NCBI GenBank assembly: GCA_020852515.1
Contig: JADZAS010000021.1
Coordinates: forward strand, 62,001 to 126,000
From: Phycisphaerales bacterium
Lineage (GTDB): Bacteria; Planctomycetota; Phycisphaerae; Phycisphaerales; UBA5793
DNA: 64,000 bases
Reading direction: 5' to 3'
Positions within the stretch are counted from its first letter, which is position 1. Each line of letters opens with the position of its first letter. The notes beneath the pieces were generated by a model. The model had not been told where the DNA came from and searched no databases. It was given only the letters and a program-made list of their open reading frames with translations. Shown in pieces: positions 1 through 64,000 of this stretch. The position numbers were made by a program, and so were the translations under genes.

Positions 1-445
1 CGACGATGAAGAGGCTGACAAAGGCGAAGAACCGCGCGTAGCCGCGATCGCCCCACATGTACTCCGAGGCGTAGACGGCCACAAGCGTGCCGATGCCGGT
101 GACGACGATGAGCATGATGCTCGTGAGCGGGTCGAGATAAAAGGCGAAGTCGGCCTTGAGACGGTCGATGCGGATCCACTCGAAGATCGAGGCATGGCCC
201 AGGCCGTGGCCGACGTTGATCGCGAGCACCACTGAAAGCACAAACGACAGCGCGAGGCCCGCGATGCAGCACCACGCGGCGCGCTTCGTCTTGGCGCCGC
301 TCGGAAGGAAGGCGAGCACGCCGCAGGCGACCGAGGCGATCAGCGGCAGCAGGGGAATCAGGGCCGTCCAGGCGCCAATGGTCTGGGGCGCACCCATCGG
401 TGCACCTTCCGAAGCGTGTCCGAGTTGGGCGAGCAGCGTGTGCAT
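1..445 (-). CDS. nuoL: NADH-quinone oxidoreductase subunit L, N-terminal part (cut by window edge)
   Basis: About 148 N-terminal residues are visible, starting at the ATG whose first base is 445, one base after the nuoK stop. The translation begins MHTLLAQLGHASEG and carries two hydrophobic segments, then a FYLDPLTSIM stretch and a VYASEYMWGDRGYARFFAF stretch, both characteristic of the NuoL/Mrp antiporter-like subunit. NuoL is a large proton-pumping membrane subunit of respiratory complex I in the inner membrane. It follows nuoJ and nuoK in the same direction with almost no spacing, so translational coupling is likely. The C-terminal antiporter domain and lateral helix lie outside the window. 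Family assignment is secure; completeness cannot be judged. Confidence 0.93.
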   Translation of the reverse strand, partial: MHTLLAQLGHASEGAPMGAPQTIGAWTALIPLLPLIASVACGVLAFLPSGAKTKRAAWCCIAGLALSFVLSVVLAINVGHGLGHASIFEWIRIDRLKADFAFYLDPLTSIMLIVVTGIGTLVAVYASEYMWGDRGYARFFAFVSLFIV

Positions 446-446
446 G

Positions 447-767
447 TCAGCCCTTCAACTCCGACCAGGTTTCCGCATCAAGGGTCGAGCCGCGGCGATA
501 GAGCATGACCACCAGCGCCAGGGCCAGCGCCGCCTCAGCCGCGGCGACGGTGAGGATGAAGATGAGAAACACCTGTCCCTGCACGTTGCCGTGGTAAGCG
601 CCAAAGGCGATCATGGCGATCGCGGCGGCCTGAAACATGAGTTCGGTGCACAGGAACATGATGATGAGGTTGCGCCTCGTCAGAAAGCCGATCAGGCCGA
701 TGACGAACAGCACCCCGCTGAGCAGCAGATAGTGGTTGAGCGCGAGCACCGAGAGCGGCAGGCTCAT
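447..767 (-). CDS. nuoK: NADH-quinone oxidoreductase subunit K
   Basis: A protein of 106 residues, the normal NuoK length, with three transmembrane helices. The LFVIGLIGFLTRRNLIIMF stretch and the MLFQ-like ELMFQAAAIAM region with its membrane glutamate are family hallmarks; a second conserved acidic site lies in AAAEAALALALVVMLYR. NuoK sits in the proton-translocating membrane arm of complex I. The ATG overlaps the nuoJ stop by four bases, and nuoL follows one base after the nuoK stop, so nuoJKL is a tightly packed transcription unit. Confidence 0.95.
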   Translation of the reverse strand: MSLPLSVLALNHYLLLSGVLFVIGLIGFLTRRNLIIMFLCTELMFQAAAIAMIAFGAYHGNVQGQVFLIFILTVAAAEAALALALVVMLYRRGSTLDAETWSELKG

Positions 768-1693
768 GGCGAACCCGCCTTTCGTGGCCCGGCGCCGAGC
801 TTGAAATGCTCAACGGCCCCATCGGCCGTTCCGCCGGCCGGCTTGCGCGCCAGCACGACCGCTCCGAGCATGGCGAGCATGAGGATCACCCCGGCCACTT
901 CGAGGCTCACGGGAAACTCGGCAAGCAGCGACACGCCTACGGCATCGACATTGTCCACGTGCAGACCGGCCGGCCATTCCACGGCGCGCGGCTGGTCGAG
1001 CGACGGCGAAATCACCCACGCGATGCGCGCAGCCGGGTCGACGCTGTCAATCGTCTCATGCGGCCCGATCAGATCCGCCTCGCGCATGGCGCTGTCCACC
1101 TTGCCCACGAGCAGCGCCAGTTCGGCGTCGGCGGCGTGGTGCGGAGCCTGGGCCGGCAGGCTGCCCGTCCCGCGGTACATCATCCCCAGCAGGGCGGCCA
1201 TCAGCACGAAGCCGACGATCGTCGCGGCAATCGGCTCGCGGGCGGTGGCGTCGTAGTCGGTCAGGGCGTCGGCGTGCCGGTCGTCGGGCGCTTCCTGCGC
1301 GAGCATGATCACGAAGAGGTAGGTGATGAGGATCGCGCCGGCGTAGACGATGATGAGCGCGAACGCCATGAACTCCGCGCCGAGTTGCACGAAGAGCCCG
1401 GCCGAGGCGAGCACGACGAGGATGAAGTAGAGCGCGGCGTAGACGGGCCGGGGATTGCTGATCATCCGCACGGCGCCGGCGACGGCGATGAACCCGAGGA
1501 CGTAAAAGAACATATCAGGGTGATCACCCGAGGACCGAGCCGGGCGCGACAGCGCGAGCATGCCGGCTCCGAGCGCGCCGGCGCCGAGAACTGCGCCGAT
1601 CAGGCCCCAGCGGCTGCCCCGTCGCGGCAGCAGAAACAGCAGCCCGACGGCTCCTGCGACGCATGCGGCATAGATGATGCTCATTTCGACCAT
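764..1693 (-). CDS. nuoJ: NADH-quinone oxidoreductase subunit J, extended form
   Basis: The core around residues 60-140 reads MFFYVLGFIAVAGAVRMI, then NPRPVYAALYFILVVLASAG and FALIIVYAGAILITYLFVIML, which is clear NuoJ. At 309 residues it is much longer than the usual 165-200: there is an extra hydrophobic N-terminal region (two predicted helices) and a hydrophilic insert of about 90 residues before the last helix (EVAGVILMLAMLGAVVLARK). Two candidate ATGs exist, 1693 and 1684, neither with a convincing ribosome-binding site. The gene is first in its unit: upstream lies a divergent gene and not nuoI, so this nuoJKL block is separated from the rest of the nuo genes or starts its own operon. 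Confidence 0.92.
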   Translation of the reverse strand: MVEMSIIYAACVAGAVGLLFLLPRRGSRWGLIGAVLGAGALGAGMLALSRPARSSGDHPDMFFYVLGFIAVAGAVRMISNPRPVYAALYFILVVLASAGLFVQLGAEFMAFALIIVYAGAILITYLFVIMLAQEAPDDRHADALTDYDATAREPIAATIVGFVLMAALLGMMYRGTGSLPAQAPHHAADAELALLVGKVDSAMREADLIGPHETIDSVDPAARIAWVISPSLDQPRAVEWPAGLHVDNVDAVGVSLLAEFPVSLEVAGVILMLAMLGAVVLARKPAGGTADGAVEHFKLGAGPRKAGSP

Positions 1694-1883
1694 CGTCGGT
1701 GCGCATTCCCGGCAATCGGCGGAATTGCGGCCGGCGCCGCGACGGGCGAACGCCTCGCCTCCACCCCTTCATACAGGCCAGCACGATAGGTGCATCGCTC
1801 TCAACGTGCCACAGGGATTATGCCCCGCGCGACGCGCCGGCGGCGCGTATACTGCGCCGGTCCGCTGCTTCAGGGAGATCGGT

Positions 1884-2666
1884 ATGAGCCCGACGGCATT
1901 GCCTCCGATCGCGCTCCAGCTTTTCACCATTCGCGATCAGACCGAGAACGATCTGCCCGCCGCGCTTGAGCAGGTTGCCAGCATCGGCTTTGACGGCGTC
2001 GAGTTCGCCGGACTCTTCGGCCATGAGCCAGACCAGGTCCGCAGCGTCCTCGACCGGCTCGGCCTGCGGACATGCGGCACGCACATCAGCCTCGAGCGGC
2101 TCAACTCCGACATCGGCCAGTGCATCGACGAAGCGCACAGCCTGGGCGCCGATCTCATCGTCATTCCCTACCTCACCGAAGAGTACCGAACCGAAGACGG
2201 CTATCGGCAAGCCGTGGCCCAGATGCTCGCCATCGCGTCGCGCCTGCACGGCCGGGGGCTGCGGCTGGCGTACCACCACCACAACTTCGAGTTCCAGACC
2301 TTCGGGCCGGATTCGGCGCGGCGCGGGATTGACGTGATCGCCGATGCGCCCGCCGACCGGCTGCTGCTCGAGATCGACGTGTACTGGTGCCGCCATGCAG
2401 GCACCGACCCGCTCAAGTTTCTCACGCGCCACGTGCGGCGGACGCCGCTGCTGCACCTCAAGGACATGCGCGACGCGCGCAGCCGCAGGTTCGCCGAGAT
2501 CGGCTCGGGCATCATTGAGTTCGGCCCGATTCTGCGCACCGCGGCGCAGGGCGGCGTCGAATGGTTCATCGTCGAGCAGGACCGCGACTTTACCGGCTCA
2601 TCGCTCGACTCGGCGCGCGCGAGTTTCTCGGCGCTGCAGCGATTGTGCAAGGAGGCGCTGGCATGA
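1884..2666 (+). CDS. sugar phosphate isomerase/epimerase (xylose isomerase-like TIM barrel)
   Basis: A 260-residue protein of the AP_endonuc_2/xylose-isomerase-like TIM barrel family. It starts [19 protein letters not shown] and has [12 protein letters not shown], a [10 protein letters not shown] strand, the YHHHNFEFQ strand typical of these enzymes, [24 protein letters not shown], and a C-terminal [10 protein letters not shown]. The histidines and acidic residues on these strands are the expected divalent-metal ligands. The start is the ATG at 1884, with an AGGGAGA ribosome-binding site just upstream. Family members isomerise or epimerise sugars; the substrate cannot be read from sequence. 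Its stop overlaps the start of the next gene (ATGA), suggesting co-translation although the functions look unrelated. Confidence 0.85.
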
Positions 2667-3397
2667 CGACAGGCCGCAACGGGCTGCGCGCGGCGCGGCA
2701 GATGGTCCAGGCCGGACAACTGCTCGGCGTGGACTTCGTGGCCCTGCCGGCGCGCGTGAGCGAGCCGCCCGCCAGCGCGGAATTGCCCGCGGGCGCGCCG
2801 GCGCCGGCCGCTTCACCGAAACAGGCGCTGCTCGACGCCCTGCGGCTCCGGCATGATCGCGAGTGCGCCCACTGCACCGCCGCCACCGCGCACACGCGCA
2901 CGGTCTTTGGCGAGGGCAACCCCGACGCGCGGCTCGTGTTCGTCGGCGAAGCCCCGGGCGCTGAAGAAGACAAGACCGGCCGGCCCTTCGTCGGGCGCGC
3001 CGGCCAGTTGCTCGACAAGATGATTACGGCGATGGGACTCAATCGCGAGGACGTCTACATCGCCAACGTCCTCAAGGCTCGTCCGCCCAACAACGCCACG
3101 CCGACGCCCGCGGAAGTCATGAACTGCGCGCCGTACCTCGCCGAGCAGCTGCGCATCATCGCGCCTGAGGCTATTGTCGCACTGGGCGCCCCGGCCGCCA
3201 AGTTCCTGCTGAACACGACCGAGGGGATCTCATCGCTGCGCGGCACATGGCACGCCTGCCGCCTCGAAAACCTCGAGATCCCCGTCATGCCGACGTTCCA
3301 CCCTGCGTACCTGCTGCGCAACTACACGCCCGATGCGCGCGGCAAGGTCTGGTCGGACCTGCAGATGGTGATGAAGCGACTCAATGGCGATGCGTAG
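2663..3397 (+). CDS. uracil-DNA glycosylase, family 4 type
   Basis: A 244-residue protein. Motif 1 is [20 protein letters not shown] (about residues 92-111) and motif 2 is [11 protein letters not shown] (about 210-220), both diagnostic of family 4 UDGs, which remove uracil from DNA to start base excision repair. Family 4 enzymes carry a 4Fe-4S cluster held by four cysteines. Here C68 and C71 (CAHC) and C155 (in the MNCAPYL stretch) are present, but the cysteine of the usual KCRPP motif is alanine (KARPP, A139). Either the cluster uses another ligand or it is altered. The first 50 residues are Ala/Pro-rich and look disordered. The ATG overlaps the upstream stop. The TAG stop lies inside a palindromic repeat. 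Confidence 0.88.
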
Positions 3398-3430
3398 GTC
3401 GGGACCGCTGCTCTGAGCGCGGCCCGGCAG
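3391..3430 (+). repeat. REP-like palindrome, family A, copy 1 (supplies the UDG stop codon)
   Basis: Begins GCGTAGGTCGGGAC and ends GCGGCCCGGCAG, matching both feet of the family A repeat seen at 3483-3520 (inverted), 23631 and 55213, with a diverged centre. CGGG/CCCG and CCGC/GCGG can pair around a bulged A. The TAG at 3395-3397 is the stop of the glycosylase gene. Confidence 0.65.
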
Positions 3431-3482
3431 CAGGGTGTGCCTGTGTGCGCATGGGGAGCGTTCTCGCGCAGCAGTCAATGAA

Positions 3483-3520
3483 CTGCCGGGCCTGCGCCGA
3501 GCCTTGTCTCCGACCTACGC
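3483..3520 (-). repeat. REP-like palindrome, family A, copy 2, inverted (supplies the FAH stop codon)
   Basis: Read on the minus strand it begins GCGTAGGTCGGAGACAAGG and ends GCGCAGGCCCGGCAG. It is the same element as copy 1 in opposite orientation, so the two form a head-to-head pair filling the gap between convergent genes. The TAG at 3517-3515 (minus) terminates the hydrolase gene. Confidence 0.72.
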
Positions 3521-4327
3521 CTCATACACCACGCGATTGCGGAGCACGCCGATTGTCTCGACTTCGACCTCCACCACGTCTCCGTCGCACAGCCAAACGG
3601 GAGGCGTTCGAGCAAAGCCCACGCCGCCGGGCGTGCCGGTGAGAATGAGCGTGCCCGGCAGCAGCGTCGTGCCCTGGCTGAGAAAGGCGATGAGTTCGGC
3701 CACCGGGAAGATGAGATCCGACGTGTTCGAGTCCTGCATGGTTGCGCCGTTGAGCCGCGTCTGCACGCGCAGAATTCCGGGATCGCCGAGTTCATCGGGC
3801 GTAACGATGCACGGGCCGATGGGGCAGAAGGTGTCAAACGACTTGCCGCGGTTGAACTGACCGCCGCCTGCGTGCTTCTGCCACCAGCGGGCGCTGACGT
3901 CGTTGGCCGCCGTGTAGCCGAGTACGAACTCGAGGGCGTGCTCGGCCGGGACGTTCTTGCAGGCGCGGCCGATGATGACCCCGAGTTCGCACTCGAAATC
4001 GACCTGCTGCCGGTCCTGGCAGACGTCGGGGATGATGATGTCGTCGTTGGGCCCGCAGACCGCCGCCGGGTTTTTCATGAACATCATCGGCCGCTCGGGA
4101 GGCTCCTTGCCCTGCTCGGCGGCGTGGGCGCGGTAGTTCAGGCCGATGCCCATGATGACCGGCGGGACAAGCGGAGCGAGAAGTCGGCCGATCGGAATCG
4201 GCTCTCCTGCGGGCTCAAGCGGGCCCAGGGCGGCTCCGGCGAGCGGCAGGGCCGTGCCGTCGCCGCAGTCCACGGCGGTGATGGGCGGCCCCGAGTGCGT
4301 GGGTGAAGCGAAGCGGATCAGTCGCAT
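3515..4327 (-). CDS. fumarylacetoacetate hydrolase family protein
   Basis: A 270-residue FAH-superfamily enzyme. After an N-terminal domain of about 50 residues comes IGIGLNYRAHA (residues 60-69), then PMMFMKNPAAVCGP, the metal-binding VDFECELGVIIG (about 109-120), a YTAANDVSARWWQ segment supplying another acidic ligand, GKSFDTFCPIGP, and LTGTPGGVGFA near the C-terminus. Family members cleave or hydrate beta-diketo acids (fumarylpyruvate, acylpyruvate, 2-hydroxyhepta-2,4-diene-1,7-dioate) using Mg2+ or Mn2+. The exact substrate is undetermined, and no aromatic-degradation genes are nearby. The gene converges with the glycosylase gene, and its stop codon lies in an inverted palindromic repeat. 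Confidence 0.9.
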   Translation of the reverse strand: MRLIRFASPTHSGPPITAVDCGDGTALPLAGAALGPLEPAGEPIPIGRLLAPLVPPVIMGIGLNYRAHAAEQGKEPPERPMMFMKNPAAVCGPNDDIIIPDVCQDRQQVDFECELGVIIGRACKNVPAEHALEFVLGYTAANDVSARWWQKHAGGGQFNRGKSFDTFCPIGPCIVTPDELGDPGILRVQTRLNGATMQDSNTSDLIFPVAELIAFLSQGTTLLPGTLILTGTPGGVGFARTPPVWLCDGDVVEVEVETIGVLRNRVVYEA

Positions 4328-4385
4328 GGGCCAACAATAGCGGCCAGAGGTCCGAAAATGTGGGCGAATAATTCAGGGAAAAGCC

Positions 4386-4419
4386 TTGACAGATTCGACA
4401 TCATCTGCGATGCTCTATA
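4386..4419 (+). promoter_or_regulatory. possible promoter for the prepilin-like gene
   Basis: A perfect TTGACA lies at 4386-4391, in a locally AT-richer stretch, 110 bases before the gene. The best -10 candidates (GATGCT at 4408 with 16-base spacing, or TCTATA at 4414) are poor or badly spaced, so this is only a weak suggestion. Confidence 0.25.
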
Positions 4420-4502
4420 GGGGCTCGTCGGCCGCGATCGCCGGGCGGCACCCAGTTCTCCGGTCCGACTTTCGTCGGATCCTTCGGAAAGGCGGTAGAC
4501 TC

Positions 4503-5321
4503 GTGGCTCAGCCTCATCGCATGCGTGCCCATCGCGGCTTCACCCTGATCGAACTGCTGGTGGTGATCTCGATCATCGCGCTGCTCATCAGCCTGCTGCT
4601 GCCGGCGCTGGGTCAGGCGCGCGAGCATGCGCGTCGGAGCGCCTGCGCTTCGAACCAGCGGCAGATCGGTTACGCGCTGCACATCTACGCGACGGAGTAC
4701 AAGGACTTCGTGCCGCGCGAGGGCAAGTACCATGAGCCGCGCGGCGGAAACGTTTACGCGTACTACTACCCGTGGCCCCGCGCGTTCTACAAGTACGTCA
4801 GACCGTTGACGGACTCGCGGATGAACAACCTCGACAGCACGGTGTGGCTCGACCACGGCTTGTTCGACGACATGAAGCAGTACCAGTGCCCGTCCTATCC
4901 GAATCCGCTGCACGTGGTGCACTACATCAACAACGGCATCATGATGCAATGGGGGGGAAACGGCCTTTATCGCGATGGGCGGCACCCGACAGCGCCGCTG
5001 AGCGAGTTCATTCAGCCCGACCACGCGATGTATCTCTCAGAGTTTACGGACGATCCTGACAACTCTATTTCGCAGCAGATGCAGAACTACCCGTATCTCG
5101 ACCACTGGTACGACGTCTTCCTCGAAGTGCACATCAACGGCCCCGAGGACAACTCCAACGGCTGGGGCGGCAACATCGCGCGCATCAGCAGCAAGCGCCA
5201 CCTCGGCAACGGCTCCAACGCCCTCTACGCCGACAGCCACGTCGAGTTCCGCGAGCGCGAAGTGCTGCGCGATCTCGACAGCTGGGACGACAAGACGTAC
5301 AACAACTCCTGGTGGCGGTGA
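4503..5321 (+). CDS. type II secretion/pilin-like protein with prepilin N-terminal methylation motif
   Basis: A short basic leader ends at a glycine and is followed by [20 protein letters not shown], the class III (type IV prepilin) cleavage and membrane motif with the glutamate at +5. The rest is a periplasmic domain rich in Tyr, Trp and Asn. Near the C-terminus [17 protein letters not shown] resembles the H-X9-DG motif of planctomycete DUF1559-type pseudopilins, with one extra residue and DS in place of DG. I chose the GTG at 4503 because GGAAAGG lies 10 bases upstream; the ATG at 4521 has no ribosome-binding site but would give an equally good leader. It is likely cleaved by a prepilin peptidase and assembled into a pseudopilus or left as a surface protein. 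No pilus machinery is adjacent. Confidence 0.85.
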
Positions 5322-5356
5322 TCCAAGCCGGGGCGAAGGCTTTGCGCCGTCTTGGA
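5322..5356 (+). repeat. REP-like palindrome, family A variant, left of the transposase
   Basis: Imperfect inverted repeat beginning TCCAAGCCGGGGCG and ending GCGCCGTCTTGGA around an AAGGCTTT centre. It starts directly after the prepilin-like gene stop. Its near-identical inverted partner is at 5935-5974, so the pair brackets the transposase gene. Confidence 0.7.
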
Positions 5357-5385
5357 TTCGCGAGTGATCGTGGAGATCTGATGAG

Positions 5386-5928
5386 ATGCCGCGCCCAGGA
5401 TTGATTTGGCGCCACGTCATCATCAGCACGCAAAATGCATGGCTGCCGGGGGACCAGCGCGGATGGCGCAGCCGCGAGCATCGGTTGCATTCCAGCGGTG
5501 ACTACGGGAACCCACCTCCCTCGCACGAGCATGCGGGTTTGCGATGTCATGCGAAGTCGATCAGCGGTCCGGCGGTCGTAGTTCCGATCGAAGTCCGGCC
5601 GATCATCGGCGCGAGGCTGCTCGAAGGTCTGTTCGGTCAAGGCGTGCGCGTGCTGGTCATCGCGGTGGCGGGCATGCACGCGCATCTTCTCACGGAACTT
5701 CCAGAGGATCGACGAGCCGCGAAACAAGTCGTGGGTAAGGCGAAGAACTTCTCATCGCGCAAGGTGCGGCGCCTCGTGCCGGGCCGAATCTGGGCGGGCG
5801 GCGGTGCGCTGAAGCCAATTCGGGACAAGGCTCATCAGCGTAACACGTACCGCTACATTCGCGACCGACAGGGTGTCGGGGCGTGGGTGTGGACGTTTCG
5901 TGAGCCGGTGCCTCTGCTGAGTGATTGA
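5386..5928 (+). CDS. Y1 (HUH) transposase-like protein, probable REP-associated tyrosine transposase
   Basis: 180 residues. The central strand VRVLVIAVAGMHAHLLTELP carries the HUH-type pair H98 and H100 (usually HVH). The C-terminal helix YRYIRDRQGVGAW contains a YIxxxQ motif in which Y157 is the probable nucleophile, as in IS200-type TnpA. Conserved family-like blocks include ISTQNAWLPGDQRG, HSSGDYGNPPP and RIWAGGGALKPI. Such single-domain Y1 proteins are common in planctomycetes and resemble RAYT proteins, which nick and rejoin single-stranded DNA at GTAG-footed hairpins. The gene has no IS partner gene and is bracketed by inverted palindromes. The frame is intact and all expected residues are present, so it may be active. 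Confidence 0.75.
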   Translation: MPRPGLIWRHVIISTQNAWLPGDQRGWRSREHRLHSSGDYGNPPPSHEHAGLRCHAKSISGPAVVVPIEVRPIIGARLLEGLFGQGVRVLVIAVAGMHAHLLTELPEDRRAAKQVVGKAKNFSSRKVRRLVPGRIWAGGGALKPIRDKAHQRNTYRYIRDRQGVGAWVWTFREPVPLLSD

Positions 5929-5934
5929 GCCACG

Positions 5935-5974
5935 TCCAATCCGGGGCGGCGCAGAGCCTTTGCCCCGGCTTGGA
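5935..5974 (-). repeat. REP-like palindrome, family A variant, inverted, right of the transposase
   Basis: On the minus strand it reads TCCAAGCCGGGGCAAAGGCT, continuing into a 3' half GCGCCGCCCCGG. It is a close inverted copy of 5322-5356 with a stronger stem (CCGGGG/CCCCGG). Confidence 0.72.
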
Positions 5975-5983
5975 GTGCGCAAG

Positions 5984-6011
5984 CCGGGACGAAGGCTCGG
6001 CGCAGTCCCGG
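5984..6011 (+). repeat. REP-like palindrome, family A, direct copy
   Basis: CCGGGAC and GTCCCGG form a perfect 7-bp stem around GAAGGCTCGGCGCA, the conserved centre of family A. It lies 10 bases beyond the inverted copy and 22 bases from the lepA stop, making a two-repeat cluster on this side of the transposase. Confidence 0.7.
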
Positions 6012-6032
6012 AACCGTGGCGAGCGTCGCCCG

Positions 6033-7832
6033 CTACTCCTCCGTCTCCAGCACGCTCATGAAGGCGGCCTGCGGGATCTCGACATTGCCGATCATCTTCA
6101 TCCGCTTCTTGCCTTCCTTCTGCTTTTCGAGCAGTTTGCGCTTGCGCGTCACATCGCCGCCGTAGCACTTGGCGGTGACGTTCTTGCGGACGGCCTTGAT
6201 GGTTTCGCGCGCGATGATCTTGCCGCCGATGGCCGCTTGGAGTGGAATCTCGAACTGGTGCCTGTCGATCTGCTTCTTGAGCTTGACGAGCAATGCCCGG
6301 CCGCGATGTTCAGCCTTGTCGCGGTGGCAGATGAGGCTGAGCGCATCGACCGGGTTCCCGTTGACGAGAATCTGGAGTTTGACGAGCCGATCGGCGCGGT
6401 AGCCGATCAGTTCGTAGTCCATCGTGCCGTAGCCGCGCGTGATGGACTTGAGGCGGTCGTAGAAGTCGTAGATGATCTCGGCCAGGGGGAGTTCGTAGTC
6501 GAGGATGTTGCGCGTCTCGGAAAGGTACTTCTGGTCCTTGTAGATGCCGCGCCGCGTCTCACACAGGCGCATGATGTCGCCGATGAACTCGGTCGGGCAG
6601 ATGATCTCGACGCGAACGATCGGTTCGCGGATTTCGACGACGTTGCTCATGTCGGGCAGGTCGGCGGGGTTGTTGATCGGCAGCGTCGTGCCGTCGCGCA
6701 GGCCGATTTCGTAGCTGACGGTGGGGGGCGTCTGGACGATGTCCACGCCGCCTTCGCGCTCGAGCCGCTCCTGGATGATGTCCATGTGGAGCATGCCCAG
6801 GAAGCCGCAGCGAAAGCCGAATCCCAGCGCATCGGAATGGTGCGGCTCGTAGGTGAACGAGGCGTCGTTGAGGTGAAGTCGCGTGATCGCCTCGCGCAGC
6901 GCTTCGAACTCGGCTCCCTTTTCGCCGCTGCTGCTCGGGTAGAACTCGCAGAACACCATGCGCTGCGGCTCCTGGTAGCCCGGCAGCGGCTCGGCGGCGG
7001 GATCGACGTCGCGCGTGACTGTGTCGCCGATGCGCACATCGACGAGCGTCTTGATCGCGGCGATGAAGTAACCCACCTCGCCGGCGGCCAACTGGTCAAC
7101 CTTGGTCGGCTTGGGCGTGTACCGGCCGAGTTCGGTGATCGTCCACACCCGGCCGCTGGACATCATGCGGATGCGGTCGCCGGCTTTGAGTTGGCCGTCG
7201 AACACGCGCACGTACACGACGACGCCGCGATAGTCGTCATAGACCGAGTCGAAGATGAGAGCCCGCGTCTGAGACACGAGCGACTGGCGCGGCGGTGGGA
7301 GGCGGTCGCAGATCGCCGCCAGGAGGTGATCGATGCCTTCACCCGTCTTGGCCGAGCAGTTGGTGCACTCCTCGGCGGGGATGCCCAGGACGTGCTCGAT
7401 CTCCATGGCCGTGTCGAGCGGCAGGGCGCCGGGCAGGTCGATCTTGTTGACGGCGGGGATGAGTTCGACGTTGTTGTTGACGGCCAGGTAGGCGTTGGCG
7501 ACCGTCTGCGCCTGCACGCCCTGGGTGGCGTCTACGACGAGGATGGCCCCTTCGCAGGCGGTCAGGGCCCGGCTGACCTCGTAGTGGAAATCGACGTGGC
7601 CGGGCGTGTCGATGAAGTTGAGCTGGTAGTTCTCGCCGTTGTGGCGGTGAAAAACCGTGACGGCGGACGCCTTGATGGTGATGCCCCGCTCGCGCTCGAT
7701 GTCCATGTCATCGAGGAGCTGAGCCCGCGCATCGCGATCGGCGACGGCATGGGTGGCCTGGAGGAGCCGATCGGCCAAGGTGGACTTGCCGTGGTCGATA
7801 TGGGCAATGATTGAGAAGTTGCGGATGTGCAT
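6033..7832 (-). CDS. lepA: elongation factor 4 (ribosomal back-translocase LepA)
   Basis: 599 residues, the standard length. It begins MHIRNFSIIAHIDHGKSTLA with the G1 P-loop, then ERGITIKA (G2), FIDTPGHVDF (G3), AVNKIDLPGA (G4) and the LepA-specific GLRDGTTLPINNPADLPD and YRADRLVKLQILVNGNPVDA blocks. The C-terminal KCYGGDVTRKRKLLEKQKEGKKRMK is the signature LepA C-terminal tail. This translational GTPase acts on stalled or mistranslocated ribosomes. It is transcribed alone and convergent with the transposase gene. All GTP-binding motifs look intact. Confidence 0.97.
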   Translation of the reverse strand: MHIRNFSIIAHIDHGKSTLADRLLQATHAVADRDARAQLLDDMDIERERGITIKASAVTVFHRHNGENYQLNFIDTPGHVDFHYEVSRALTACEGAILVVDATQGVQAQTVANAYLAVNNNVELIPAVNKIDLPGALPLDTAMEIEHVLGIPAEECTNCSAKTGEGIDHLLAAICDRLPPPRQSLVSQTRALIFDSVYDDYRGVVVYVRVFDGQLKAGDRIRMMSSGRVWTITELGRYTPKPTKVDQLAAGEVGYFIAAIKTLVDVRIGDTVTRDVDPAAEPLPGYQEPQRMVFCEFYPSSSGEKGAEFEALREAITRLHLNDASFTYEPHHSDALGFGFRCGFLGMLHMDIIQERLEREGGVDIVQTPPTVSYEIGLRDGTTLPINNPADLPDMSNVVEIREPIVRVEIICPTEFIGDIMRLCETRRGIYKDQKYLSETRNILDYELPLAEIIYDFYDRLKSITRGYGTMDYELIGYRADRLVKLQILVNGNPVDALSLICHRDKAEHRGRALLVKLKKQIDRHQFEIPLQAAIGGKIIARETIKAVRKNVTAKCYGGDVTRKRKLLEKQKEGKKRMKMIGNVEIPQAAFMSVLETEE

Positions 7833-7897
7833 GTCGAGCGGGAATCATACGACCGACTCGACTGTGGGTCTCGGCGTCCAAGCCCCACCTTCGACGC

Positions 7898-7934
7898 GAA
7901 ACAAACGGCTCCGCGCGTCGCACGCGCGGAGCCG
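7898..7934 (-). terminator. rho-independent terminator of the glycosidase-like lipoprotein gene / EPS unit
   Basis: A perfect 12-bp stem, CGGCTCCGCGCG (7906-7917) with CGCGCGGAGCCG (7923-7934), loop of 5. Read on the minus strand it is followed by TTTGTTTCG. It stands 39 bases beyond the stop of the last EPS-locus gene. Confidence 0.8.
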
Positions 7935-7972
7935 GGGATTCAGCGGAAGTTAGGGAATGAACGGCAAGGGCG

Positions 7973-9214
7973 TCAGTTCCCCTTTCGCTTCTTCGACTTC
8001 AGCAGGCGGGTCTGAGAGCGCTGAGGCGATTCAGCCGCCGACGGATCGGTCAGCGAACCGACCGGATCGACGACTCGTCGATTTCTGCGGCGGCGGATGC
8101 GTCGGTTGTTGTCGCTGGCGGGAGGATTTTCGTTTACAGCGGGCGCCTTGTTCCCGTTGGACTTGTCGGCGAGTTCAAGGAACAGCGAATAGAACGGCTC
8201 CCGCGGCTCGCCATTCTCGTCCGTGAGCGTGACCCAGCCGAACCGGTCCGCAATGCGCTTGGGCACATGGTATTGGGAGTAGGCCGCGGCGATGACGTTG
8301 TACTCCGCCATGGCGTTGTAGATGTCGATGGTCGCCTGCCGGGCCGCCTGCGGGTTGTGATCGGTGGCTCTGGAGGCGCTCCACTCCCACACGACGATTC
8401 CGCACTTTTCTCCATCCGGGAAAGTGTTCATGGCACGACGCACCGTCTGCAGACGCGATCGAGCAGAAGGACCGCTGTCGGTATGGAGGTGCACATCAAC
8501 CGCGTCGGTGTGCTCGACCGACCAGGCAATTCCGCGAAGCATGCGCTGTCTTCGCTCCGTCTGTTTCGAAGTCAGCGTGGACTCGGACTCATCGAGCACA
8601 TCGGTGGCGATCATCGCCGGCCCGCAGAGCCGAACATGAGGCGCCTCGGCACGAATCCTCGCGGCCGCCTCAGCCGCCCATGAGAACAGTTCGTCATCGT
8701 CCGAGGCTTCAAAGGTCCCGGGTCCGCCCAGGAACTCGTTGTAGAACTGAATCCAGAGCCTTCCGGTGAGTTCCTTGGCCGGCGCCGAGTTCAGGGATTT
8801 GATCAAGCCATCGAGCACGCGACGGGACTCGGCGGGCGTTGGCGGCCTTTCGGTCCTCGCCGTGCCTTCCGGACCTTCCGCGTCCGCCCAGCGGAGCGTC
8901 AGGCACAGTCCCATGTTGTTCTTGGCGTACCGAGCGAAGAATGCGTTAAGGTCCTTGGGCTTTGCGGTTCGGAGGTCAACGATTTCGCGAACTCCTTGGG
9001 CATGGATCTCGGCAGCCTTGTCCGGTGCGCCGCCCATGCCGTGAATCCAGACCTGCGGTCCCGCTTCTGCAATGCCGGTGCCGTCGTCAACCACCGAGCC
9101 TCCCTCGGGGGATTCTGGACGTGCGCCGGCACCTGGCCTGGGTGAACAGGCGGAGTAAACGCTGGTCGCTGTTACGAAAAACCCGAGTACGGTCAGGTGC
9201 TTGAGCGCCTTCAT
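7973..9214 (-). CDS. putative lipoprotein with glycoside-hydrolase-like TIM barrel
   Basis: 413 residues from the ATG at 9214, which has GGAGAGG just upstream. A short signal peptide ends at SVYSAC, a possible but atypical lipobox with C23 as lipidated residue. The body resembles clan GH-A glycosidases: FYNE places a candidate acid/base at E160 and VVWEWS a candidate nucleophile at E277, each ending a predicted beta strand. The C-terminal 60 residues are basic and low complexity (RRIRRRRNRR). No specific family is recognised. As last gene of the exopolysaccharide locus it may trim or release the polymer in the periplasm or outer membrane; that is inference from position and the two glutamates. 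Confidence 0.55.
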   Translation of the reverse strand: MKALKHLTVLGFFVTATSVYSACSPRPGAGARPESPEGGSVVDDGTGIAEAGPQVWIHGMGGAPDKAAEIHAQGVREIVDLRTAKPKDLNAFFARYAKNNMGLCLTLRWADAEGPEGTARTERPPTPAESRRVLDGLIKSLNSAPAKELTGRLWIQFYNEFLGGPGTFEASDDDELFSWAAEAAARIRAEAPHVRLCGPAMIATDVLDESESTLTSKQTERRQRMLRGIAWSVEHTDAVDVHLHTDSGPSARSRLQTVRRAMNTFPDGEKCGIVVWEWSASRATDHNPQAARQATIDIYNAMAEYNVIAAAYSQYHVPKRIADRFGWVTLTDENGEPREPFYSLFLELADKSNGNKAPAVNENPPASDNNRRIRRRRNRRVVDPVGSLTDPSAAESPQRSQTRLLKSKKRKGN

Positions 9215-9369
9215 GTGCCTCTCCAAGGAAGGATGCTTTCGGTGGCGAACTGCCGCTATCCACGCATCAGTTGAGAAAGGTACGATGCAACCGCGCCGAT
9301 CCCAAGCGACGCTGAAGCGATGATAGGCAAACCGCGCCGGTTGTCCGGAATAAAGCGGCTGCGCTGGAG

Positions 9370-10551
9370 CTATAACTCAGGCGTCGGACCTATCGCACGA
9401 AGCCGGTTGTATGCGACCGCAATTCGTGCCGCTGCGTCCCATGGCCTGAACCGCTCATCGAGATCTCGTCGGGCGGCATTTCCAAGACGCATCGCGAGAT
9501 CGGGGTATTCCAGCAGATGACAGATGGCCTGCGCCAGCGCGACGGGATCGTGCGCGGCGAGCATTGCAGTGCGACCGTCTTCCACCTGCAGACCGGGGAG
9601 TCGGGTGGAGACCACGGGCTTTCCTGCCGCCATGGCTTCAAAGGCGAGCATTGGATAGCACTCGCTCGAACTGGAAATCGCGACGATCGAGGCCCTCTTG
9701 AGCAGTGGAGCGGTTGCCGCAACCCACGGCTGGATCCGAACGCAGCCTGCGATCCCGAGAGAGTTCACCAGGTCGTTCAGCTCCGCCTCCTTTGGCCCTG
9801 AACCGGCGATGATCAGTCGGGCGTTTGGATGCTGCTGGGAGACCGCGACCCACGCTCCCACGAGCAGAGGGTAGTTCTTTACGGTTACGAGCCGGCCCAT
9901 CGCGAGCACGAGTGGCGCTGTGCCGAGCCAGGCGGCGATCTCAGGATCGAGCTCGGATCCGTCACGTTCGATTGGCGCGGGGTCGAAGCTGTTGGGGATG
10001 AACATCGCTTCGACGGAGCCGCGGCCGCCGGGCAGCAGATCCTGCAAGTGGGGGCTGACGATGGTGACGAGATCGGTTCTTGGAAAGGCCCACTCCATGA
10101 GTCGCGTCCACAGAGCTATTTTCCAGGGCGGAAGTGTGCCGCTCATCTCGTGCTTCATTTCCGCATGCACGGTCCTCACGACCGATGCACGAAGGCGACG
10201 TCGAGCCGCAAGCGCCATCAGATGCGCCGCTGGATTGTGCGTATGGAGTATTGCGGGTCGAAGTGGCGCGAGCCTGCGCGAGAGTCGCGTGAACCGCCCG
10301 AACTTGCTCATCTGGATGATGACCGGCTCGATTCCGGCAGCCCGGAGCATGGCGCACGCGGTAGATTCCTGCAACGCCGCGAAGCGCAAATCCCAGCCTG
10401 CGGCGAGGAGCAGTGGCGCCCACTGTCGAATCGTCGTGATGATGCCGCCACCCTCCGTGCCAAGCAGCACGTGAACAACGCTTCCCTCGAATTGCGGCTT
10501 CGGCAGCGCCGGCCGGCGCTCGTCCGGTGCTGATTCGTTGGGGCGGCTCAT
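9370..10551 (-). CDS. glycosyltransferase family 4 protein
   Basis: 393 residues from the ATG at 10551, eight bases after the upstream stop. N-terminal domain: HVLLGTEGGGIITTI and AILHTHNPAAHLMALAA (GT-B acceptor side). C-terminal domain: PLVLAMGRLVTVKNYPLL, ARLIIAGSGPKEAELNDLV and the ISSSSECYPMLAFEAMAAG block, where the family 4 EX7E motif is recognisable (E of SSECYP to E of AFEA). It should transfer a sugar from a nucleotide sugar to a polymer or lipid-linked intermediate at the cytoplasmic face of the membrane. It is the only glycosyltransferase in this EPS locus, so the repeat unit needs further enzymes encoded elsewhere. GC content looks somewhat lower than in the flanking genes. Confidence 0.88.
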   Translation of the reverse strand: MSRPNESAPDERRPALPKPQFEGSVVHVLLGTEGGGIITTIRQWAPLLLAAGWDLRFAALQESTACAMLRAAGIEPVIIQMSKFGRFTRLSRRLAPLRPAILHTHNPAAHLMALAARRRLRASVVRTVHAEMKHEMSGTLPPWKIALWTRLMEWAFPRTDLVTIVSPHLQDLLPGGRGSVEAMFIPNSFDPAPIERDGSELDPEIAAWLGTAPLVLAMGRLVTVKNYPLLVGAWVAVSQQHPNARLIIAGSGPKEAELNDLVNSLGIAGCVRIQPWVAATAPLLKRASIVAISSSSECYPMLAFEAMAAGKPVVSTRLPGLQVEDGRTAMLAAHDPVALAQAICHLLEYPDLAMRLGNAARRDLDERFRPWDAAARIAVAYNRLRAIGPTPEL

Positions 10552-10559
10552 GATGCAGT

Positions 10560-11306
10560 TCACCGATGCCAGATCAATTGGACGGGATGCAGATTCAGAT
10601 CGGCCACTTCGGTTGCCAACCTTTCCACCGTGCGGCGATCGGTTCGGCCTCGGCGCATCGATAGGACGATGCGATCGAGCACCCCGCCAAGCATCGCCAC
10701 GCTCCATCCCGGGCCGACGGCCGGCAGCGACCAGACAATCCGCTGGTAGCGCTCGCGCAGCGCGGCGTCGAAATCGCGCAGCAGGCCCGAGTCGGCCAGG
10801 CGCGGCAGCGAGAATCGACCCAGATCGGCCAGCACATCGAGATTCGGCAGATTCGGTGAGATCGGCTGGGGCATCGGCAGGTGCTGGCCGCATTCGATGG
10901 CGGTGAGCAGATCGGCGATCCTGGGCACCGTGCGATTGAGGCGCCGGCCGGTTTCGCAGCAGCGGCCGCCGATTTCAACCAGCAGTGTCGAGTACTCCCA
11001 GCGGGCCCAGAGGCCGGCGAACGCCAGAGCAGTGGCGGAATGGCCGTTGCCGCGCGTCGGCGCGGTGGTGACGCCGACGGCGAGCGTATCGCCAGGATGC
11101 TCCCCTTTGATCTGCTGGGCCATGCGCGCGTAGCGGGCAAAGAGCAGCGAGTCTTCAGGTTCGGCGGCGATGTGCCGCACGAGCGGCCGCAGCCGGCCCA
11201 GCGACTGCGGCGGGGCCGCGGCATCGAGCCGGCGATACAGCCAGCGCGGACGCGCTGCGGCGATGGCGTCGGGCGGGCGGCTGACGATGGCGCGCGTGTC
11301 GTCCAT
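10560..11306 (-). CDS. CpsD/CapB-like (BY-kinase fold) protein 1 with degenerate P-loop
   Basis: 248 residues. The region TLAVGVTTAPTRGNGHSA (residues 74-91) aligns in position with the Walker A of bacterial tyrosine kinases and ParA-like ATPases, but the GEGKST core is GNGHSA: the lysine is replaced by histidine. The next strand, STLLVEIGG, stands where LLIDAD (Walker A') should be and lacks the aspartate. No C-terminal tyrosine cluster is present. It lies 8 bases after the Wzz1 stop, the normal place for the CpsD partner of a CpsC/Wzz protein. A paralogue with a similar ending (LDVIWFE versus VQLIWHR) follows Wzz2. It probably has a structural or regulatory, non-catalytic role. The family call rests on fold pattern and context. 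Confidence 0.6.
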   Translation of the reverse strand: MDDTRAIVSRPPDAIAAARPRWLYRRLDAAAPPQSLGRLRPLVRHIAAEPEDSLLFARYARMAQQIKGEHPGDTLAVGVTTAPTRGNGHSATALAFAGLWARWEYSTLLVEIGGRCCETGRRLNRTVPRIADLLTAIECGQHLPMPQPISPNLPNLDVLADLGRFSLPRLADSGLLRDFDAALRERYQRIVWSLPAVGPGWSVAMLGGVLDRIVLSMRRGRTDRRTVERLATEVADLNLHPVQLIWHR

Positions 11307-11314
11307 TCCGTGCG

Positions 11315-12943
11315 TTACCTTCCCTCGCCGCCGGGCAGCCGCGCCAGAAGACGCTGCGTCGCGCCCGGCAGCTCGCCGACCAGTTGCACCGGGAGCGTCT
11401 CGGCCATCTGCTCGATTTGCCAGGGAGCGACGAGTCTGGCTCGCGCCAGGCTGCGCGCGACGGGTACGGCCATGGCGAGCACGCCGGCAACGAGGGCCGT
11501 AACCAGGAGGTGCAGCGGCGCGTTGGGTTCGTCCGGGGTGGTCGGGTCAGCCACCTTCGCGCGGCCCCAGAGGGTGACCTGAGAGAAGAGCGCCACGCTG
11601 GTCAGGCGCGCTTCGAGGCGCGACAGCTCATCTTCAACCTGGCGCAGCGAGGCTTCGGCGGCGGTTCGCGCGCTGAGCAGCCCTTCCATGTGTTGAGCCA
11701 TCTTCATGGCTTCGACGAGCTGCGACTGAAGCAACGACTCGGTTTCAGCGAGCCCGAGTTCGCGGCCGGCCAGCGTCACGAGTTGCCGGTTGTTCTGCGC
11801 CTGGCGCTCGAGCAGACCGACGTACTCCATGCTCGGCTCCTGCACCTTCTCGCGGATGACGAGGAGTTCCTCGTTGTTCAGGTCGCGCTTCTTGCTCTCG
11901 ATTTCGAGGCGGAGGCGCACCATGTCCTGGTGCTTGGGCGTCTTGACGGCCAGGTCGGCGGCGTACTTCGATTCGAGGGTGCTGATCTCGTTCTTGAGTT
12001 GCTGCACGCGCTGGTTCTGCTCCACGACGACGCGAGTGGTCTGCTCCACCTGCGCCTGCTGCATCTTTGCCGTGATGTCGATGCGGTTGGCTTCCGCTTC
12101 GCGCAGGTCGGTTTCCAGATCTGCCCGGTCGCCCCGGGTCTTGATGAGCCGGGACTGGATTTCACGGGCGCTCTCTGCCGGATCGTGCCGACCGATTTCG
12201 AGCCGGTAGTCGGCGACGGCCGCGCTGGCGTCGCTCCACCGGCTGGCCGCGTCATCGCGCAGCGGCTTGAGCTCCTCGGCGCGACCCAGCGTGCGCGAGC
12301 GCTCTTCGCGCAGCAGGAGATTACGCACGCGATCGAGCAGCAGCGATGGCGCCAGTTCGGCAAAGCGCGGCGAGGTGGCCCGGACTTCGATGCGCACGAC
12401 GCCGCCTGTTTCGTCGCCCCGCGGCGCGCTGACGATGAGCGGCGCCGGCTCGCTCGATTCCTCCGCGCCGCCGATTCCCGCCGCGGCCGCTGCGCGGCGA
12501 GGAAGCGATCGCATCCATCGCCAGGCGCCAGTGCCGGCCTGGCGCCAGGGACCCCCGGCCACCACGCCTGGTTCATCGTCCATCGTCGCCAGTTCCTGCG
12601 TGACTTCGCGCACGATCGGCTCGGAGATGAGCAGGTCGCGCAACTCGCTGGCGTCAATCTCGACTCGCAATTGCGACGGGCTCGGGTCATTTTCGAGGCT
12701 GCCGATGCGGTACTCGGGCGTGAGGACCCAATACGGCTGCGACGCCCACAAGTGGGTGAGACCGGCGATGACGCAGAACGCAGCGACGCCCAGCGTGAGC
12801 AGGGGCTGGGTCCGCATCGAGTTGAACGTGTACGAAACGGCGCGGCGCACGCGACCGGGCCTCGACCGGCTCGGGCGCGGCGCCGGAGGCTCGCCGGGCG
12901 AGCCCAGCAGAAGCAGTCGAGGTTGTTCGTGCGGTGAGGGCAT
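11315..12943 (-). CDS. polysaccharide chain-length determinant (Wzz/CpsC type) 1
   Basis: 542 residues from the ATG at 12943 (an upstream TTG at 13024 is possible). Topology fits a polysaccharide co-polymerase: a Pro/Arg-rich cytoplasmic N-terminus, TM1 at about 46-68 (PLLTLGVAAFCVIAGLTHLW), a large periplasmic part with long coiled coils, and TM2 (LHLLVTALVAGVLAMAVPVA) followed by a short cytoplasmic tail with LPVQLVGELPG, which resembles the LPVLGxIP segment that contacts BY kinases. These proteins set the length of exported EPS or O-antigen. The gene is followed by degenerate CpsD-like protein 1. Confidence 0.8.
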   Translation of the reverse strand: MPSPHEQPRLLLLGSPGEPPAPRPSRSRPGRVRRAVSYTFNSMRTQPLLTLGVAAFCVIAGLTHLWASQPYWVLTPEYRIGSLENDPSPSQLRVEIDASELRDLLISEPIVREVTQELATMDDEPGVVAGGPWRQAGTGAWRWMRSLPRRAAAAAGIGGAEESSEPAPLIVSAPRGDETGGVVRIEVRATSPRFAELAPSLLLDRVRNLLLREERSRTLGRAEELKPLRDDAASRWSDASAAVADYRLEIGRHDPAESAREIQSRLIKTRGDRADLETDLREAEANRIDITAKMQQAQVEQTTRVVVEQNQRVQQLKNEISTLESKYAADLAVKTPKHQDMVRLRLEIESKKRDLNNEELLVIREKVQEPSMEYVGLLERQAQNNRQLVTLAGRELGLAETESLLQSQLVEAMKMAQHMEGLLSARTAAEASLRQVEDELSRLEARLTSVALFSQVTLWGRAKVADPTTPDEPNAPLHLLVTALVAGVLAMAVPVARSLARARLVAPWQIEQMAETLPVQLVGELPGATQRLLARLPGGEGR

Positions 12944-13049
12944 ATGAAGCGTCGTCTCGGGAAGCGGCGGCAGACCACCACGGTTCGCAGCGCCGGGCCT
13001 TCCAGTTTCTGGCGATCGTAGCAAACCTGTGCCGCCCTGAGAAAACGGC

Positions 13050-13874
13050 TCAGGTGGCGGCTGATTCCAGCGGTTGCGACTCGAGCGACCAGGCGCTGCG
13101 AACTTCGCGCCGCGGCTCGCAGAGGCTGTAGCCGAGTTTGTTGAGCCGCTCCTCGTAGAGACGCTCGGCTTTGCGGATGCTTCGGCCGGCGAAGAACTCC
13201 TGACGCCACGCCTCCCACTGCGCCAGGTACGACTCGTTCACGTTGCTGCGGATCTCGCGCGTGGCCGCAGCGGGCTCCAGGCCGAGGAACCGGAAAGTGC
13301 TGTCGAGCGTGCGGCGCGGCTGGGCGACGAAATCTTCGTAGTGGAAGATCGTGTAGCGCTTGAGGTGGGGCAGGTCGCCGAGCATGATCTCGTGGCAGAC
13401 GATCCAGTGCTCGACGAGCCGGTGCAGCGGCGTGCGGCGTTTCCACTTCTTGGTGGCGCCCGCGACGGCGACCGGGTGGCGGAGAATGAACACGAACAGC
13501 GAGTTGGGAAACATCGCCTGAAGGAAGCGGGACTTGATGAGATTGGGCGGCGACTTCTCGACGAGGTGCGTGCGGCTCAGGTCCCAGTGGCGCGACCACT
13601 CCTGCCAGAGCTTGTCGCGATTGGCGTCGCTCACCTCGGGCGAAGACTCGGTGAGATGCATCTGCGGCGCAAAGCCGAACCCGCCCGGCCCGCCGTAGCG
13701 GCTGGCGCGGGGGAAGACGGTCTGCAGGTGCTGGCCTTCGTCCTCGGGCACGCCGGTGTCGTGGAAGCCGGAGGTCGCGGGATGGTCGGCGAGGCACTTG
13801 GCAAGCAGGGAGGTCCCGCTGCGATGAAGTCCCGCGATGAACACAAACGTGTGGTCAGCCCTCTCCATGCTCAT
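13050..13874 (-). CDS. sulfotransferase family protein
   Basis: 274 residues, with the ATG at 13874 preceded by GAGG. The PAPS-binding 5'-phosphosulfate loop is FIAGLHRSGTSLLAK (about 12-26) and the 3'-phosphate-binding segment is FVFILRHPVAVAGATKKW (about 127-144). HLVEKSPPNLIKSRFL between them supplies the typical KSP motif. It should transfer sulfate from PAPS to a hydroxyl, here most plausibly on the exopolysaccharide or one of its intermediates, given its place between the polymerase and Wzz1. The polymer made by this locus is therefore predicted to be sulfated. Tyrosine-protein sulfation is a less likely alternative. Confidence 0.82.
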   Translation of the reverse strand: MSMERADHTFVFIAGLHRSGTSLLAKCLADHPATSGFHDTGVPEDEGQHLQTVFPRASRYGGPGGFGFAPQMHLTESSPEVSDANRDKLWQEWSRHWDLSRTHLVEKSPPNLIKSRFLQAMFPNSLFVFILRHPVAVAGATKKWKRRTPLHRLVEHWIVCHEIMLGDLPHLKRYTIFHYEDFVAQPRRTLDSTFRFLGLEPAAATREIRSNVNESYLAQWEAWRQEFFAGRSIRKAERLYEERLNKLGYSLCEPRREVRSAWSLESQPLESAAT

Positions 13875-13914
13875 TTGTCCTCAACCGTTCCCGTCCCGCA
13901 AGGAAACTGACCGA

Positions 13915-15459
13915 TCACCGCCCAAAACGAAACCGCGAACGATCGATCCGGCGAAGGTGTCGCTCCCGACGTACCTGCGCGGATGGTTCAAGAAGATCCG
14001 TGGGGGGGACGAATCCGCCCTGAGCCTCGCGCAGGTAGACGTAGTACGCCGCGCCGCAGAGGCCGAAGACGATGAAGTAGAGTTCGTTCTCCAGCACGTT
14101 TGAAGTGCCTGCACCGACGAACAGTCCGAACGTGGTGGAAGCAATCGCTGTGGCCTCGAACTTGAGGCGCCGGTCGAACGTGCCCAGGGCGGCGCAGTAC
14201 GCACTTCCGGCTGCGGCGACGTAGAAGCCGATGTAGACGAGCATCCCCTGCAATCCGTTTTCGGCAAGCAGCTGCAGGAAGGCGCTGTGAACGCGCAGGT
14301 AGGACGCCGGCGCCTCGGGATCACGGTAGATGTTGTAGTAAATGCCCCAGGCGTTGGTTCCGATGCCGACGATGGGATGATCGAGGAACATCTGGTACGC
14401 CATCCGCCACATCGCCAGACGCCAGATGACGGTGCGGTTCGCCTCGGTCGGATCGGCAATTCGCTGGGCAGCGATATCCGCTCCGGTGGTGGAGATGATC
14501 GCCAAGGCGGAGACCACCACGACGGCGACAAACAGCAGCTTCGCGAATCGATGCTTCACCGGACACGTGAGGAAGACGATCAGACTGGCGACGCTAAACG
14601 CGAGCGCGCCTCCGCGAGATCCCGTGGCGGCGATGTTGACGCCGATAAAGAGCAACGCCACAACGAGCAGCGCTTTCTGCCACCATCGGCGATAGTAGAG
14701 CAGGAGTCCGAACGCCAGCGCGCCGGGAATGCTCTGAGCGAGGCTGTAGCGGACGGGGTCGCCGGACGGACCGATGACGCGAAGCGTGCCGCCGAAACTG
14801 CCGAGAACGTTCGTCGAACTTTCAACGTTCGACTTGCCAAATCGTTCGAGCAGACCGACGCCGGTGATCATCTCGCTCGTCGTGGCGATGGCCACGAGCG
14901 TGCCGCCGATGACCAGGCACAGCACGCATCGATGGAAGACGTCACGATCGGCGACCGCGAGAATCAGGATTCCCATCAGCGCCACCACGTTCAGGCGGCG
15001 GTTGATGAACTCTGTGGCGAGTTCCGGGTGCGGCATGAATGGGACGCCGGCAAGACAGCAGATCAGAAACAGCACGCCGAGGATGATGAGCGGATCGCCC
15101 AGCTTCTTCGACCACCCTCGCAGTTGATCTCCCAGGATCGCCGCCAGGAGGAAGATGATGGTCAGACCAATGGCGATCTTGGTGCCGCTGACGGTCCCCG
15201 CTTCGCCAAATGTCTGCAGCCGGTCCCACATCACGAGCAGCATGATGATGTAGATGCCGATGCGGAACTCCAGACCGAGCGCGATGATCGATCCGATGGT
15301 GGCGATGATGGCAAAGCAAAGGACCGTCGGGAAGACCGGATCGGCAGACCGGCCGACGAAAACACCCAGCAGGAAGATCAATCCGAAGATCGGAACGAAC
15401 AGCAGTGCAATGAACAGCCACTGCCGTAGGTCTCTTCCAGTTGAAGCTGTTGTGAGCAT
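13915..15459 (-). CDS. O-antigen ligase / Wzy-type polymerase family membrane protein
   Basis: 514 residues with about 11-12 predicted membrane segments. The ATGSRGGALAFSVASLIVFL block and the periplasmic-loop motif HSAFLQLLAENGLQGMLVY are the signature of the O-antigen ligase/polymerase family. These inner-membrane proteins link or polymerise undecaprenyl-linked oligosaccharides. With two Wzz proteins, a sulfotransferase and a glycosyltransferase alongside, a Wzx/Wzy-type EPS route is likely, although no flippase is present in this window. The C-terminal tail is Arg-rich and cytoplasmic. Ligase and polymerase cannot be told apart from sequence. Confidence 0.85.
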   Translation of the reverse strand: MLTTASTGRDLRQWLFIALLFVPIFGLIFLLGVFVGRSADPVFPTVLCFAIIATIGSIIALGLEFRIGIYIIMLLVMWDRLQTFGEAGTVSGTKIAIGLTIIFLLAAILGDQLRGWSKKLGDPLIILGVLFLICCLAGVPFMPHPELATEFINRRLNVVALMGILILAVADRDVFHRCVLCLVIGGTLVAIATTSEMITGVGLLERFGKSNVESSTNVLGSFGGTLRVIGPSGDPVRYSLAQSIPGALAFGLLLYYRRWWQKALLVVALLFIGVNIAATGSRGGALAFSVASLIVFLTCPVKHRFAKLLFVAVVVVSALAIISTTGADIAAQRIADPTEANRTVIWRLAMWRMAYQMFLDHPIVGIGTNAWGIYYNIYRDPEAPASYLRVHSAFLQLLAENGLQGMLVYIGFYVAAAGSAYCAALGTFDRRLKFEATAIASTTFGLFVGAGTSNVLENELYFIVFGLCGAAYYVYLREAQGGFVPPTDLLEPSAQVRRERHLRRIDRSRFRFGR

Positions 15460-15533
15460 CGCCGTGAAGTCGCCGCGGATGGAGAACTAGAGCGGTTCCG
15501 CCAGGCTGCCCAGCGCAACCGGCGCGAATGCGG

Positions 15534-16244
15534 TTACTCGAACCAGATCACATCGAGCGGCCGCAGCCCCGCCCAGATCGCCTGTTCAGCGATTTCGCGG
15601 ACCGGTCCGCCGCGGGTAACGCCGCGTTCCAGAGCCAGAACGAGTCGATCGCAGCATGTGCCCAGAGACAGCAGCGGAAAGCCCGTGGCCAGCTTCGGCA
15701 CCGCAAGCACGACGCGGTCGTGGTTCATCTTGAGAACCTCGATGAGCCCCGCCAGGCGTCCCGTCGAGATCAAACCCAGCACGTCGGCCTTGCCGGCTGC
15801 GATGACGCCCGTTTGCGGCACACTCGCGTGCAGGCGCGAGATCGTCGTCATGGGTTTGCGGGCGACCGCCTCCTCGCATGCCGAACCAAGATCGGGCGCC
15901 GACGCGGTGACGGCGCCGGAAAGCGCCTGCGTGCCGCTTCCCAGATCGATGAGCACGGTTGATCGTCCCCACCTGCCCCAGAGCGTGGCCAGGGCCACGG
16001 CGGTCTGGCCAATGCGCTCGTCAGACTCTACGGCACTGACCGCCACGGCAACGGGCCGCCCCTGCGCGGCGGAGTCGCACGATGTCGCCAGTTCGCCGAT
16101 CGCCATGGCGATGCGAGCGGTGCTCGGCGCGGCGACAAGGCGACCGAGGAACGAGCCCACAGGATGCGAGGCGTTCACTTGGGCCGCAGATCCAGTGGCG
16201 CTGGTTCGCGACTGTACCGGAATGGCTTGTGTTTCAGTTGTCAT
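15534..16244 (-). CDS. CpsD/CapB-like (BY-kinase fold) protein 2 with degenerate P-loop
   Basis: 236 residues. VAVAVSAVESDERIGQTA (about 65-82) occupies the Walker A position, but the GxGK(S/T) core is absent (DERIGQT), so nucleotide binding in the usual way is doubtful. STVLIDLGSG (about 95-104) keeps the first aspartate of Walker A' only. It parallels the protein at 10560-11306: same size, same WxRWxxSTxL stretch, and a similar C-terminus (LRPLDVIWFE). It follows Wzz2 by 78 bases. There is no tyrosine-rich tail. It is probably a pseudo-kinase partner of Wzz2; assignment is by pattern and context. Confidence 0.6.
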   Translation of the reverse strand: MTTETQAIPVQSRTSATGSAAQVNASHPVGSFLGRLVAAPSTARIAMAIGELATSCDSAAQGRPVAVAVSAVESDERIGQTAVALATLWGRWGRSTVLIDLGSGTQALSGAVTASAPDLGSACEEAVARKPMTTISRLHASVPQTGVIAAGKADVLGLISTGRLAGLIEVLKMNHDRVVLAVPKLATGFPLLSLGTCCDRLVLALERGVTRGGPVREIAEQAIWAGLRPLDVIWFE

Positions 16245-16322
16245 GCTGTTCTCGCGTCAACTCTTTCTGCGGGACTCGCTGATGTTGGAGCAGGTGACTG
16301 AGCCGGTCAGTCGTTGCGTCCA

Positions 16323-17996
16323 TCAAACGCTTGTGAACATGCGATTCGATCTGGTGCTCGGCACAGAAGCCACGACGCGCACGCCTGGGATCGCCGACAC
16401 CTGCTGCGAACTGAGCAGCGTCTGGTTGAGGTAGTCATAGGCAATCGGCAGAACCAGGGCGGCAAAGGCGGCGATGAGCAGCGCGAGCAGCGCCGCCAGC
16501 AGCATACTCGGGTAGTCGTTCTTGTTCTCGTTGAGCACCTGGGTATCCGTCCGCGAGACGACGCCGTTAAACAGCCGGGGTCCAGCGAGCAGGTTGTGGA
16601 GCTGGCGCGCCTGAGTCGTCAGTTGCTTCAACTGCTCCTCGTCCGCGATGGCTTCGCGCTGCATTCGTTTCAGTTCGATGTCGGCCTTGACGGCGCTGTG
16701 CTGCATTTCGGTCAGAGCGGCAATGGCCTGATCCAGCGCACCCACGCGAGCGCGGAGGGCGTTCAACTGGACCGTCGAATCAATCCAGCTGTTGAACAGC
16801 GAGAGGTATTTGGGATCGACCTGCTCCGTGACGTTTGATCGGTCGGTTCCGATCTTCGACTCATCGCTCTTGGCGTCCGCCAGGCTCTGCTCCATCGCCT
16901 TGAGTTTCACTTCAAGCGACTGCACTGCAGGCGAATTCGGCCCTTGAGAGGCCTTCTTCTGGGCAATCTCCGCCTTGGTGTCGGCGATGTCGATTTCGAT
17001 TCGCGACGACAGCAGATTGTCGGGCTGCGAGGCGACGCCCTCCTGCATGAGCTTTCGGATTTCGGGAACTTCCGCGAGTTGCTTTTCAAGCGTCGCGATT
17101 TTGGCCGAAAGCGTGTCGTCCTGCAACTGAAACGTCGTCTTTTCGTTTCGCAGACTCTGTGCCGTCTCCTGTGCACTCTGCGCGTAGGTCTCCGGGTCGA
17201 AAAACTCGTACTTTGTTCGGGCGTCCTGAATCCTCGCGTCGTTTTCGGCCACGCGCAGTTGCGCGTCCTGGATCAGTCCGGGCACCACCCGGCCATCCTC
17301 GCCGACCGTTCCTTCGAGAACGCCCAGCTGACGCTCCACGCCCGCCCGCAGCGCGGCGTCGGTACGCTCTTGAAGCAGATCCATGATGGTGTCGCCGACC
17401 TGCCGAGTGATTTTGGGCGAGTCGCCGTAGACGTAAATCGGAATAATGGTCGAACCTTCGGTTGGCGTGATGCTCAGCCACGCCGACGTGAGTTCATCCA
17501 TGGCTTTGGCGACGTAATCGACCTTGAAGTCGCCGCGAAGGAACTGCAGGGTGGCCACTTTCGCGATCGTCTTCTTGATGCGGGTGCGCATGTTCGGCGG
17601 CGTTTCCGCGACCTGCTTGAGGTGGTCGTCCAATCCCGAGCGTTCCACCACTTCGCGCAGAAAGCTCAGCGAGCGCGTCTGCTCGACCAGATTCTTCACG
17701 AGCTGGTTGGCGGTCAGCGGAGCCGCGTCCGTCATGGCGCCGCTTTCGAGTGACATGGTCGGCATGGGCGTGGAGTGGATCTCCATCGTCGCCTGGCCTT
17801 CCCACGTGGGGGTTACCAGCCACGCGGCGAAGAGCACGATGCCCATCGACACCACGAACAGGAGCACCACAGCCAGCCAGTGCTGCGTCCAGGAACGCAC
17901 GAAGTTGTCAACCATCATCGAACGCACTTCGGGCAGCGGCCAGCCCTGCGAATCGAATCCCGTTGGCGCCGTCTCTTGATGTTGAGGTGAACTCAT
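16323..17996 (-). CDS. polysaccharide chain-length determinant (Wzz/GNVR type) 2
   Basis: 557 residues from the ATG at 17996. TM1 is at about 40-62 (WLAVVLLFVVSMGIVLFAAWL) after a Wzz-type N-terminus, followed by PTWEGQATMEIHSTPMP. A long periplasmic region has several coiled-coil stretches (for example IEIDIADTKAEIAQKKASQG), and TM2 (MLLAALLALLIAAFAALVL) is followed by a short tail containing VSAIPGVRVVASVPSTRSN, which resembles the BY-kinase contact segment. Upstream there is a 300-base gap, so this is probably the first gene of the EPS transcription unit. Confidence 0.8.
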   Translation of the reverse strand: MSSPQHQETAPTGFDSQGWPLPEVRSMMVDNFVRSWTQHWLAVVLLFVVSMGIVLFAAWLVTPTWEGQATMEIHSTPMPTMSLESGAMTDAAPLTANQLVKNLVEQTRSLSFLREVVERSGLDDHLKQVAETPPNMRTRIKKTIAKVATLQFLRGDFKVDYVAKAMDELTSAWLSITPTEGSTIIPIYVYGDSPKITRQVGDTIMDLLQERTDAALRAGVERQLGVLEGTVGEDGRVVPGLIQDAQLRVAENDARIQDARTKYEFFDPETYAQSAQETAQSLRNEKTTFQLQDDTLSAKIATLEKQLAEVPEIRKLMQEGVASQPDNLLSSRIEIDIADTKAEIAQKKASQGPNSPAVQSLEVKLKAMEQSLADAKSDESKIGTDRSNVTEQVDPKYLSLFNSWIDSTVQLNALRARVGALDQAIAALTEMQHSAVKADIELKRMQREAIADEEQLKQLTTQARQLHNLLAGPRLFNGVVSRTDTQVLNENKNDYPSMLLAALLALLIAAFAALVLPIAYDYLNQTLLSSQQVSAIPGVRVVASVPSTRSNRMFTSV

Positions 17997-18295
17997 GGCG
18001 GTGTCTCGACCCCGGATCTCGTGTGAAAACAGGCTCGCTCTCCGGGCGTACGCAGGCCCGAAAGACCATCTGTCGAATCTCCCGGCGGGGCCGACATGGG
18101 CACGAGCCGCCGACCCGACCGAATCGGGCCGGACGCGCACGCGGCCGGGCGATTCAGCGGGCTGTGATTGGCTTATAGGCTATCAACGATTGGCATCGGC
18201 GTAAAGCGGGGGTCGGCATAAACGTCGATGCCCGCAAAGGCTGCGCGAAGCGCCTGGAACGCGCTCCAATCGCTGGCGGGCCGCAAACGCGGGGG
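17997..18295. other. intergenic region upstream of the EPS locus
   Basis: 300 bases between the first EPS gene and the end of the peptidase gene, both on the minus strand. It should hold the EPS promoter. The 18165-18215 part is locally richer in A/T, but I see no convincing -35/-10 pair, no operator palindrome and no terminator. Confidence 0.4.
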
Positions 18296-20368
18296 TCAGC
18301 CGTCGCTGGCCGCAAGTTTCACCTTGATCTCCAGCATTTCTTCGCCGCGTTTGACGCCCAGATTTACTTCGTCTCCGGGCTTGTGTTTGGCCAGTTCGGT
18401 CATGAGCGCGCGGATATCGGCCACGGGCGAACCGTTCCAACTCAAGATCACATCGCCCCCCTGCAGGCCTGCGGCCTGCGCCGGGGTGTCATCGGACACG
18501 CCCGCGAGATGCACTCCGATTCCCTGGGCGTTGTACTCGGGCTGGATGCCCAGCCTCACCGTAACGCGCGGCATCGGCTCGGTCGGCGGCTCGGGTTGCG
18601 CCGGGGCCTGGGCGCCCGGAGGCTGTTCGAGCATGTCCAGCCGGAAGCCGCCGCTGGTCTTCTGGTACTCGAGTCTCTCGGGCCGCCTGGCGAACTCCAG
18701 CGCGATCTGCTGGGCGAGATCGACGATCTTGACGGCGCCGACCGGGTTGATGAGCGACGCCACATCCGCCGGACGGTGGTACTGCGGGTGCAGGCCGGTG
18801 AAGAAGAACAGAACCGGAATGCCCACGGCGTTGAAACTCGCGTGGTCGCTGGGCCCGCTGCCGGTCTGCTGGCTCACGATGCGCAGGCCGCTCTCATCGA
18901 AGTACGGCTGGACAATCTCCGCCAGTTGCGTCGCGCTGCCTACGCCGCTTACCTCGAGGCTGTTGTCGCGCAGCCGGCCGACCATGTCCAGGTTGAGCAT
19001 GATGTTGACCTGTTCGGCCGTCAGCGTCGGGTGGCGCGTGTAGTAGCGCGAGCCGTTCAATCCCGATTCCTCGGCCGAGAAAGTCATGAGCAGCACCGAG
19101 CGCATATTTGCGTCGGCGGGCAACTGGGCGTAGGCCTTGCTCAGCCGATCGGCGAGCACGAGCACCGCCGACGTCCCCGAGCCGTTGTCATCGGCGCCGG
19201 GATGGATGATGCCTTCGGCCGTGCGGCCGGCCATGCTGCCAAAGCGGCCATAGCCGACGTGGTCGTAGTGGGCGCCGATGATGATCCACTCGTCGGCGAG
19301 ATCGCCGCGGCCGCGGATGATGCCGCCGACGTTGTCCGTCCAGTTGTGCTTGCGATCGAGCGTCGTGGCGATGGAGACGGTGAAGCGATCATCGAGGTTC
19401 GCGGCCTTGAAGGAGTCTTCGTCCGCCTCGCGCTTGAGTTCGCGCAGGCTCTTCCCGGCCACCTGCCCCACGAGCCGCTCGGCCGCGGGGATGGACATCT
19501 GCACGACCGGAACCCCAGCGCGGCGCCAGGTTGATTCCTCGGCCGTCATCAGCTCGCTCGCCCGGCCGTCGAAGGTGCCCGGCGGGTTGACGAGGATGAT
19601 GCCGGCCGCTCCGCGGCGCGCTGCTTCAAGCAACTTCGTTTCCAGCGAGGCGTTGGCCGTCCACTCGGGTTTGCCGTCGTTCCACTTGCTGTTGCCCTGG
19701 GCGTCGCTGGGCTCAAAGCGAAGGAGCAGGGCGATGCGGCCGGTCAGGTCGATCTCGCCGTAGTGATCCTGCCCGTCCGGACCGGATGCGATTCCGTAGC
19801 CCACGAACGCGAGAGGCGCTCCGACTTCGCCCTGACCGACACCCAGGGCGCTGAACTCCCGGCCGGCCGTGAACGTCGTCTTCTCGCCCGAACCGTCCAC
19901 GAGGGCCAGTTCCTGGCGCGTCGCCTCCATGCCGCCGGGCATGTCGAAGGGCTGGCGGTAGGAGACCCAGGCGTCGGCGTCGCCGAGGACGTTGCCTTCG
20001 CTGTCATATTCCGGAAAGGCGGGCTGCAGGCCGAAGTGGCGGAACCAGAACTCGATGTAGTCGGCCGCCACGCGGTTGCCGTGCGTGTCAGGGGAGCGAC
20101 CTTCGAAGAATGGGTTGGCCAGCGTGGTGATGTGAGCCATGTAGGCGCGGACATCGGGATCGAGCGACTGCAGGATGGCGGGGATGTCCACATCACCCTG
20201 CGCATCGATCCAGCCGTCCGTCACGACCGGGCCGGGTGTCGCCGCTTCGGTGGCCGGCGCCTGCGCCAGGGCCGTGGCGCCCGGTCCAGCATGGAGCAGC
20301 GGCAGCGCCAGCAGGCTCAGAGCGAAGAGAAGGCGGCGGGTGCTTGAACAGTGATGGGCGCGGGTCAT
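18296..20368 (-). CDS. secreted M28 family zinc aminopeptidase with PA and PDZ domains
   Basis: 690 residues with a Sec signal peptide (LLFALSLLALPLLHAG, then an ALAQA-type cleavage region). A PA-like insert is seen at LAFVGYGIASGPDG, ending at GAAGIILVNPPG. The M28 core has IIIGAHYDHVGYG (zinc His/Asp), HPGADDNGSGTSAVL (bridging Asp), TFSAEESGLNGSRYY (catalytic Glu pair), MLNLDMVGRL (zinc Asp) and HPQYHRPADV (zinc His). The last 110 residues form a PDZ domain (LGIQPEYN, then AAGLQGGDVILSWNGSPV). This architecture is frequent in secreted planctomycete peptidases that remove N-terminal amino acids. It is transcribed alone, divergent from gcvP. Confidence 0.92.
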   Translation of the reverse strand: MTRAHHCSSTRRLLFALSLLALPLLHAGPGATALAQAPATEAATPGPVVTDGWIDAQGDVDIPAILQSLDPDVRAYMAHITTLANPFFEGRSPDTHGNRVAADYIEFWFRHFGLQPAFPEYDSEGNVLGDADAWVSYRQPFDMPGGMEATRQELALVDGSGEKTTFTAGREFSALGVGQGEVGAPLAFVGYGIASGPDGQDHYGEIDLTGRIALLLRFEPSDAQGNSKWNDGKPEWTANASLETKLLEAARRGAAGIILVNPPGTFDGRASELMTAEESTWRRAGVPVVQMSIPAAERLVGQVAGKSLRELKREADEDSFKAANLDDRFTVSIATTLDRKHNWTDNVGGIIRGRGDLADEWIIIGAHYDHVGYGRFGSMAGRTAEGIIHPGADDNGSGTSAVLVLADRLSKAYAQLPADANMRSVLLMTFSAEESGLNGSRYYTRHPTLTAEQVNIMLNLDMVGRLRDNSLEVSGVGSATQLAEIVQPYFDESGLRIVSQQTGSGPSDHASFNAVGIPVLFFFTGLHPQYHRPADVASLINPVGAVKIVDLAQQIALEFARRPERLEYQKTSGGFRLDMLEQPPGAQAPAQPEPPTEPMPRVTVRLGIQPEYNAQGIGVHLAGVSDDTPAQAAGLQGGDVILSWNGSPVADIRALMTELAKHKPGDEVNLGVKRGEEMLEIKVKLAASDG

Positions 20369-20646
20369 GGCGGTTGGGTCCTCAGAGGCGGTGCGAAAGG
20401 GCGGGGGATCGGGTCAGGCAATATCGTATGGAACGCGCGCTGCCGAAGCGCTGTTCGTGCGATACTGGCTGAGGTATGGGACGTTGCACACGCGGCGCCG
20501 GCGGTGGGGCCCGGCCTGAATCTGGGCGGTCAGGCGAAGCGAAATCATCGGGCCGGGCGACGCTCCTGCTATCATATCGCCGCTGCCCTGCATGCCGGCG
20601 CTTTGCGCGCCGAGTCCGCTTCCTTCTTTGAGGATCCGCCAGTTCC

Positions 20647-23625
20647 ATGTCGCCCACAACCGCCCGGCCTCGCCCCGTGACCATTGACCCTGAAATGATC
20701 AACGCACCCGAATCCGCCCCCGTCGCCGACGCCGGCGAGGCGATCCTCAATTCGACCGATGTGTTCGCCGACCGGCACATCGGGCCCAGCGACGACGAGA
20801 TCGGGCTCATGCTCGAGCGCCTCGGCTGCCGCACGCTCGATGAACTGACCGACGCCATCGTGCCGGATTCGATCCAACTCGGCCGGCCGCTGAAGATCGA
20901 AGAAGCGCAGAGCGAGTTCGACCTCATCGCCGAGCTGCGCACGATCGCTGGCCAGAACAAGGTGAACCGGTCCTTCATCGGCATGGGCTATCACGGCTGC
21001 ATCACGCCGCCGGTCATCCAGCGCAACATCCTCGAGAATCCGGGGTGGTATACGCAGTACACGCCGTATCAGGCGGAGATCTCGCAGGGGCGCCTCGAGG
21101 CGCTGCTCAACTTTCAGACGATGATCGCGGACCTCACCGGCCTGCCGCTGGCGGGCGCTTCGCTGCTCGACGAGGCGACAGCGGCGGCAGAGGCGATGGC
21201 GATGTGCTTTGCCATCGCCGGCGGCGCGTCCGGCACGCGCAAGTCGTTCTTTGTCGCCGAGCATTGTCACCCGCAGACCATCGCGGTGGTCAAGACCCGA
21301 GCAAGCTCGATGGGGATTCGCGTTGTGGTGGGCGATCCCGGCGCAGTCGATTTTTCGGCCGGGTTATGCGGCCTGCTGGTTCAGTATCCCACGACGGACG
21401 GCCGCGTGGCGGACTATTCGAAACTGGCCGAGGCGGTGCATGCAAACGGTGCTCTGCTCGTGGTGGCGGCCGATCCGCTGGCGCTGGCGCTGCTCAAGCC
21501 GCCAGGCGAGTTCGGGGCTGATATTGCCGTAGGAAGCACGCAGCGCTTCGGTGTGCCGATGGGCGCGGGCGGCCCGCACGCCGCGTACATCGCCACGCGC
21601 GAGCAGTACGTGCGGCGCATGCCCGGCCGCATTATCGGCGTGTCGCGCGACGCCACGGGAAAGCCGGCCCTGCGCATGGCCATCCAGACGCGCGAGCAGC
21701 ACATCAAGCGGGAGAAGGCGACGAGCAACATCTGCACGGCCCAGGCGCTGCTGGCCATCATGGCCGGGATGTATGCGGTCTATCACGGGCCGGCAGGGCT
21801 GCGGCGCATCGCCGGGCGCGTGCACGCGCTGACGGCGGCGCTGATCGTCGGCGTCGAGCAACTCGGCCACGAGACGCTCGGCGACGGCCCCGTGTTCGAC
21901 ACGCTGCGCGTGCGATTGGGTGCAGGCGTCGCGGCGTCTGCGGTGCACAGGGCCGCTGGCGAACTGGGCATCAACTTCCGCTTCTACAGCGACGACACGA
22001 TCGGCATCACGCTTGACGAAACGGTCTGCCCCGATGACGTTCGCCACATCCTCACGGCTTTGACCGGCAACGCGGCCAAACCCGTCGATGTGCGCGTTGA
22101 CGAACTGCTCGCCGCCGCACGCAGCCGCGGTCTGCTCAAACTCGGCGCCTTCGAGCGCACGAGCGCGTATTTGGCGCACCCCATCTTCAACTCGCACCAC
22201 AGTGAAACGGAGATGCTGCGCTACATCACCAAACTGCAGTCGCGCGACCTGTCGCTGGCGCATTCGATGATCGCGCTGGGCTCATGCACGATGAAGCTCA
22301 ATGCGACCAGCGAGATGGTGCCCGTGACCTGGCCCGAGTTTGGCAACATCCATCCGTACGCACCGGCCGACCAGATGCGCGGCTACGCGCGGCTGTTCAG
22401 CGACCTCGAACGCTGGCTGTGCGAAATTACGGGTTTTGCCGCCGTCTCGCTCCAGCCGAACGCGGGCTCGCAGGGCGAGTATGCGGGCTTGCTCGCCATC
22501 CGCGCCTATCACGAGTCGCGCGGCGACACGCGGCGCGACGTCTGCCTCATCCCCGTTTCCGCGCATGGGACCAATCCGGCCAGCGCCGTCATCGCGGGCT
22601 TCAACGTCGTGGCCGTCGAGTGCGACCGGCATGGCAACGTCGATCTCAATGACCTGCGCGCCAAGGCGAAGGCACACGCCGACCGCCTCGGGGCGCTGAT
22701 GATCACCTATCCATCCACGCACGGCGTGTTCGAGCCTCAGGTCAAGGACATCTGCGCCGCGGTGCACGAGTTCGGCGGGCAGGTGTACATGGACGGGGCG
22801 AACATGAACGCGCAGGTCGGCCTGTGCCGCCCGGGCGACATCGGCGCGGACGTGTGCCACCTCAACCTGCACAAGACCTTCTGCATTCCGCACGGCGGCG
22901 GCGGTCCGGGCATGGGGCCCATCGGCGTCGCCCAGCACCTCGTGCCCTTCCTGCCCGGCAATCCGGTGACCGATGACGGCCGCGCGGTCGGCGCCGTGGC
23001 CGCGGCTCCCTACGGCAGCCCGAGCATCCTGACGATTTCGTGGGTCTACATCGCGCTGATGGGCGCCGCGGGGCTTCGCAAGGCCACGCAGGTGGCGATG
23101 CTCAACGCCAACTACATGGCCAGCCGCCTCAAGGAGCACTACGACGTGCTCTTCAGCGGCGTGGGCGGGCACGTGGCCCACGAGTTCATCCTCGATTTCC
23201 GAGGCTTTGAGAAGACTGCCGGCATCAAGGTCGAAGACGTCGCCAAGCGGCTCATGGACTACGGCTTCCACGCGCCGACGATGAGCTTCCCCGTGCCCGG
23301 CACGCTCATGATCGAGCCGACCGAGAGCGAGCCCAAGGCCGAACTCGATCGCTTCTGCGATGCGCTGATTCAGATCCGCGAAGAGATTCGCGCGATCGAA
23401 GAGGGCAAATCAGACAAGGCCGACAACCCGCTCAAGCACGCGCCGCACCCGATCCAGGTCGTCGCCGCCGACGAGTGGAGTCACACGTACAGCCGCGAGC
23501 AGGCGGCGTACCCCGCCGCGTGGCTGCGCGACGCGAAGTTCTGGCCCCCGGTGGCGCGGATTGACAATCCCTACGGGGATCGAAATCTCATCTGCACCTG
23601 CCCGCCGATGAGTGAGATGGAGTGA
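20647..23625 (+). CDS. gcvP: glycine dehydrogenase (aminomethyl-transferring), P protein of the glycine cleavage system
   Basis: 992 residues: a full fused P protein (N- and C-terminal halves of the alpha2 type), with an extra 25-30 residue N-terminus. [21 protein letters not shown] opens the core. [20 protein letters not shown] and, in the second half, [19 protein letters not shown] are signatures; K743 in the latter should bind pyridoxal phosphate. It decarboxylates glycine and loads the aminomethyl group on the H protein lipoate. No gcvT, gcvH or lpd lies beside it, so the other subunits are elsewhere. I looked for a glycine riboswitch in the 278 bases upstream and found none. Confidence 0.96.
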
Positions 23626-23630
23626 CGCTG

Positions 23631-23667
23631 CGCAGGTCGGCACAAGGCTCTGCGCAGGCCCGGCAGG
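23631..23667 (+). repeat. REP-like palindrome, family A, copy after gcvP
   Basis: Reads CGCAGGTCGGCACAAGGCTC and continues to GCGCAGGCCCGGCAGG. It shares the AAGGCTCTGCGCAGGCCCGG core with the copy at 55213. It starts six bases beyond the gcvP stop, in a gap between convergent genes. Confidence 0.68.
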
Positions 23668-23683
23668 TTCATCGATCATCACG

Positions 23684-23712
23684 CAAAAACCCTCCGGCGT
23701 GTTGCCGGAGGG
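23684..23712 (-). terminator. rho-independent terminator of the rpsP-trmD-rplS unit
   Basis: Perfect 9-bp stem CCCTCCGGC (23690-23698) and GCCGGAGGG (23704-23712), loop GTGTT. On the minus strand the stem is followed by TTTTTGCG, so it terminates transcription coming from rplS. It may also act weakly on gcvP. Confidence 0.82.
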
Positions 23713-23830
23713 GTTCGTTGCTCTTCAGTGATTGTCGGGCTCCCCGGGTCAGAGCCTTTGGGTCGTCATTCGACCCTGAGGCCCATGACCCCGAGGGGCG
23801 GCTAAACGGGGCGCTGGATCGCGACGTCGG

Positions 23831-24253
23831 TCACTCGCCAGCTGCGGCGGCCGGGGCTTCGGCGCCGGTCTCGGCTTCCGCGTCGCCGGGGCGCTGCAAT
23901 CCGCGGCGCTGGTCGCGGAGGCGGCGCTTCTTGCCGACGCGCTCGCGGAGGAAGTACAGCTTCGATCGACGGGCGTCGCCGCGGCGGACCAGTTCAATCT
24001 TGGCGATGCGCGGCGAGTTGAGCGGGATCACCAGTTCCACGCCCGAGTTCGAGACGATGCGGCGGACCGTGATCGACTCGTTGATCCCGCTGCCGTTGCG
24101 CGCGATGAGCACGCCCTGGTAGACCTGGATGCGCTCTTTCTCGCCCTCGATGATGCGGCGGTGCACGTCGATGGTGTCGCCGATGGTGATCTCGGGAAGA
24201 TCGGTCTTGATCTGTTTCTCAACCACGCTGGCGAGGAGTTGCTGCTGGTTCAT
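23831..24253 (-). CDS. rplS: 50S ribosomal protein L19
   Basis: 140 residues from the ATG at 24253, with AAAGG upstream. The sequence has IGDTIDVHRRIIEGEKERIQ, YQGVLIARNGSGINESITVR and FPL-type ELVIPLNSPRIAKIELVRRG, then LYFLRERVGKKRRLRDQR, all of them L19 hallmarks. The C-terminus is extended by about 25 Ala/Glu-rich residues beyond the typical length. L19 lies at the 30S-50S interface. It closes a conserved rpsP-trmD-rplS block and is followed by a strong terminator. Confidence 0.97.
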   Translation of the reverse strand: MNQQQLLASVVEKQIKTDLPEITIGDTIDVHRRIIEGEKERIQVYQGVLIARNGSGINESITVRRIVSNSGVELVIPLNSPRIAKIELVRRGDARRSKLYFLRERVGKKRRLRDQRRGLQRPGDAEAETGAEAPAAAAGE

Positions 24254-24353
24254 GGCACTGGCCTTTCTGAGGAGGAAGTGGAGACGCAAGCGTTGTCGCG
24301 GGCGAGAGCCGGGTCTTGCGAGCCACTTTCCCTTCGTCGTATCTCCGGGCGAC

Positions 24354-25067
24354 TCATGTCGCCGTGTCTTTGTTTCCTTTGAGCAGATCCGGCCGTCGCT
24401 CGGCCGTCCGTGTCTTTCGCTGCTCCATCCGCCATCGATCCACCTCGCCGTGGTCACCGCTGAGGAGAATCTCCGGCACTTCCCGCCCGCGCCACTCGCG
24501 GGGCCTGGTGTAGTGCGGACAGTCGAGCAACTGCTGTCCGCCTTCCGATACTGCGAAACTGTCCTGCTCGGCTGACTCTTCGTGGCCCAGCGCTCCGGGC
24601 AGGAGTCGCACGATGGCGTCGATGAGGACCAGAGCCGGAAGTTCGCCGCCGCTGAGCACGTAGTCGCCAATGCTCAGTTCCATCGGCCGCAATTCTTCGA
24701 TCACCCGTTCGTCGATGCCTTCGTAGTGCCCGGCGATGAGCAGCAGCCGCTGCCGCGTCGCAAGGTCGGCCACGATGTCCTGCGACAGGGGCCGGCCCTG
24801 CGGGGTGAGGAGGATTCGTGTGGCCGGCCGGGGGTCGAGCCGCTCGGCGGCGAGCACCGCATCCCACACCGGCTGGCACATCATCACCATGCCTGGGCCG
24901 CCTCCGAAGGGGCGATCATCCACTTTCTGATGCTTGTTCTCCGTGTAGTCTCGAATGTTGACGAGGTTGAATTCAACGAGTCCCGCCGCGTGAGCCCGCC
25001 CGGGAATCGACGCGCTGAGGACCGGCGCAAACATCTCCGGAAACAGGCTCAGCACATCAATCCGCAT
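24354..25067 (-). CDS. trmD: tRNA (guanine37-N1)-methyltransferase
   Basis: 237 residues from the ATG at 25067 (MRIDVLSLFPEMFAPVL). The SPOUT trefoil-knot motifs are present: DDRPFGGGPGMVMMCQPV, LLTPQGRPL, LLIAGHYEGIDERV, ELSIGDYVLSGGELPALVLID and LDCPHYTRPREWRGREVPEILLSG. It methylates G37 next to the anticodon and prevents +1 frameshifting. It starts 10 bases after the rpsP stop. rimM, which usually sits between rpsP and trmD, is missing here. Confidence 0.97.
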   Translation of the reverse strand: MRIDVLSLFPEMFAPVLSASIPGRAHAAGLVEFNLVNIRDYTENKHQKVDDRPFGGGPGMVMMCQPVWDAVLAAERLDPRPATRILLTPQGRPLSQDIVADLATRQRLLLIAGHYEGIDERVIEELRPMELSIGDYVLSGGELPALVLIDAIVRLLPGALGHEESAEQDSFAVSEGGQQLLDCPHYTRPREWRGREVPEILLSGDHGEVDRWRMEQRKTRTAERRPDLLKGNKDTAT

Positions 25068-25077
25068 GGCGGCCGCC

Positions 25078-25368
25078 TCAGGCGCCAGCCGATTCCGCGC
25101 CGGCGTACTTCTGGCCCGGCGTGGGATCGACGCCGATGCGCTTGAGCAGGCCAGCCACCGTCTCACTGGGCTGCGCGCCGACGCTGAGCCAGTACTGCAC
25201 GCGGTCGGTCTTGAAGTGAATCTGCTGCGCCTCGTCGCGGTGGGTCGGGTCGAAGAAACCGAGTTCCTCGATCACGCGGCCGTTGCGGGGCGAGCGGGAA
25301 TCCATGGCATTAAGGCGATAGCGGGGCGTGTGGCGCCGGCCGAAACGCTTGAGACGAAGACGAACCAT
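25078..25368 (-). CDS. rpsP: 30S ribosomal protein S16
   Basis: 96 residues starting MVRLRLKRFGRRHTPRYRLN, with ELGFFDPTHRDEA and YWLSVGAQPSETVAGLLKR, all typical S16 blocks. AGGAG lies about 9 bases before the ATG. S16 binds 16S rRNA early in 30S assembly. It is the first gene of the rpsP-trmD-rplS unit, and its promoter should lie in the GC-rich 180 bases between it and the terminator of the preceding gene. Confidence 0.97.
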   Translation of the reverse strand: MVRLRLKRFGRRHTPRYRLNAMDSRSPRNGRVIEELGFFDPTHRDEAQQIHFKTDRVQYWLSVGAQPSETVAGLLKRIGVDPTPGQKYAGAESAGA

Positions 25369-25551
25369 GTCTGGGTGCTCCTGAAGTTGGGGCCCGGGCC
25401 TCGAAACCGCTTCGAGTTTCCGCCGGGATCGCGGCCAGAGCGGGCGGCGACGTGGGGCGGATGGGGGGCCGTTTCACCGGTTTGTAAGCCGCACAGTGTA
25501 CGCCAGAGGCGGGCGGGTTCAAGTGCGGCGGGGCCGCGGCGGGGCTCCTGG

Positions 25552-25586
25552 AAAGCAAATGGGCCGCGCCCTGAGGCGCAGCCCAT
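25552..25586 (-). terminator. terminator of the coiled-coil / 62-residue protein unit
   Basis: 12-bp stem with one mismatch, ATGGGCCGCGCC (25559-25570) and GGCGCAGCCCAT (25575-25586), loop CTGA. On the minus strand it is followed by TTGCTTTCC, a weak U-tract. It lies 38 bases after the 62-residue gene. Confidence 0.6.
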
Positions 25587-25623
25587 CCAAAGTCTGTTTC
25601 CCGGCCGGCTGTCCGGCGGGTGA

Positions 25624-25812
25624 TTACTTGCTGATGATCGTCCAGGGAGAAGCCTTGCCGCCGCTCGTCGAGGCCAGTTCGCCGCCCTTTATCCAGAGGG
25701 TGCCGGCAAGGACGATGAGCGAGAACACGCCGGCCAGGGCGAGCACGGTGTAGACGTCGAGGTTGCCCCCGGAGGATACGCGTCGCGGCGAGGCGCCTTT
25801 GAACTGAGTCAT
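25624..25812 (-). CDS. small single-pass membrane protein of unknown function (62 aa)
   Basis: 62 residues with a GGAGATCCACC ribosome-binding region directly before the ATG. A basic N-terminus (ASPRRVSSGG) is followed by one hydrophobic helix at about 20-41 (VYTVLALAGVFSLIVLAGTLW) and a short Gly/Ser/Lys tail, so an N-in topology is likely. It follows the coiled-coil membrane protein by 42 bases and precedes a terminator, which supports a real two-gene unit. I do not recognise a family. It may be a partner of the coiled-coil protein. Confidence 0.65.
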   Translation of the reverse strand: MTQFKGASPRRVSSGGNLDVYTVLALAGVFSLIVLAGTLWIKGGELASTSGGKASPWTIISK

Positions 25813-25854
25813 GGTGGATCTCCAGAAGTCGGGTCCGGTGGAGTCAGCGATTGA

Positions 25855-26712
25855 TCAGAGGCCGGCCCGGAGCCCGCCGCGAACTTCGTCGTTGATCATG
25901 ACCTTGTCCTGCTCGAGCTGAACGAAGCCGACGGCGCGGTTCAGTTCGACCTTGGTGATGATCAGGTTGCCGAGGAACTTGCCGCCCCGCGCGATGAGGA
26001 ACTTCATGTTCTCGGAGACGCCGTCACGCGAGCCGAGGTTGACCTCGAGGTAGCGGTTGCCGTCGGCGCCGGTCTGGACGCTCATGACGCGGCCACTGAC
26101 CAGCGGAGAGGGAATCGGCGTGACCTCCTCGGAGGTCGAAGCGGTTTCGGCGCCAGTTCCGCCTGACTGAAGGCGCTCGGCGAGTTCCTGAATCTGCTCC
26201 TGCAGCGTGCGCTGGGCGTCGAGAGCGACGTCGAGGCGGCTGAGCGTGTCGCGAAGCTGGTCTTCGAGTTCGGTCGAGCGGGACATCAACTGCAGCGACT
26301 CGTCGCGGCGGCGGGTGATTTCTTCGCCCTGCGTCTCGATGATGTCCGCGTTGGTCTCCGCTGCGGCGGCGAGGCGGTTGATCTGGGCCTGGATGGCGTC
26401 CTTTTCCTGCCGGGCCGTGGCCAGCTGGGATCGCAGGTCGGCCATGCGCGTGGTCTGGGACGCGAGGTCCTCGCGGAGACCGGCGATGATCTTGTTGAGC
26501 GCCGACTCGGATTGAGCCTTGGCGATGTTGACGAGATCGAGTTGCTGGCTGGCGAGTTTGGCGCTGTTGTCAGCGGCGAGCCGCGAGGCGTTCTCCGCCT
26601 GATAGCGGGCCTTCCACGTGTCGTTGTTCATGACCAGCGGCACAGCGAGGGCCATGATGAACACGGAGAGCAGGGCCCAAAGCACTATGAAAACCTTGGT
26701 GAGCGTGTGCAA
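25855..26712 (-). CDS. membrane-anchored coiled-coil protein with MreC-like C-terminal domain, unknown function
   Basis: 285 residues from a TTG at 26712 that has GGAGG eight bases upstream; the longer TTG start at 26727 has none. A TM helix at about 6-28 (KVFIVLWALLSVFIMALAV) is followed by roughly 150 residues of coiled coil (SALNKIIAGLREDLASQTTR, LEDQLRDTLSRLDVALDAQ), a Ser/Thr/Glu linker, and a compact beta-rich domain: SGRVMSVQTG, YLEVNLGSRDGVSENMKF, GNLIITKVELNRAVG. The last part resembles the beta domain of MreC (Gs.dGv pattern). It could be a scaffold in the envelope. Family not recognised; the architecture reading is inference. Confidence 0.7.
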   Translation of the reverse strand: MHTLTKVFIVLWALLSVFIMALAVPLVMNNDTWKARYQAENASRLAADNSAKLASQQLDLVNIAKAQSESALNKIIAGLREDLASQTTRMADLRSQLATARQEKDAIQAQINRLAAAAETNADIIETQGEEITRRRDESLQLMSRSTELEDQLRDTLSRLDVALDAQRTLQEQIQELAERLQSGGTGAETASTSEEVTPIPSPLVSGRVMSVQTGADGNRYLEVNLGSRDGVSENMKFLIARGGKFLGNLIITKVELNRAVGFVQLEQDKVMINDEVRGGLRAGL

Positions 26713-26912
26713 CGATCGATCCTCCAAGCAACGCTGGTGTTTGGACGCATCATCCCGGCACGGGTGTCGTGGCTGCGTGCCGGTGGGAAGCGTATCCGTC
26801 GAACTGTCTTCTGCCGGGTGGGCGCCCTTTCAGGAGCCGTCTCCGGCAGCCGTCTCTACCGAAACCTTTGTGGCCTCCGAATTCATCCGGCCGGAATCGG
26901 TAACTCTAATCA

Positions 26913-28040
26913 TCACTGCAAGTCATCCGGTGTCAACAGGCCCCCGTCGGTTTCCGTCAGGCCCTCGCCCGGCCCCAGAGGCTCGGTGAGCCGCAGGATC
27001 GACGCTGCCGCCTGCAGCCTGACCAGCAGTTGGGTGCTGGAATCAAAGAGCCGGGCCAGGTGGGGCAGGGCCTGCGGCGCGGGGTATTCGCCCAGCGCGT
27101 GGGCCGCCTGACTCTGGATGGCCACCGCCGAAGAACTGGTCGAATCCCGGAAACCCGGGCCGAGATATTCGAGCACGAGTTCGATCGGCTGGGGCTCGCC
27201 CAGCTGGGCCAGCGACGTGAGCGCGGCAAGGCGGACTTCGGCGCTGTGCCGATACTGGCGCCACATCGCGACGATATTGCGCAGGTCGCCGATTGTTCGG
27301 GTGGCGTCGAGTTGGCCGAGCATTGTCGCCGCGAGCGCCATGATCTCGCCGTGCTCGGGCTGGCGCGAGTACAACTCAGCCCGGATGCGCGCAATCGCAA
27401 ACGGATCGCCGAGTTTGGCCATGGCCTCGGCGATCTGGAGTTGCACGATGCGCTGCTGCGGCGGTGTCGTGTGCGGCGAGTGGAAGTCGATCGACTCGCG
27501 CAGCAGGGGCAGCGCGCTGGGGTCTCCCAATTCGCCCAGCACGAGCGCCGCGTTGCCGGCGGCGCGCGGGTCGTCGCCCTCGAGCATCTCCGCCAGCAGG
27601 CCGAGGTTCACGTTCGTGCCGTTGCGCTTGAGCGCAAAGGCCGCGGCCGCGCGCACCGAGGCGGATTCATCGCTGAGCAGGGCGTGCACAAGCGGCGCCG
27701 CATCGGAATACTGGTGCTGACCGATGGCCATCGCCGCGACAAAGCGCACGGCGAGGTTGGCGTCTTCAAGCCCCTCGCGGGCGGCGACTTTGCCGAGTTC
27801 CGGGTCGGCCTGCAGCGCTTCGATCGCGTTGGCGCGGTAGAGCGCATACTCGTCTTTGCGCATCTCGTTGAGATACCTGATCGCGCGGCGGCGCAGATCG
27901 CGCTGGCCGGCGATGTCGCTGCTCAGCGACTGATACTCAGGGCCGATCACGGGTACACCCGCCGTGGGAGCGCAGCCGCTGAGAACGAACGCTGCAACGG
28001 CCGAGATTCCGACGATCGAAATCAACCAACGCTGCGCCAT
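26913..28040 (-). CDS. HEAT-repeat lipoprotein
   Basis: 375 residues from the ATG at 28040, which shares one base with the lnt stop (TGATG). The signal peptide ends in a textbook lipobox, FVLSGCAP. The mature part is built of HEAT/PBS-type alpha repeats, for example NLAVRFVAAMAIGQHQYSDA, SASVRAAAAFALKRNG, RAAGNAALVLGELGDPSALP and EVRLAALTSLAQLGEPQP. These form a scaffold for protein binding. Translational coupling to apolipoprotein N-acyltransferase, which finishes lipoprotein maturation, fits its lipoprotein nature. The partner is unknown. Confidence 0.82.
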   Translation of the reverse strand: MAQRWLISIVGISAVAAFVLSGCAPTAGVPVIGPEYQSLSSDIAGQRDLRRRAIRYLNEMRKDEYALYRANAIEALQADPELGKVAAREGLEDANLAVRFVAAMAIGQHQYSDAAPLVHALLSDESASVRAAAAFALKRNGTNVNLGLLAEMLEGDDPRAAGNAALVLGELGDPSALPLLRESIDFHSPHTTPPQQRIVQLQIAEAMAKLGDPFAIARIRAELYSRQPEHGEIMALAATMLGQLDATRTIGDLRNIVAMWRQYRHSAEVRLAALTSLAQLGEPQPIELVLEYLGPGFRDSTSSSAVAIQSQAAHALGEYPAPQALPHLARLFDSSTQLLVRLQAAASILRLTEPLGPGEGLTETDGGLLTPDDLQ

Positions 28041-29839
28041 CACGACGTCTGATCTCCTTTTGCCTTGCGCCGCCGCCCGGCGACGACGGCCCAGACGACC
28101 AGCGCCGCGCTGGCCGCCAGGCAGCACCACCCGAAGGCATCGCCGAGCCGCCCGTAAAGCGGCCGGCGGTGGTCCAATCGAACAGTGGCCATCATAACGC
28201 CCTCGGCGTTCCACGTCGGCTGGCCGGCGGGGATGTTGGGGCCCACTTGGATGAGCCGGCCGGCCGAGTCGATCGCCGCACTCACCCCGGTGTTGGCGGC
28301 GCGGATCATCGGCACGCGATTCTCGATGCAGCGGAACCGGCCGACCTGCAGGTGCTGCTCGCGGCCGCCGTAGATCGAGCCGAACCAGCCGTCGTTGGTC
28401 AGGTTGACGAGCACATCCGCCGGAGGCTGTCCGTCGGGATGCGCGAGCAGCCGGCAGACGTAGGGCATGGTGGACTCAAAGCAGATCGGCGTGCCCACGA
28501 GAATGCGGTCGCGCGCCTGGCGCTGCAACGGGACCTCGAGCCGCGTGAAGTCGCGGCCGGCGGCCAGGTCGAACTTCATGCCGTTGGCGCCGAGGTTGAG
28601 CAGCCACTGCTGCGCCGCCGGCCAGCGGTGCGCGATCGGAATCACCTCGCCAAACGGTGTGCGGTGGATCTTGTCGTAGCGGATATCCGAGAGCCGCCCC
28701 TGGGAATCGAAGACGAGCGCGGAGTTGTAGCGGGCGTCCCACTTCCAGTCCGGCGTGATCGTCTCGTTGCCCTGCGCGTCCGTTTTGGTCTCCGTGGAGT
28801 ATTGAAGGTTGTTGACCGCCGAGGCGCCCACGAGCAGCGGCGCGCCCAGCGAGCGAGCCAGTTCGGCCAGCGCGTCGTGAAAGAAGGTGACGCTGCGCAG
28901 GGGCCGCCCGATCTGCTGCTCGAAGCGCCGCGTTTCGCGCATGACTTCCACGTTGAGCGCCAGCCCGGGCACCATCGTCTCCGGCCAGACGACAAGGTCG
29001 GCCTGCGCGCGGCCGGTGTCCGGCTCCGCAGCCAGATGCGTGAGTTCGATGAAGTGCGCGAAGTCCTCGAACTGCTGCTCGAGCGTCCACATCTGCTTGT
29101 TGTTCTGCGGCAGGTTTGTCTGCACGGCGGCGATGGTGACAGCCGGCGCTTCGCGCACGATGTGATCAGTCTGGCCAAGCCGATACAGCCCATAGCCGAG
29201 CACGAACGCCTGCGCCGCAACGAAGAGCGCCAGGGAGACGCGCACCGTCAGCGTGAGGCGCCCGCCGCGAAACAGCGGCAGCGTGAGGACATCGGCGAGC
29301 AGGCCGGCGAACATCGCCGCGGTGAAACTGACAAAGTACGTGCCCAGCAGGTCGGCGCCCTGGCAGAGAACAGGCTGGGCGATGAGCGGATGGGCGAGAA
29401 GAAACCACGGATAACCGGTGAGGAAGATCGGCGAGCCGCGCAGCATCTCCGTGCCCACCCACAGCAGCGGCACGAGCAGCACGTTGGTCAGGCCGGGCAC
29501 CGCCGGCCGCCGGCCGCGCGGTCGCAGCGTGGCGAGCATCCACACAAATAGAGCGGGGAAGGCCCCCTGGGCCATGGCCAGCAGAACATAGCCCGGGCCG
29601 GTCACGTCGATGAGCCAGCGCTGCACCCACAGCCAGGAAAGCGTGGACATGAGCCACACGCTCAGCACGGCCCTGGTTCGGCTCGAAGTGCGCAGCGCCA
29701 GCAGCGCGACGGGAATGGGCGCGACGTACGCAAGCGCCCAGAGGTCATACGGCGGAAACGCCAGCGCAAACACCGCCGCGTGCAGCAAGCCGGCGAGCAA
29801 CGCTCCAGACCAGGTTGTGGGTCGGGGTTGGCTTCTCAA
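28040..29839 (-). CDS. lnt: apolipoprotein N-acyltransferase
   Basis: 599 residues: six or seven N-terminal membrane helices, including a conserved FALAFPPYDLWALAYVAPIP, then a nitrilase-type domain. The catalytic triad is visible as Glu in VVWPETMVPG, Lys in YDKIHRTPFGE and Cys in TPICFESTMPY; LTNDGWFG and RCIENRVPMIRAANTGVSA are further signatures. It adds the third acyl chain to lipoproteins on the periplasmic face of the inner membrane. The start is uncertain: the frame opens at a TTG (29839) directly after an in-frame TAA, with no clear ribosome-binding site. The protein is longer than the E. coli enzyme (512 aa), mainly in the periplasmic domain. Confidence 0.93.
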   Translation of the reverse strand: MRSQPRPTTWSGALLAGLLHAAVFALAFPPYDLWALAYVAPIPVALLALRTSSRTRAVLSVWLMSTLSWLWVQRWLIDVTGPGYVLLAMAQGAFPALFVWMLATLRPRGRRPAVPGLTNVLLVPLLWVGTEMLRGSPIFLTGYPWFLLAHPLIAQPVLCQGADLLGTYFVSFTAAMFAGLLADVLTLPLFRGGRLTLTVRVSLALFVAAQAFVLGYGLYRLGQTDHIVREAPAVTIAAVQTNLPQNNKQMWTLEQQFEDFAHFIELTHLAAEPDTGRAQADLVVWPETMVPGLALNVEVMRETRRFEQQIGRPLRSVTFFHDALAELARSLGAPLLVGASAVNNLQYSTETKTDAQGNETITPDWKWDARYNSALVFDSQGRLSDIRYDKIHRTPFGEVIPIAHRWPAAQQWLLNLGANGMKFDLAAGRDFTRLEVPLQRQARDRILVGTPICFESTMPYVCRLLAHPDGQPPADVLVNLTNDGWFGSIYGGREQHLQVGRFRCIENRVPMIRAANTGVSAAIDSAGRLIQVGPNIPAGQPTWNAEGVMMATVRLDHRRPLYGRLGDAFGWCCLAASAALVVWAVVAGRRRKAKGDQTS

Positions 29840-29904
29840 TGAGAAGGATTATGGACGCGCCGCGCCACGATTTCAGGCGTGCCGCGGCGCAGCGTCCGAT
29901 GCGA

Positions 29905-30870
29905 TCACTTCCCGCCGTAGTCGATGAGGCGGCTGATTTCGCGGCGGAGTTCGCCGCGGGGCACGACGCGATCGACAAAGCCGGTCTTTTTGAGAAACTC
30001 GGCGCGCTGGAAGCCGTCGGGCAGGTCCTGCCGAATCGTCTGCTGGATGACGCGCGGCCCGGCGAAGCCGATGAGCGCGCCCGGTTCAGCAAGAATCACG
30101 TCGCCGAGCATGGCGAACGACGCCGTCACGCCGCCGGTCGTCGGGTCGGTCAGCACGCTGATGTAGAGCCCGCCGGCGTCGTCGAACTGCGCCAGCGCCG
30201 CCGAAGTCTTGGCCATCTGCATGAGCGAGAGCGTCGATTCCTGCATGCGGGCGCCGCCGGATGAACTGACGATGATGAGAGGCCAGTCCTGCTCGGTGGC
30301 GCGTTCGATGGCGCGGGTCACCTTCTCGCCGACCACGCTGCCCATCGAACCCATCATGAAGGTGAGATCGAGAACAGCGAGCACGACGCGCCGGCCGTGG
30401 ATGTACCCCGAGCCCGTCAGAGCCGCTTCAGAGCGGCCGGTGCGCTCCTGCTCGGCCTTGAGGCGATCGGGGTAGGGCTTGAGATCGGTGAAGTGCAGCG
30501 GGTCGCGGCTGGTGAGGTGCTCATCCATCGGCTCGAAGGTGCTCGGGTCGCACAACTGCTCGACGCGCCGGGCGGCGCCGATGCGATAATGGTGCTGACA
30601 CTGCGGGCAGACGTGGAGGTTGGCCTCCATCTGCTTGCGGTAGATCATCTGGCTGCAGGCGACGCAGCGCATCCAGAGGCCTTCGGGGACCTTCTTGCGG
30701 CGCGGGTCGGCCTCGTCGGGCCACATCCGGGGGCTCTCCTTCGCGGCGCGCTCGACGGCAGCGCCGTTTATCCTCGTATCGGCCACCTGGGCCGGCGTCT
30801 CCGCGTGTTCGCCGGTCGAGCCAACCCCGGGAGCGGGGCTCGCGTCAGTGGTCATGGCGGGCTTGGTCAT
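29905..30870 (-). CDS. accD: acetyl-CoA carboxylase carboxyltransferase subunit beta
   Basis: 321 residues. The N-terminal zinc ribbon is MRCVACSQMIY plus HVCPQCQHHYRI (CxxC...CxxC). The crotonase-fold carboxyltransferase domain has LTFMMGSMGSVVGEKVTRA, IVSSSGGARMQE, YISVLTDPTTGGVTASFAML and IGFAGPRVIQQTI. It forms the carboxyltransferase with AccA and makes malonyl-CoA for fatty acid synthesis. The first 45 residues are an unusual, Ala/Thr-rich extension; the second Met (MTTDAS) is an alternative start. accA is not in the window. Confidence 0.96.
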   Translation of the reverse strand: MTKPAMTTDASPAPGVGSTGEHAETPAQVADTRINGAAVERAAKESPRMWPDEADPRRKKVPEGLWMRCVACSQMIYRKQMEANLHVCPQCQHHYRIGAARRVEQLCDPSTFEPMDEHLTSRDPLHFTDLKPYPDRLKAEQERTGRSEAALTGSGYIHGRRVVLAVLDLTFMMGSMGSVVGEKVTRAIERATEQDWPLIIVSSSGGARMQESTLSLMQMAKTSAALAQFDDAGGLYISVLTDPTTGGVTASFAMLGDVILAEPGALIGFAGPRVIQQTIRQDLPDGFQRAEFLKKTGFVDRVVPRGELRREISRLIDYGGK

Positions 30871-30980
30871 TGAACGGCACTCCAGTTCATCGTCGCCGTT
30901 TCACGTTCGTGCGGGCCCGGGAAGGGCGAGAGAAGCGCGAGTTGCGCGGTGTCATCATTATTGTATGGGCCATCGGGGAT

Positions 30981-31010
30981 TTCGATAGCAGTCCGCCAAT
31001 GGCCTATAAT
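30981..31010 (+). promoter_or_regulatory. candidate promoter of mreBCD
   Basis: A perfect TATAAT at 31005-31010 lies 117 bases before the mreB start, in the divergent gap with accD. The best upstream partner is TTCGAT at 30981-30986 with an 18-base spacer, a weak -35. Confidence 0.4.
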
Positions 31011-31127
31011 GTCAAGGCTTGGGCGAATCGATGCCGAAATGCTTGTCAGAGGGTGATCCGGGGGCGGTGTGCGCCGCCCGCGGTTGCTCTGCAGCGTCCA
31101 TCGACCGCTTGAAGGGTGTGGCTGCGC

Positions 31128-32183
31128 GTGTCATTTGACAAACTTCTTGGCTGGTTCAGCGTTGATATGGGCATCGACCTGGGGACGTGCAATACGCTCG
31201 TCTGCGTCCGGGGCGAGGGCATCGTGCTCAACGAGCCCTCCGTCGTCGCCGTCAAGCGCGGCACCAACCGCGTCCTGCAAAACGGCAACGCGGTCGGCTG
31301 GATGGCCAAAGAGATGCTCGGCAAGACGCCCGGGTCCATCACCGCCATCCGCCCGCTCAAGGACGGCGTCATCAGCGACTTCGAAATCACCGAGGCCATG
31401 CTGTCGTACTTCATCCGCAAGGTGAACGGCAAGGCCCGTTACATCCTCGGCCCGCGCGTGGTCATCGCCATCCCCTCGGGGATCACCGCCGTCGAAAAGC
31501 AGGCCGTGCTCAACTCGGCCATCCGCGCGGGAGCACGACGGGTCTACCTCGTCGAAGAGCCCATGGCGGCGGGCATCGGCGCCGGACTGCCCATCGTCGA
31601 GCCCACCGCGAGCATGATCGTGGATATCGGCGGCGGCACGACCGAAGTGGCCATCATGTCGCTGGCCGACATCGCGGTGTGCGAGTCGGTACGCGTCGCG
31701 GGTGATGATCTCGACGAGGCGATCATCAACCACATGAAGAAGACGTACAACCTGATGATCGGCGAGCAGAGTGCCGAGCGCATCAAGATCGAAATCGGCA
31801 CCGCGGCGCCGGTGGGCGAAGAAATGACCATGGAAGTGCGGGGCCGGGACATGATCGCCGGCCTGCCGCGCAAGACGGTCGTGACCAGCGAAGAGATCCG
31901 CGAAGCCCTGCAGGAGCCCATCAGCGCCATCATCGAGGCGGTAACACGCACGCTCGAGCGCGCCGAGCCGGAACTCGCGGCCGACCTTGTTGAGAACGGC
32001 ATCTGCCTCGCGGGCGGCGGCGCCTTGCTGCGCGGCCTGGATGTCGTCATCGCCAACGCGACCGGGCTGGATGTGCGCGTCGCCGACGACCCGCTCACCT
32101 GCGTGGCCAAGGGCACGAGCATCTACCTCGAGAACCTCGAAGAGTGGAAGGGCACGATGGAGTCCAACCTCGACGAGGGATGA
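31128..32183 (+). CDS. mreB: rod shape-determining protein MreB
   Basis: 351 residues from the GTG at 31128, 12 bases after GAAGG; a GTG at 31116 is possible but sits directly on that motif. The start LLGWFSVDMGIDLGTCNT is typical. Actin-fold motifs are VDMGIDLGTCNTL (phosphate 1), VDIGGGTTEVAIM (phosphate 2), AERIKIEIGTA and ICLAGGGALLRGLD (adenosine). It polymerises along the inner membrane and directs lateral wall synthesis with MreC and MreD, which follow. All nucleotide-binding motifs are intact. Confidence 0.97.
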   Translation: MSFDKLLGWFSVDMGIDLGTCNTLVCVRGEGIVLNEPSVVAVKRGTNRVLQNGNAVGWMAKEMLGKTPGSITAIRPLKDGVISDFEITEAMLSYFIRKVNGKARYILGPRVVIAIPSGITAVEKQAVLNSAIRAGARRVYLVEEPMAAGIGAGLPIVEPTASMIVDIGGGTTEVAIMSLADIAVCESVRVAGDDLDEAIINHMKKTYNLMIGEQSAERIKIEIGTAAPVGEEMTMEVRGRDMIAGLPRKTVVTSEEIREALQEPISAIIEAVTRTLERAEPELAADLVENGICLAGGGALLRGLDVVIANATGLDVRVADDPLTCVAKGTSIYLENLEEWKGTMESNLDEG

Positions 32184-32258
32184 CCGGCCCGGCCGAGGCG
32201 CCTGCTGCAACGTTTCGAAACCCGCGCACCGACTGTGAACGGTGACGATGGCCCAGCG

Positions 32259-33116
32259 ATGAACCACTCTGCGCCAAACCGCTCCTTCTACACAGCCGTC
32301 GCGGTGATGCTGATCGCCTGCTTTCTGCCGCCCGCCTTCACCAACTGGCTAGGCGGCCGCCTCGGCGAACTCACCATTCCCGTCAGCGCGCCGCTGAGCA
32401 AACTGAGCATGATGATCCGCGCCGTGCCCGAACGCCTCGACGAGCGGGCGCCCCAGATCATCGCGCTCGAAGCAAAGAACAAGGAGCAGGAGTCGCGCAT
32501 CTATCAACTCGAATCGCGCCTGGCCCAGGTCAAGGCGCAACTCGAGCGACTCCAGGGTCTGCAGGCGCTCGATCCGTCGTTTCGCTACGTGACCGCCTCG
32601 CGCGTCGCCGAATCGCTGGGCAAAGCGGATCTCTTCAAGGTCGGGCTGGGCAGTTCGGCGGGCGTGCGCGTCGGCTCGCTGGCGCTCTACGAAGGCTATC
32701 AACTCGTCGGGCGCGTCTCGGCCGTCAGCCCGCGCTCATCCACCATCACGCCCATCACCTCGCGGGCCTTCGGCAGCATCTCGGCGCTGGTCATCGCCGA
32801 GGACGGCGCCTTCGAGAATTCCGTCGCTTGCACGCTCGAGCCCACCGGCGACGGCGCGTTCATCGGCGACATCGGCAAAGTCGGCCAGGATGAGCACTCG
32901 CCCGTGAGCGTGGGCCAGCGCGTGGTTTATCGCGACCCCGATCTGCGGCAACTCAACACCGGACCGATCATCGGCGTGATTGAAGAAGTCGTTCCCAAGG
33001 ACCAGGCGCCGCTGTTCGTGACGATCACCGTGCGGACCGAGGTCAACCTCGATGACATTGCCGTCGTCGATCTGAAGATCCCGCGCTCCGGCGCCTCGGA
33101 TGGAGGCGAGAACTGA
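32259..33116 (+). CDS. mreC: rod shape-determining protein MreC
   Basis: 285 residues from the ATG at 32259 (a GTG at 32235 would add 8). It has one N-terminal TM helix (FYTAVAVMLIACFLPPAFTNWL), a coiled coil (EAKNKEQESRIYQLESRLAQ) and the MreC beta domain: DLFKVGLGSSAGVRVGSLAL, YQLVGRVSAVSPRSSTITPI and the terminal LFVTITVRTEVNLDDIAVVD. It is a periplasmic scaffold linking MreB/D to wall synthases. It lies between mreB and mreD, and its stop overlaps the mreD start by one base (TGATG). Confidence 0.9.
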   Translation: MNHSAPNRSFYTAVAVMLIACFLPPAFTNWLGGRLGELTIPVSAPLSKLSMMIRAVPERLDERAPQIIALEAKNKEQESRIYQLESRLAQVKAQLERLQGLQALDPSFRYVTASRVAESLGKADLFKVGLGSSAGVRVGSLALYEGYQLVGRVSAVSPRSSTITPITSRAFGSISALVIAEDGAFENSVACTLEPTGDGAFIGDIGKVGQDEHSPVSVGQRVVYRDPDLRQLNTGPIIGVIEEVVPKDQAPLFVTITVRTEVNLDDIAVVDLKIPRSGASDGGEN

Positions 33117-33694
33117 TGCGCTGGACGGTCTTCGCTTTCTTCGCCTATGTCTTCCTGGCGCTCGACACCGGGCTGCAGCCGCTGCTGCGCATGGGCGAGG
33201 GCGCGGTGGCGCCGAGTTTCGCGCTCATACTCATGGTGTGGATCGCGATGATGGGGCCGACGCACGCGGTGCGCTGGGCGGCGCTGATCCTGGGCCTGCT
33301 GGCCGACCTGCTGGCGCAGTACCCGACGGTGGATGGCCGCGCCGTAACCGTCGCCGGGCCTTACGCACTGGGTTTCCTGCTCGGCGCGGCGCTGACCATC
33401 CAGTTGCGCGGCCTGGTCTACCGCAAGCACCCGCTGCACACCGGGCTGCTGACGTTTCTGGCCGGTGCCTGCGCGCTGGTGCCGGCGGTCTTTCTGCTCA
33501 CGATGCGGCGGATCATCTACGCCGGCGTGGACAGCGAGCACGTGATCCTCTGGGTGGCGTCGGATGAACTCGTCCACGCGTTTCTGACGGTCTGCTACTC
33601 GGCGGTCATCGCGGTCCCGGTGGGATGGGCTCTCAATCGCCTGTCGGGCCTTTTCGGCTTCCAGTCTCACCCGCGCCTCGGCCTGCCTCGCTGA
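33116..33694 (+). CDS. mreD: rod shape-determining protein MreD
   Basis: 192 residues, five or six TM helices: VFAFFAYVFLALDTGL, APSFALILMVWIAMMG, AALILGLLADLLAQYP, GPYALGFLLGAALTIQL, LLTFLAGACALVPAVFLLTM and a C-terminal one. The GLLADLL motif after helix 3 is typical of MreD. It follows mreC with a one-base overlap. Sequence divergence in this family is high, so the call leans on context as well as topology. Confidence 0.85.
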   Translation: MRWTVFAFFAYVFLALDTGLQPLLRMGEGAVAPSFALILMVWIAMMGPTHAVRWAALILGLLADLLAQYPTVDGRAVTVAGPYALGFLLGAALTIQLRGLVYRKHPLHTGLLTFLAGACALVPAVFLLTMRRIIYAGVDSEHVILWVASDELVHAFLTVCYSAVIAVPVGWALNRLSGLFGFQSHPRLGLPR

Positions 33695-33754
33695 TTCATC
33701 AGCAATTCAGCGCTCGCCGGTTGCCATTGGAGCGCAGCCCGCGATGCTCATGCC

Positions 33755-34984
33755 ATGAGCCGAATGATTATCTTTGACGATCGCGCCTGGCCGCACTGCG
33801 GCCCCGACGCGGTCGATCTGACGCCAATGACCGACCTGCGCGCCTGCTTCGAGGTGCGAACCGGAATGCTCACGACGCGGGAGCGCCTGCAGGGGCAGTG
33901 GGAGCCGGGGCTCGCAGCGGTGTGGGCCCCTGAGGAACTCGAGGCCGTGACAGCGGTTGAGACCGGGGTGGCCGTCAATGTCCTGCCGCCTGACGAGACA
34001 TTCTTCTGCGTGAATGGACGCTGGGTTTTTCCAGCCGTGCGCTTTGAACTGCGGCTGGGCCAGGCCTTGGTCGAAGGCGACAGCGGCCACGTCGTGGCGG
34101 CGGAACTGACTCGGGCCGACGCGGCATCGCTGTTCAAGACGGGGCAGTTGCCGCCAGACGTTGAGCGGCTCGAGCACGACAGCCGCTTTCTGCTGCGCAG
34201 GCCGTGGGAGGTGATCGCGGCGCTGCCTCGCGTGCTGCACATGGATCTGCTGGGCAGCCCGATTCGGCCAGTCGAGGATCGCATTGATCGCGTGATCCGC
34301 GTCGGCGATGGGCCGCTGCTCATCGACCCCACGGCGCGCGTCATGCCCGGCGCCATCCTTGATGTTGAGCACGGCCCGATTGTGCTCGACGCGTTTGCGC
34401 TCGTGCGCCCGGGCGCGACGATCATCGGGCCGGCGTACATCGGCGAGCACAGCCAGGTGCTCGATCGCGCCATCGTTAAGGCCAACACGGCCATCGGGCC
34501 GTGGTGCAAGGTCAGCGGCGAGGTCGGCGCGACCATCTTCCAGGGCTACGCCAACAAGGCGCACGACGGCCACCTCGGCGACTCGTGGCTGGGCCAGTGG
34601 GTGAACCTCGGCGCCGGCACCACTAACAGCAACCTGCTCAATACCTACGGCGAAGTCGTCGTCCGCCAGCGCGTGGGTGGCTCGAACCGGCGCAGCGGCA
34701 TGCAGTTCCTCGGCTCGATCATCGGCGACCACGCCAAGACCGCCATCGGCACGCGCCTCATGACCGGCAGCGTCATCGGCACGGGCGCCATGCTCGCCTC
34801 GACCGCGCCGCCGCCGACCTGCATCGCCCCATTTACCTGGCTGACGGACGACGGCGCGCGATCGTATCGCATCGACAAGTTCATCGAAGTCGCGCGGACC
34901 GTCATGGCCCGGCGTCAGGTCGAGCTCACCGGCGCGATGGAACTGCGCCTCCGATCCCTGTACCAGGAAGCGACGGCGAAATGA
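33755..34984 (+). CDS. GlmU-like sugar nucleotidyltransferase / N-acetyltransferase with left-handed beta-helix
   Basis: 409 residues. The N-terminal 190 residues (MIIFDDRAWPHCGPDAVDLTP, LRACFEVRTGMLTTRERL) belong to the divergent nucleotidyltransferase domain of the alternative GlmU family found in Bacteroidetes and Planctomycetes. The C-terminal half has hexapeptide repeats (DPTARVMPGAILDVEHGPIV, then YIGEHSQVLDRAIVKANTAI) ending with GNQFLG-like QFLGSIIGDHAKTAIGTRLM. The expected role is UDP-GlcNAc synthesis for peptidoglycan or other glycans, which fits its place after mreBCD. The substrate is inferred from family. No canonical GlmU is in the window. Confidence 0.8.
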   Translation: MSRMIIFDDRAWPHCGPDAVDLTPMTDLRACFEVRTGMLTTRERLQGQWEPGLAAVWAPEELEAVTAVETGVAVNVLPPDETFFCVNGRWVFPAVRFELRLGQALVEGDSGHVVAAELTRADAASLFKTGQLPPDVERLEHDSRFLLRRPWEVIAALPRVLHMDLLGSPIRPVEDRIDRVIRVGDGPLLIDPTARVMPGAILDVEHGPIVLDAFALVRPGATIIGPAYIGEHSQVLDRAIVKANTAIGPWCKVSGEVGATIFQGYANKAHDGHLGDSWLGQWVNLGAGTTNSNLLNTYGEVVVRQRVGGSNRRSGMQFLGSIIGDHAKTAIGTRLMTGSVIGTGAMLASTAPPPTCIAPFTWLTDDGARSYRIDKFIEVARTVMARRQVELTGAMELRLRSLYQEATAK

Positions 34985-35028
34985 GCGAATCCTGGAATCC
35001 GGATTTGGCCCCGGAGGGGTCGCAGAGT

Positions 35029-35070
35029 GTAGCCACGGGTGGAGCGATGCGAAGCGAGCGAAACCCGTGG
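35029..35070 (+). repeat. GTAG-footed hairpin (third palindrome type), single copy here
   Basis: GTAG at 35029-35032 directly precedes CCACGGGT (35033-35040), which pairs perfectly with ACCCGTGG (35063-35070) across GGAGCGATGCGAAGCGAGCGAA-type interior sequence (22 bases). It lies between the GlmU-like gene and the nuclease-like gene. It looks like the dispersed hairpins common in planctomycete genomes. There is no U-tract, so a terminator role is less likely. Confidence 0.5.
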
Positions 35071-35120
35071 AAGCCATTCTTATTAAGCGGAGCCCCGGCA
35101 GGGGCGAAAGAAGCGCACGA

Positions 35121-36266
35121 ATGAGCGAGACGGGCAACACTGTGGAGAGTTCGACTCACGGCGGAGGACGCATCGAAGGTATTGCCGAGCGCCTTCAGCG
35201 CAACGTCTCCTCCCAGAACTACGTTTATGCCGTCGGGTACTCGCTGGAGCGCGTCCACAGCGGGACTCTTGCCGCGTGTCTGCGAGCTGATGACGAGTGC
35301 AGCAAGGCGATTGGAGCCGCCCTCTGGAATTGGCCGGACGGCAGTGGCCTGCATCCCCATCAGATCAGTCATGTCGAGGTTCAGCACGAGTTCAAGTTGG
35401 CGCCGGGGTGTGTGACAGACTTAGTCGTGACATTACACGCGGAAGGAACCACACGGCGAATTGTGATGGAGTACAAGGTGGATGGCACAGGCGGCCACGA
35501 AGATCAGTGCCTTCGCACATCGCGCCATTCTCAGGCGGCCGACAGGGTATATTTCGTAACCCTTGGGGGAGCGGAGTTTCTTGACGGGCCAGACAGATGG
35601 AAAGGCGAAGGCCACCGCGCAGTGCACTTCCGCTTGAACCACATGGTCGAATTGCTTCAGCCACAGTGTCTCCGTCGCGCGCTCCTTCCAGCATATCTGG
35701 AGGCGCTTCACGATGAGCAGCTTCGGCGCGAACATTGCTTCGCACTCGCCCAATTGGCTGAGAGCAACAGCCGATGTGCGAGTAAGCTCGGCTACCGTAG
35801 ATTTGATTGGTGGTATGCGGCCTATGAGCACTTGCGAAACTGGCTGCCGGCGGCGGAGCAGAACCATTGGTCCATTTGGAGCGGCACAAATAACGCAGTG
35901 ATGAACTGGCGGCTTGGGTTCGACGGACCGCAACGAGATTGTGGTGGTATCGATGGTACAGGGAGTCTGTACATCGAAGTGCGCAATGATAGACTGGTTG
36001 GATGCGTTGCTTGGAGTGAACAGGCGCGAAGAGATTCGGCGCGAGCAAAGACACTTGTGAGCATCATCAGGCCCCTATTGAGTGATTTGCCAGGCGACTG
36101 GACGCCGGTGTCAAGAGTTGCCGCGCCCAACCTCTATGGCACTTGGGGTGCGACGAAAGTATCGCTCAGCGCGGAGGGGGCGGCATATCTCTCTCAATTT
36201 GCCAATGAGCACTTTCCCCGATTCTGCAAACGCGTGCGCAAGGCAGTCGCAGACAGACATGACTAA
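35121..36266 (+). CDS. PD-(D/E)XK nuclease superfamily protein, orphan, unknown function
   Basis: 381 residues from the ATG at 35121. The first 170 residues match the restriction-endonuclease-like pattern: LERVHSGTLAACL, then HEFKLAPGCVTDLVV (E90, D100), IVMEYKVDG (E117, K119) and HEDQCLRTSRHSQAADRVYFVT (conserved Gln plus strand). D100...E117-X-K119 forms the expected catalytic core. The C-terminal 200 residues, with repeated Trp (FDWWYAAYEHLRNWL, WSIWSGTNNAVMNWRLGF), are unfamiliar. No methyltransferase, helicase or toxin partner is adjacent. Base composition is visibly less GC-rich than polA and the GlmU-like gene, suggesting later acquisition. It overlaps the polA start by 8 bases. Function unknown; a defence role is possible but unsupported. 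Confidence 0.65.
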   Translation: MSETGNTVESSTHGGGRIEGIAERLQRNVSSQNYVYAVGYSLERVHSGTLAACLRADDECSKAIGAALWNWPDGSGLHPHQISHVEVQHEFKLAPGCVTDLVVTLHAEGTTRRIVMEYKVDGTGGHEDQCLRTSRHSQAADRVYFVTLGGAEFLDGPDRWKGEGHRAVHFRLNHMVELLQPQCLRRALLPAYLEALHDEQLRREHCFALAQLAESNSRCASKLGYRRFDWWYAAYEHLRNWLPAAEQNHWSIWSGTNNAVMNWRLGFDGPQRDCGGIDGTGSLYIEVRNDRLVGCVAWSEQARRDSARAKTLVSIIRPLLSDLPGDWTPVSRVAAPNLYGTWGATKVSLSAEGAAYLSQFANEHFPRFCKRVRKAVADRHD

Positions 36267-39114
36267 GACCCTCTACATCATCGACTACTTCGCGCAGCTC
36301 TTTCGTGCCTACCACGCCATCCGCACCGGCATGAGTTCGCCCGTCACGAAAGAGCCGACCAACGCGACGTTCGGCTATGTCGGCATGCTCCTCAAGGTGC
36401 TGCGCGAGTACAAGCCCGACTACCTCATCGTGGCGATGGACAAGTCCGGCGATCGCGAGACGTTTCGCTCAACGATCTACCCGGAGTACAAGGCCAATCG
36501 CGAGCCGCCGCCGCTGGACTTCCGCCCGCAGGCGAGCCGCTGCATCGAACTCACCGAGATGCTCGGCATTCCAGTCTTCGGCGTCGAGACGTTCGAAGCC
36601 GATGATGTCATCGCCTCGCTTGTGACGCACCTGCGCGCCGAGCAGCCGGATCTGCACATCCGCATCGTGTCCAAGGACAAGGATCTTGAGCAGTTGCTCG
36701 ATGATCACGTGGCGATCGCCGACGTGCACAAGGACGAACTCATCACCGTCGAGACGCTGCTGGACAAGAAGGGCATCACGCCGGCCCAGGTCATCGACAT
36801 GCTCGCGCTTATGGGCGACACGGTGGACAACGTGCCGGGCGTCAAGGGCATCGGCCCCAAGACCGCGGCCCAGCTCATCCACGAGTACGGCACGCTCGAC
36901 AACCTGCTGGCCAACCTCGAAGAGATCAAGGGCAAGCGGCGCGAGAACATCGAGGCGGCCCGTGAAATGCTGCCCATGAGCCGCGAACTGGTCACGCTGC
37001 GGCGCGATGTGCCGCTGGATATTGATCTCGATCGCGCCGCGGTGCGCGTCGAGGCGATTCCGGTGCAGCAGGTGCTTGCCGCATTCAAGGAACTCGGCTT
37101 CAACCGGCTGCAGGATGAATTGCGCGCGGTGGTGGGGGGTGCGGAGGCTGAGGAGGCAGCGCCTGCCGCGAAGGCGCCGCCCAAAGCGCCTGCCGCCGAG
37201 CCCGGCGGGCTCTTCTCGCACCTGGTCGATGAAGAGCGCTCCGACCACCAGGCCCGGCGCGAGACCAAGCGCGGCAAGTATGAATGCGTGCGCACTCTCA
37301 AACAACTCGATGAAGTGATCAAGCGCCTCGCGAGCGCGCCGATCATCTCCATCGACACCGAGACGACCGGAATCGACCCCATGCGCGCTCAACTCTGCGG
37401 CGTCTGCCTGAGCATCGAGGCCGGCAGCGGCTGGTACATCCCGGTGCGCTCGCCCGAGCCGGGTACGCATCTTGATGCTGCGATGGTGCTGGAGCGCCTG
37501 CGGCCGATTCTTGTCGATCCGAGCAAGCCCAAGTGCGGGCACAACATCAAGTACGACTGGATCATCTTCCGCCAGGCGGGGATCGAACTGCGCGGCATGG
37601 CGGTGGACACGATGATCGCCAGTTACGTCGTCGATTCGAGCCGGCCCAGCCACGGCCTCGACCCGCTCGCGCAGGCGCTGCTGCACTACCACTGCATCCC
37701 CATTTCCGATCTCATCGGCCACGCCGCGCGCGGCAAGCCGCAGAAGTGCTTTGACGAAGTGCCGCTCGAGCTCGCAACCGAATACGCCGCGGAAGATGCG
37801 GATGTGACGCTGCGCCTCTGGGAGTGCTTCGAACCGCAACTGGCGGCGATGAAACTTCGCAAACTCTTCGACGAGGTCGAGATGCCCCTCGTTGAAGTCC
37901 TCGCGGCGATGGAGCACAGCGGCATCCGTGTCGATCCCGACATTCTCGACCAGCAGCGCCAACTGCTGGCAAAGCGCATCGACAGCCTGCGGCAGAGCCT
38001 GATCGACGCCGCGCCGCACGCGTTCAACCCCGATTCTCCCAAGCAACTCGCCGCGGCCCTGTTCAACGCTTCGACGGCTGATCCGCCGGGCCTCGGTCTC
38101 AAGATCCTCAAGAAGGGCAAGACCGGCCCATCGACCGACATCGAGGTGCTCGAGAAACTCGCGGCCGACCCGAACATCGACAGCCCGATCCCGCAACTCA
38201 TCGTCGAATACCGCCAGTTGACCAAACTCGTCAACACGTACCTCGTCGCGCTCAAGGAGTGCATCAGTCCCGACACCGGCCGCATCCACGCGTCGTTCAA
38301 CCAGACCGTCGCGGCGACGGGGCGATTGAGTTCGAGCGATCCGAACCTGCAGAACATTCCGATCCGCACCGATGTAGGCCGGCAGATCCGCGCTGCGTTT
38401 GTCGCGCCGCCGGCGTATCAACTCATCACGGCGGACTACTCGCAGATCGAGTTGCGGCTGCTGGCGCACCTGTCGCAGGATGAGGGGCTCATCGAGGCGT
38501 TCCGCAGCGATCAGGACATTCACACCGCAGTGGCGGCCTACGTGCACGGCGTCGAGCCGGGCAGCGTGACGCGCGAGCAGCGCAACAGCGCCAAGATGGT
38601 CAACTTCGGCATCATCTACGGCATCACCGCCTTCGGTCTCGCCCGCCGGCTGGGCCAGGGCGTGAGCAATGAGCAGGCCGCGCGGATCATCGCCGATTAC
38701 AAAGCCCGCTATCCGGGCATCGATGTCTTCCTGCAGGAGTGCGTGGCCAAGGCGCACCGGCTGGGATACGTCGAGACGATGCTCGGCCGCCGCCGCGCCG
38801 TGCCGCAGGTCACCTCGCGCAACCCCAACGAGAGGCAGCTGGGCGAGCGGATCGCGATCAACTCCGTAGTGCAGGGCAGCGCGGCCGATCTTATCAAACT
38901 CGCGATGATCGATCTCCACCGCCAGTTGCCCGCCAGGTTCCCCGCCGCGCGCATGCTCCTGCAGATCCACGATGAACTGGTGTTCGAGGTGCCGGAGCAG
39001 GATGTGCCGCGCGTCCTGCCGTTTGTGGTGGAGCGGATGGAGTCAGCGATGCAGTTGCGCGTGCCGTTGAAGGTTGAAGCGGCGGCAGCGGAGAATTGGT
39101 TGGAGGGGAAGTAG
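36259..39114 (+). CDS. polA: DNA polymerase I
   Basis: 951 residues from the ATG at 36259, inside the end of the nuclease-like gene. The N-terminal 5'-nuclease domain has DKSGDRETFRSTIYPEYKANR, FEADDVIASL and GDTVDNVPGVKGIGPKTA. A low-complexity Ala/Pro linker follows. The 3'-5' exonuclease keeps its acidic residues (SIDTETTGIDP, GHNIKYD, YAAEDAD), so proofreading should be active. The polymerase domain has TGRLSSSDPNLQNIPIR, DYSQIELRLLAHLS (motif A), RNSAKMVNFGIIYG (motif B, with Phe at the dideoxy-selectivity position) and LQIHDELVFEVP (motif C). It fills gaps in repair and Okazaki processing. Confidence 0.97.
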   Translation: MTKTLYIIDYFAQLFRAYHAIRTGMSSPVTKEPTNATFGYVGMLLKVLREYKPDYLIVAMDKSGDRETFRSTIYPEYKANREPPPLDFRPQASRCIELTEMLGIPVFGVETFEADDVIASLVTHLRAEQPDLHIRIVSKDKDLEQLLDDHVAIADVHKDELITVETLLDKKGITPAQVIDMLALMGDTVDNVPGVKGIGPKTAAQLIHEYGTLDNLLANLEEIKGKRRENIEAAREMLPMSRELVTLRRDVPLDIDLDRAAVRVEAIPVQQVLAAFKELGFNRLQDELRAVVGGAEAEEAAPAAKAPPKAPAAEPGGLFSHLVDEERSDHQARRETKRGKYECVRTLKQLDEVIKRLASAPIISIDTETTGIDPMRAQLCGVCLSIEAGSGWYIPVRSPEPGTHLDAAMVLERLRPILVDPSKPKCGHNIKYDWIIFRQAGIELRGMAVDTMIASYVVDSSRPSHGLDPLAQALLHYHCIPISDLIGHAARGKPQKCFDEVPLELATEYAAEDADVTLRLWECFEPQLAAMKLRKLFDEVEMPLVEVLAAMEHSGIRVDPDILDQQRQLLAKRIDSLRQSLIDAAPHAFNPDSPKQLAAALFNASTADPPGLGLKILKKGKTGPSTDIEVLEKLAADPNIDSPIPQLIVEYRQLTKLVNTYLVALKECISPDTGRIHASFNQTVAATGRLSSSDPNLQNIPIRTDVGRQIRAAFVAPPAYQLITADYSQIELRLLAHLSQDEGLIEAFRSDQDIHTAVAAYVHGVEPGSVTREQRNSAKMVNFGIIYGITAFGLARRLGQGVSNEQAARIIADYKARYPGIDVFLQECVAKAHRLGYVETMLGRRRAVPQVTSRNPNERQLGERIAINSVVQGSAADLIKLAMIDLHRQLPARFPAARMLLQIHDELVFEVPEQDVPRVLPFVVERMESAMQLRVPLKVEAAAAENWLEGK

Positions 39115-39142
39115 GGGCTGACTCGCGCCTGGGAGCAAGGCA

Positions 39143-40402
39143 ATGGCGACAGATGGTGCTCAACCCGACGTATCGAGGAGACGAAGCCGAACCTGGAACT
39201 TCGGCGTCAGTCGGCCATGGGCCGCAGGGGCTGCGGTGTTCTGCCTTCTCTTTGCAGTCGTCGGGCCCATGCTCATTCTTCTGTCGCCCGTCGGCGACGC
39301 GAACCGCATCGAGGCCGAGGGCGTCCAACCCGAAGACCCGGCTGCTGCCTACGTGGTGCGCATCGGCGGCTCTCTCTTCTTCTTCGTCGGAGGTGGAATC
39401 CTCGCTTACGCCTCGGCGCGAGGGGGATGCAGATATCAGTCTCTGACGATCGACGAAGATTTCGTCTCGATCGAGTATTCATTCCTGGGGCGATCCAGAC
39501 ACCAAAGGTACCGACGGAAGTACGTCGGAGATTTGCGCGTACACGAAGACGTCCCGGACACTTTGGAAGATGATGGGTACAACCCTGACAATGGAGGTTC
39601 GCTGGCATTTCAGTATGGAGCGAGCACCGTCTTCTTCGGACCGGAGGTTGATCGTCCCCGAGCGGAGACCATTCTGTCGCAGCTTCTGGAGTTCGCTCCC
39701 GAATTGTCGCGGCGCGCGCCCGTGGTAGAAGGGAATGAAATGCAAGCGTCAGGAGAATCGGGGGAGGATGGCTCTCTGTCTCCTACCGACGGCCGCTTCG
39801 TCCTCCAGCGAAATGCGGACGGACTGCGAGTCACCATTCCTGCGAGATCAAGTCAATTCGTGCAGTCGTTCATGTCTGCATGGCTACTGCTGTGGGCTGT
39901 CAGCCTGGGGGCCGCAGTGTACTTCCTGTGGCGGACCATCGCATCACTCAATGGAGGATCCAGCGCATCGAGTGACGACACCGATGCGCCTGCGGTCATC
40001 GCATTCCTGAGTATCTGGCTCTGCATTTGGATCCCAGGGGGACTGCTCTGCGTGTTCTCGTTCGTCTGGTCGCGCTGGGGAAGGCAGATCATCGAGATCA
40101 GCAATTCGGAAATCGTCGTGAGCAATCGTTCCCCGCTGTGGCGCTCTCAGCGGATCATTGATCGCCAAAAGTACGGCCCGATTTCGCTGCGCACGAGCCT
40201 CGGGTATTTCGAGAGCTTCACGACCGGCAACGATCGCGGCGACTCATCGTCGCGCGGGGGCTGGCTCGAGTGTCGATCGGGCTTTTCCAAGGAACACTTC
40301 GGCGCCGGCCTCACGCGGCGCGAGGCGGAGTATCTGCTCGTGCGATTGCAACGGATTGATCCAAGCCTGGTGGAGATCCCGCCTGCGGGCGATCCCCGTT
40401 GA
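39143..40402 (+). CDS. membrane protein of unknown function with internal duplication
   Basis: 419 residues; GGGAG lies upstream of the ATG. It has two TM pairs: about 26-48 and 70-91, then FVQSFMSAWLLLWAVSLGAAV and FLSIWLCIWIPGGLLCVFSF. Each pair is followed by a cytoplasmic beta-rich domain, and the two domains align: both contain an I(T/E)I strand, a basic YRRKY or DRQKYG stretch, and end with a similar helix (FFGPEVDRPRAETILSQLLE versus HFGAGLTRREAEYLLVRLQR). The protein therefore arose by tandem duplication of a two-helix plus PH-like unit. No function is recognised. GC is a little lower than in polA. Confidence 0.6.
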   Translation: MATDGAQPDVSRRRSRTWNFGVSRPWAAGAAVFCLLFAVVGPMLILLSPVGDANRIEAEGVQPEDPAAAYVVRIGGSLFFFVGGGILAYASARGGCRYQSLTIDEDFVSIEYSFLGRSRHQRYRRKYVGDLRVHEDVPDTLEDDGYNPDNGGSLAFQYGASTVFFGPEVDRPRAETILSQLLEFAPELSRRAPVVEGNEMQASGESGEDGSLSPTDGRFVLQRNADGLRVTIPARSSQFVQSFMSAWLLLWAVSLGAAVYFLWRTIASLNGGSSASSDDTDAPAVIAFLSIWLCIWIPGGLLCVFSFVWSRWGRQIIEISNSEIVVSNRSPLWRSQRIIDRQKYGPISLRTSLGYFESFTTGNDRGDSSSRGGWLECRSGFSKEHFGAGLTRREAEYLLVRLQRIDPSLVEIPPAGDPR

Positions 40403-40428
40403 CTGCCGATGTGTGCCGCGCCATGTGG

Positions 40429-40449
40429 GTAGGGTCCGCCGCGCGGACC
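40429..40449 (+). repeat. REP-like palindrome, family B, copy 1
   Basis: GTAG followed by a perfect 7-bp hairpin, GGTCCGC (40433-40439) and GCGGACC (40443-40449), loop of 3. Inverted copy at 40556-40576; third copy at 51490-51510. Confidence 0.75.
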
Positions 40450-40555
40450 GCGCGGTGGAGTGCGGCGGACAATTGTGTTGCACTCACGATGCACGTTTGG
40501 CATCGCTGATGCCACTTGGCCGTCCGGTGAATCGACGGGTCGATACCGCACCCGC

Positions 40556-40576
40556 GGTCCGCACGGCGGACCCTAC
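40556..40576 (-). repeat. REP-like palindrome, family B, copy 2, inverted
   Basis: On the minus strand it reads GTAGGGTCCGCCGTGCGGAC plus a final C, identical to the copy at 51490. With copy 1 it forms a head-to-head pair in the gap between the convergent duplicated membrane protein and DUF4349 genes. Confidence 0.78.
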
Positions 40577-40632
40577 GAGCTGTGATTGCAGTGGCAGGGG
40601 AGTGGATCTGCCTGATTGTCCAACACCCTCCC

Positions 40633-41877
40633 TCACGGACGGGGCTCGGATTGCGGCCTTGCTCGCAGCGTTCGGTACTTCCGCCATGCCGCCCACAGTG
40701 CGATTCCCGCGATCGACCACCAGATCAGGCCGCCGAGCAGTGTTGAGGCGATCCACGCGACCGAGTCGGCCAGACCGGTGATTCCCGATTCCCATGCGGC
40801 GCCCATGACCCTGGCGAAGTACGCGCCGATCCCGGTGTGCTCGGGTTCCGGTTCCGGCTGCCCCTCGTGGCGGATGATCACCAGCACCGTGGCCAGCGAG
40901 ACGAGATGCGACAGGTGCTGCTGCTGAGCGACGAGGCGCTCGATCTGTTCGCGCACCTGTCCGATGTTGCGACGGAGTTCGAGCACATCCTTGAGTTCGG
41001 CGTCCTTGCGCGATTCGAGTAGGTCGAGCAGTTCGGCTTCAACGCGCCGCTCGTTGCTCAGGCGTGCTTCGATGTCGACCGCCTGGGCGGTGACATCTTC
41101 GCCGCTGAGTTGCTGGGAGATGACTTCGCCTATGCCGCGCAGGGCATTGAGGACTTCGCTCACACGGCTCGCCGAGATGCGCAGCGTCAGGTCCGCCTGC
41201 ATCTGCTCGTCCTGGCCGGAGATGGCGGACTGCTCGATGTACTCGCCACCCGCCTCGCTCACGAGCATCTGCACCTTGACGAATGCAGCGCGCACGTCCC
41301 TGGTATGCAGTTCGACGGCGGCCTTGCGGACGACTTGGCGCGGCGCAGACGACTCACCCTGCGTCGGTGCCATGCTGGAAGCTACGCCGCCCCATTCGCT
41401 CTGGAACGGCGACAGACCGCCTTCGAGTCCGATCGTCCCGTTCTTGCCGGCGCCTTCAAAGCCCGCCGAGCGGTCGCGAACCGACTTGTCGAACGTCTGG
41501 CCGAGCACCGGAATGTCGCCAAGCATCGAATTCGCGGCCTGTGGCGGCCCCGCATCGCCTGGTGATTTGTATCGGTACGCACTGCCTTGCGTGACGAAAC
41601 CATCATTTATCGTGAACGAAGCGTCCCCAGATCGGCTCAGCGATTGGGCCAGCGCGAGCCACAGCACACCGCAGCCGACGATGAGCAGCGCCGCGACCTG
41701 AATCCACTGCCACTTCGCGCCAGACACCCGATCACACCAGGTGCGAAAGCGCATCGCGCGGGCCACGGTCGTGTGCGGATCCTCGAGCGCGCGGCGCCAC
41801 AATTCAGTTGCCGGACCGGTGTACTGCGTCATCGCCGCGAGGTCCTTTTCGAGTTGAGTGTGATCAGATTCCGTCAT
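40633..41877 (-). CDS. DUF4349 membrane protein, probable anti-sigma or stress-sensor partner
   Basis: 414 residues. About 55 cytoplasmic residues precede TM1 (WIQVAALLIVGCGVLWLALA). A Gly/Ser-rich stretch follows, then the DUF4349 domain: RKAAVELHTRDVRAAFVKV, SEAGGEYIEQSAISG, ISASRVSEVLNALRGIGEVI and a coiled coil (LELRRNIGQVREQIERLVAQ). A C-terminal TM region is LIWWSIAGIALWAAWRKY. Its ATG overlaps the sigma factor stop (ATGA), the standard arrangement for a sigma/anti-sigma pair. The N-terminal segment (EKDLAAMTQYTGPATELWRRAL) could bind the sigma factor, but no ZAS motif is seen. The regulatory role is inferred from position. Confidence 0.75.
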   Translation of the reverse strand: MTESDHTQLEKDLAAMTQYTGPATELWRRALEDPHTTVARAMRFRTWCDRVSGAKWQWIQVAALLIVGCGVLWLALAQSLSRSGDASFTINDGFVTQGSAYRYKSPGDAGPPQAANSMLGDIPVLGQTFDKSVRDRSAGFEGAGKNGTIGLEGGLSPFQSEWGGVASSMAPTQGESSAPRQVVRKAAVELHTRDVRAAFVKVQMLVSEAGGEYIEQSAISGQDEQMQADLTLRISASRVSEVLNALRGIGEVISQQLSGEDVTAQAVDIEARLSNERRVEAELLDLLESRKDAELKDVLELRRNIGQVREQIERLVAQQQHLSHLVSLATVLVIIRHEGQPEPEPEHTGIGAYFARVMGAAWESGITGLADSVAWIASTLLGGLIWWSIAGIALWAAWRKYRTLRARPQSEPRP

Positions 41878-42428
41878 GGGGCAACCTCGCTTTGGAGGCG
41901 TTGTCTCAGTTCATGGAGCGCGGCGTTCAGACGCGATTTGAGCGTGCCGACGGGGATGCCGAGCACATCAGCCGCGAACGTGTGAGTCAGGCCCTGCTGG
42001 TAGCAAAGCAGCAGCAGCGTGCGCGTGTTGGCCGGCAGGGCCATCAGCGCCTCGTTGAGGCGATGGCGACGATCAGCATCCTCCGCTCGGTTCGGATCCG
42101 CTCCAGGCAAAGTCGACTCATGGGCGAGCGCCAGCGGCCGCCCGTATCGTCTGCACTTCTGCTGCACGTCCTTGCAGCAGTTGATCGTGATTCGATACAG
42201 CCACGTCTTCACCGTTGACTCCCGTCGAAACTCCGAGCCGTGCCTGATGACGCGCACCCACGCGTCCTGCACGGCATCGCAGGCGAGCGACCGGTCCTGC
42301 CCGAGCAGGCCGCACGCCAGGCCGAGCATCATCGACTCGTACCGATGCGCGAGGTCACCGAGCGCGGCGTGGTTGCCCTCGGCAAAGTCCCCGAGCAGCT
42401 GCTCGTCGGTCTGGTCTTGTGTATTCAT
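41874..42428 (-). CDS. ECF-type RNA polymerase sigma factor
   Basis: 184 residues from the ATG at 42428. Region 2 has LAHRYESMMLGLACGLLG, DAVQDAWVRVIRHGSEFR and STVKTWLYRITINCCKD. Region 4 has LMALPANTRTLLLLCYQQG and FAADVLGIPVGTLKSRLNAA, ending in a helix-turn-helix. Extracytoplasmic-function sigma factors redirect RNA polymerase in response to envelope or other signals, usually held by a co-encoded anti-sigma. The next gene overlaps it and encodes a membrane protein that may play this part. Confidence 0.92.
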   Translation of the reverse strand: MNTQDQTDEQLLGDFAEGNHAALGDLAHRYESMMLGLACGLLGQDRSLACDAVQDAWVRVIRHGSEFRRESTVKTWLYRITINCCKDVQQKCRRYGRPLALAHESTLPGADPNRAEDADRRHRLNEALMALPANTRTLLLLCYQQGLTHTFAADVLGIPVGTLKSRLNAALHELRQRLQSEVAP

Positions 42429-42603
42429 GCGTCGCGTTGCCTGTACCCATTGGACTGCCGCCGGGTCCACGCGGTTCGGGAATCCATTGAATTGAGAACT
42501 ACATTTCTAACGGACAAGCCCGCCGCAACTTTGGCCAACCGTGGGGGGTACGATTGAATCTCTGCCAATCACCCTGCATGCGGCTCTGCCGCCGGGAGGA
42601 ATC

Positions 42604-44775
42604 ATGTCCATCCGTTTCCCGCTGATCGACTCGAGCCATCGTCGGCCCATGCTCGCCGCCACTTCCCTCGTGGTGTTGGCGGTGCTCCTCGCCGCCGCTC
42701 CGCCGCAGTCGGAGCGCGAGGTCGTGACCGACGAGTACTTCGGCACCAAGGTCGAAGACCCGTACCGCTGGCTCGAAGGCGGCATCATGTTCGAGGAGGC
42801 CGACGCTGCCAGGGCCAAGGAACTCGACGAGCGCGTCAGCGCGTGGACCGACGAGCAGAACGCCTACACCCGCAGCATCCTCGACAACCTGCCCGGCCGG
42901 CCGGCGCTCGAGCAGCGCATCACCGAACTCATGAGCGTCGATTCCATCGGCGCGCCGCAATCCTACGGCAACCGCTACTTCAACCGCGAGCGGCGCGGCG
43001 ATCAGAATCAGTCCATCCTCTACGTGCGCGATGGGCTCGACGGCGAGCCTCGCGTCCTGCTCGATCCCAACAAGCTCGATGACAAGGGCCTCGTCTCGCT
43101 CGACTGGACCGCGCCGAACCACGACGGTTCGCTCATGGCTTTCGGCCTGGGCTATGCCGGCAACGAGTTGCCGACCCTGTATGTGATGGACGTGGACACG
43201 GGAAAGTGGCTTGCGGAAGAGATTCCCAATCGCGCCGGCGGCGTGTCGTGGCTGCCGGATTCATCCGGGTTTCTCTACGAGTGCCTCAAGGACCCCAAGG
43301 ACGCCTATTCGACGCAGATCAAGTTTCACACGCTCGGCCAGCATCACCGACAGGACCCGATCCTCTTCGAGCAGTACGACCAGACGTGGGGCCCGGGCGC
43401 GTGGCTCAGCCGCGACGGCCGCTGGATGATGCTCATCTACTGGACGGGCACGAACAGCAACGACATCTGGTGCATCGACTTTGACAAGTGGCAGCGCACC
43501 GGCGAGTTCGAGCGGCGCGAAATCTCCGTCGGCGCCAAGGCGACCTTCAGCGGCAGCGTCTACGGCGACACGCTTTACATGGTCACCACGCTCGATGCGC
43601 CCAATTCGCAGGTCTACGCCGTCGATCTCAACAACCCCGGCCGCGACCACTGGAAAGTCGTCATCCCGCAGCGCGAGGATGCCGTGCTCGAAGGCGTGAG
43701 CACGGCGCGCGGCATGCTCGTCGCCTCCTACAACTACAAGGCGCACTCGCAGATCGAGCGGTTCGATCTCAGTGGCAAGCCCCTTGGCGAGGTCGAACTG
43801 CCGGGCATCGGCAGCGCGGGCGTCGTGACCAACGACGATCGCACCGAGGCGTTCATCACCTACTCGAGCTTCAACGAGCCGCCGAGCATCTACGTGACTG
43901 ATCTCGCGACGAACCATCGCGAACTGTGGGCCCGGCCGGATGTGCCCGTCGATCCCTCGATCGTCGATGTCAAGCAGGTGACCTACACGAGCAAGGACGG
44001 CACGCCCGTCACGATGTTCATCGTCCACAAGAAGGGACTCAAGCTCGACGGCAAGAATCCGACGATCCTCAACGGCTACGGCGGGTTCAACATCTCCATG
44101 ACGCCGTACTTTTCGGCGACGATGTTCCCGTGGTTCGAAGCAGGCGGCGTGCTGGCCATTCCCAACCTGCGCGGCGGCGGGGAGTACGGCGACGAGTGGC
44201 ATACCGCCGGCATGCTCGACAAGAAACAGAACGTCTTTGACGACTTCATCGCCGCGGGCGAGTGGCTCGTGAGCAACCGCTACACCAATCCGGATAAACT
44301 CGCGTGCGTCGGCGGGTCGAACGGCGGCCTGCTGACGGGTGCGATGATCACGCAGCGGCCGGACCTGTTCCGCGCGGTGATCTGCGCCGTGCCGCTGCTT
44401 GACATGCTGCGCTACCAGAACTTCCTCATGGCCCGTTACTGGGTGCCCGAGTATGGCAGCGCTGAAAGTGAGGAGCAGTTCCCGTTCATTTACGCCTACT
44501 CGCCGTATCAGCGCGTGAAGCAGGGCGTGGAGTACCCGGCGATTCTGTTCACCGCCGGCGAGAACGACGCGCGAGTGCACGCCCTGCACGCACGGAAGAT
44601 GGCCGCGGCGGTGCAGGCGGCGACGAGCGCTTCGCCAGATGAGCGGCCGGTGCTGCTGTGGGTCGATCGCGAAGCGGGCCACGGCTCGGGCAAGCCGCTC
44701 TCGGCGCGGATCCGCGAAGTGGTCGATCAGCGCCTGTTCATCATGAACCAGTTGGGAGTGACGCCCAGCGATTGA
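42604..44775 (+). CDS. prolyl oligopeptidase family serine peptidase (S9A), secreted
   Basis: 723 residues from the ATG at 42604, with GGGAGGA just upstream. A signal peptide (LAATSLVVLAVLLAAAPP) indicates export. The beta-propeller begins YFGTKVEDPYRWLE. The alpha/beta-hydrolase domain carries S572 in CVGGSNGGLLTG, D655 in AGENDARVHALHA and H693 in REAGHGSGKP, a complete triad. It cleaves short peptides after proline. An exported S9A peptidase together with the M28 aminopeptidase in this window suggests extracellular or periplasmic peptide use. It is transcribed divergently from the ECF sigma gene. Confidence 0.95.
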   Translation: MSIRFPLIDSSHRRPMLAATSLVVLAVLLAAAPPQSEREVVTDEYFGTKVEDPYRWLEGGIMFEEADAARAKELDERVSAWTDEQNAYTRSILDNLPGRPALEQRITELMSVDSIGAPQSYGNRYFNRERRGDQNQSILYVRDGLDGEPRVLLDPNKLDDKGLVSLDWTAPNHDGSLMAFGLGYAGNELPTLYVMDVDTGKWLAEEIPNRAGGVSWLPDSSGFLYECLKDPKDAYSTQIKFHTLGQHHRQDPILFEQYDQTWGPGAWLSRDGRWMMLIYWTGTNSNDIWCIDFDKWQRTGEFERREISVGAKATFSGSVYGDTLYMVTTLDAPNSQVYAVDLNNPGRDHWKVVIPQREDAVLEGVSTARGMLVASYNYKAHSQIERFDLSGKPLGEVELPGIGSAGVVTNDDRTEAFITYSSFNEPPSIYVTDLATNHRELWARPDVPVDPSIVDVKQVTYTSKDGTPVTMFIVHKKGLKLDGKNPTILNGYGGFNISMTPYFSATMFPWFEAGGVLAIPNLRGGGEYGDEWHTAGMLDKKQNVFDDFIAAGEWLVSNRYTNPDKLACVGGSNGGLLTGAMITQRPDLFRAVICAVPLLDMLRYQNFLMARYWVPEYGSAESEEQFPFIYAYSPYQRVKQGVEYPAILFTAGENDARVHALHARKMAAAVQAATSASPDERPVLLWVDREAGHGSGKPLSARIREVVDQRLFIMNQLGVTPSD

Positions 44776-44836
44776 GCCAGGCCGGAGGTCGCACAAGTCG
44801 AGCGTTCAGGCGCAACGGCTTGCCGCATCTGCAGCG

Positions 44837-45397
44837 ATGACGGATCACCCGCGCGAGATTCTCGAGGATGACACCGCGCCCGCGATCGTGGTCGATCGAC
44901 AAAGCGGCCGCGAGTTCGTCAGTCCGTACCGGTACCAGCGGCAGTTCGAAGCCGAATTCGAGACTGCGTCGAATCGGATGATTGGCGAGCACGGCGCCGT
45001 GTCGGAGCGATTCGCGTGGGCTTATGTCACGGTGTTCGGCGGGCTCGCATGCATCGCAGGATCGCGAATCTCAGACCTCATTGCCGCGGCGCTGCTGCTG
45101 GTCGTGCCCGATCTGTCCATTGCGATCTGGTTGACCCGGTTCATCATGGGCGGGTTGTTCATTTTCTTCATCGTGATGTTGATCTGGGCTCTGCGCGGCC
45201 GCACTCGCTTTCGCAAGCGCCTCATCGAACAGCGGCTCTGCTTCGAATGCGGCTATGCCCTGATCGGCCAGGACGTGGATGAACGCGGCGTCGGCCGCTG
45301 CCCGGAATGCGGCAAGACGTTCAACGTCACCCGCTACCTCCGCCCGCCGAAGCGATACCATGCCGTAGCGCCGCGCGCCTCACCGACCGGGAACTGA
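44837..45397 (+). CDS. membrane protein with C-terminal zinc ribbon, unknown function
   Basis: 186 residues. Two or three hydrophobic segments (AYVTVFGGLACIAG, LIAAALLLVVPDLSIAIWL, FIMGGLFIFFIVMLIWAL) are followed by a cytoplasmic zinc ribbon, LCFECGYALIG plus GRCPECGKTF (CxxC...CxxC). Small proteins with a CxxCGY-L ribbon on a membrane anchor are frequent in planctomycetes, with no known function. Its stop precedes the AAA ATPase start by two bases, so the two are probably co-expressed. Confidence 0.7.
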   Translation: MTDHPREILEDDTAPAIVVDRQSGREFVSPYRYQRQFEAEFETASNRMIGEHGAVSERFAWAYVTVFGGLACIAGSRISDLIAAALLLVVPDLSIAIWLTRFIMGGLFIFFIVMLIWALRGRTRFRKRLIEQRLCFECGYALIGQDVDERGVGRCPECGKTFNVTRYLRPPKRYHAVAPRASPTGN

Positions 45398-45399
45398 CC

Positions 45400-46908
45400 A
45401 TGTCCTATGACCTTGACCGCACCGATGAAGAACGCCTGGCGCTGCTCATGCGCGCGGGATATGGCCTGATCGTGATGGAGACGCACGAGGAGAGGCGGGC
45501 GGTGCGGCTGGTGCTCGACGCGGCCAATGCGATCGACCAGCGCTGCTGGGCGTGGTCGCTGGTGCGCGGCCTCGTCCCGCTGGACAAGCGCGAAGGCGTG
45601 AACGCGAACGCGACGCACGACCCCGCCGCGGCACTGCTGCACCTCATCTCGCTGCCCGACCGATGGGTCGCAGTCATGGCCGACCTGCAGAGGCATTTCG
45701 AAGATGACAAGGTCGTCCGCGCCGCGCGCGAGGCCGCCGACCAGGCGCATCGCAACGGCAGCACGCTGGTGCTGCTTGGCCCAACGATCGACTTGCCGAC
45801 CGAACTGCAGCGGCTCGCCTTCCCGTTCCCGCTGCCGCTGCCCGATACATCTCAATTTGAGAAGCTCATCAAGCGCGTCTACCGCGAGGTCTTTCAGACC
45901 AACCAGCAGATCGAGCACGAACTCAAGCGCGACGATCTCGAACGGCTCGCCGAATCGCTCATCGGTCTGACCGAGATGGAGGCCGAACGCGTCATTCGGC
46001 AGGTGATCATCGAAGATGCGCGGCTTGACGCGCGCGACGTCGAGCGCGTGCGCCTGGCCAAGCGGGCCACGCTTTCGTCGCACGGCCAACTCGAGGTGCT
46101 CAGCGCCAACGAGACGCTCGACTCGCTCGGCGGGCACGAGAAGCTTAAAAAGTGGCTGCGCATGCGCCGCGAGGCGATGAGCAAGCGCGGCAAGGAGTTC
46201 GGCATTGATCCGCCGCGCGGCGTGCTGCTGCTGGGCGTGCCGGGCTGCGGCAAGAGCTTCTGCGCGAGGCTGGTCGCCGGAGAGTGGCGCCGGCCGCTGC
46301 TGCGCCTCGACGTGGGCGGTCTGTACAACCGCTTCATCGGCAACACCGAGGCCAACCTGCGCGAAGCCCTGCGCCAGGCGGACGGCATGGCCCCGTGCGT
46401 GCTGTGGATCGACGAGATCGAGAAGGCCTTCGCCAGCGAGGGTTCATCCGACGCGGACGGCGGCGTGAGCCAGCGGCTGTTCGGCACCATGCTCACCTGG
46501 ATGAACGACCGGCGCAGCGACGTGTTCATCATCGCCACCGCCAACCAGGTGCAGCGCCTGCCCACTGAACTGCTGCGCAAGGGACGCTTCGACGAGATCT
46601 TCTTCATCGACCTGCCGCCCCTCGAAGCACGCCAGATGATCTTCGAGATCCACCTGACCAAGCGCGGCCGGATGGCCAAGTCGTTCGACATCGAAACGCT
46701 CGCCGGTCTCACCGAGGGCTTCAGCGGCGCCGAGATCGAGCAACTCGTCGTGGACGGCCTGCACATCGCTTTCAATGCGGGCGAGCAACTCGCGACGAAT
46801 CACATTGTCGAGGCCTTCGGCCGCACGCAGCCGATGGCGGTGACCATGGCCGAGCGCATTGCCGCGATGCGGCAGTGGGCCGAGTCGCGCTGCACCATGT
46901 CGCACTGA
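45400..46908 (+). CDS. AAA+ ATPase of the Ycf46 type
   Basis: 502 residues from the ATG at 45400. The N-terminal 240 residues (ERLALLMRAGYGLIVMETHE, LGPTIDLPTELQRLAFPFPL) form the Ycf46-specific region. The C-terminal AAA domain has Walker A GVPGCGKS (K285), Walker B VLWIDEIEKA (D338, E339), sensor-1 FIIATANQ, arginine-finger ELLRKGRFDEIFF and the C-terminal GFSGAEIEQLV. Ycf46 is conserved in cyanobacteria and plastids and also found in other bacteria; its role is poorly known and has been tied to inorganic carbon use in cyanobacteria. The ATPase looks fully competent. The upstream zinc-ribbon membrane protein may be its adaptor. Confidence 0.82.
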   Translation: MSYDLDRTDEERLALLMRAGYGLIVMETHEERRAVRLVLDAANAIDQRCWAWSLVRGLVPLDKREGVNANATHDPAAALLHLISLPDRWVAVMADLQRHFEDDKVVRAAREAADQAHRNGSTLVLLGPTIDLPTELQRLAFPFPLPLPDTSQFEKLIKRVYREVFQTNQQIEHELKRDDLERLAESLIGLTEMEAERVIRQVIIEDARLDARDVERVRLAKRATLSSHGQLEVLSANETLDSLGGHEKLKKWLRMRREAMSKRGKEFGIDPPRGVLLLGVPGCGKSFCARLVAGEWRRPLLRLDVGGLYNRFIGNTEANLREALRQADGMAPCVLWIDEIEKAFASEGSSDADGGVSQRLFGTMLTWMNDRRSDVFIIATANQVQRLPTELLRKGRFDEIFFIDLPPLEARQMIFEIHLTKRGRMAKSFDIETLAGLTEGFSGAEIEQLVVDGLHIAFNAGEQLATNHIVEAFGRTQPMAVTMAERIAAMRQWAESRCTMSH

Positions 46909-46912
46909 CGGC

Positions 46913-47569
46913 TCAGGCCCGCAGGACGCGATCGATCAGCCACGCGGCGAACATTGACTTGGACAGCGTGCCGGGCGATTCGCTCGTGCCGTCGGCCTGT
47001 ACGAGCGTGCCGTGAATCTCATCGGAGTCCATGGTCTCGAGCGGGTTGGCGACAATGGCGTCGAGTCCCTTGCGCTTGATCTTGCTCGCGGCGCTGGCCA
47101 TGAGTTGGGCGGCGGGTTCGAGCGCAAAGCCGATGATGCGCTGGCCCGGCCGGCGGCGCTTTGCGCACCCGGCGACGAGGTCCGGCGTCGATTCGAGTTC
47201 GAGCGTCAGGCCCTCCGCTTCGCGGCGGAGTTTGCCCGTGGCTTCCGTGCGACGCGGTCGGTAATCCGCCACGGCCGCGGCCATGATGAGCACATCCGCC
47301 TGCCCGGGCCAGAGTTCGGCCAGCAGCGACTCCAGATCGGCACAGGATCGAAACCGCTCGACGCGCAGGCGATCAGCAAAATTCGGCGCCGGCGCGGTGT
47401 TGGGTCCGAGCGCGAGGATGACGTTGTGGCCTACCGCGTGTGCCGCGCGGGCCAGTTCGACGCCCAGCCGGCCTGACGATCGGTTGCCAATGAACCGCAC
47501 CGAATCGATGGGTTCATAAGTGGGGCCGGCAGTGATGAGGACGGTTGCGGGCTGGGGCAGAACGGGCAT
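46913..47569 (-). CDS. coaB: phosphopantothenate-cysteine ligase (stand-alone CoaB)
   Basis: 218 residues. LITAGPTYEPIDSVRFIGN and RSSGRLGVELARAA form the CTP-binding N-terminus of the DFP/CoaB fold. DVLIMAAAVADYRPRR and the lysine-rich SKIKRKGLDAIVANPL are the other signature blocks. It joins cysteine to 4'-phosphopantothenate in CoA synthesis. In most bacteria this domain is fused behind the CoaC decarboxylase (CoaBC, about 400 aa); here no decarboxylase precedes it, so CoaC must be encoded elsewhere. The gene converges with the AAA gene with only a four-base gap. Confidence 0.88.
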   Translation of the reverse strand: MPVLPQPATVLITAGPTYEPIDSVRFIGNRSSGRLGVELARAAHAVGHNVILALGPNTAPAPNFADRLRVERFRSCADLESLLAELWPGQADVLIMAAAVADYRPRRTEATGKLRREAEGLTLELESTPDLVAGCAKRRRPGQRIIGFALEPAAQLMASAASKIKRKGLDAIVANPLETMDSDEIHGTLVQADGTSESPGTLSKSMFAAWLIDRVLRA

Positions 47570-47666
47570 GCGGCGAGTCTATGCGCCTCGGCTGCGCGAC
47601 GGCGCGGGGGCACTCGGCTGTGGACGCAACCGCTGCGGGCGGCTACGAATCGAGGTGGTGGAAAAT

Positions 47667-47704
47667 GAAAAAGCCCTGCAGCGGTGGTGGGGGCCACTGC
47701 AGGG
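47667..47704 (-). terminator. probable terminator downstream of nrdJ
   Basis: CCCTGCAG (47674-47681) pairs with CTGCAGGG (47697-47704). On the minus strand the stem is followed by GCTTTTTCATTTT, a good U-tract. It lies about 300 bases past the nrdJ stop and just before coaB, so it would insulate coaB from nrdJ transcription. Confidence 0.65.
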
Positions 47705-48001
47705 AAGGTGTGGGGGGCCGATGATCCCGGGGGACGGGACGCCCCTCCAACGGTGAAGAAAATCCGGAAGTGCGGCGTGAGGCGGCGGGGCCTCGCCTCG
47801 ATCGACTCTGCCATCGAGATCGATCGAAACGACCGGGTCTGAGTCACTCCCTGCTCAGGCCGGCAAACGGTTCAGGGTCCATCCACTCGCCGTCGGACTA
47901 TTGGTGCCTCCTTTTTCAGCCGCACTCCGGTTTCCGGCCGGCGAATCCATGGCGCTGCCGCGCCGCATCGCCGACCGCTTTGAACGGTCATCTTGCTCCG
48001 G
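47705..48001. other. non-coding gap between nrdJ and its terminator
   Basis: About 300 bases without a credible gene: the one long frame overlapping here is out of frame with coaB and runs into it. No repeat of the families seen elsewhere. It would form a long 3' untranslated region of nrdJ if the terminator at 47667-47704 is used. Confidence 0.4.
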
Positions 48002-51000
48002 TCAACTGCATCCCATGCTGTTGCCGCAGTTCATGCACTTGTAGCACGTTCCATTACGCACCGTCAGCGCGCCGCACACATCGCACACCGGCGCATCGCC
48101 CATCAGTTCGCCCATCGCCCGGTCGAGCACCGTGCGCGATTTGGTCCGCGTCTCGGTCATGGTGATCGACGAGTGGTCGCGATCGCTCACGGCGCTGAAG
48201 CGGCTCTCTTCGCTCTCGCGGGTGACCTCAATGGCGTGAGCGGTGCCGCCGGCAGGCGCCGGTTTCACGTCGCGCACGATGGCCTCGCCTGTGGCCGGCG
48301 CCGCGGCCGGGTCGATCGAGCCGCGCTGCGGGGCGGCCTGGCTGTGATAGCCGGGGATGAACTGGATCCCCATCCAGCGGAAGATGTAATCAACGAGGCT
48401 CTTGGCAAAGGGGATGTCGGCGTTGGTCGTCATGCCGGCCGGCTCGAATCGCTGGTGGGTGAACTTGCCCACCAGGCTCTCCATCGGCACGCCGTACTGC
48501 AGCGCCACGCTGATGGCCGTGCCCAGCGAGTCCATGAGTCCGCCGATGGTCGAGCCTTCCTTGCTCATGGTCAGGAACAGTTCGCCCGGCATGCCGTCGT
48601 CGTAGAGGCCGACAGTGAGATAGCCTTCGTGGCCGGCCACGTTGAACTTGTGCGTCAGGCTGCGGCGCGTGTCGGGCAGGCGGCGGCGCAGCGGGCGCTC
48701 GACGATGCGCTCGACGATCTTTTCGACGGTGCGCACGGTGACCCCGTCACAGGCCGCAGCAATCGCCGCGACTTCGCCAACCTCGGCCGCAACCTCTTTT
48801 TTTGCCGCGGCCACGTCGAGGTCGTCTTCCTCGCCGTCTTCCATCGCGTCCGCGGCGGCGTCGCTCTTGGTATTGAGCGGCTGGCTGAGTTTGCAGCCGT
48901 CGCGGTAAAGCGCATTGGCCTTGAGGCCCAGTTCCCAACTCAGGCGGTAGCACGCGGCGATGTCTTCCACGCTCGCGTTGTTGGGCAGGTTGATCGTCTT
49001 GCTGATGGCGCCGGAAATAAACGGCTGGCTCGCCGCCATCATCCGGATATGCCCCTGCGGCGCGATGAAGCGCGTGCCCTTGCGGCCGCACGGGTTGGCG
49101 CAGTCGAAGACCGGCAGGTGCTCGGCCTTGAGATGCGGCGCGCCTTCCACGGTCTGCGTGCCGCAGATCGATTCGTTGAGCGATTCGATCTGGCTGGCCG
49201 TCAGGCCGATCTCGCGCAGCAGGTTGAAGGACGTGTTGTTGCGGGCCGCTTCGACGTCGATGCCCAGTTGCCGCAGCAGGTCTTCGCGCAGCGACCAGGC
49301 GCTGAAGGCAAAGCCCACTTCGAAGACCGAGCCGAGTTGGGCTTCGATCGCGTCGAGGTCGTCCTCGGTGAAGCCCTTTTTGGCCAGAAACTCTTTGAAA
49401 GTTCCGCCCTGAGACCCTGGCATGGGAGCATCCAGGCTCAGCGACCCCATCACGTAGCGGAGGATGTCGCGCACCTGCTGCTGCTCATATCCGAGGGTCT
49501 CAAGGGCGGGTCGGAGCGAGTTGTTGGCAATCTTGAAGTAGCCGCCGCCGGCGAGTTTCTTGAACTTCACCAGGGCGAAATCCGGCTCGACGCCGGTCGT
49601 GTCGCAATCCATGAGCAGGCCGATCGTGCCGGTGGGCGCGATGACCGTCGTCTGCGCGTTGCGATACCCGTAGCGCTCGCCGAGGTCGAGCGCCTCGTCC
49701 CACGCGTTCATCGCCCGCATGAGCAGTTCGTCGGCGTTGGCGAATTGCCTGCCGGCCCGGGCTGCGGCGTCGTGGTCGATGGGCACCGGCGCGATGCGCA
49801 GGTTCTCGTATTGCCCGCTGTGGCGCGACACGCCGTGCGCTGCGCGGCGGTGGTTGCGCATCACCCGCAGCATGTGCTCGCGGTTTCTGTGGAACTCGCG
49901 GAACGCGCCGAGTTGCCCGGCCATCTCGGCGCTGACGGCGTACGACCGGCCGCACAGGACCGCCGTCAGGCAGCCGCACAGGGCCCGCGCCTCTTCGCTG
50001 TCGTAGGGGATGCCGGCCTGCATGAGCACGGCCCCGATGTTGGCAAAGCCCAGGCCCAGCGTGCGGAAGTCGTAACTCAGCCGCGCGATCTCTTCGCTGG
50101 GGAACGCGGCCATGAGCACGCTGATCTCAAGGACAATCGTCCACAGGCGAATCGCGTGCTCGTAGCCGTCGAGGTCAAAGGTGGCGCTGCGGCTGTCGTA
50201 GAAGCGCAGCAGGTTGATCGACGCGAGATTGCACGCCGTGTTGTCAAGGAACATGTACTCGCTGCACGGATTGCTCGCGTTGATGCGTCCGCTGCCCGGG
50301 CAGGTGTGCCAGGCATTGATCGTCGAGTCGAACTGCACGCCCGGGTCGGCGCAGCGCCACGCGGCGTAGCACACTTCATTCCACAGGCGCTGCGAGTCGA
50401 TGCTGTGGTGCAGGTCGCCGTCGGTGCGGCGGTGCAGGCTCCACGGCTTGCCCTCATCCAGCGCATCGAAGAACGCGTCGGGAATGCGCACCGAGTTGTT
50501 GCTGTTCTGCCCGCTGACGGTGTAGTACGCCTCGCCGTTGAAGTCGTAATTCAGTTTCAGTCCCAGGTCCGCGGCGATCTGCTGCTGGTCTTTGGGAAGG
50601 GTCTTGAGGCCTTCGACCATCGCGGCGACCTTGAGTTCCTCGCGCACCTTCCAGTTCACAAACGCTTCGATGTCGGGGTGGTCGAGATCGAGGCAGACCA
50701 TCTTGGCCGCGCGCCGCGTCGTGCCGCCGCTCTTGATGGCCGCGGCGGCGCGGTCGCCGATCTTGAGCCAGGACATCAGCCCGCTGCTCGTGCCGCCGCC
50801 GCTGAGCGGCTCGCCCTCGCCGCGCAGGCTCGAGAAGTTCGTGCCCGTGCCCGAGCCGTACTTGAACAGCCGCGCCTCGCGCACCCACAGGTCCATGATC
50901 CCGCCCGCGTTGACGAGGTCATCGCTCACGCTCTGGATGAAGCACGCGTGCGGCTGGGGATGCGTGTAAGCGTCGTCGGCGAGTTGCACCTGGCCGGTGT

Positions 51001-51454
51001 TGGGATCGACGATGAAGTGCCCCTGCGCCGGCCCGGTGATGCCGTACGCCCAGTTCAGGCCGGTGTTGAACCACTGCGGGCTGTTGGGCGCTGCCATCTG
51101 GTGGAGCATCATGTGACACAGTTCGTCGTAAAACGCCTGGGCGTCCTCGGCGGAGTCGAAGTAGCCGTGCGTCTCCCCCCAGTGGCGCCAGCACCCGGCG
51201 AGGCGATGAATGACCTGGCGCGCGGACTTCTCGGGTCCGGTCGTGCCATCGCCCTGCGGCACGCCCGCCTTGCGGAAGTACTTGCTCACCATGATGTCCG
51301 TCGCCAGTTGCGACCAGCTTTCGGGAACCTCGGCGTCCTTCATCTCGAAGACGACGGAGCCGTCGGCGTTGGAGATGCGACTGGTCCGCTTGGCCCAATT
51401 GACGGTGGAGAAGACATCCGTGCCGGCTTTGGTGAATCGTCGAGTAACTTTCAT
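48002..51454 (-). CDS. nrdJ: vitamin B12-dependent (class II) ribonucleotide reductase
   Basis: 1150 residues, with GGAAGG before the ATG. N-terminal MKVTRRFTKAGTDVFSTVNW; PHACFIQSVSDDLVN holds the first redox cysteine; KYGSGTGTNFSSLRGEGEPL; the radical-site block INASNPCSEYMFLDNTACNL; and a TSCPD-type domain (MPGELFLTMSKEGSTIGGLM). The last 30 residues form a zinc ribbon, CDVCGALTVRNGTCYKCMNC. It reduces ribonucleotides using adenosylcobalamin and needs no oxygen. The gene follows dcd, with a family B palindrome between them. I found no cobalamin riboswitch in the 120-base gap. No intein is evident. Confidence 0.95.
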   Translation of the reverse strand: MKVTRRFTKAGTDVFSTVNWAKRTSRISNADGSVVFEMKDAEVPESWSQLATDIMVSKYFRKAGVPQGDGTTGPEKSARQVIHRLAGCWRHWGETHGYFDSAEDAQAFYDELCHMMLHQMAAPNSPQWFNTGLNWAYGITGPAQGHFIVDPNTGQVQLADDAYTHPQPHACFIQSVSDDLVNAGGIMDLWVREARLFKYGSGTGTNFSSLRGEGEPLSGGGTSSGLMSWLKIGDRAAAAIKSGGTTRRAAKMVCLDLDHPDIEAFVNWKVREELKVAAMVEGLKTLPKDQQQIAADLGLKLNYDFNGEAYYTVSGQNSNNSVRIPDAFFDALDEGKPWSLHRRTDGDLHHSIDSQRLWNEVCYAAWRCADPGVQFDSTINAWHTCPGSGRINASNPCSEYMFLDNTACNLASINLLRFYDSRSATFDLDGYEHAIRLWTIVLEISVLMAAFPSEEIARLSYDFRTLGLGFANIGAVLMQAGIPYDSEEARALCGCLTAVLCGRSYAVSAEMAGQLGAFREFHRNREHMLRVMRNHRRAAHGVSRHSGQYENLRIAPVPIDHDAAARAGRQFANADELLMRAMNAWDEALDLGERYGYRNAQTTVIAPTGTIGLLMDCDTTGVEPDFALVKFKKLAGGGYFKIANNSLRPALETLGYEQQQVRDILRYVMGSLSLDAPMPGSQGGTFKEFLAKKGFTEDDLDAIEAQLGSVFEVGFAFSAWSLREDLLRQLGIDVEAARNNTSFNLLREIGLTASQIESLNESICGTQTVEGAPHLKAEHLPVFDCANPCGRKGTRFIAPQGHIRMMAASQPFISGAISKTINLPNNASVEDIAACYRLSWELGLKANALYRDGCKLSQPLNTKSDAAADAMEDGEEDDLDVAAAKKEVAAEVGEVAAIAAACDGVTVRTVEKIVERIVERPLRRRLPDTRRSLTHKFNVAGHEGYLTVGLYDDGMPGELFLTMSKEGSTIGGLMDSLGTAISVALQYGVPMESLVGKFTHQRFEPAGMTTNADIPFAKSLVDYIFRWMGIQFIPGYHSQAAPQRGSIDPAAAPATGEAIVRDVKPAPAGGTAHAIEVTRESEESRFSAVSDRDHSSITMTETRTKSRTVLDRAMGELMGDAPVCDVCGALTVRNGTCYKCMNCGNSMGCS

Positions 51455-51489
51455 GGCGCCTTCCGTGTCTCTCGCTTCTTCTCTTCTTC

Positions 51490-51510
51490 GTAGGGTCCGC
51501 CGTGCGGACC
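51490..51510 (+). repeat. REP-like palindrome, family B, copy 3
   Basis: GTAG plus GGTCCGC-CGT-GCGGACC, identical to the inverted copy at 40556-40576. It lies in the leader between dcd and nrdJ, 36 bases upstream of the nrdJ start. Confidence 0.78.
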
Positions 51511-51575
51511 ATTAGCCACGCAACCTGTCGTGACACTGGTGCATCGGCCCAGCGCCGAGCGGCTCGCCTCCCCAA

Positions 51576-52148
51576 TCAATCCACCTTCGGCAGCGTCAGC
51601 CCGCCCTGGTCCTGATACTTCCCGCTCTTGTCCGCGTAACTCTTCTCGCAGACTTCATCCGCCTTGAGGAAGATCATCTGGGCGATGCCTTCGTTGGCGT
51701 AGATCTTCGCGGGCAGGGGGGTGGTGTTGGAGATTTCCAGCGTCACCTTGCCGCGCCATTCGGGTTCGAGCGGCGTGACGTTCACGATCAGGCCGCAGCG
51801 GGCGTAGGTGCTCTTGCCCACGCAGATGACCAGCACATCGCGCGGCACGCTGAACCACTCGACCGTCTCGGCCAGGCAGAACGAGTTGGGCGGGATGATG
51901 ATGTGGTCCTTGCCCGTGGCCTTCGTGTCCACGGTGATGAAGAAGTCATCCGTGAAGCGCTTGGGATCGACGATCGCCTGCCCGCCGTGCGGCGTGACGT
52001 TGGTGAAGATCTTGAAGACCGAGCCGACGCGCACGTCGTAGCCGTAGGACGAGACGCCGTAGGACACGGTGCCCTGGCGCTTGATGTTCTCTTCGAAGGG
52101 CTTGATATCGATGAGGCGTCGGATCTGGGAATCGGAGAGGACGGGCAT
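51576..52148 (-). CDS. dcd: dCTP deaminase
   Basis: 190 residues, GAAAGG upstream of the [60 protein letters not shown] and [13 protein letters not shown] are the trimeric dUTPase-fold signatures; the Glu of YANEGIAQ is the catalytic residue. It converts dCTP to dUTP, the precursor of dTMP. Together with nrdJ downstream it forms a dNTP-supply unit. The dUTP it produces gives the family 4 uracil glycosylase elsewhere in this window a role. Confidence 0.96.
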
Positions 52149-52198
52149 GGTCGGGCCTTTCGAGGCGTTGGCCGTTTTTCAGCGGGTGCGACAGCCCG

Positions 52199-52217
52199 GC
52201 CGGTCTGGACCGGCTAC
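52199..52217 (-). repeat. GTAG-footed hairpin (fourth palindrome type)
   Basis: On the minus strand it reads GTAGCCGGTCCAGACCGGC: a GTAG foot whose last G opens a perfect 7-bp stem, GCCGGTC-CA-GACCGGC. One copy here, upstream of dcd. Confidence 0.5.
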
Positions 52218-52596
52218 GACGGGCGGCGTGGCGCCTGCTGGTGTTCGGGAATTGTCAGTCGCGAGTGGTCGGCTCGGGCCTTTGTGCTCCCCAGTCCCAC
52301 CGGGGCCATGCACGCCGTTGCCAGCCATTGCGGCCAAGGGATAGGATACAACAAGATGTTGGGGCGGCAACATCAGAACTCACAAAATGTCGTATTTTTC
52401 TGACCATTTTCTCCACGGGAAAGGAACCGGATCGCTAAGCGCAGAAAACGCCCATATTTACAGATTCGGGCGGCTGGAAAATCGCTTTGGAGAGGTTGTG
52501 GATAGATTGGCGAACGATGTCGATTGCGTGAGGGCCCCGCGGGCTGAGGCTACCAGACGTTGTGGTCGCCACGAGCGCGGAATGTCGCGGGTGCAA

Positions 52597-52620
52597 CCGT
52601 CGGCTGCCGCCGACGGCTAG
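52597..52620 (-). repeat. 8-bp hairpin with CTAG foot (fifth palindrome type)
   Basis: CCGTCGGC (52597-52604) pairs perfectly with GCCGACGG (52609-52616), loop TGCC. On the minus strand the stem is preceded by CTAG, close to the GTAG foot of the other palindromes. No U-tract follows. Confidence 0.4.
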
Positions 52621-52621
52621 C

Positions 52622-52677
52622 GCCTCGATGCCTCTTGCCTCATGCCTCGGTGCCTCTGTGCCTCGATGCCTTGCTCA
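52622..52677 (+). repeat. degenerate tandem repeat, unit GCCTCNN(N)
   Basis: Six consecutive units of 7-8 bases, each starting GCCTC and ending in T, plus a seventh partial unit (GCCTTGCTC). It lies about 100 bases upstream of pdhB. Repeats of this kind can arise by slippage. Confidence 0.6.
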
Positions 52678-52776
52678 TTTCAGGTCCATCGGCATTCGAC
52701 CTGACCGCCGCCGTTTCCAATGATTGGCCGGCAGGCGGCTGCTGCATCGCGATCGTGGCTCACTCGAAAGGCACTC

Positions 52777-53745
52777 ATGGCGAACCTGTTTCTGATCCAG
52801 GCGATTACCGAAGCCCTCCGGCAGGAAATGGAGGCCGATGAGGATGTCATCCTCCTCGGCGAGGACATCGGCATCAACGGCGGCGTCTTCCGCGCCACCG
52901 ACGGCCTCTTCAAGCAGTTCGGCCCCAGGCGCGTCGTCGACACCCCGCTGGCCGAGTCGGGCATCATCGGCAGCGCGATCGGCCTGGCCATGGCCGGGCT
53001 CAAGCCCGTACCCGAAATTCAGTTCGAGGGCTTTCTCGGCCCCGCCTACGACCAGATCGTCACCCACGCCGCCCGCTTCCGCACCCGGACGCGCGGCCGC
53101 TTTACCGTGCCGCTGACGGTGCGCGTGCCCGTGGGCGGCGGCATTCACGCGCCGGAATTGCACAGCGATTCGCCCGAAGCCGTCTACGTTCACACGCCGG
53201 GGCTCAAGGTCGTCATGCCGTCGTCGGCGTACGACGCCAAGGGCCTGCTCATCTCGGCCATTCGCGACCCTGATCCGGTCATCTTCTTCGAGCCCAAGCG
53301 CATCTACCGCGCGTTTCGCGAAGAGGTGCCCGAAGAGCCGTACACGATCCCCATCGGGCAGGCGAAGGTGATCGAGGAAGGCACGGATGTGACGGTGATC
53401 TCGTGGGGGGCTTCGGTGGTGCAATGCATCAACGCGCTCGACGAACTCGATTTGAGCGTCGAACTCATCGACCTGCGCACGCTCTATCCTCTGGATGTGG
53501 AGGCGATCCGGCAGTCGGTGAGCAAGACGGGGCGCTGCGTGGTCGTGCACGAGGCGCCGCGCACGGCGGGTCTGGGCGCGGAGATCGCTACGCTGGTGCA
53601 GGAGCACTGTTTTGAGTACCTCGAAGCGCCGGTGCAGCGCGTGACGGGGTTCGACACCGTCATGCCGTACTACAAACTCGAACTCGATTACCTGCCCGAC
53701 ACGCCGCGCATCGTCGAAGCGATCGGGCAGATCATGGCGTATTGA
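52777..53745 (+). CDS. pdhB: pyruvate dehydrogenase E1 component, beta subunit
   Basis: 322 residues from the ATG at 52777 with GAAAGG upstream. Thiamine-diphosphate/transketolase central domain: DEDVILLGEDIGINGGVF, DTPLAESGIIGSAIGLAMAG and EIQFEGFLGPAYDQI. C-terminal domain: VTVISWGASVVQCINAL, ELIDLRTLYPLDVEAI and CVVVHEAPRTAGLGAEI. It forms the E1 heterotetramer with an alpha subunit that decarboxylates pyruvate (or a branched-chain 2-oxoacid). The alpha subunit is not adjacent: upstream is dcd on the other strand. E2 follows 51 bases downstream. Confidence 0.93.
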   Translation: MANLFLIQAITEALRQEMEADEDVILLGEDIGINGGVFRATDGLFKQFGPRRVVDTPLAESGIIGSAIGLAMAGLKPVPEIQFEGFLGPAYDQIVTHAARFRTRTRGRFTVPLTVRVPVGGGIHAPELHSDSPEAVYVHTPGLKVVMPSSAYDAKGLLISAIRDPDPVIFFEPKRIYRAFREEVPEEPYTIPIGQAKVIEEGTDVTVISWGASVVQCINALDELDLSVELIDLRTLYPLDVEAIRQSVSKTGRCVVVHEAPRTAGLGAEIATLVQEHCFEYLEAPVQRVTGFDTVMPYYKLELDYLPDTPRIVEAIGQIMAY

Positions 53746-53796
53746 TTCGCCCGGCGGGGCGCGCTGCCCCGGCCGCAGCGCTGGAAAGAGAAGGTT

Positions 53797-55191
53797 ATGA
53801 GCGACACGGTTGATTTCATCCTGCCCGATCTTGGCGAAGGCGTTCACGAAGCGGAGATCATCTCCTGGAAGGTGAGCGTCGGCGACAAGGTGGAGGAGAT
53901 GCAGGTGCTCGCCGAAATGGAGACGGACAAGGCGCTCGTCGAAGTCCCCAGCCCCTACGCCGGAAAGGTCGAGGCGCTGCACGGCGACGTCGGGCAGATC
54001 GCTCACGTCGGCGAGCCGATCGTGACGTTCAGCGGCGCGACGCAGAGCGGCAAGACCGTCAAAGGCAACGGCGCAGCGCCGAAGGCGGATCATCACGTCG
54101 AGACGAAAGCCGATGCGAAGCCGCAAGGCGCCGGCCCGGCGCGCGCCAGTGGCGGCGTCGATGCAGCCGAGCAAACCGAGCGCGAAGACGCGGGCACGGT
54201 CGTGGGCTCGATGGAAGGGCTTCCCACGCTGGGCGGCGGCGGCAAGGTCATGGCCACGCCCGCGGTGCGCCGGCTCGCCCGCGACAAAGGCATCGACATC
54301 AACACCATCCAGGGCACCGGGCGCGGCGGGCGCGTGACCGCTTCGGATGTGGAGCGGGCGGCGCAGGGGGGTGGGCGCGTCGGCGCAGCAAAGGCGCCGG
54401 CGGGCAAGCCGCGCGAAGCCGCAAGCGGCGGGGCGGCGATCGCCGCGGTGTCGCAGCCCATTTCCTATCCGCCGGTGCAGGTGGACGCGAGCGGCACGTC
54501 GCAGACGATTCCCTTCACCGGCATTCGACGCAAGATCGCCGAAGCGCTCGATCGTTCCGTCAAGACCGCGGTGCACTTCACCGTCATGGATGCGGCAGAT
54601 GTGACGGCGCTCGATCGCGTTCGCCGCCAGCAGGCGCACGCATCGGGCGAGAAGGTGAGTTTCCTGCCGTTCATCATTCAGGCGATGTGCCGGGCTCTCA
54701 AGCAGTTCCCGCAACTCAACGCCGTGGTGGACGATGAGAAGCGCGAGATCTACATCAAGGGCGTGATCAACATGGGCGTGGCGGTGGACACCGACCACGG
54801 CCTGATGGTGCCGGTCATCCCCGGCGCCGATCGCATGGGCATCCTGCCGCTGGGCCGGGCGATCAACGACGTGGCGGCCAAATGCAAGAGCCGCACCATC
54901 GGGCTCGACCAACTCAAGGGCGGCACGATCACGATCAGCAATGTGGGCAGTTACGGCGGCGCGTTCGCCACGCCGATCATCAACTACCCGGAGGTAGCCA
55001 TTCTCGCCGCCGGCCGGGCCCGCGAAGCGGTCATGGCGCGCAACGGCGGGATCTTCGTCGGCAAGGAGATGCCGCTGAGCCTGTCATGCGACCATCGCGT
55101 GGTCGATGGCGCTTACGGCGCCAAGATGCTCAACGCCGTCGTGCAATTCCTCGAGAATCCGGAGATTCTCCTCGAACCCGCGGGTCGATGA
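53797..55191 (+). CDS. dihydrolipoamide acyltransferase (E2) of the pyruvate dehydrogenase complex
   Basis: 464 residues; GAGAAGG upstream of the ATG. One lipoyl domain (LPDLGEGVHEAEIISWKV) with the modifiable lysine K45 in METDKALVEV. An Ala/Lys linker follows, then a peripheral-subunit-binding domain at about 151-189 (ATPAVRRLARDKGIDINTIQ). In the catalytic domain SLSCDHRVVDG contains H433 and D437. It moves the acyl group from lipoamide to CoA. Pairing with E1-beta suggests pyruvate as substrate, but a branched-chain 2-oxoacid complex cannot be excluded. lpd (E3) is not in the window. Confidence 0.9.
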   Translation: MSDTVDFILPDLGEGVHEAEIISWKVSVGDKVEEMQVLAEMETDKALVEVPSPYAGKVEALHGDVGQIAHVGEPIVTFSGATQSGKTVKGNGAAPKADHHVETKADAKPQGAGPARASGGVDAAEQTEREDAGTVVGSMEGLPTLGGGGKVMATPAVRRLARDKGIDINTIQGTGRGGRVTASDVERAAQGGGRVGAAKAPAGKPREAASGGAAIAAVSQPISYPPVQVDASGTSQTIPFTGIRRKIAEALDRSVKTAVHFTVMDAADVTALDRVRRQQAHASGEKVSFLPFIIQAMCRALKQFPQLNAVVDDEKREIYIKGVINMGVAVDTDHGLMVPVIPGADRMGILPLGRAINDVAAKCKSRTIGLDQLKGGTITISNVGSYGGAFATPIINYPEVAILAAGRAREAVMARNGGIFVGKEMPLSLSCDHRVVDGAYGAKMLNAVVQFLENPEILLEPAGR

Positions 55192-55212
55192 CCGGCCACG
55201 ATTGACGCAAGC

Positions 55213-55248
55213 GCGTGGGTCGGGACAAGGCTCTGCGCAGGCCCGGCG
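55213..55248 (+). repeat. REP-like palindrome, family A, copy after the E2 gene
   Basis: Reads GCGTGGGTCGGGACAAGGCT and continues to GCGCAGGCCCGGCG. GTCGGG pairs with CCCGGC (one wobble). It fills the gap between the convergent E2 and dihydroorotate-dehydrogenase-like genes. Confidence 0.7.
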
Positions 55249-55280
55249 ATGGAGCTGGCGCGACCGCCCGCCGGCGAGCC

Positions 55281-56288
55281 TCAGATCGGCCGGCCCGCGA
55301 ACGCCACGAGCGAGCGCATGTAGTTCACCCGCTCGAACGCTTCGGGGTTGGGGCAGTTCTCGCGCGAGAGGCTTCCTTTCAGCTGCTGGACCGAGGTGTA
55401 GTCCTTGGCGACGAGCCAGTCGTGCAGGCCCCTTTCGAGGCGGGTGAAGTGTTCGGGGCCGTGGCGGTACATGGCCGAGGCGAGCATGGCGGCGTCCGCG
55501 CCAACGAGCAGCATCTTCACCAGATCTTCAACGTCGTGGATGCCGCTGGTCGCGGCGAGATACGCCCCGACCCGGCCGCGAAGCATGGCGATCCACGTCA
55601 TGCTCAGGCGCGATTCGTACGACTCACTCAGCGAGAAGTTGGGGAAGAAGTCGAGCGTTTCGAGATCGATGTCCGGCTGGATATAGCGGTTGAAGATCGT
55701 CAACCCGTCGGCGCCGGCGTCCGTCAGCCGCCGCGCGAAGTGACCCAGCGAACTGAAGTACGGCCCGATCTTGACGGCCAGCGGAAGGCGCACCGCCTTG
55801 CGCACCGCGGCGACGAGATCGAGGTAGCGCTTCTCGACATCCTCGCCGCTGTGACGCGGATCGCTCGGAACGAAGTAGACGTTCAGTTCGAGCGCATCGA
55901 CGCCGGCATCTTCGATGAGCCTGGCGAAGTGAATCCACCCGCCGACGGTCATGCCATTGAGGCTGCCGATGATCGGGAAGCGCACGGCGTCGCGCGCTGC
56001 GCGCAGCCGGCGGAGGTACTCGGTCGGCCCGACGTTGTAATCCTCGAGTTCGGGGAAGTACGAGAGCGATTCGGCAAACGATTCCGTGCCGTACTCATAC
56101 AACCCAAAGACCTGCTGCTGCTGGAACTCGATCTGCTCTTCGAAGAGCGACGGGAAGACCGCCGCGGCGGCGCCGGCGCTTTCGAGGCGCAGGAGGAACT
56201 CCGGATCCTGATTGAGCGGACAGGCGGATGCGATGAGCGGGTTGCGCAGCGTCAGGCCGAGATAGCGGGTGCTCAGATCGACGTTCAT
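55281..56288 (-). CDS. dihydroorotate dehydrogenase-like FMN protein linked to pyruvate:ferredoxin oxidoreductase
   Basis: 335 residues, TIM barrel of the DHOD family: RYLGLTLRNPLIASACPL, FPIIGSLNGMTVGGWIHFA, DALELNVYFVPSD, LPLAVKIGPYFSSL, GADGLTIFNRYIQPDIDLE and AATSGIHDVEDLVKMLLVGA (FMN phosphate site). The catalytic Ser/Cys loop of true PyrD is not obvious. Its ATG overlaps the nifJ stop by four bases. This gene pair recurs in many anaerobes and facultative bacteria, so it probably serves an electron-transfer or accessory role for PFOR and not pyrimidine synthesis. That role is inference. Confidence 0.82.
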   Translation of the reverse strand: MNVDLSTRYLGLTLRNPLIASACPLNQDPEFLLRLESAGAAAAVFPSLFEEQIEFQQQQVFGLYEYGTESFAESLSYFPELEDYNVGPTEYLRRLRAARDAVRFPIIGSLNGMTVGGWIHFARLIEDAGVDALELNVYFVPSDPRHSGEDVEKRYLDLVAAVRKAVRLPLAVKIGPYFSSLGHFARRLTDAGADGLTIFNRYIQPDIDLETLDFFPNFSLSESYESRLSMTWIAMLRGRVGAYLAATSGIHDVEDLVKMLLVGADAAMLASAMYRHGPEHFTRLERGLHDWLVAKDYTSVQQLKGSLSRENCPNPEAFERVNYMRSLVAFAGRPI

Positions 56289-59200
56289 GACATGACCTCC
56301 TCAGCGGCGACGTGCCCGTTGGTGTTGCGGCTCACGCCGACCATCTGCTCGTAGAACCGCCAGCGCGCGTCGATGTCGGCCTGGGCCTGCTCGAACAGCC
56401 GTGCGGCCTCGGCGGGGTTGGCCCGGTGCAGCATGGCGTAGCGCGCTTCCTTTTCGGCAAAGTCCTTGAAGGTCCCCGTCGGCTTGCGGCTGTCGAGATG
56501 CAGCGGATGCAGATCGTCATGCGCGTTGCGCGGGTCGTAGCGGAACAGCGGCCAGTAGCCGCTGGTCACCGCGTCCTTCTGGTGCGTCATCGCGGTGCTC
56601 ATGTCGATGCCGTGCGCGATGCAGTGGCTGTAGGCGATGAGAAGCGAAACGCCCGGGTAAGACTCCGCCTCGCGCAGCGCATTGAGTGTTTGGAGCGGGT
56701 TGGCGCCCATGGCGATCTGCGCGACGTACACGTTGCCGTAGGACATCGCCAGCAGGCCGAGATCCTTTTTGCACGAGTGCTTGCCGCCGGAGGCGAACTT
56801 GGCGACCGCGGCGCGAGGCGTGGACTTGGACGCCTGCCCGCCGGTGTTCGAATAGACCTCGGTGTCGAGCACCAGCATGTTGAGATTGACGCCCGAAGCG
56901 AGGATGTGATCGACGCCGCCAAAGCCGATGTCGTAGGCCCAGCCGTCGCCGCCCACGATCCACACGCTGCGCGGCACGAACTGGTCCGCCAGCGCCAGCA
57001 GCCGGCGCGCCTGAGGCGAAGTGTCGCCCGCGAGCGCCTTTTTGAGCGTGGCGACGCGCTGGCGCTGCTCGGCGATGGACGCTTCGTCGGTCCCGGTGGA
57101 GAACAGCAGCGACGCGACGAAGTCATCGCCGAGCCGGCCGCCGAACTGGCGCAGAATCTCGCCGGCGATGAGCCGCTTCTGTTCGACGCCCAGGCGAATG
57201 CCCAGGCCGAACTCGGCGTTGTCTTCGAAGAGCGAGTTGCACCACGCCGGGCCGCGGCCCTCGGCGTTGCAGGTCCATGGCGTCGTGGGCAGGTTGCCGC
57301 CGTAGATTGATGAGCAGCCCGTGGCGTTGGCGATGAGCAGCCGGTCGCCGAAGAGTTGCGTGAGGAGTTTGAGATACGGCGTCTCGCCGCAACCGGCGCA
57401 GGCGCCGGAGAATTCAAAGAGCGGCTGGGCGAGTTGCGAGCCTTTGATCGTCTCGAGCCGCACTTCGCGCCGATCCATCTCGGGAATGTCGAGAAAGAAC
57501 TCGAAGTTGCTTCGTTCACGTTCGAGGTGCTCGTCCTTGGGCGACATGTTGATCGCTTTGTGCTTGACCACCTCCTTGCTGCGCGCAGGGCAGACATCCA
57601 CGCAGATGCCACAGCCCGTGCAGTCATCGGGCGCGACCTGGATGGTCAGGCGATACTCGGGGTGCTCCTTGTTCTTCCACGGCCGCGATTCGAATGAGCC
57701 GGGAGCGTCTTTGAGTTCGGTTTCCGGAAACGCCTTGGTGCGGATCGCCGCGTGCGGGCACACCAGCGGGCACAGCCCGCACTGCGTGCACAGGTCGGCG
57801 TCCCAGATGGGAATCTCGATCGCGATGCTGCGCTTCTCGAAGCGCGTCGTGGCGGTGGGGAACGTGCCGTCGATCGGCAAGGCGCTCACGGGCAGCAGGT
57901 CGCCCTTGCCCGCGATCATCATCGAAGTCACGCGCTGCACAAAATCCGGCGCGACGCCAGGGATGGGCGGCAGGCGGTGGCGGCGGGACGTCGCCGTCGC
58001 CGGCACCTTCACTTCGCGCAGCATCTCAAGCGACCGGTCCACCGCGGCGATGTTCATGTCCACCACGCTCTGGCCGAGTTTGGAGTACGTCTTGCGGATC
58101 AGGCCCTTGATGTGCTCAATCGCCTCCTCGCGAGGCAACACGCCCGAGAGGGCGAAGAAGCACGGCTGCATGACGGTGTTGATTCGCGCGCCCAGGCCCA
58201 CGTCGCGCGCGACGGCCGTCGCATCCACCACCCACAGGTGCAGACCGCGCTCGACGATGGTGTTCTGAACTTCGCGCGGCAGGTGATCCCACACTTCCTT
58301 CTCGTCATACGGGCTGTTGAGCAGGAACGTCGCGCCGGGCGCGGCGAGTTCGAGCACGTCGATGCGTTCGAGGAAGTTGAACTGGTGGCAGGCGACAAAC
58401 GAGGCGCGCTGGATGAGGTACGTGGACTCGATCGGCCGCGGACCGAAGCGCAGGTGCGAGACCGTAACGGAGCCGGCCTTGCGCGAGTCGTAGACGAAGT
58501 AGCCCTGCGCAGCCAGGCCGGCGTTTTCGCCGATGATTTTGACGGAGTTCTTGTTGGCGCCGACGGTGCCGTCGCTTCCCAGGCCGTAGAACACGGCACG
58601 CACAGTGTCGGCGCGCTCGGTGATGAAATCGGGATCCCACTTCAGACTCAGGTGCGTCACGTCATCGACGATGCCGACCGTGAAGCGGCGCTTTGGCTCG
58701 GCCTTGGCGAGTTCCGCGAGGACCGCCGCCGCCATCGCCGGCGTGAACTCCTTGGATGACAGGCCGTAGCGACCGCCGATGACCTTGATGCGCGCATCGC
58801 CGGTCCACTCTTCCTGCAGGGCGGCGACCACGTCCAGGAACAGCGGCTCGGCCAGCGCGCCGGGCTCTTTCGTGCGGTCGAGCACCGCCACGCGCCTGAC
58901 CGTCGATGGCAGGCAGGAGACGAAAGCCGTGGCGTCGAATGGTCGGTACACGCGCACCTTGACGAGCCCGACCTTCTCTCCCTTTTCAACCAGCGCGGCG
59001 ACCGCTTCCTCCGCGGCGCCGATGCCCGAACCCATGATGACCACGACGCGCTCGGCTTTGGGATCGCCGACGTATTCGAACAGGTCGTAGTGGCGGCCGG
59101 TCTTGCGTTCGAAGTCGCGCATCGTGTCTCGGATGATGCCGGCGGCCTGGTCGTAGAATGGATTGCACGCCTCGCGGGCCTGGAAGAAGACATCCGGGTT

Positions 59201-59935
59201 CTGCGCGGTGCCGCGCAGGACCGGCTGGTCGGGATCGAGCGATCGAGCGCGATGCTCGGCGATGAGCGCGTCGTCGAGCATGGAACGGATGGTGGCGTCG
59301 TCGATGGCCGCGATGCGGTTTACCTCGTGCGACGTGCGGAACCCATCGAAGAAGTGCAGGATCGGGACGCGGCACCGGAGCGTGGCGCTGTGCGCGATAA
59401 GCGACAGGTCCTGGGCTTCCTGGACTGATGATGAGCAGAGCATGATCCAGCCGGTGGAGCGGGCCGCCATGACGTCGCTGTGATCCCCAAAGATTGACAG
59501 GGCATGAGTGGCCACGGTGCGCGCGGCGATGTGAAAGACAGTCGGCGTGAGTTCGCCGGCGATCTTGAACATGTTGGGGATCATCAGCAGCAGGCCCTGT
59601 GAGGCCGTGAAGGTCGTGCACAGCGACCCCGCCTGCAGCGCGCCGTGCACGGCGCCGGCGGCGCCCGCTTCACTCTGCATTTCGATGACGCGCGGCGTGA
59701 CGTTGAGCGCGTTGAGCCGGCCGCGGTTTGCCCAGGCGTCGGCGAGTTCGCCCATCGGAGAGGCGGGCGTGATCGGGTAGATCGCGATCACTTCGCTGCA
59801 TCGATACGCGATCGAGGCGCAGGCTTCGTTTCCATCCACGGTGAGGTACGAGAGGTCCATTTGGGGTGCATCCTGTCCGGCAGCCGGGTCGAATCCCGTG
59901 TTGGGATTCGGCAAGGCGTGCCTGTCAATAGACAT
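56285..59935 (-). CDS. nifJ: pyruvate:ferredoxin (flavodoxin) oxidoreductase
   Basis: 1216 residues from the ATG at 59935. Domain I has AYRCSEVIAIYPITPASPMG and MQSEAGAAGAVHGALQAG. Domain III is of the gamma type. The ferredoxin domain binds two 4Fe-4S clusters (CTQCGLCPLVCPHAA and CTGCGICVDVCPARS). The C-terminal TPP domain has FSGACAGCGETPYLKLLTQL, ATGCSSIYGGNLPTTPWT, WIVGGDGWAYDIGFGGVDH and DTEVYSNTGGQASKSTPRAA. It oxidises pyruvate to acetyl-CoA and CO2 and reduces ferredoxin or flavodoxin, typically when oxygen is low. It sits beside PDH genes on the other strand, so the cell can use both routes. Confidence 0.97.
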   Translation of the reverse strand: MSIDRHALPNPNTGFDPAAGQDAPQMDLSYLTVDGNEACASIAYRCSEVIAIYPITPASPMGELADAWANRGRLNALNVTPRVIEMQSEAGAAGAVHGALQAGSLCTTFTASQGLLLMIPNMFKIAGELTPTVFHIAARTVATHALSIFGDHSDVMAARSTGWIMLCSSSVQEAQDLSLIAHSATLRCRVPILHFFDGFRTSHEVNRIAAIDDATIRSMLDDALIAEHRARSLDPDQPVLRGTAQNPDVFFQAREACNPFYDQAAGIIRDTMRDFERKTGRHYDLFEYVGDPKAERVVVIMGSGIGAAEEAVAALVEKGEKVGLVKVRVYRPFDATAFVSCLPSTVRRVAVLDRTKEPGALAEPLFLDVVAALQEEWTGDARIKVIGGRYGLSSKEFTPAMAAAVLAELAKAEPKRRFTVGIVDDVTHLSLKWDPDFITERADTVRAVFYGLGSDGTVGANKNSVKIIGENAGLAAQGYFVYDSRKAGSVTVSHLRFGPRPIESTYLIQRASFVACHQFNFLERIDVLELAAPGATFLLNSPYDEKEVWDHLPREVQNTIVERGLHLWVVDATAVARDVGLGARINTVMQPCFFALSGVLPREEAIEHIKGLIRKTYSKLGQSVVDMNIAAVDRSLEMLREVKVPATATSRRHRLPPIPGVAPDFVQRVTSMMIAGKGDLLPVSALPIDGTFPTATTRFEKRSIAIEIPIWDADLCTQCGLCPLVCPHAAIRTKAFPETELKDAPGSFESRPWKNKEHPEYRLTIQVAPDDCTGCGICVDVCPARSKEVVKHKAINMSPKDEHLERERSNFEFFLDIPEMDRREVRLETIKGSQLAQPLFEFSGACAGCGETPYLKLLTQLFGDRLLIANATGCSSIYGGNLPTTPWTCNAEGRGPAWCNSLFEDNAEFGLGIRLGVEQKRLIAGEILRQFGGRLGDDFVASLLFSTGTDEASIAEQRQRVATLKKALAGDTSPQARRLLALADQFVPRSVWIVGGDGWAYDIGFGGVDHILASGVNLNMLVLDTEVYSNTGGQASKSTPRAAVAKFASGGKHSCKKDLGLLAMSYGNVYVAQIAMGANPLQTLNALREAESYPGVSLLIAYSHCIAHGIDMSTAMTHQKDAVTSGYWPLFRYDPRNAHDDLHPLHLDSRKPTGTFKDFAEKEARYAMLHRANPAEAARLFEQAQADIDARWRFYEQMVGVSRNTNGHVAAEEVMS

Positions 59936-60091
59936 CGTTATCCGGTTTTGGCGTACAGTCACCCCCACAATTGCCAATCAGGGCGGTTTCCCCGACTCCG
60001 GCACGGTCCCGCCGCGGACTCCGGGGGCTCCGTAACCGGCTACACTGGGCAGGATTGCGGTCGAAAGGCCGCGAGACGGGCTGGAGGAGCG

Positions 60092-60943
60092 ATGGCTGAC
60101 TGTGTCTGGAACTGGCAACTGCTGCGGGCCGGCTCGTTTCGCCTCGACGGCGGAACGATGTTCGGCATCATCCCGCGTGTGCTCTGGGCCCGCCTCGCCC
60201 CGCCCGATGACCTCAACCGCATCACCCTGCAGACCAACTGCCTGCTGCTCACCGACGGCACGCGGCGTGTACTCATCGAGACCGGCTACGGCAACAAGTT
60301 CGACGCCAAGGGGCGCGACATGTTCGCCCTGGAATCGCGCTGGATCGGTGATGCGCTCAACGAGATCGACCTGGACCGCGGCGACATCGACGCGGTCATC
60401 GTCACCCACCTGCATTTCGATCATGCGGGCGGCCTGACCTGCGTCGAGTCTCCCGGCTCGCCGCCGCAACCCTCGTTTCCCAATGCAAAAATCTACGTCC
60501 AGCGCACCGAGTGGGAGGATGCGCTGGCCAACAAATCGACCATGACGCGCACCTACCTGCGCGAGAACTTCGACCCGATCGCCGATCGGGTGACGCTGCT
60601 CGACGGCGAGTGCGAAGTAATCCCCGGCATCGGGGCGCTGCCCACTGTCGGCCACACCTGGGGCCAGCAAGGCCTGGTATTCAGCGATGCATCGGGCACC
60701 GTTGTTTTTCCCGGCGATGTCATGCCCACCGCCAGCCACGTGGGCCTCGCGTACAACATGTCCTATGACGTGCTGCCCTACGAGAACCTGCTCACCAAGC
60801 GCCGCTTGCTCACGCAGTGCGTGGAGCGGAACTGGCGCCTGGCCATCGACCACGAGCCCGGCCCGGCACTCGTGTCCGTGGTGAGGCATCCGGACCGGGC
60901 GGATCAGTTTCAACTCACCCCCGCGCCGCCGCCTGCGGGCTGA
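60092..60943 (+). CDS. metallo-beta-lactamase fold hydrolase
   Basis: 283 residues from the ATG at 60092 with GGAGGAG upstream. The zinc motif is VIVTHLHFDHAGGLT (HxHxDH), followed by GHTWGQQGLVF (His), VVFPGDVMPT (bridging Asp) and LAIDHEPG (His), so the two-metal site is complete. Family members hydrolyse thioesters, lactones or phosphodiesters; the substrate is unknown. It stands alone, divergent from nifJ, with about 155 bases between the two starts. Confidence 0.85.
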   Translation: MADCVWNWQLLRAGSFRLDGGTMFGIIPRVLWARLAPPDDLNRITLQTNCLLLTDGTRRVLIETGYGNKFDAKGRDMFALESRWIGDALNEIDLDRGDIDAVIVTHLHFDHAGGLTCVESPGSPPQPSFPNAKIYVQRTEWEDALANKSTMTRTYLRENFDPIADRVTLLDGECEVIPGIGALPTVGHTWGQQGLVFSDASGTVVFPGDVMPTASHVGLAYNMSYDVLPYENLLTKRRLLTQCVERNWRLAIDHEPGPALVSVVRHPDRADQFQLTPAPPPAG

Positions 60944-61065
60944 ACCTGAATCGCGCTATTGACGATCGGGCAGGTCGCCTTTGAACGGAGTCGAGCCTCC
61001 ACTATCGCCTATCCTCTGATCCACGCCTGCGGCGCGGATGAGTGAGTCTCCATCGAGTGCAGCCG

Positions 61066-62409
61066 ATGCAGAAAAAGTGGTCCAGGATCATCGCGTATGC
61101 CACCCGCGGCGTGGTCAGCGTGGTCATTCTCATGCTGGGCCTGGGCGTCTTCGGGTACTTCAAGGCGACGCGGCCGCAGGTGCCTCGCTCGCAGGCCGGC
61201 GCCGACAGCCGGCTGGTCGAGGTGATGGTGGCGCAGCCGGTTTCGACCGCGCGACTGTGGGATGGATTCGGCACGGCCGAGGCGCGCTATGTCGCTGAAG
61301 TGGCCTCCGAAGTTTCCGGGCTCGTGGTCGAGCGGCCCGAAGCCATCGAACCAGGTCGAGCCGTGAAAAAAGGCCAGACGCTCATCGTTATTGATGATCG
61401 CGATTACCTCGCACAGCAGGACATCGCCGAGCAGAACGCCGCGCGCTTCGAGTCGCAACTCCAGATGCTCGACGTCGAACAGAAGAACTGGACCGACCAG
61501 CTGGCGCTCGCCCGCGAAGAACTCGCCGTGGCCCAGACCGAGTACGACAGTACGCGCCAAGCCGTCGAGAACGGCGCCGGAAGCCCGATCGAAGTCGACC
61601 GCCGCCGGCGCGAGTACACGGCAGCGCTGCGCATCGTCCGTCAATTGGAAGAAGAGGTGGAAAAAATCGCCCCGCGGCGAAACGACCTTCAGGCCTCGCT
61701 CAGACTCGAGCGAAACCGCGCCGCCATGGCCTTGCGCGACGTGCAGCGCTGCACCATCGCCAGCCCCATCGACGGCGCGCTGCAGTTCGTCAGCGCGCAG
61801 CAGGGCGAACGCGTCGCAGCCGGGACCGTCGTCGCCCGAGTCGTCAACCTCGAACTCATCCGCGTGCCCCTCGCGCTGCCGCAGTCGGCGCAGACGTCGG
61901 TCAGAGTCGGTGACCCGGTGCTGCTCGAATCCGACACCATGGGCTGGTGCTGGAGCGGGCGCATTGAGCGGCTCGCGCCCGAGGCGGATGCGTCCACGCG
62001 CACCCTCACGGCGTTTGCCGAGGTGTCGCAGACACCCGACGCCCAGACGCTGCTCATGCCGGGCCGGTTCGTGCACGCGACGGTGACGTCAGCTCCCGTC
62101 GAGCGCTTCGTCGTGCCCCGGCGCGCGCTGTCTGGTGATGCGGTGATGATCGATGAGCAAGGCGTCGCCGCCCGCCGTCGCGTAAACGTGGACTATCACA
62201 TCCGCCAGTCGTTTGCGCCGTTGCACCCGGACGAACAGGAGTGGGTGGTGCTTGCAGCCGAGTCGGGCCTGCAGCGCGGCGACCGCGTCATCCTCTCGAA
62301 CGTCGATGAAATCAGGCCGGGCGAAAAGGTCAGGTCCGCTGACGCGGCCGGCGAGGGGCGCCTCTCGCGCTCGCCCGACGAGCCCGCGTCCCTGCCCGCC
62401 GACAACTGA
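61066..62409 (+). CDS. RND efflux system periplasmic adaptor (membrane fusion protein)
   Basis: 447 residues from the ATG at 61066 (a GTG at 61042 is possible). N-terminal TM anchor (GVVSVVILMLGLGVFGYF). Lipoyl-like half ASEVSGLVVERPEAIEPGRA with GQTLIVIDDRDY, an alpha-helical hairpin of about 110 residues, the second half CTIASPIDGALQFVSAQQGE, and beta-barrel plus membrane-proximal domains. It bridges the inner-membrane permease and an outer-membrane channel. The permease gene follows 11 bases downstream; no TolC-type channel is in the window. Substrate unknown. Confidence 0.9.
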   Translation: MQKKWSRIIAYATRGVVSVVILMLGLGVFGYFKATRPQVPRSQAGADSRLVEVMVAQPVSTARLWDGFGTAEARYVAEVASEVSGLVVERPEAIEPGRAVKKGQTLIVIDDRDYLAQQDIAEQNAARFESQLQMLDVEQKNWTDQLALAREELAVAQTEYDSTRQAVENGAGSPIEVDRRRREYTAALRIVRQLEEEVEKIAPRRNDLQASLRLERNRAAMALRDVQRCTIASPIDGALQFVSAQQGERVAAGTVVARVVNLELIRVPLALPQSAQTSVRVGDPVLLESDTMGWCWSGRIERLAPEADASTRTLTAFAEVSQTPDAQTLLMPGRFVHATVTSAPVERFVVPRRALSGDAVMIDEQGVAARRRVNVDYHIRQSFAPLHPDEQEWVVLAAESGLQRGDRVILSNVDEIRPGEKVRSADAAGEGRLSRSPDEPASLPADN

Positions 62410-62420
62410 AGCGCACCGCC

Positions 62421-64000
62421 ATGGCCCACCCCGAGATCGACCCGAGTCCCGACAAGCTGACGCTGACCAACTTCGGCGTGCGCCAGCCGGTGCCGGCGAA
62501 TCTGCTGTACATTGCCATCATGCTGCTGGGGCTCATCTACGGCTCGACGCTTCGCCGTGAGTTCTTTCCCGAAGTGCGGCCGAATCTCGCCTCGATCACC
62601 GCCGCTTATCCCGGCGCCAGCCCGCAGGAGATCGAGGAAGGACTGATTCTCAAAATCGAAGACAAGGTCGCCGAACTCGACGAAGTCGTCGAGATCAACA
62701 GCACCGCCGTCGAAGGGCTCGGCACCGTGGTCGTCGAGTTCCGCCGCGACATCAGCGACATCGACGAGGCGGTGCGCACGGTGGAGTCGGCGCTCAATTC
62801 ACTCACCGACCTGCCCGAGGAAGCCGAGCGCCTGCGCACGACCAAGTTTGATCCGAAACTACAGGTCATCCAGATCGGGCTCGCGGGCGACTCGCACGAA
62901 GCGGACCTCAAGCGCGCGATCCGCGAGATCAAGGATGACATCAAGTCGCTGCCGGGCATGGGCAATGTGATTCTCGGCGGCATCCGCGCGGACGAGATCA
63001 GTGTTGAAGTGTTGCCGGCGGCGCTGCAGAAGTACCACCTCAGCCTGACCGCGGTTGCCGACCGTGTGCGCGAGTGGATGAAGGAAGTGCCCGGCGGCAC
63101 GGTGCGCACTGGTGCACAGAACATCCGCATCCGCACGCTCGGCGTGGAGGAGCGAGCCGCCGCGGTGCGCGACATCATCATCAAGTCCGACGAGGGCGGC
63201 GGCGTGGTGCGGCTGCGCGACGTGGCCAGCGTGACGGAGGGATTCGAAGACGTCGAGATTCGCACTCGCCTCAACGGAAAGCCGGTCGTGACACTCACGG
63301 CGTTCAATGTGGGTGAAGGCGATGCGGTGAAGGTGGCCGAGGCGGTGCGGGCCTATGTTGCCGGCCGCAGCGGTAAGGGCGAATTTGAGCCACGCTGGTC
63401 TGACCGCTGGAACGCGGTCGTCAACGCGATGATGCAGCGCGGCTACGAGAAGCAACTGGCCGAGCACGAGAAGCAGGCGGCGGAAGGCGGTGATCAAGGC
63501 GCGCCCCCCGCTCCGCCCACGCCGCGCAAGAGCACTCGCCTGCAGGCGTACGAACTCGGCGCCTCGCACACGCAGCCGCTGCCGGGAGAACTCATCCTTT
63601 TCAGCGACCTGGCCCGGTTCATCGAGGGTCGGCTTGAACTGCTCACCCGCAACGCCAAGTGGGGCGCGATGCTCGTGTTCCTCACGCTGCTGCTGTTTCT
63701 GAACCTGCGCGTGGCCGTGTGGGTGATGCTCGGGCTCGTCCTCTCCGTGCTCGGTACGCTGGCGTTCATGGCGGCGATCGGCGTGACGCTCAATCTGCTC
63801 ACGATGTTCGGGCTCATCATCGTGCTCGGCCTGCTGACCGACGATGCGATCGTCGTCGCCGAGAACATCACCGCCCGCTACGAATCGGGCGAGCCGGCGC
63901 TGCTCGCCGCAGTGCAGGGCACGCGCGAGGTGGCCTGGCCCGTCGTCGCCACCGTCACCACCACCATCGCCGCGTTCCTCCCCCTGGCTCTCATCGAGGG
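62421..64000 (+). CDS. efflux RND transporter permease, N-terminal part (cut by window edge)
   Basis: About 526 residues visible from the ATG at 62421. TM1 (NLLYIAIMLLGLIYGSTL) is followed by REFFPEVRPNLASITAAYPG, the usual start of the porter domain, then SPQEIEEGLILKIEDKVAEL. TM2-TM4 include LVFLTLLLFLNLRVAVWVML and MFGLIIVLGLLTDDAIVVAE, where the paired Asp of DDAIVV are the proton-relay residues. It is an AcrB/MexB-like antiporter of the inner membrane. Before TM2 there is an extra hydrophilic stretch of about 60 residues with an Ala/Pro-rich part (GGDQGAPPAPPTPRKS), not usual in the family. The C-terminal half is outside the window. Confidence 0.93.
   Translation, partial: MAHPEIDPSPDKLTLTNFGVRQPVPANLLYIAIMLLGLIYGSTLRREFFPEVRPNLASITAAYPGASPQEIEEGLILKIEDKVAELDEVVEINSTAVEGLGTVVVEFRRDISDIDEAVRTVESALNSLTDLPEEAERLRTTKFDPKLQVIQIGLAGDSHEADLKRAIREIKDDIKSLPGMGNVILGGIRADEISVEVLPAALQKYHLSLTAVADRVREWMKEVPGGTVRTGAQNIRIRTLGVEERAAAVRDIIIKSDEGGGVVRLRDVASVTEGFEDVEIRTRLNGKPVVTLTAFNVGEGDAVKVAEAVRAYVAGRSGKGEFEPRWSDRWNAVVNAMMQRGYEKQLAEHEKQAAEGGDQGAPPAPPTPRKSTRLQAYELGASHTQPLPGELILFSDLARFIEGRLELLTRNAKWGAMLVFLTLLLFLNLRVAVWVMLGLVLSVLGTLAFMAAIGVTLNLLTMFGLIIVLGLLTDDAIVVAENITARYESGEPALLAAVQGTREVAWPVVATVTTTIAAFLPLALIE

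Follow-up and report, generated by a model that had tools for sequence, protein, structure and literature searches.

A class 3-related Y1 transposase with a probable REP family of its own, and an unrelated orphan GTAG REPIN family with the same loop, in a Phycisphaerales genome

The transposase locus

The 64,000-nucleotide stretch of Phycisphaerales DNA analyzed here (the window; its genome is G000) carries an open reading frame (ORF) for a 180-aa protein between a prepilin-like ORF on the 5′ side (4386–5321) and lepA on the 3′ side (6033–7832, minus strand). An earlier note, made from the DNA letters alone, described a solitary Y1/HUH gene inside inverted palindromes, with a further palindrome copy behind it. 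All of this was borne out: the residues H98, H100, W136, and Y157 do not vary among 12 relatives, the bracketing arms (5322–5358 and 5938–5974, 37 nt) are 86% complementary, and the further copy (5980–6012) forms inverted arms with 5940–5972 (85%). The window contains the following features.

5386..5928, plus strand: predicted Y1/HUH single-strand DNA transposase, class 3-like, 180 aa (H98-A-H100, W136, Y157, Q162)
5322..5358, plus strand: 5′ hairpin, REP family D, short (S) loop; its start abuts the stop of the prepilin-like ORF
5938..5974, minus strand: 3′ inverted hairpin, REP family D, S loop
5980..6012, plus strand: third D-like hairpin, direct orientation; G005, which is without the gene, has a D-like hairpin at the equivalent lepA-side spot
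3394..3427, plus strand: REP family A, GTAG foot, long (L) loop; left REPIN half
3483..3519, minus strand: REP family A, S loop; right REPIN half
23636..23664, plus strand: REP family A, S loop, singlet, directly 3′ of the stop of ORF 20647–23625
55217..55247, plus strand: REP family A, S loop, singlet, between ORFs 53797–55191 and 55281–56288

A planctomycete clade beside class 3

No Pfam family matched the window protein, which scored 18.1 bits against the NCBIfam model REP_Tyr_transpos (NF047646; cut-off 80). Among the 12 relatives, ten matched REP_Tyr_transpos (E up to 0.1) and five matched Y1_Tnp. When a profile of these relatives was compared with solved structures, the best six matches were all Y1 transposases, at weak E-values (0.011–0.069); the structures found included ISDra2, IS608, and TnpA-REP (4er8). 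An AlphaFold model built from four sequences, used because a single sequence gave a useless prediction (pLDDT 33), reached a mean pLDDT of 74 and ~90 over most of residues 61–170, with residues 18–60 poorly modelled. Its fold brought up ISDra2, IS608, and TnpA-REP within the top 30 structural matches.

Phylogenetic analysis of 65 Y1 proteins placed the window protein in a clade of 20 proteins from several planctomycete families (support 96/97), in keeping with the distinct clade that the earlier note had proposed. This clade is sister to, and not nested in, a group of 22 proteins (support 100/93; 85/86 jointly with the window clade) recognized as class 3 by published motifs (NHVH, W[TA], and Y....Q; PMC6006769), not by reference sequences. 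It stands apart from class 2 RAYTs and from both IS200-like proteins encoded in G000, so the tree that the note called for puts the window protein outside both the IS200 and the classical RAYT groups. The HAH motif, taken in the note as a mark of the clade in place of HVH, is not diagnostic: clade members have HAH, HYH, HLH, HFH, or HVH. By these comparisons, the window protein is predicted to be a Y1/HUH single-strand DNA transposase of a planctomycete clade sister to class 3 TnpA-Y1.

Previous work has reported both GTAG REPs and hairpin-flanked class 3 TnpA-Y1 genes from Planctomycetes (PMC3733652, PMC6006769), and class 3 is distributed across Planctomycetes, Acidobacteria, and Proteobacteria (PMC6006769). 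Like class 3 proteins (~178 aa; PMC6006769), the window protein has an HuH motif and a single catalytic Tyr, and an extended conserved N-terminus, YGTWLxGDxRG, is common to its clade and the canonical-motif class 3 group. For the class 3 motifs W[TA] and Y....Q it has WA and Y157-IRDR-Q162, whereas many clade members have WQ or WG and lack the Q. In place of NHVH the window protein has MHAH and the clade HxH. Unlike class 3, the clade also carries the block H-x-x-H-[SV]-x-G-D-Y-x-x-P-P-P.

Two further gene arrangements were observed among Y1 loci. In a window-clade paralogue in G000 (L007:2345-3160, on C30) and one in G002 (L031), the coding sequence between HuH and Tyr includes the palindrome AAAGCCCGGGGATGGCTATCCCTGGGCTTT in frame, and related palindromes flank these genes. 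Elsewhere, in two genera, an ORF for a class I tRNA synthetase contains, in the same frame, a Y1 domain (DHVH..YM[LW]MNP) that scores above the cut-off of REP_Tyr_transpos (L047, G002:C33:16573-16977; L052, G001:C2:477574-477984). The host ORFs, with frames of 1365 and 1262 aa, match Pfam tRNA-synt_1 plus an anticodon domain and are ValS/IleS-like; such an intein-like placement is surprising.

Family D hairpins accompany the gene

Stem D (CAAG-CCGGGGC..GCCCCGG-ATT) borders the window gene and a relative in G003, and occurs at a few dispersed sites. As in class 3, the gene is thus flanked by atypical hairpins with genomic copies, although its hairpin foot is CAAG or CACG and not the CnGA of class 3. 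Inverted repeats scoring at least 14 without gaps surround 15/20 window-clade genes and 20/21 class 3 genes (maximum in shuffled flanks, 13), and their sequences vary between genes. In the G003 relative (52% identical), a different loop tops the stem GCCGGGGC..GCCGCCCCGGAT of the window gene. A 56%-identical relative in G001 is without any such flanking hairpins.

Pattern searches, which give lower bounds here and in all genome-wide hairpin counts below, matched stem D 7 times in G000, 10 times in G003, once each in G004 and G005, and never in G001 or G002; the reversed pattern gave 0 matches. Both genomes with more than one stem D match have the gene or a close relative. The low copy number of D counts against the REPtron reading proposed below, as does the G001 relative. 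Some D copies form inverted doublets ~45 nt apart, oriented like the gene's own hairpin pair, so that a doublet resembles a version of the element in which a short spacer stands where the gene would be. The doublets in G000 (L152, L158, and L162, on C5 and C15) lie in-frame in paralogous genes for secreted repeat proteins and encode a segment of the protein. Because the G000 matches away from the gene, where read, fall in this one paralogous gene family, they may stem from few insertions.

The junction also differs between sister species. In G005, the prepilin gene (93.6% DNA identity) and lepA (LepA 98% identical) are in place and the transposase is missing, with a D-like hairpin beside lepA. 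In G002, a short spacer holds neither transposase nor hairpin. The gene and its hairpins were thus gained or lost within the genus. No exact empty site that includes the target sequence was found; the G005 junction holds unrelated DNA.

The inverted hairpins and the missing gene at the same junction would also suit an ordinary IS200-like insertion sequence with its own ends, and the predicted fold and catalytic residues resemble those of IS200/IS605 elements (IS608, ISDra2). We regard this explanation as improbable. Those elements are multicopy, whereas the genome has one full-length copy of the window gene, with paralogues only 32–43% identical; the gene falls in a different clade from the IS200-like proteins of G000; and the genome contains dispersed doublets of this hairpin that lack the gene.

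Family A is a separate set of GTAG REPINs

The earlier note had treated seven palindrome copies as one family, with a core recurring at 3391, 3483, 23631, and 55213. They fall into two families that differ in stem and 5′ foot (CAAG versus GTAG) and have only the loop in common. All four of the recurring copies belong to stem A, GTAG-GTCGGGAC-loop-GCCCGGC, a GTAG REP like those described before (PMC3733652). The core does recur at the latter three positions (AAGGCTnnGCGC at 3494 on the minus strand, 23644, and 55227), but the copy at 3391 carries the same stem with the loop CGCTGCTCTGAGCGCG. A loose core of 12–14 bases alone occurs at chance level within the window, and significance comes from whole hairpins. 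The pattern TCGGGACAAGGCTCTGCGCAGGCCCGGC with up to 3 mismatches had 19 matches genome-wide and its reversed control 0.

Family A loops are either short (AAGGCTCTGCGCAG) or long (CGCTGCTCTGAGCGCG), and copies of the two kinds pair in inverted doublets of 113–122 bp, of which there are seven. One is the window pair 3394–3427/3483–3519 (the copies at 3391 and 3483), which is intergenic; all A copies in the window are extragenic. Family A thus has the published REPIN arrangement (inverted doublets, mostly outside genes and with a fixed short spacing; PMC3116915), whereas D doublets lie inside coding genes. At 3394–3397, the GTAG foot supplies the TAG stop of an upstream uracil-DNA glycosylase-like ORF (2561–3397).

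Several hairpins of the two families directly follow ORF stop codons (5321, 3397, and 23625), as ordinary transcription terminators or mRNA hairpins would, in which case the adjacent transposase would be incidental. This is very unlikely given the conserved loop and foot, the inverted doublets at fixed spacing, the in-frame copies within coding genes, and the inverted bracketing of 15 of the 20 clade genes.

Family A had 23 matches each in G000 and G005 and 2–6 in each of the three remaining species of the genus. Between species, the number of D copies tracks the gene and the number of A copies does not: G005 has its 23 A copies without a close relative of the gene, and G003, with a close relative, has 10 D and 3 A copies. 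None of the Y1 genes found in G000 has A flanks. We infer that a different system, with a transposase not found in this assembly, accounts for the stem A REPINs of the window.

One apical loop on at least six stem families

The S loop, RAGGCTYTGCGM, is the sole feature common to families A and D. In G000 it had 57 matches and the reversed control 12; the corresponding figures were 145/11, 90/10, 49/12, and 20/11 in four sister species, compared with 4/7 in a sister genus. We read 52 distinct contexts in G000, of which 42 fall in six stem families (A–F) and ten are background-like; besides A and D, at least four more stem families are therefore topped by this loop. Stem B brackets a class 2 RAYT (C30:49435), stem C another Y1 clade in G003–G005, and stems D and E window-clade genes; in G005, a further GTAG stem surrounds a class 2 RAYT. 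Stem F (CCTGAGC..GTCGAAGGG; L085, L086, L103, and L110 in G000) has the loop and no linked transposase. Two other loop modules, GCGACGCTYYGGGAGCG (L) and AGTCTTCG, are likewise common to different stems. Pairing across the loop, pooled over all 52 sites, showed no more than a modest excess (7.4 versus 6.7 of 12 pairs), in part because ten of the sites are background.

We also considered sharing of this loop across the phylum and rejected it: among 246 genomes, no strong enrichment over the control appeared outside the genus, and three genomes there (G135, G156, and G070) had a mild excess. A literature search for the loop sequence gave no REP paper among the matches listed, most of which were on PCR assays. 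Loops common to GTAG-3 and GTAG-14 have been noted before (PMC3733652), so loop modularity as such is not new; what appears to be new is how far it goes within a single genus and between deep transposase clades.

A loop identical in D and A raises the alternative that the window transposase serves D, A, and perhaps other families by reading AGGCTYTGCG and not the stem, and Group 3 TnpA-REP does need particular loop bases (PMC8266576). We consider this unlikely, since A numbers are independent of the gene, the close relative in G003 retains stem D while its loop differs, the same loop tops hairpins beside class 2 and other Y1 genes, and the feet differ (GTAG in A, CAAG in D). A shared loop does not imply a shared transposase.

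A probable REPtron and its implications

The locus is most likely a REPtron, that is, a single-copy and probably host-kept Y1/HUH transposase from a class 3-related clade, with the flanking inverted stem D hairpin as its putative substrate. The REP/RAYT-like layout first read from the sequence survives to that extent, with a Y1/HUH enzyme and dispersed hairpins, but the dispersed copies then cited as its repeats carry stem A. As in class 2 RAYT/TnpA-REP systems (PMC2817692, PMC3116915), a single-copy Y1 enzyme is bracketed by hairpins that recur as inverted doublets. The window protein nevertheless lies outside the class 2 clade, well below the NCBIfam cut-off, and the gene's own hairpins lack the GTAG foot, which belongs to family A. 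RAYT-like genes bracketed by terminal inverted repeats have been described as TIRtrons (PMC3733652); what differs from that account is one loop spanning at least six stem families in one genus and the hairpins of several deep Y1 clades.

Binding, cleavage, and mobilization of the hairpins by the window protein would follow the course known for TnpA-REP and IS200/IS605 enzymes (PMC8266576). The enzyme would recognize and bind the hairpin while the DNA is single-stranded, as in the lagging-strand template. H98 and H100 would hold the metal, and Y157 would attack and cut near the hairpin foot. By strand transfer, the enzyme may then excise and insert REPIN doublets, each arranged like the gene's own hairpin pair but with ~45 nt of spacer where the gene would be.

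It is unusual for six or more hairpin families to share a tip sequence when their stems are unrelated, and this is the unexpected part of the analysis. We tentatively suggest, as a possibility short of an even chance, that the loop modules S (RAGGCTYTGCGM), L (GCGACGCTYYGGGAGCG), and AGTCTTCG are interchangeable among unrelated stems cognate to several deep Y1 clades, implying either loop exchange between families or a shared loop-reading factor. In the latter version, a common factor would read the loop and each transposase its own stem and foot.

Overall, the window holds a probable class 3-related REPtron with its own REP family and, beside it, an unrelated orphan GTAG REPIN family with the same loop. 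Class 3, a side of the TnpA-Y1 superfamily that has received little study, thereby gains a defined clade, matched hairpins, and natural stem/loop recombinants, and these natural stem/loop pairs make recognition of foot, stem, and loop separately testable.

Follow-up and report, generated by a model that had tools for sequence, protein, structure and literature searches.

Two genes on the minus strand of the window (the whole stretch of 64,000 nucleotides that was analysed, from a Phycisphaerales bacterium) encode stand-alone BY pseudokinases, here termed A (10560..11306, 248 aa) and B (15534..16244, 236 aa), which probably act as the structural base for rings of kinase-less PCP-2 proteins in a Wzy-dependent pathway. 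Both have lost the catalytic motifs of BY-kinases whilst being predicted to keep the fold, both are conserved in this state, and each adjoins a PCP that is devoid of a kinase domain. The pairing of a PCP-2 protein with a separately encoded BY pseudokinase has already been published, for EcpK/EpsV of Myxococcus and for HfsB/HfsA of Caulobacter (PMC12004946). The new feature of this locus is the presence of two complete PCP plus pseudokinase pairs, one on either side of a single Wzy, that behave as separate evolutionary modules; among the open-access papers listed, there was no report of two PCP-2/pseudokinase pairs per locus, or of such pairs in planctomycetes.

Homology and predicted fold of A and B

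The sequence-only reading had described A and B as paralogues, and their homology is borne out by BLASTP (25% over 157 aa, E 1e-15). A Pfam scan returned no match in either protein, the NCBIfam scan gave B only a non-significant BY-kinase match (E 0.11), and when A and B were compared with PDB sequences using phmmer the best match was VpsO, at E values of 1.8 and 0.35. As these searches gave too little on their own, the comparison was extended to genome-scale profiles and to folds. The BY-kinase model TIGR01007 matches two copies of A from other genomes of the family (G001 at E 1.6e-8 and G002 at 3.2e-4), and a profile termed A3 reaches intact BY-kinases outside the family with E values down to 8e-13. 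A candidate third paralogue in the same genome (L003, at G000:C37:100799, E 0.08) was judged to be a chance match, its frame being without a BY-kinase motif.

The AF2 models of A and B have pLDDT values of 83.9 and 79.5 and pTM values of 0.86 and 0.81, and their leading PDB matches are exclusively BY-kinases. When Foldseek's own list, and that list only, was re-scored with VIA-align, A ranked closest to CapA1B1 (4jlv; Z 18.7, rmsd 3.0, 198 residues aligned; first non-BY-kinase at Z 12.6) and B to Wzc (3la6; Z 19.9, rmsd 2.9, 201 residues aligned; first non-BY-kinase at Z 13.1). The models thus fall beside BY-kinases at Z 18.7-19.9 and not outside the P-loop fold, a placement that would have spoken against the earlier proposal. 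Most of the pseudokinase alignments start near residue 494 of Wzc, and those of some chains at 479, which indicates that A and B lack most of the initial part of the Wzc kinase domain.

Loss of the catalytic motifs and its conservation

Motif positions were read by alignment to BY-kinases with an intact P-loop in 12 proteins, two from each of the six genomes of the family. The sequence-only reading had placed GNGHSA or DERIGQT at the site of Walker A and LLVEIGG or VLIDLGS at that of Walker A', and had noted that neither protein carries a tyrosine tail; each of these observations was upheld. Protein A has TRGNGHSATA at the Walker A site and LLVEIGG at A', and B has SDERIGQTA and VLIDLGS. The Walker A lysine is absent from 12/12 proteins, its position being taken by H, Q or I in the copies of A and by I, A or M in those of B; the second Walker A' aspartate is likewise absent throughout (12/12, replaced by G or A), as is the Walker B aspartate (12/12, with S or A in the A copies and A or V in the B copies). 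The last 30 residues hold 0 or 1 tyrosine, so that there is no tyrosine cluster at the C-terminus, and the models of A and B terminate at the last strand with no tail beyond it. A WxRWxxST strand had also been proposed as common to the two proteins: a W-x-R-W...T segment is indeed shared and almost invariant, although the models show it as a helix end leading into a strand and not as a single strand.

Both genes, together with the same motif losses, are kept in all six genomes, and the occurrence of the same losses in both genes in 6/6 genomes is more than would be expected by chance. Within the genus (five of the six genomes, G001 being too distant for this measure), dN/dS lies between 0.05 and 0.34 in 20/20 pairs, which denotes purifying selection. 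No relative within the family has an intact Walker motif. Loss in 12/12 copies and these dN/dS values support the earlier suggestion that A and B belong to a settled non-catalytic BY-kinase-like family beside Wzz, and not to genes in random decay. In the tree, the branch that carries A and B together is very long, and support for A as a group of its own is weak (77/42).

Two PCP plus pseudokinase pairs around one polymerase

All genes of the locus lie on the minus strand; on the plus strand, the spans of A and B are interrupted by stops. WzzB (16326..17999; open reading frame open from 18140, with a conserved ATG at 17999) is a PCP-2-like chain-length/co-polymerase protein with two TM segments, a 41-aa cytoplasmic tail and no kinase domain. 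It is followed by B, by a Wzy/O-antigen-ligase-like membrane polymerase (13915..15459; PF04932 Wzy_C, E 2.3e-23), by a sulfotransferase (13050..13874; PF13469, E 1.4e-20) that travels together with WzzA and A, and by WzzA itself (11315..13024), a second PCP-2-like protein with two TM segments and no kinase domain, whose start is uncertain (TTG at 13024, in-frame ATG at 12943). Protein A comes next, and the ATG of a GT4-family glycosyltransferase (9370..10551; PF13692, E 2.6e-27) lies 8 nt past its stop. Each pseudokinase is therefore encoded directly downstream of its own two-TM, Wzz-like PCP-2, as had been proposed, with gaps of 8 nt (WzzA-A) and 78 nt (WzzB-B) calculated from the coordinates. 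This order is kept in 6/6 genomes, the sulfotransferase being absent from its place in the locus only in G001. A low-molecular-weight phosphatase was without a match on the contig of the cluster in 6/6 genomes. Pair B is seen to go with the polymerase and glycosyltransferase, and pair A with the sulfotransferase.

WzzA and WzzB have two TM regions and a cytoplasmic tail of 41-49 aa in 6/6 genomes. Neither has a Wzz Pfam match, and their NCBIfam matches are below the cut-off (TIGR03007 for WzzB, E 0.0012; TIGR03017 for WzzA, E 0.0014). Their naming as PCPs rests on this architecture and on hhalign, which relates WzzA to WzzB (99.5%, E 1.8e-21) and WzzB to fused Wzc (97.7% probability, E 8.5e-12), values that coiled coils can inflate. 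The tails show a pattern like that of the Wzc linker (a helix, then hxxhP..hhxxhP), a resemblance to Wzc alpha1/beta1 at the level of pattern only. Distances across five genomes (G001 again left out as too distant) correlate for the cognate combinations, at 0.97 for A with WzzA (reached by 2/120 relabelings) and, more weakly, at 0.65 for B with WzzB (8/120); the crossed combinations give -0.07 for A with WzzB (61/120) and 0.06 for B with WzzA (40/120). These values support the pairing of A with WzzA and of B with WzzB, and from gene order, the Wzz tail and co-evolution we infer that each pseudokinase is a physical partner of its Wzz.

That the two pairs evolve as separate modules is evident when this genome (G000) is compared with G005. 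The WzzB-B-Wzy segment has been replaced (68% DNA identity), whilst sulfotransferase-WzzA-A is held at 91-92% identity, and none of the three recombination junctions separates a Wzz from its pseudokinase (0/3). The presence of two pairs in one locus may reflect two steps or two chain-length settings.

Proposed role, alternatives and relatives

By analogy with EcpK/EpsV and HfsB/HfsA, A and B would be cytoplasmic proteins with the Wzc/CapB kinase-domain fold that have lost the usual ATP binding and tyrosine-tail phosphorylation. Each would bind the short C-terminal tail of the PCP-2 encoded upstream (A that of WzzA, B that of WzzB) and substitute for the missing kinase domain as the base of the PCP ring, whose assembly and disassembly could then proceed independently of phosphorylation. 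Compared by description, EcpK resembles A and B in having the BY-kinase fold as a separate protein that lacks Walker A, A' and B and a tyrosine tail, EpsV resembles WzzA and WzzB in being a kinase-less PCP-2 whose C-terminal tail is short (25 residues), and both the Myxococcus xanthus system and this locus belong to a Wzx/Wzy-type pathway; however, EcpK/EpsV forms one pair per pathway, whereas there are two here, and EcpK has a Lys/Arg-rich helix at its end, unlike A and B, which terminate at the last strand (PMC12004946). HfsB/HfsA of the Caulobacter holdfast, also compared by description, is again a stand-alone pseudokinase with a kinase-less PCP-2, both of which are required for holdfast polysaccharide, but it is a single pair from a different phylum (PMC12004946). 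CapB/CapA of Staphylococcus (4jlv, 4jmp, 3bfv), the top structural match of A, also places a separate kinase-domain protein beside a membrane partner, although CapB retains the Walker motifs and tyrosine tail (PMC12004946). Wzc of E. coli, the top structural match of B, shares the kinase-domain fold but is fused to its PCP part, is catalytic and has a tyrosine tail.

Several other explanations were weighed against this structural role. Some nucleotide binding, and perhaps hydrolysis, through an unusual loop could make A and B switches that work without tyrosine phosphorylation; copies of A within the genus retain a Gly-rich stretch (RGN[GR][HQ]S), B retains the first A' aspartate in 5/6 genomes and the fold is intact, yet with the second A' aspartate gone along with the lysine and the Walker B aspartate, and with a loop that differs between A and B, this is unlikely. 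It is improbable that A and B regulate, via mixed rings or competition for PCPs, a catalytic BY-kinase encoded elsewhere. An intact-looking, lysine-bearing Wzc-like protein (GDGKTS, LLIDADL; G000:C13:435667) does occur in this genome and in no fewer than three further genomes of the family (G002, G003 and G005), but it is encoded on a different contig as a fusion with its own PCP part and lacks a tyrosine cluster, whilst A and B adjoin kinase-less PCPs of their own; for EcpK, the authors likewise argue against dependence on catalytic BY-kinases (PMC12004946).

A MinD/ParA-type positioning role, not derived from kinases, would account for membership of the same P-loop superfamily and for alignments at Z 12-13, but in the re-scored Foldseek list these chains rank some 4 Z units below every listed BY-kinase. 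The BY-kinase match also spans an N-terminal helix region absent from MinD, and both the TIGR01007 matches of two A copies and the operon with PCP and Wzy argue against this identity, which was rejected on the Z gap as very improbable. The notion that A and B are decaying remnants of former kinases, to which the lost motifs and the many intact-motif kinases in the order would lend themselves, was rejected on dN/dS and is extremely improbable given the open frames and the retention of both genes and their order in 6/6 genomes.

Lysine loss recurs in this class, although well-supported tree branches force only one change: a larger quick tree, which omits the duplicates L131-L134 and L137 (of L111, L107, L105, L113 and L122) and the ParA protein L117, needs six lysine changes in all. 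A fused Wzc-like protein in this same genome is also without the lysine, as are 29/30 of the best loci of a further stand-alone family adjoining PCP-2 genes, a count obtained with a query biased toward lysine-less proteins. A more tentative reading, doubtful as a whole, is that one locus holds two non-interchangeable PCP plus pseudokinase machines and that phosphorylation-free control of PCP-2 is the rule in this planctomycete class. Pair B would be specific to its polymerase and glycosyltransferase and would be exchanged along with them from strain to strain; pair A would stay with the sulfotransferase and the lineage. In several lineages, loss of the lysine would have come first and loss of the entire active site, the state of A and B, last.

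EcpK and HfsB have raised the question of how PCP-2 rings form and come apart when there is no tyrosine phosphorylation. The G000/G005 natural recombinant, in which only one of the two pairs has been exchanged, offers ready-made swaps for pairing determinants in the PCP tail and pseudokinase, and relatives whose losses range from the lysine alone to everything form a series for asking what role the active site retained. In the order-wide search, L055 and L057 were read only downstream of the P-loop and left unclassified, and L054 and L058 proved to be ParA-like (GGCGKT).

Catalytic residues and predicted fold of A and B

The stand-alone proteins A (10560-11306, 248 aa) and B (15534-16244, 236 aa), which resemble bacterial tyrosine kinases (BY-kinases), are both encoded on the minus strand. 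The altered motifs quoted for them in the sequence-only reading (GNGHSA and DERIGQT at Walker A, LLVEIGG and VLIDLGS at A') are present letter for letter in the translated minus-strand sequences, and the paralogy proposed for the two is borne out by BLASTP (25% over 157 aa, E 1e-15). When the 12 A and B proteins were aligned with kinases of the same genome and of the wider order and class, loss of the Walker A lysine proved to be conserved in both copies, the residue being absent from 12/12 proteins (H, Q or I in A; I, A or M in B). The second A' aspartate is replaced by G or A in all 12, as is the Walker B aspartate (by S or A in A, and by A or V in B), and the last 30 residues contain 0 or 1 tyrosines. 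Outside the family, the order search gave 24 loci, of which 20 have an intact BY-kinase P-loop, two are ParA-like and two were unreadable. Of the lysine-less kinase-like proteins compared, A and B show the most extensive loss.

AlphaFold2 models built from 12-row alignments (pLDDT 79.5 and pTM 0.81 for A; 83.9 and 0.86 for B) were compared with the PDB using Foldseek: BY-kinases make up the best 24 matches to A (top E 7.8e-8, to CapA2B2) and all 50 matches listed for B (best E 1.3e-8). With VIA-align, A matches CapA1B1 (Z 18.7, rmsd 3.0, 198 aligned) above MinD (Z 12.6), and B matches Wzc 3la6 (Z 19.9, rmsd 2.9, 201 aligned) above its best non-kinase match, ParA/MinD (Z 13.1). Most of the structural alignments span Wzc residues ~494 (some 479) to 697; A and B therefore largely lack the beginning of the kinase domain, and they end where the last aligned strand ends. 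TIGR01007 matches the A copies of two other genomes of the family, G001 (E 1.6e-8) and G002 (E 3.2e-4), and thereby ties the A/B group to BY-kinases by sequence. Nei-Gojobori counts over 10 pairs per gene from five same-genus genomes put dN/dS at 0.054-0.335 in A and 0.088-0.200 in B, values low enough to indicate working genes. Taken with the fold and the motif loss in 12/12 proteins, they support the earlier proposal of a settled non-catalytic BY-kinase-like family beside Wzz.

Lysine loss in other kinase-like proteins

Across the class, the lysine is absent from 29 of the best 30 loci of a further family, made up of stand-alone BY-kinase-like proteins (L131-L160), a count that is biased because four of the five query sequences themselves had no lysine; in two of the loci the match contains an in-frame stop. 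The genes, from 30 genomes, mostly follow the gene for a PCP-2 whose tail is similar, several precede a Wzy-like protein, and the C-terminus mostly carries IPxFLYRR-like residues in place of a tyrosine tail. In a comparison of 87 proteins, fewer than four tyrosines were found in the last 30 residues of 51/51 lysine-less proteins, and at least four in 7/36 lysine-bearing ones. In another family of the order, a more distant WzzB relative (G174:C175, L130/L161; E 2.9e-29) is preceded, in reading order, by a kinase-like gene without the lysine, a reversed gene order.

Fused Wzc-like proteins of the family also vary at this site. That at G000:C23:72240-72785 (L068), in the genome of the window, reads GAGCTS and keeps the Walker B aspartate; its type occurs in 6/6 genomes (L066-L071) with GAGCTS, GAGCTA, GSGATT or GAGSSS, the lysine position thus being A, C or S, with DGN or DAN at A' and the Walker B aspartate retained. 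A second fused protein, at G000:C13:435667 (L073), keeps GDGKTS; it and L072, L074 and L075 retain all Walker residues but have no C-terminal tyrosine cluster.

Proposed Wzz partners and the likeness to EcpK

In all six genomes, WzzA and WzzB, the PCP-2-like proteins encoded just upstream of A and B, each combine two TM-like regions with a short tail (41-49 residues). The tails conserve an hxxhP..hhxxhP stretch (SAIPGVRVVASVP; ETLPVQLVGELP) similar to the linker of fused Wzc proteins from the same genome (ETLLPVLGTLP). Library scans gave no Pfam Wzz match and only weak NCBIfam matches; by hhalign, in which coiled coils may inflate the scores, WzzA matches WzzB (99.5%, E 1.8e-21) and each matches fused Wzc (97.5-97.7%, E 3e-11 to 9e-12).

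PMC12004946 describes EcpK as a BY pseudokinase that binds the PCP-2 EpsV and compares it with HfsB/HfsA of Caulobacter; its authors propose a third subfamily of PCP-2 proteins, independent of phosphorylation and reportedly widespread, and in their model the PCP tail replaces alpha1/beta1 of the Wzc kinase domain. A and B share the sequence and fold features of this EcpK-type subfamily, and a stand-alone BY pseudokinase with a PCP-2 is a kind already known. What seems new here is the paired PCP and pseudokinase modules: in PMC12004946 and the listings of open-access papers searched, no report was found of a duplicated pair on either side of a single Wzy, of exchange of such modules or of their spread in planctomycetes. 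By analogy with EcpK/HfsB, A and B would most likely cap the PCP rings from below as structural elements that the PCP tail holds in place, and the rings themselves would most likely cycle through binding and release, not phosphorylation. No low-molecular-weight tyrosine phosphatase match was found on the cluster's contig in 6/6 genomes, the contigs being short in several assemblies, which is in line with phosphorylation-independent cycling. Genes for such phosphatases are often unlinked.

Gene order and exchange at the locus

The locus is transcribed in the order WzzB, B, Wzy (PF04932, E 2.3e-23), sulfotransferase (PF13469, E 1.4e-20), WzzA, A and a GT4 glycosyltransferase whose ATG lies 8 nt past the stop of A. 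All six genomes of the family conserve this order; only G001 lacks the sulfotransferase at that site. Between the genome of the window (39 contigs, 4.72 Mb) and G005, DNA identity is 92.0% for the sulfotransferase, 91.5% for WzzA, 90.8% for A and 88.1% for the neighbouring peptidase gene; it is 67.9% for WzzB, 68.2% for B, 68.3% for Wzy and 60.7% for GT4. The junctions fall at ~17760 (WzzB 5' end), 13820-13879 (Wzy/sulfotransferase border) and 10560 (A 3' end), and none splits a Wzz-pseudokinase pair. Over five genomes, distances are correlated between the two members of a pair (A-WzzA 0.97, B-WzzB 0.65; reached by 2 and 8 of 120 relabelings) and not between members of different pairs (A-WzzB -0.07, B-WzzA 0.06; reached by 61 and 40 of 120), which, for as few as five genomes, supports cognate pairing without proving it. 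Correlations of 0.91 for GT4-Wzy and 0.85 for A-M28 likewise suggest an association of pair B with Wzy and GT4, and one of pair A with both the sulfotransferase and the species background.

Positions 9370-18140 of the window read as a mosaic, in which WzzB-B-Wzy and GT4 are swapped between close relatives and sulfotransferase-WzzA-A is unswapped; in this the locus resembles a serotype locus whose core stays constant. Close relatives that could be named are Phycisphaerales/Planctomycetota metagenome assemblies (UBA5793, KLAP200, PLA5, PNC21 and, under another title, PLA1). Record WYBR01000098.1 (L060) is titled Vicinamibacteraceae bacterium isolate PLA1 and matches a contig of G003, which is listed as the same genus as the genome of the window, so the title is probably a naming error. 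In G001, the genes beside WzzB encode an export protein of the outer membrane (PF02563, E 5.7e-18), another GT4 and a polysaccharide deacetylase; the other five genomes have two or three PF02563 matches each, on contigs other than that of the locus. Adjoining the cluster at 7973-9226 (minus strand) is the gene for a 417-aa protein with no significant Pfam or NCBIfam match, 38-63% identical among same-genus relatives and absent or relocated in some. At 4386-5321 lies a 311-aa ORF, the start of whose product we take to be prepilin-type.
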